From assembly GCA_004298605.1 (NCBI GenBank), contig SCPW01000004.1, positions 1 through 10,711 of the forward strand: DNA of 10,711 bases. Direction: 5' to 3'. Below, in pieces: positions 1-10,711 of the stretch; positions within the stretch are counted from its first letter, which is position 1, and every line of letters begins with the position of its first letter. The DNA comes from Gallionella sp. (GTDB lineage: Bacteria; Pseudomonadota; Gammaproteobacteria; Burkholderiales; Gallionellaceae). The notes under the pieces are model-generated. The model made no database searches. It was not told where the DNA came from and saw nothing but the letters and a program-made list of their open reading frames with translations. A program made the position numbers and the translations under genes.

Positions 1-576
1 TACCAAAATATACTCGTGACAAATCTTAAAACGAGCTTGGTTATCGAAATTTCCGTCGGTCTGCCAAATCAGCTTGGCAAGACAATTTTTCTCACCGAAT
101 ACTTGATCCATCAACATACCCAAGTGCAACATTTCGTTGTCGTCAATGGATACAAAAATCACCCCATCCTCCGCCAGCAAGTCCCTCGCCAGCGTGAGTC
201 GCCGATACATGAACTCCAGCCACTTGGAATGCCGGTAGGCATCGTCCTTGTCCACGAAGCGGTCGTTGTAGATGAAGTCGCGGTTGCCGGTGTTGTAGGG
301 CGGGTCTATGTAGATGCACTTCACCCGCCCGGCGTGAGTCATGCGCAGGTAGCGCAGGGCGTCGAAGTTGTCCCCCTCGATGATGAGATTTTCAAATGGG
401 GCATCGCCGCAGGACAGGCCGGGGTCAATATCGAGCGCCACGAAATCGTCGTTCAGGCTCTTGTCGTGTTCGATCTCGTCACGCTCCCACACCAGCCCGA
501 ATCTCGGCTTGCGGTCACGCTCGCGCAACAAGCGCAACAGCTCTTCACGGCTGTATTGTTCGTAATTGTCGGCCAT
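1..576 (-). CDS. mod: Type III restriction-modification DNA methyltransferase (Mod), 5' part only
   Basis: This is the modification and specificity subunit of a type III restriction-modification system, which methylates adenine in an asymmetric site using S-adenosylmethionine. Translating the reverse strand from the ATG at 574-576 gives 192 residues that run off the left edge. The sequence shows DPPYNTGN at residues 91-98, the catalytic motif IV of beta-class N6-adenine or N4-cytosine methyltransferases. It is followed by a DDAYRHSKWLEFM stretch and an ILxxDGVIFVSIDDNE-like segment (about 133-148), both typical of Mod proteins. The N-terminal YSREELLRLLRERD and FGLVWERDEIEHD segments also fit this family. 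An in-frame ATG 16 codons upstream (622-624) has a better-placed GAAGG, so the start is not certain. I prefer 576 because MADNYEQYSREELL resembles usual family starts. The C-terminal half, the target-recognition region and any res gene would lie to the left, outside the window. Confidence 0.9.
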   Translation of the reverse strand, partial: MADNYEQYSREELLRLLRERDRKPRFGLVWERDEIEHDKSLNDDFVALDIDPGLSCGDAPFENLIIEGDNFDALRYLRMTHAGRVKCIYIDPPYNTGNRDFIYNDRFVDKDDAYRHSKWLEFMYRRLTLARDLLAEDGVIFVSIDDNEMLHLGMLMDQVFGEKNCLAKLIWQTDGNFDNQARFKICHEYILV

Positions 577-681
577 GCGATTCGAGATAGTCGGTGCGCA
601 AATCAAGATTGGCTGACAACCCATGCAGGCGTTGCCTTCAAACTCGTTTGTTATGCGCTCCTACAGTTATGGGAAGACGTG

Positions 682-710
682 ATGATAGAGTAAAGATGTA
701 ATTCCTCCAA
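682..710 (-). promoter_or_regulatory. Candidate sigma70 promoter of mod
   Basis: On the minus strand TTGGAG (705-710) is followed after 17 bases by TATCAT (682-687). This would start transcription about 100 bases upstream of the mod start. The -35 hexamer lies inside the left arm and loop of the inverted repeat at 701-723, so a protein bound there would block it. The assignment rests on consensus matching only. Confidence 0.45.
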
Positions 711-723
711 CTATGGGAGGAAT
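701..723. promoter_or_regulatory. Perfect 8-bp inverted repeat, candidate operator or SD-masking hairpin
   Basis: ATTCCTCC (701-708) and GGAGGAAT (716-723) are exact reverse complements separated by 7 bases. The right arm contains the GGAGG ribosome binding site of the XRE gene that starts at 726. The left arm overlaps the candidate -35 of mod. A related half-matching site, CTCC then TATGGGA at 658-674, lies 44 bp upstream; TATGGGA recurs at 712-718. The repeat could be an autoregulatory operator for the XRE protein. If transcribed, it could also be a hairpin that hides the Shine-Dalgarno sequence. Confidence 0.5.
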
Positions 724-725
724 GC

Positions 726-968
726 TTGGACGCTGGAATTGCTTTTGGAAAAGTGTTACGCCGACTGCGTGAAGCAGCGGGGTTGACGCAAGAGCAGTTC
801 GGCTTTGAGGCTGACTTGCGGCGTACCTACGTCAGCATTCTTGAGCTTGGACAGCAACAACCCTCGCTCACGACCATCCTTAAAATTGCTCAGGCACTCA
901 ATTGTTCGCCGGGAAGCTTGCTGGATATGGTGACTGAAGAGATGAGTCGCCCAAAGGGAAAAAAGTAA
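726..968 (+). CDS. XRE-family helix-turn-helix regulator, possible R-M controller protein
   Basis: This is an 80-residue DNA-binding protein made almost entirely of one XRE/Cro-type helix-turn-helix. The recognisable part runs from about residue 7 to 68: GKVLRRLREAAGLTQEQFG, then RRTYVSILELGQQQPS and LTTILKIAQAL, which are the usual five helices. It starts at a TTG (726) five bases after GGGAGG (715-720), an excellent ribosome binding site; no in-frame ATG offers a better one. Length and fold match controller (C) proteins that time the expression of restriction-modification genes. The gene lies divergent to mod with an inverted repeat between them, which fits a role in regulating itself and mod. 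C proteins are better known from type II systems, so this role is inferred. It could equally be a general element regulator. Its stop is only 19 bases from the end of the convergent recombinase gene. Confidence 0.88.
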   Translation: MDAGIAFGKVLRRLREAAGLTQEQFGFEADLRRTYVSILELGQQQPSLTTILKIAQALNCSPGSLLDMVTEEMSRPKGKK

Positions 969-987
969 AACTGGAAGTCTGCTTCAA

Positions 988-2100
988 CTAAATCCGCACA
1001 TCCATTCCGTTGTTGCGCATTTCCTGTGCTAACGCCTTCGCCAGTTCGCTTACGCTTGCCAGGCTATTTTCCGGCAGCGGTGTGGACAGCCCCTTGATGA
1101 TTTCGCCTTGGCGCTGAAACGCGACTTCGCCATAGTTAAGCAGCGTCGTCAAGACGCTCTCATGCCCGATATTCTGGCTCCACGCCTTCAGTTGTTCATG
1201 AGTCTTGCAGACTTTCAGGCCAAGCTGGACGAGAGTATTTCTGATGCTATGCGGATTGAAATAGGGTAGCCCGGCATGGTCGAACGCTTGGCGAAATATC
1301 GTGCGTATGGGTGATGTTGTACTCCAGTGATTCCGCTCCAGACCTGCTGCTTCAAATTGCAGCGTTTGTCCGTGTGCAATCCGCGTTGCCGGAAAAAGCG
1401 GGTCATCATTTCCCCAGAGCAATTCTTCCCGCAGATAGCGCACCCATTCCGCCACGATTTCGTGAATTTCATCGCCCACCGGGAAGAAGAAGGTAGTAAA
1501 GGTTTTCCTAAACTTCGTTTTTACATCCCGCGCATCCTGGAACACATACCCTGCTTGCAAATCTATGTGCTTGAGTTTCATGGATGCGATGGCGCTATCC
1601 CGTGCGCCCGTCAGGATCGTGAAGGCAAAAAGGGCACGATTGCGGCGCGCAATATCGGTATGGGCTGGCATCATATCGAGAGCGCGCTTGAGTTGCTCCA
1701 GAGTCGGCCAGCGCTGTTCCCGTTGCGCGGTTGCGATGTGAGTATCATTCTTGGATAGGTTGAAATATTCCGCATCGGAATACTGAATACGGGTTTTGTA
1801 TCCGGTCTCACGCGAAAGCCATTGGAAGAACTGTTTCAGATGATTGAAGGTTGCGTGCAGCGTTGCCTTGCTGAGGTTTTCTCCCGAGCGCTGCCCCTTC
1901 TGTTCGGCGAGGTGTTTTTTGAAAGCGGATACCTGCTCGACATTAAACATCCTGAAGTCCTTGTGCTTGGTATAGCTCTCATAGCGACTGATGGCGCTTG
2001 CCACCCCGTCCACGCTTTGCACGCTCAGGCGCTTGGCCTCCTTCAGGAAGGAGAAATATTTGCGCTTGATCCGTTCATTATCTGCATTGTGTTTTGTCAT
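988..2100 (-). CDS. Tyrosine recombinase (phage-integrase family), divergent
   Basis: This 370-residue protein is a site-specific tyrosine recombinase, which cuts and rejoins DNA through a covalent phosphotyrosine intermediate. The N-terminal part, about residues 15-100, looks like a SAM-like core-binding domain (ATLHATFNHLKQFFQWL). The catalytic domain follows at about 130-335. Visible active-site residues are R167 (TGARDSA), a lysine near 194-196, H284 and R287 (PHSIRNT), H313 (NIGHES) and the nucleophile candidate Y323 (LLNYGEV). All expected positions are filled, so it should be active. It is unlike the second integrase in this window, and its active-site context is atypical (GARDSAI rather than G-x-R-x-SE). 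Its ATG overlaps the stop of the upstream helix-turn-helix/zinc protein (ATGA), so the two are probably translated together and may act together on DNA. It ends convergent to the XRE gene. Confidence 0.9.
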   Translation of the reverse strand: MTKHNADNERIKRKYFSFLKEAKRLSVQSVDGVASAISRYESYTKHKDFRMFNVEQVSAFKKHLAEQKGQRSGENLSKATLHATFNHLKQFFQWLSRETGYKTRIQYSDAEYFNLSKNDTHIATAQREQRWPTLEQLKRALDMMPAHTDIARRNRALFAFTILTGARDSAIASMKLKHIDLQAGYVFQDARDVKTKFRKTFTTFFFPVGDEIHEIVAEWVRYLREELLWGNDDPLFPATRIAHGQTLQFEAAGLERNHWSTTSPIRTIFRQAFDHAGLPYFNPHSIRNTLVQLGLKVCKTHEQLKAWSQNIGHESVLTTLLNYGEVAFQRQGEIIKGLSTPLPENSLASVSELAKALAQEMRNNGMDVRI

Positions 2101-2582
2101 GTCGCCATACTCCTGTTCAAGTCACCATTAACACTGGGCTGGTTACTCTCAACTATGTGTGGCTGAGGCAGCGACAATGTGATGTCCATTTTTCTGCGAA
2201 TCAGCGCCAGCCTGGCTGGGCCAACGCGCTGATTCATGATCGTGTAGCAGTCTGGGCATATAGCGACAAGATTCCAGATTTTTTCGGTTACAGGCATACA
2301 GTCCACCATGCCGCCGTCTGCCAATTTTGGCGCGTGGCACTTGAAACAATACATTTCACCCGGCTTGCAGGATTGTTTGTTTTTCGTGTTCTTCACCCGA
2401 TGGAATGCCGCAAGGTCGCTTCCAAGAATCAGCATTGGCCGCTTGTCATTGAGGGCTGGGAGTCCGGCCTTGATCCAATTGCGTACCGTGCCCTTGAAAA
2501 CGCCGTACAGGTCGGCAGCTTCCTCCACGGTGTAGCTGCGGTGGATTTTGGCGAGGTTGGGATTGTGGCGGCGTTTCTTCAT
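2097..2582 (-). CDS. Helix-turn-helix plus zinc-ribbon-like protein, partner of the recombinase
   Basis: This 161-residue protein starts with a helix-turn-helix of the excisionase/MerR-like type (YTVEEAADLYGVFKGTVRNWIKAGLP, about residues 17-42), followed by a short segment that reads like the wing (ILGSDLAAFHR). A cysteine-rich part comes next: C79-x-x-C82 and C109-x-x-C112, with C72 and C95 nearby. The four paired cysteines would suit a zinc ribbon. The last 25 residues look disordered. It overlaps the recombinase gene by four bases, so translational coupling is likely. The obvious inference is a DNA-binding accessory factor for that recombinase, for example a directionality factor or repressor. 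Nothing in the sequence proves this. The ribosome binding site is weak (GAG four bases before ATG). The palindrome array at 2633-2768 lies just upstream. Confidence 0.82.
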   Translation of the reverse strand: MKKRRHNPNLAKIHRSYTVEEAADLYGVFKGTVRNWIKAGLPALNDKRPMLILGSDLAAFHRVKNTKNKQSCKPGEMYCFKCHAPKLADGGMVDCMPVTEKIWNLVAICPDCYTIMNQRVGPARLALIRRKMDITLSLPQPHIVESNQPSVNGDLNRSMAT

Positions 2583-2632
2583 TGCTCAAGCCAGCGATAA
2601 CAACCTGCAAGGGTATGGCTATGTAGAAAGGT

Positions 2633-2768
2633 ACACGGTGGGCGTGTCATAACATTTCTGGAATTGGCTGATTTGACACGGTGGGCGTGTCATATTGCGC
2701 ATCAACCTGATTGGGGTCGCACGCCGGGCGTGTTATATCGGCATCATTTAACCCGCCGGGCGGGGGAG
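2633..2768. repeat. Array of palindromic repeats, three with exact 43-bp period
   Basis: Two identical 18-bp copies begin at 2633 and 2676 (ACACGGTGGGCGTGTCAT). A third, diverged copy begins at 2719 (GCACGCCGGGCGTGTTAT), and a weak fourth lies at 2750-2768. The shared GGGC core gives centre-to-centre distances of 43, 43 and 32 bp, close to four, four and three helical turns. The second copy extends to a full palindrome, TGACACG-N5-CGTGTCA (2674-2692). Copies 2 to 4 lie in the 3' coding part of the winged-helix-like gene. Copy 1 overlaps its stop and lies 51 bp upstream of the helix-turn-helix/zinc gene. Such spacing suggests cooperative binding of a dimeric protein. Confidence 0.75.
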
Positions 2769-3195
2769 TGATTCTAATTTTCAATGGGGGTAGTGGATTG
2801 TGCAATCGCCATGTGCTCACCGGCCTTTCGGTTGCCTTGATGTCGAGCTTGCCACCGCATTCGTCAATGGCGAAGAAGGTCAATGCATACAGTGTCGCGC
2901 GCTTGCGGTCGCCGTGGCGCGATACCAGAATCAGCTCACAGTCGAGCAGTTCCTGTCGTGCCTTGTTGAGGGTGTCCCGCGACTTCCAGCCGCGCTTCTC
3001 CATGAGTGTCCATGCCAGACATAGATCGCCGTTGTTGAAGCCCTTGAATTGCGCCAGAAGGTCATTCAACAGCTTGACCGCGTGGGCGGATAGGCCGATG
3101 TAAACCTGGCTTGCCAGCAAGCAGTGGGGCATGGCGGCGAATCCGCCCGGTTCCCGCCGTTCCGGTGATAGCCAGTTTTTCTTTTTTTGCGCCAC
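2647..3195 (-). CDS. Hypothetical winged-helix-like protein with repeat-bearing C-terminus
   Basis: This 182-residue protein has no function I can name with certainty. The N-terminus is basic (MAQKKKNWLSPERREPGGFAA). The segment from about residue 35 to 108 looks like a winged helix: LSAHAVKLLNDLLAQF, then KSRDTLNKARQELLDCELILVSRHG and a strand-like RATLYALTFFAI. It resembles small conserved proteins of proteobacterial integrative elements that begin with a KKKNW motif, followed by a proline/arginine-rich start and a Pro-rich tail. From residue 140 onward the protein is Pro-rich and low in structure, because this DNA carries the palindrome array. It starts at GTG (3193-3195), six bases after the stop of the upstream AlpA-like gene, with no clear ribosome binding site, so coupling to that gene is likely. 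A role in replication or in regulating the element is possible but is only inferred. Confidence 0.75.
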   Translation of the reverse strand: MAQKKKNWLSPERREPGGFAAMPHCLLASQVYIGLSAHAVKLLNDLLAQFKGFNNGDLCLAWTLMEKRGWKSRDTLNKARQELLDCELILVSRHGDRKRATLYALTFFAIDECGGKLDIKATERPVSTWRLHNPLPPLKIRITPPPGGLNDADITRPACDPNQVDAQYDTPTVSNQPIPEML

Positions 3196-3201
3196 GAGGC
3201 A

Positions 3202-3444
3202 TTAGGCGTTTGCTTGTTGCGCCTGCGCCGTGCTGGTAAATCGGCCACCCGCATTCAGCCAACTGTCCAAATCCTCCTTGAAATAGAAAATCCGCCCACG
3301 CTTCACGAACTTCGGCCCGGTGCCATTGCAGCGCATCATAGCCAGCGTTTTTTCGGATAACCCCACATAGGCTGAGGCATTGCGTGTATCAACCCTTCCG
3401 TCAGGATACATCACGATTTCATTTGAGCGGATATTCTTGGTCAT
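3202..3444 (-). CDS. AlpA/excisionase-like helix-turn-helix protein
   Basis: This is an 80-residue DNA-binding protein. Residues 22-64 form a typical MerR-like helix-turn-helix with wing: ASAYVGLSEKTLAMMRCNG, then GPKFVKRGRIFYFKEDLDSWL. This is the layout of AlpA and many excisionases, which bend DNA at attachment sites or regulate integrase genes. I chose the ATG at 3442-3444 because AGGT precedes it at a usable distance and it falls 35 bases downstream of the candidate -10. An in-frame ATG at 3505-3507 would add 21 residues rich in hydrophobic amino acids, but it lies inside the promoter and is unlikely. The gene is first in the leftward group and diverges from the ribbon-helix-helix gene, so it is well placed to control both promoters. 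Confidence 0.85.
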   Translation of the reverse strand: MTKNIRSNEIVMYPDGRVDTRNASAYVGLSEKTLAMMRCNGTGPKFVKRGRIFYFKEDLDSWLNAGGRFTSTAQAQQANA

Positions 3445-3478
3445 TGAGTTACCTATATATGTATTGAAAGACAGCACA

Positions 3479-3507
3479 AGAATATCCGATATGAAAATGT
3501 ATTGCAA
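3479..3507 (-). promoter_or_regulatory. Leftward promoter of the alpA-like operon
   Basis: On the minus strand TTGCAA (3502-3507) is followed after exactly 17 bases by TATTCT (3479-3484). A perfect inverted repeat ATATC-C-GATAT (3482-3492) covers the -10 and the adjoining spacer and may be an operator. The -35 hexamer is its own reverse complement and is shared with the rightward promoter. Confidence 0.5.
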
Positions 3508-3530
3508 TAGAACACATGTGGTATTAGAAT
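3502..3530 (+). promoter_or_regulatory. Rightward promoter of the RHH-integrase-nuclease operon
   Basis: TTGCAA (3502-3507) and TAGAAT (3525-3530) are separated by 17 bases, close to the sigma70 consensus. The predicted start near 3537 leaves a short leader before the GGAGG at 3560-3564. The palindrome CACATGTG (3513-3520) lies in the spacer, a common position for a repressor site. Confidence 0.55.
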
Positions 3531-3572
3531 GCGCAAGAACAACACAGAACTTTCGACGCGGAGGACATGGAA

Positions 3573-4100
3573 ATGGCGACAGACGACAAACGTAAAAGCG
3601 GGGGTGGCAAGCTCTCCAGATCAGAAACGGTAACAGTCAGGCTTGATCCGAAATTGCGGTATCTGGCGGAGCTTGCGGCAAGGAAGCAGCGCCGTACATT
3701 GTCCAGTTACATCGAGTGGGCGATAGAAGAAAGTCTGAATGCAGTGGTGATTGAGGAGGATAAAATCTTCGATGGTAAAAATAATTTATCAGTTGCTGGT
3801 GCGGCCTCAAGCTTATGGGATGTTGATGAACCAGACCGCTTTGTAAAACTTGCAATTCGCTATTCAGACATGCTTACGCATGAAGAACAAATATTATGGA
3901 AACTCATTCGCGAGAACGGTCTACTGTGGCATGGGAAATATAGTAACAATACCTCCGGGGAGTGGGTTTGGCGCGTTGAAGAGGAAAGTTTGAATGTTGA
4001 GTATCTGCGCGAATATTGGGAGGCATTCAAAGCGGTAGCCAATGGTAAGGCAAAAAAGGATACCTTGCCGACGTGGTTCAAAAATCCCCCAGCTTTCTGA
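3573..4100 (+). CDS. Ribbon-helix-helix DNA-binding protein with unknown C-terminal domain
   Basis: This 175-residue protein begins with a ribbon-helix-helix of the Arc/CopG type: a strand ETVTVRL (about residues 18-24), a helix PKLRYLAELAARKQ and a second helix TLSSYIEWAIEESL (about 42-55). Such proteins bind DNA as dimers and often repress their own promoter. The remaining 115 residues (FVKLAIRYSDMLTHEEQILWKL and later WRVEEESLNVEYLREYWEAF) are rich in Trp and acidic residues, and I do not recognise the domain. I start at the second ATG (3573) because GGAGG ends eight bases before it; the first ATG at 3567 is only two bases from GGAGG. The gene is first of three in the rightward operon and 23 bases before the integrase. 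Autoregulation through the palindromes in the divergent promoter region is a fair inference. Its AT content is higher than that of the host gene to the right, which fits acquired DNA. Confidence 0.82.
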   Translation: MATDDKRKSGGGKLSRSETVTVRLDPKLRYLAELAARKQRRTLSSYIEWAIEESLNAVVIEEDKIFDGKNNLSVAGAASSLWDVDEPDRFVKLAIRYSDMLTHEEQILWKLIRENGLLWHGKYSNNTSGEWVWRVEEESLNVEYLREYWEAFKAVANGKAKKDTLPTWFKNPPAF

Positions 4101-4123
4101 CGATCTACTATTAGGAGCGCATC

Positions 4124-5317
4124 ATGGCCAAGACATATACCAAGCTCACCCGTCCCGTTATGCGCAAACTTGCGCCCGGCGAGAAGGTCAACGAGCACGG
4201 CATAACCTTCGAGCGCCAAGCCAATGGCGACGGTGTGTTTACCGTCAACGTCATGGTGGATGGGCAGCGCATCCACCGCGTGATTGGGCGTGAATCTGAC
4301 GGCACCACGCGCACCCAAGCGGAAGAGTTTATCGAGAAGGCGAGGCAAGACGCGAAAACCGGCAGGCTCAATCTGCCCAACGGTCGCAAGATTGCGCTGG
4401 GGTTCTCCGATGCGGCAGATAAATATCAGGTGAAGCTGGCGCAAGAAGGTGGCAAAGACTTGAAGATGAAACGCTACCGTCTGGAAATGCACCTCAAGCC
4501 GTTTTTTGGCGATACGCCACTATCAAAAATTTGCACCTTCGACGTGGAACGCTACAAGAAACAACGTCTGGAAGAAGATGCGCAGCACAATGTATTGAAG
4601 GACGGCACGCCCATCTATAAGGGCAAGACCAAACCGGGCACGATCAATCGTGAACTGGCGGCACTCTCGCATTTGTTTACCAAGGCCGTGGAATGGGGCT
4701 GGCTGGATCACAAGCCCGCAGTCATCAAGCGCCTGAAAGAGAGCAGCGGGCGCATTACTTATTTGACGGTGGATCAGGTTGAGCGCTTGCTGAAAGCCGC
4801 GCAGGAAGACCAGAACATTCAGATTTACCCGTTCATCCTCATCGGCCTCGAAACCTCCATGCGCCGCAGCGAGATTTTTTCAGTTCGCCGCGAACACATC
4901 AACTTGGAACAGTTGACCATATCCATCCCCAAGGCGAAAGCGGGCGCGCGTGAGCAGCCCATCACTACGCACCTTGCCGATTTTCTGGTTGAGTACGTGG
5001 CAACCTTGCCGCCCGGCACGCCGTGGCTATTCCCTTCGCCAGCAGCAAAAGAAGGCCACACTATCAACCTCGACAAACCATTCCGCCGCGTAGTTGCCAA
5101 TGCAGGTTTGGATACATCCTTAGTCGTGCGGCACACCTTGCGCCACACCGCGATTACTCACTTGGTACAGGCGGGAGTGGACTTGCCAACAGTGAAGCGC
5201 ATTTCAGGCCACAAAAACCTGAGCATGGTGGAGCGATACAGCCACCAGAACGGCGCACATATCGAAGCTGCAATGGACAAACTCGCATCACGTTATCGCA
5301 AGGCTGAGGGAAGATGA
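4124..5317 (+). CDS. int: Tyrosine integrase of the tRNA-Asn element
   Basis: This 397-residue protein is a canonical phage/island integrase. An N-terminal arm-binding-like segment (about residues 1-90, with a beta-strand pattern around FTVNVMVDGQRIHRVIG) is followed by a core-binding domain (about 92-195). The catalytic domain runs from about 212 to 390. Active-site residues are R247 (TSMRRSEI), a lysine at 270-272, H337 and R340 (RHTLRHTA), H363 (SGHK) and the nucleophile Y372 (ERYSHQ). The set is complete. AGGAG at 4113-4117 precedes the ATG with good spacing. The stop overlaps the ATG of the next gene (ATGA), so the 453-residue cargo protein is made from the same message. The nearby tRNA-Asn 3' end, facing the element, is the likely attachment site. 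In many islands the integrase is directly next to the attachment site; here one cargo gene lies between. Confidence 0.95.
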   Translation: MAKTYTKLTRPVMRKLAPGEKVNEHGITFERQANGDGVFTVNVMVDGQRIHRVIGRESDGTTRTQAEEFIEKARQDAKTGRLNLPNGRKIALGFSDAADKYQVKLAQEGGKDLKMKRYRLEMHLKPFFGDTPLSKICTFDVERYKKQRLEEDAQHNVLKDGTPIYKGKTKPGTINRELAALSHLFTKAVEWGWLDHKPAVIKRLKESSGRITYLTVDQVERLLKAAQEDQNIQIYPFILIGLETSMRRSEIFSVRREHINLEQLTISIPKAKAGAREQPITTHLADFLVEYVATLPPGTPWLFPSPAAKEGHTINLDKPFRRVVANAGLDTSLVVRHTLRHTAITHLVQAGVDLPTVKRISGHKNLSMVERYSHQNGAHIEAAMDKLASRYRKAEGR

Positions 5318-6675
5318 GCACAGCCATATCCTGCGCACGCTTCAATGCCTACGTGGGGCTGACCCGCAGCCCGGCAACAGAGTTATTTTCTAATGAACTC
5401 GAATGGTTTGCTGGTCAAGGTGAGCGACTCCTTGGAGTCGTGATGCTGGACATCATAGACTACGATTTCGCATATGTTGTCCTTGCTAGGGATGAACACC
5501 AAAAATTTCGGGCCGTCGCATTCGATGCAAGCTACCCATCACAGGATGAGGCTCGTACCCGCCTGTTTCAGGAAATGGATAGATTGGCTCTTCTCGACGA
5601 TAGCGAATTCCATCAAGGGGATGGATTGGCTGGCATAGACTTGTTCTCGCCTATCACCCATCCTAACAAACAAAATTTAGCTTTCAAGTTAATCCATGAG
5701 GATGAGGGGCACTCATCTGCTCGATCCATCATTCAGGAAATGATGCATCACTACCGAGACGTGGATGGAAACTTTGTTGAGCAATTTCAAAGCACCGCCT
5801 TCGACGCCAGACTGTGGGAATTGTATCTATTCGCATATCTAAACGAGGAAGGTTTATGGATTGACCGTGAGCACCATGCACCTGATTTTATGGTGACCAA
5901 GTATGGTGAAACAGTATGTGTTGAGGCTGTAACTGTGAATCCATCACAATCGCCGATGCCCGGCATTGACCAAGCCAAGCTGAAATCCCCATCACCGGAA
6001 TATGTAGCAGAGCTTCTTGCTGGCTACATGCCTATCAAGTTTGGCAGTCCACTTTTCTCCAAACTGAGCAAGCGATATTGGGAGCTTGAGCACGTACAAG
6101 GCAAGCCATTGGTATTCGCAATCGCGGACTTTCACGAGACGGGTTCTATGATGTGGAGTTCTTCGGCTCTTTTTCAATATCTGTACGGGGTTCGGCATGA
6201 CTTTCATGTTGATGAAGATGGCCAACTAGTTATCTCGTCGCTGAAAGTAGAAAGCCATCGCTTGGGTGAGAAGGAAATCCCTTCCGGCTTCTTCTTCCAA
6301 AAGGATGCTGAATACGTCAGCGCAGTCATGTTCTCCGCAAGCGGAACAATTTCCAAGTTTAACCGCATGGGCAAACAAGCAGGATTCGGCTCCGATAGGG
6401 TACGAATGATCCGGTCAGGCACCTGCCATGACCATGATCCGAATGCGGCGCTGCCAAAACCTTTTACTATTGAGGTGACGCCAGATGCTGTCACTGAGTC
6501 ATGGGGAGAGGGACTCTCTATGTTTCATAACCCTAGAGCATTGCATCCTGTGCCCGAGGAATTATTCCCCTCTATCGCGCATCATCATTTTGTTGATGGC
6601 CAGATACTTAGCCGGTTGCCAGAATTTCACCCTTACTCATCAATGACCGTGATCTTAATTCCAAGGGATGAGTAG
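5314..6675 (+). CDS. Uncharacterised protein with PD-(D/E)XK nuclease-like motif
   Basis: I do not recognise a named family for this 453-residue protein. Residues 163-208 read like the core of a PD-(D/E)XK nuclease: a helix FDARLWELYLFAYLNEEG with E169, a strand, then P190-D191 in HAPDFMVTKYG and a strand VCVEAVTVN with E204. The lysine expected two residues after the last acidic position is replaced (EAV), so catalysis may be altered or the residue may come from elsewhere. No signal peptide or membrane segment is visible, so it should be cytoplasmic. It overlaps the integrase by four bases and is translationally coupled to it, which makes it cargo delivered with the integrase. Together with the restriction-modification genes on the same element, a role in defence or in stabilising the element is plausible but is inference. 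Composition is less GC-rich than the host gene at 7006. Confidence 0.8.
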   Translation: MSTAISCARFNAYVGLTRSPATELFSNELEWFAGQGERLLGVVMLDIIDYDFAYVVLARDEHQKFRAVAFDASYPSQDEARTRLFQEMDRLALLDDSEFHQGDGLAGIDLFSPITHPNKQNLAFKLIHEDEGHSSARSIIQEMMHHYRDVDGNFVEQFQSTAFDARLWELYLFAYLNEEGLWIDREHHAPDFMVTKYGETVCVEAVTVNPSQSPMPGIDQAKLKSPSPEYVAELLAGYMPIKFGSPLFSKLSKRYWELEHVQGKPLVFAIADFHETGSMMWSSSALFQYLYGVRHDFHVDEDGQLVISSLKVESHRLGEKEIPSGFFFQKDAEYVSAVMFSASGTISKFNRMGKQAGFGSDRVRMIRSGTCHDHDPNAALPKPFTIEVTPDAVTESWGEGLSMFHNPRALHPVPEELFPSIAHHHFVDGQILSRLPEFHPYSSMTVILIPRDE

Positions 6676-6699
6676 GTTGCAGGCGCGTTTGTTGGCATC

Positions 6700-6718
6700 A
6701 TTACACAGGAATTACACA
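6700..6718. repeat. Tandem ATTACACA repeat next to the tRNA
   Basis: ATTACACA occurs at 6700-6707 and again at 6711-6718, an 11-bp offset or about one helical turn. The pair lies about 50 bp inside the element from the tRNA 3' end. The position and spacing suit arm-type binding sites of the integrase, but no experimental or comparative support is visible here. Confidence 0.5.
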
Positions 6719-6733
6719 AAGCCCAGAAACAGA

Positions 6734-6759
6734 AAAGCCTTGCATCACTGCAAGGCTTT
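6734..6759 (-). terminator. Rho-independent terminator after tRNA-Asn
   Basis: A perfect 10-bp stem pairs 6734-6743 with 6750-6759 around a 6-base loop. Read on the minus strand, the stem ends in TTT and continues TTCTGTTTC, a usable U-rich tail nine bases downstream of the tRNA 3' end. In the other direction it may also stop transcription from the 5314-6675 gene. Confidence 0.8.
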
Positions 6760-6767
6760 GTATTATC

Positions 6768-6843
6768 TGGCTCCCCGACCTGGACTCGAACCAGGGACCT
6801 GCGGATTAACAGTCCGTCGCTCTACCGACTGAGCTATCAGGGA
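6768..6843 (-). tRNA. tRNA-Asn (GTT)
   Basis: The minus strand reads a complete 76-base tRNA. The acceptor stem TCCCTGA pairs with TCGGGGA with one G-U pair, followed by discriminator G and an encoded CCA (6768-6770). The D arm contains AGCTCAGTCGGTAGAGC. The anticodon loop CTGTTAA holds GTT, for asparagine. The T arm contains GGTTCGAGTCC. Its 3' end faces the integrase side of the window, the usual geometry when an element uses a tRNA gene as attachment site and rebuilds its 3' end. The gene is intact. Confidence 0.97.
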
Positions 6844-6857
6844 ATGAAGAGGTGCGC

Positions 6858-6886
6858 ATGATAGTGACATTGCCTTGCTTGGTCAA
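6858..6886 (-). promoter_or_regulatory. Strong sigma70 promoter of tRNA-Asn
   Basis: On the minus strand TTGACC (6881-6886) and TATCAT (6858-6863) are separated by exactly 17 bases. Transcription would start near 6851, a few bases before the mature tRNA 5' end at 6843. This promoter is on the host side of the junction. Confidence 0.8.
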
Positions 6887-7005
6887 CCTTAAATTTAGCC
6901 CAAACCCGGCTTTCCGTTACAATGGCTGAAGCGGCTTGACCGTCTCGCTGAAGATGGCGATTTATCTGGCTTCGCTGGGCGTTTGCATATCGGTTAGAAT
7001 GCGGC

Positions 7006-10000
7006 ATGAATGATAAAACCATTTTTGTCAGAACCAGTAAAGGCGAGAATGAGATTCGCAGCAGGACTGCGCTTCTTCCCGGCGATATCAAACGCGCCCT
7101 GTTGATGGTGGATGGAATTGCCACGTTTGGCGAGATCAGCAAACGCGCCGCACCCAGCCTGCGCGATGCCCTCGGCGAGATGTTCAAAGAACTGGAAAGG
7201 GGCGGCTTCATTCAGGATAAAGCCAGGATCGGCAACATCCCCGGAATGGCCGTTCCGTCCAGGATGATTGCTCCGACTAGAAAGTCGCCGGATACAAGCG
7301 CCAACGAACTGGATTTTACGGCTGCGTTCCGTGTGCCTTCCCCGGAGGCTCTGGCAGCCGAAGCGGCCAAGATGGAGGCCGGGAAGTTGAAAGCGGAAGC
7401 TGAAGCCCGTGCGCGCGCCGAGTCGGAAGCAAAAGCCAGGCATGAGCTCGAAGCCGTCCGGTTAAAGGCGCAACAGGAAGCGGAAACCGCGCGGGCGAAA
7501 GCGGAACAGGAGCGGTTAAAGGCGCAGCAGGAAGCCGCGCAAGCGCGCGCCGAACTGGAGGCGGCAAGAGCGGCAGCCGAGGCAGAGGCCCGTGCGCGCG
7601 CGGAGGCGGAAGCCAAAGCCAGGCAGGAGCTCGAAGCCGTCCGGTTAAAGGCGCAACAGGAGGCGGAAGCCGCCCGCCTCAAAGCCGAACAGGAGGCCGC
7701 CCAGGCGCGCGAGCAGGCAGAACTCATCAGGCAGCAGGCGGCAACCGAAGCACGGGCACGCGAGGAAGCCGAACACCGCGCCCGCGAAAAAGCGGAAGCC
7801 GCGCGCGTAAAGGCGGAACAGGAAGCGGCCAGAATCCGTGAAGAGGCGGAATGGCATGCCGAAGAAGAGGCGGGCGCGGCAGCCTTGAAGGAGCAGCAGG
7901 AAATCGAAGCAACGCTGCTGCAATCGGCGCTGGATTCGGCTCAGGCCATCGCGGCGGACGAGGCGTCCAAGCCGAAGCCGGTGGGTGGAGCGGCAGCGCG
8001 TTCCACCAGCGCGACGGTGTTGTTCATCGACGTGGTCGGCTACACCAGGCAGCCCGTCAATATACAGATCAGGCTCAAAAAACAATTCAATCAGTTGCTT
8101 TCCGATTGCCTGAAAGTTCAGGGGGATGGGGAGAGCATCATTCTGGACACCGGGGATGGCGCGGCGATAGGGTTTTTGCAACACCCCGAAGACGCGCTGG
8201 AAGTGGCGATGCAGTTCCGCAGGACGGTGATGGCCAACCAGCACCAGGATTACCGCGATCTCAAAGTGCGCATCGGAATTCATCTCGGCCCTATCAATGT
8301 CGCCAAAGACATGAATGGCCGGAGCAATATGGTGGGTGACGGCATCAACGACGCGCAGCGCGTAATGGGCTTTGCCGGTATCGACCAGATATATATTTCC
8401 CGCTCGTATTACGATTTCGTTTCGCGCCTGAGCGATGAATACGCCAGCTTGTTCAAATATCGCGGCTCGCAAAAAGATAAACACGGGCGCGAGCACCAGG
8501 TCTATGAATTGGTGGATGCCGTGATGCCCGTTGCGGGAGCCGTGATGCCGCAAACCGGCGAATCTGCCCCGGCGATAAAACTGGAGCCATTCAGCTTTGC
8601 GATACCCGATGCGGCGGATTTTCTTGCGCCTGCGGCGAAACACGAAAAACCGGGGGCACGGCAGAATGCTGCCGCGCAACTGTTGAACGATACAAGGCAG
8701 CTTAACCTGCCCGAAGAGGCGAAGAAAACGCTTGCCGCAGAACAAGCCGCGAACAGCCCGCCGCCATCGCCCGCACCACCGGTTCCGGAAAATATGCCCG
8801 AAGCGCCGCCGCCGGAAACAACGGTCAAGCCCGCCGCAAAAACGTATATGCCTTCCGCGGAAGAGGTGGTGAAGCTTGCGGAAGCGCAGGCCAAAATTTG
8901 GGCCGAGGCCGAGCAGCGCGCCAGGGAAAGCGCCAAGGCCAATGCCGGGCGCGCCGCGCAGCCGCATGTTGTGATGAAGGATGCGCCGGTTGCGCGGGCT
9001 CGCCGCAAGCCGGTGCCTTGGGGCAAGGTCGGCGCGGGGTTGTCCGTGGCGCTGCTGATCGCGCTGTTTGCCGTTCCGTTTATATTGCCCACGCGGGGCT
9101 ATGCGGCCAGGATCGAACAACTGCTTGCCGCCAGGCTGCAACAGCCGGTGCATATCGGGCATTTGGCGGGCCGCTTGCTGCCCGCGCCGCGCTTGGAATT
9201 GAGCGATGTATCGATCGGCGAAACGAAGCAAATCCAAGCGCATCATGCGCGGGTGAATTTCCCGTTGACCGCATTGTTTGCTTCGGTCAAACCGGTCGAT
9301 AGCGTCGAGTTGGAAGGCGTGCAAATCAATGGTGCGGCGTTGCAGCACATCTCCGCATGGTTGCAGCAAATCGCCGCCGCCCCGGAGTACCCGGTTGCCC
9401 GCATCGAATTGAGCCAGGGCAAGCTGGAAGCGGACGGCATCCAACTGTCCGGTGTAGGTGGCGAGTTAAATTTCGATCCATCCGGAAAATTTACCCGGGC
9501 AAAATTACATGCCGAGGGAAACAAATTTGCGCTGGGCATCAACGCCGCGCCGGAAAATAAAATGCAGGTATCGGTCACGGTGCGCGGCAGCGCGTTGCCG
9601 CTGTTGCCGGGCTGGGTTTTCGATGAGTTGAACGCAAAGGGCGAACTGACCCGCGACGGCCTGGCGATTACCGACATGGACAGCCGTATCATGGGCGGCA
9701 TATTGCTCGGCGATGCCCGCATTGACTGGCGTTCCGGCTGGCGCGCCCAAGGGGCGCTGACGGCCAAAACCATCACCGTGCAGAATATGGGCACGGCGCT
9801 GAGCGGCGATATGGATGGCACGGCGCACTTTCAGATGCAATCGGCAAATTTATCCGGGCTTGTAAAAACTGCGGCCATGGATGGCGCTTTTGTCATCAGG
9901 AAGGGTGTTATCAACGGTATCGATATTGTTGAAACGGTCCGCCTGCGCAGCAAGGAAAGCGGCCCGGGCGGACGGACCCGTTTCGACGAGTTGAGCGGCA

Positions 10001-10206
10001 ATTTATCTGTCGTAAACGGCGCCTACGCCTTCCGGCAACTGAAAATGAATGCGGGCATGTTGGCTGCAACGGGTACGCTGGATATTTCCGGCAGGCAGTT
10101 GTCGGGGCGCATCTCCGCCGATTTGACGATGCGCGCGGGGGCGGGGCCAACCGTGTTGCAGGTTGGCGGAACCGCCGACAACCCCTCGCTGCGCGCCGCC
10201 CGCTAA
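7006..10206 (+). CDS. Class III nucleotide cyclase fused to a coiled coil and an AsmA-like periplasmic domain
   Basis: This 1066-residue protein has five parts. Residues 1-75 look like a winged helix (DIKRALLMVDGIATFGEI, then LKELERGGFI-like ending). Residues 115-315 are a long Ala/Glu/Arg/Lys coiled coil with internal duplication. Residues 334-505 are a class III adenylate/guanylate cyclase domain: metal-binding D342 in FIDVVGYT and D384 in TGDGAAIGF, RIGIHLGPI at 422-430, and N448 with R452 in GINDAQRV. The usual adenylate-specifying Lys and Asp positions appear to be L380 and N441, so the substrate cannot be called. A Pro-rich linker (585-610) and a second helical segment follow. One membrane helix (about 675-694) comes after a basic RARRK, which places the cyclase in the cytoplasm. 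Residues 697-1066 resemble AsmA, an inner-membrane-anchored periplasmic lipid-handling family. No clear ribosome binding site precedes the ATG. The gene is high in GC and belongs to the host. Confidence 0.88.
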   Translation: MNDKTIFVRTSKGENEIRSRTALLPGDIKRALLMVDGIATFGEISKRAAPSLRDALGEMFKELERGGFIQDKARIGNIPGMAVPSRMIAPTRKSPDTSANELDFTAAFRVPSPEALAAEAAKMEAGKLKAEAEARARAESEAKARHELEAVRLKAQQEAETARAKAEQERLKAQQEAAQARAELEAARAAAEAEARARAEAEAKARQELEAVRLKAQQEAEAARLKAEQEAAQAREQAELIRQQAATEARAREEAEHRAREKAEAARVKAEQEAARIREEAEWHAEEEAGAAALKEQQEIEATLLQSALDSAQAIAADEASKPKPVGGAAARSTSATVLFIDVVGYTRQPVNIQIRLKKQFNQLLSDCLKVQGDGESIILDTGDGAAIGFLQHPEDALEVAMQFRRTVMANQHQDYRDLKVRIGIHLGPINVAKDMNGRSNMVGDGINDAQRVMGFAGIDQIYISRSYYDFVSRLSDEYASLFKYRGSQKDKHGREHQVYELVDAVMPVAGAVMPQTGESAPAIKLEPFSFAIPDAADFLAPAAKHEKPGARQNAAAQLLNDTRQLNLPEEAKKTLAAEQAANSPPPSPAPPVPENMPEAPPPETTVKPAAKTYMPSAEEVVKLAEAQAKIWAEAEQRARESAKANAGRAAQPHVVMKDAPVARARRKPVPWGKVGAGLSVALLIALFAVPFILPTRGYAARIEQLLAARLQQPVHIGHLAGRLLPAPRLELSDVSIGETKQIQAHHARVNFPLTALFASVKPVDSVELEGVQINGAALQHISAWLQQIAAAPEYPVARIELSQGKLEADGIQLSGVGGELNFDPSGKFTRAKLHAEGNKFALGINAAPENKMQVSVTVRGSALPLLPGWVFDELNAKGELTRDGLAITDMDSRIMGGILLGDARIDWRSGWRAQGALTAKTITVQNMGTALSGDMDGTAHFQMQSANLSGLVKTAAMDGAFVIRKGVINGIDIVETVRLRSKESGPGGRTRFDELSGNLSVVNGAYAFRQLKMNAGMLAATGTLDISGRQLSGRISADLTMRAGAGPTVLQVGGTADNPSLRAAR
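7399..7675 (+). repeat. 183-bp internal tandem duplication in the coiled coil
   Basis: Two stretches offset by exactly 183 bp (61 codons) are nearly identical. A 35-base exact match occurs at 7444-7478 and 7627-7661. At protein level residues 130-169 and 191-230 differ at only a few positions. A shorter, related unit lies between them at about 7500-7550. The exact match at DNA level, including synonymous sites, points to a recent in-frame duplication and to possible length variation between strains. Confidence 0.85.
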
Positions 10207-10231
10207 TTTCCGTTTATTCTATTTTCCAATC

Positions 10232-10282
10232 GGGGCGCGATTTACCTCGAAAAGGTTCTTTACCCTGCGGGTATCACGCCCC
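10232..10282. terminator. Multi-stem palindrome between convergent genes, possible bidirectional terminator
   Basis: GGGGCGCGAT (10232-10241) pairs with ATCACGCCCC (10273-10282) with one mismatch. Inside it are two further short stems: ACCT/AGGT (10244-10247 with 10253-10256) and ACCC/GGGT (10262-10265 with 10269-10272, loop TGC). On the plus strand the structure is followed by TTGTCTT, a modest T-rich tail. It lies between the stop of the cyclase gene and the stop of the minus-strand gene, where a shared terminator would be expected. Confidence 0.4.
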
Positions 10283-10329
10283 TTGTCTTGCACTATTGAT
10301 AGAAAATGGAAAACGCAACCAGCCAGCCA

Positions 10330-10698
10330 TCACTTCAGCAGATGGCGGTATTCCCGGGCGAACCTCTGCATGGCTTCGGCCATTGCTTTTTCAAAGGGGA
10401 ATTCATCATCGCGTTTCGGTGAAAGGCTGTTGCGTTGCCCATACTGTTTGCCGCTGTTGCAGTCAATCGCTGTCAGGCGCAATTCCGGCCAGTAGGCGCT
10501 TTCGATATCCGAGGAAGCAAAAGGCTCCTGAACCGTTGCGGCGAACACGAGGCTCGAGCCCGTGCTCTCGCACAAACGCTTGCCGTCCCGGAGCATTTTT
10601 TCCAGGTCGCGCATTTCGCGCTCGCTGTTTGTGGCGATGCCGAACTCGGTGGAGCCCGAAGCCAATTCTTTCAAGATGATGCTGTAGAGCCTGGCCAT
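10330..10698 (-). CDS. Small hypothetical protein, start uncertain
   Basis: This reading frame encodes up to 122 residues that I do not recognise. It has mixed helix and strand character: SEREMRDLEKMLRDGKRL looks helical, SSLVFAATVQEPF and LRLTAIDCNSGKQYG look like strands, and the C-terminus FEKAMAEAMQRFAREYRHLLK is an amphipathic helix. There is no signal peptide, membrane segment or obvious catalytic motif. The ATG at 10696-10698 has no visible ribosome binding site, and the frame stays open to the right edge of the window. The true start may therefore lie outside, and this may be the C-terminal part of a longer protein. It converges on the cyclase gene. The absence of similar long open frames opposite it and its sensible amino-acid composition support its being real. 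Confidence 0.6.
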   Translation of the reverse strand: MARLYSIILKELASGSTEFGIATNSEREMRDLEKMLRDGKRLCESTGSSLVFAATVQEPFASSDIESAYWPELRLTAIDCNSGKQYGQRNSLSPKRDDEFPFEKAMAEAMQRFAREYRHLLK

Positions 10699-10711
10699 TT
10701 TTGTGCTGTAG

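Follow-up and report, generated by a model that had tools for sequence, protein, structure and literature searches.

Genes and features of the window

The window, a stretch of 10,711 nucleotides from Gallionella sp., makes up a single contig (C296) in an assembly of 462 contigs. Read leftwards, its gene order starts with a tRNA-Asn(GTT) gene (6768-6843, minus strand), next to which lie a tyrosine integrase gene (4124-5317, plus strand), a helix-turn-helix gene (3202-3507, minus strand), and a gene with a GTG start (2647-3195, minus strand) for a winged-helix protein of 182 amino acids, a putative initiator. These are followed by a second helix-turn-helix gene, assigned by Pfam to HTH_17 (2097-2582, minus strand), and a second tyrosine recombinase gene (988-2100, minus strand). 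The integrase, the first helix-turn-helix gene, and the second recombinase were identified from the list of open reading frames and Pfam. The second recombinase gene and the small helix-turn-helix gene before it (together 988-2582, minus strand) overlap by ATGA. The integrase adjoins tRNA-Asn(GTT) (4124-6843), the typical picture of an island inserted at the 3' end of a tRNA gene, and the other end of the island would fall beyond the start of the contig. A further open reading frame of 1,066 codons (7006-10206, plus strand) appears, by eye only, to encode a long repetitive stretch rich in Ala, Glu, and Arg, a cyclase-like middle, and an AsmA-like end.

Four 15-bp hyphenated palindromes, each with two 5-bp arms around a 5-bp centre, lie on the minus strand at 2633-2765, at successive distances of 43, 43, and 32 bp, and overlap the 3' end and the stop codon of the winged-helix gene. 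Palindromes 1 (2633-2647) and 2 (2676-2690) share the sequence ACACGCCCACCGTGT, palindrome 3 (2719-2733) reads ACACGCCCGGCGTGC, and the weak palindrome 4 (2751-2765) reads CCCCGCCCGGCGGGT; three relatives (L030, L032, and L033) have a fourth site at the place that matches palindrome 4. A direct-repeat search returned a single family, three 19-bp copies at 2633, 2676, and 2719 with a period of 43 bp, and the repeat pattern, with up to three mismatches allowed, matched only three places (0.05 expected; at least three matches in 0 of 200 shuffles). The three palindromes 43 bp apart with a weaker fourth 32 bp on, which a first-pass annotation of the sequence had pointed out, are borne out. The same annotation placed the array inside the winged-helix gene; this is true of three copies, which are wholly coding, but copy 1 is only touched by the stop codon (2647-2649). 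As it had also proposed, the copies lie in different frames and encode different peptides (YDTPTVS, DITRPACD, and TPPPGG). Palindrome 1 is abutted by an AT-rich tail, ACCTTTCTACATAGCCAT (2615-2632, minus strand), to which the annotation had not referred and which is a candidate unwinding element or, on another reading discussed below, a -10-like element.

Third codon positions were compared among seven genes of the window's clade. The majority base there has a mean frequency of 0.65 over 134 positions of the gene body, rising to 0.75 over 24 positions of the inter-palindrome spacers and to 0.87 within the three palindromes, this last figure resting on few positions (10, of which 5 are invariant). 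The whole array region is therefore constrained at the DNA level, and the palindromes most.

A family of small winged-helix proteins

The winged-helix protein of the window matches no Pfam family, and in PHROGs it has weak matches (E values of 0.03 to 0.05) to O-like and DnaD-like initiation proteins. It has 202 relatives at an E value of at most 0.001, and a search with a family profile gave 2,618 proteins at an E value of at most 1e-10; no Pfam domain was found among the 120 matches listed in the single-protein search or the 120 listed in the profile search. The closest relative with a named source, among the matches listed, is labelled Gallionella and is 90% identical. A relative is encoded by 22 of the 199 genomes searched, its own genome counted. 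Protein searches of plasmids and phages gave one distant plasmid match and two phage records, and a DNA search of plasmids with the winged-helix gene region gave no match. Scans for loci took in 4 viral loci, then the best 80 of 109 confirmed genome loci, and then 18 viral loci; from 127 loci, 17 duplicates were removed and 3 (L024, L026, and L027) were absent from the results, leaving the 107 loci studied here, whose record titles name mostly beta- and gammaproteobacteria.

Family proteins are mostly about 130 to 185 amino acids long and end soon after the winged-helix region, too early to carry a C-terminal replisome-contact domain like that of RepA_N initiators. Compared with solved structures, the family profile found its best matches, over residues 14 to 103, in the RepA_N initiators 4pta, 4pql, 5kbj, and 4pt7 (E values of 0.011 to 0.084), with MarR-type regulators (ZitR) close behind (0.06 to 0.10). 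When 83 members were searched individually against PHROGs, 33 matched a DnaD-like helicase-loader family and 27 an O-like initiation family; the Pfam matches of the same members were scattered over HTH_36, GntR, MarR, and PadR (one to three members each), and none of the 83 matched RepA_N (PF06970) at an E value of at most 0.01. The family profile thus weakly resembles the initiator domains of RepA_N, DnaD, and lambda O proteins, without their C-terminal part.

Clustering of the gene neighbourhoods placed integrases, named by eye, near 76 of the 107 loci and small AlpA-like genes, likewise named by eye, near 44. Phage morphogenesis clusters accompany 16 loci, with capsid, portal, protease, and small terminase genes confirmed by Pfam in representatives, and restriction-modification-like clusters, again named by eye, accompany 15. 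We found no description of the family or of the array in the open-licence literature, where absence is not proof.

Arrays in relatives keep their spacing and change their sequence

Across loci, the array stays with the winged-helix gene, following it in beta- and gammaproteobacterial integrative elements, and no observation linked it to a recombinase or to the end of an element. Chains of related palindromes above threshold were present in 55 of the 104 loci (out of 107) taken for this test, compared with 0 of 1,040 shuffles and 2 of 374 flank controls; the other 49 fall short of the threshold. The half-sites are diverse and include ACACG, CTACG, CTACA, GTACG, ATGCA, CCCCA, and ATACA. Adjacent spacings (84, from 28 distinct arrays) cluster at 22, 32 to 33, and 42 to 45 bp, with a period of 10.5 to 10.8 bp (R = 0.82; equalled by 0 of 5,000 uniform sets), and some are off phase (e.g., 37, 50, and 93 bp). 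Among the 47 strong arrays, one to five sites lie wholly before the stop codon in 42 and none does in the other 5; in 11 of the 47 the stop codon interrupts a site. The comparison of homologous gene 3' ends that the first-pass annotation had called for thus gives the result it anticipated: the spacing stays near whole helical turns, as the annotation had noted for the window alone, while site sequence, peptide, and stop position vary, which supports its view that selection acts on DNA.

In four loci with CCCCA/CCCCG-type sites (L017, L019, L097, and L105), the last site looks hybrid, with a cognate left arm and a GTAC-like right arm joined to the tail, as though a separate constraint acted on the arm beside the tail. 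Two elements that share a half-site are present together in the genome of Nitrotoga LAW (L072 and L075) and in that of Hydrocarboniphaga effusa AP103 (L074 and L076), and equal specificity is therefore no bar to co-residence while the elements are integrated.

The likely binder of the array

Co-variation between half-site and protein was examined in the 57 arrays, out of 98, that had a score of at least 6, with the 41 weaker arrays left out. Residue 73 of the winged-helix protein, which would lie in the recognition helix, is Arg in 15 of 15 ACACG arrays and Glu in 15 of 15 CTAC[G/A] arrays; in the 13 GTACG arrays it is Lys in 10 and Pro in 3. Lys-73 also occurs with CCCCA (three arrays), CCCCG, GTACT, and TACCC, and one Arg-73 occurs with GTTCC. 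Residue 73 carries the highest normalised information on the half-site (0.84, compared with 0.63 for the next column). The residue is different in 6 of 7 disjoint close pairs whose half-sites differ and in 1 of 17 whose half-sites agree (Fisher's P = 0.0003, uncorrected; the column is one of 123). With the recognition helix left out of tree building, the best tree requires five changes each for Arg-73 and ACACG, and six each for Glu-73 and CTAC; the tree-based co-variation is not significant by itself, because well-supported branches leave only two independent pairs per residue test.

Since the half-site co-varies with residue 73, the likely binder of the array is the product of the overlapping gene itself. 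Outside the array, 45 loci (440 kb in all) contained no exact site (control mean, 0.45), one-mismatch sites in those loci showed no excess (10, compared with 10.3 in the control), and the host genome likewise showed none (58, compared with 81 for the reversed pattern). The first-pass annotation had suggested that one of the small proteins encoded here could bind the array, and it is the winged-helix protein to which the co-variation points. The downstream helix-turn-helix/zinc protein and the second recombinase were set aside because arrays occur without them and with unrelated downstream genes; relatives of the helix-turn-helix protein cluster in only three loci.

An AT-rich tail beside the last site

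Under a strict rule, a tail together with a palindrome was found in 70 of 106 loci, compared with 17 of 387 flank stretches. A looser rule, which had no control and demanded a partial palindrome, AT content, and the letters TA and CCA, found a tail in 98 of 107 loci. The consensus is about ACCTTTATAGATNTACCAT and is partly imposed by the rule, the TA and CCA of the logo being there because they were required. When 13-bp windows across about 820 bp were compared in 56 arrays identified without use of the tail, the least stable one lay right after the last site in 29, and it lay after earlier sites in 3 of 169 places. No extended AT-rich region and no excess of DnaA boxes or IHF sites was found after the tail. 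For plasmid Rep proteins, sequence-specific binding to single strands of the unwinding element has been described (PMC4081077); binding of this kind could account for the conservation of the tail.

Two exact tail patterns, neither of which matches the window's own tail, had no match in 369 and 398 genomes; these searches give no sign of a common host element, although variants of the patterns may occur. In named plasmids and phages the tail had no match or only chance-level matches. Most matches of the tail patterns in viral contigs have no array, so a tail match alone means little and adjacency is what counts; besides the family members L134, L119, and L151, only L132 had repeats. In two loci (L003 and L005), a noncoding stretch past the tail carries repeated CCTCTTCGGAAAA (L003) and GTTACTGAAACGTTAC-like motifs. 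In seven others (L047, L066, L069, and L111 to L114), a terminator-like hairpin surrounds the second-last palindrome and ends 31 to 34 nucleotides before the tail.

Contig L132 (40.7 kb) carries parA and, near it, a winged-helix gene of another kind, whose RepA_N-, DnaD-, and O-like matches are weak (E = 0.069 against Pfam RepA_N, PF06970, below the cut-off). After this gene come four exact 19-bp direct repeats spaced by 23, 54, and 82 bp, of which 82 bp does not amount to whole turns, and the last repeat abuts CACCTTTATAGATATACCAT, a tail of the same kind. No relative of the L132 protein was found in plasmids or phages, and viral contigs yielded only the protein itself. At the family gene of phage record U1, called replication protein O by its depositors, are four GTACAGAAACTGTAC palindromes and a tail, with spacings of 22, 54, and 35 bp, of which the last is not whole turns.

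A probable replication origin and its alternatives

We consider it probable that the array and tail (about 2615-2765) form the replication origin of the integrated element, used after excision. Of the three functions that the first-pass annotation had offered (operators, iterons, and recombination accessory sites), it is the iterons that the evidence favours, and the best reading is of iterons and an unwinding element, inside and just after the initiator gene, that would work by analogy with ori-lambda and pSK41. The winged-helix protein would bind each 15-bp palindrome via its recognition helix, probably as a dimer. Because the sites are about whole helical turns apart, three to five dimers would share one face of the helix, building a nucleoprotein complex that would open the AT-rich tail beside the last site, where enzymes of the host, a helper phage, or the element could be loaded. 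The computations show the array, its phasing, the DNA-level constraint, the co-variation of site and residue 73, the lack of a site excess elsewhere, and the low stability after the last site; dimer binding, melting, and loading, and indeed replication as the outcome at all, are what we infer from these results, the initiator-like matches, the L132 case, and the precedents below. Counted against an origin are the lack of a long AT-rich region, of a DnaA or IHF excess, and of a replisome-binding domain in the proteins; the weakness of the initiator likeness, with ZitR near and a few members matching GntR, MarR, or PadR; an enrichment of gene starts with Shine-Dalgarno sequences after the tail; and the off-phase last spacings of L132 and U1.

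That enrichment would fit a reading in which the winged-helix protein instead activates transcription from the phased sites, with the tail as a -10-like element starting a downstream operon of capsid, restriction-modification, or, in the window, helix-turn-helix and recombinase genes. Start codons that have a Shine-Dalgarno sequence occur no more than 80 nucleotides from the tail in 23 of 95 loci (6.6% at random) and within 200 nucleotides in 39 of 95 (17.6%), the first downstream open reading frame is on the same strand in 69 of 91 loci, and 15 of 98 loci have a terminator-like hairpin before the tail (3.9% of shuffles), although 13 such hairpins turn up on the other strand as well. Yet 56 of 95 loci have no such gene start within 200 nucleotides, and the tails make poor sigma-70 promoters: in their best -10 register the second A reaches 88% but the last-base T only 44%, the variable palindrome takes up the -35 region, and positions 2400-3300 of the window hold no sigma-70-type match. 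Since the family's likeness is mainly to initiators, and ori-lambda, pSK41, and the PLE satellites offer precedents, we favour an origin and regard an activator-dependent promoter as a rather unlikely, though serious, competitor. It is improbable that the array is instead the operator of a repressor or silencing complex, through which the winged-helix protein would shut off the downstream operon. Phased sites would suit cooperative binding, and the tail-side site would cover the stretch upstream of a -10 box, but neither the tail logo nor positions 2400-3300 show a strong promoter to repress, and sites are not in excess elsewhere, for example at the start of the winged-helix gene itself. We reject, as very improbable indeed, selection on a conserved C-terminal peptide with the palindromes as by-products. 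TRPACD and YDTPxVSN do recur among close relatives, and of 29 arrays with at least two sites near or before the stop codon, 10 keep to one frame; but the other 19 use two or three frames, the entire array lies 3' of the stop codon in L121 and L109, and third codon positions are constrained.

Extending the origin reading to the whole family, we suggest, as a tentative idea that may well prove too broad, that the 2,618 proteins (E value of at most 1e-10) form a large unnamed family of nearly bare winged-helix initiators, each linked in DNA to its own origin of phased palindromes and a short sequence-conserved unwinding element, a like element following the iterons of the unrelated winged-helix gene on the parA-bearing contig. 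Specificity would drift largely via one recognition-helix residue, so that the module rewrites its own code around an unchanging tail, which common host or helper machinery would read. If the origin reading is right, the replication module of these islands and satellites is compact and portable, and its binding code is partly readable from sequence, residue 73 corresponding to the half-site. Two questions would then become testable: how so small a winged-helix protein, lacking a loader domain, could initiate replication, and how an origin and its initiator remain matched as each of them changes. Origins could also be marked in many integrative elements in which the replication genes at present carry the label hypothetical.

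Comparison with known replication systems

Phage lambda O is a winged-helix-type initiator with a further domain that contacts P, unlike the family protein, which is little more than a winged helix, and the AT-rich region of ori-lambda is longer. The repeats of ori-lambda are 19 bp and lie mid-gene, whereas the sites described here are 15 bp and lie in and after the 3' end. What the two would share is an origin inside its own initiator gene, built from several hyphenated inverted repeats, which are described as binding dimers at ori-lambda (PMC5043065); here the position of the array and the residue-73 co-variation point to the same arrangement, in which the protein is predicted to bind the repeats. 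RepA_N plasmids such as pSK41, for which four Rep boxes are reported inside rep (PMC5703833), likewise have a winged-helix DNA-binding domain, to which the family bears weak profile similarity; RepA_N proteins, however, carry a C-terminal domain (contacting DnaG in pSK41), whereas none of the 83 members searched matched Pfam RepA_N at an E value of at most 0.01.

Gram-negative PICIs are described as integrase and AlpA-type elements with an origin immediately 3' of the replication gene (PMC6092414), an arrangement like that proposed here. In PICI origins an AT-rich region sits between two sets of iterons, and the replication protein is of the primase type, whereas in the arrays listed here one phased set lies on one side of the tail, with no wider AT-rich region beside it, and the protein is a bare winged helix. 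In PLE satellites the origin lies in a large non-coding region rather than in repA, the integrase is a serine integrase, and RepA has a C-terminal domain. They nevertheless provide a close parallel to the changing half-sites seen here, in that the RepA_N domain and the semi-palindromic iterons of the origin are reported to co-vary and to be swapped between satellites (PMC7145576, PMC8263062), just as residue 73 and the half-site co-vary in the present family.
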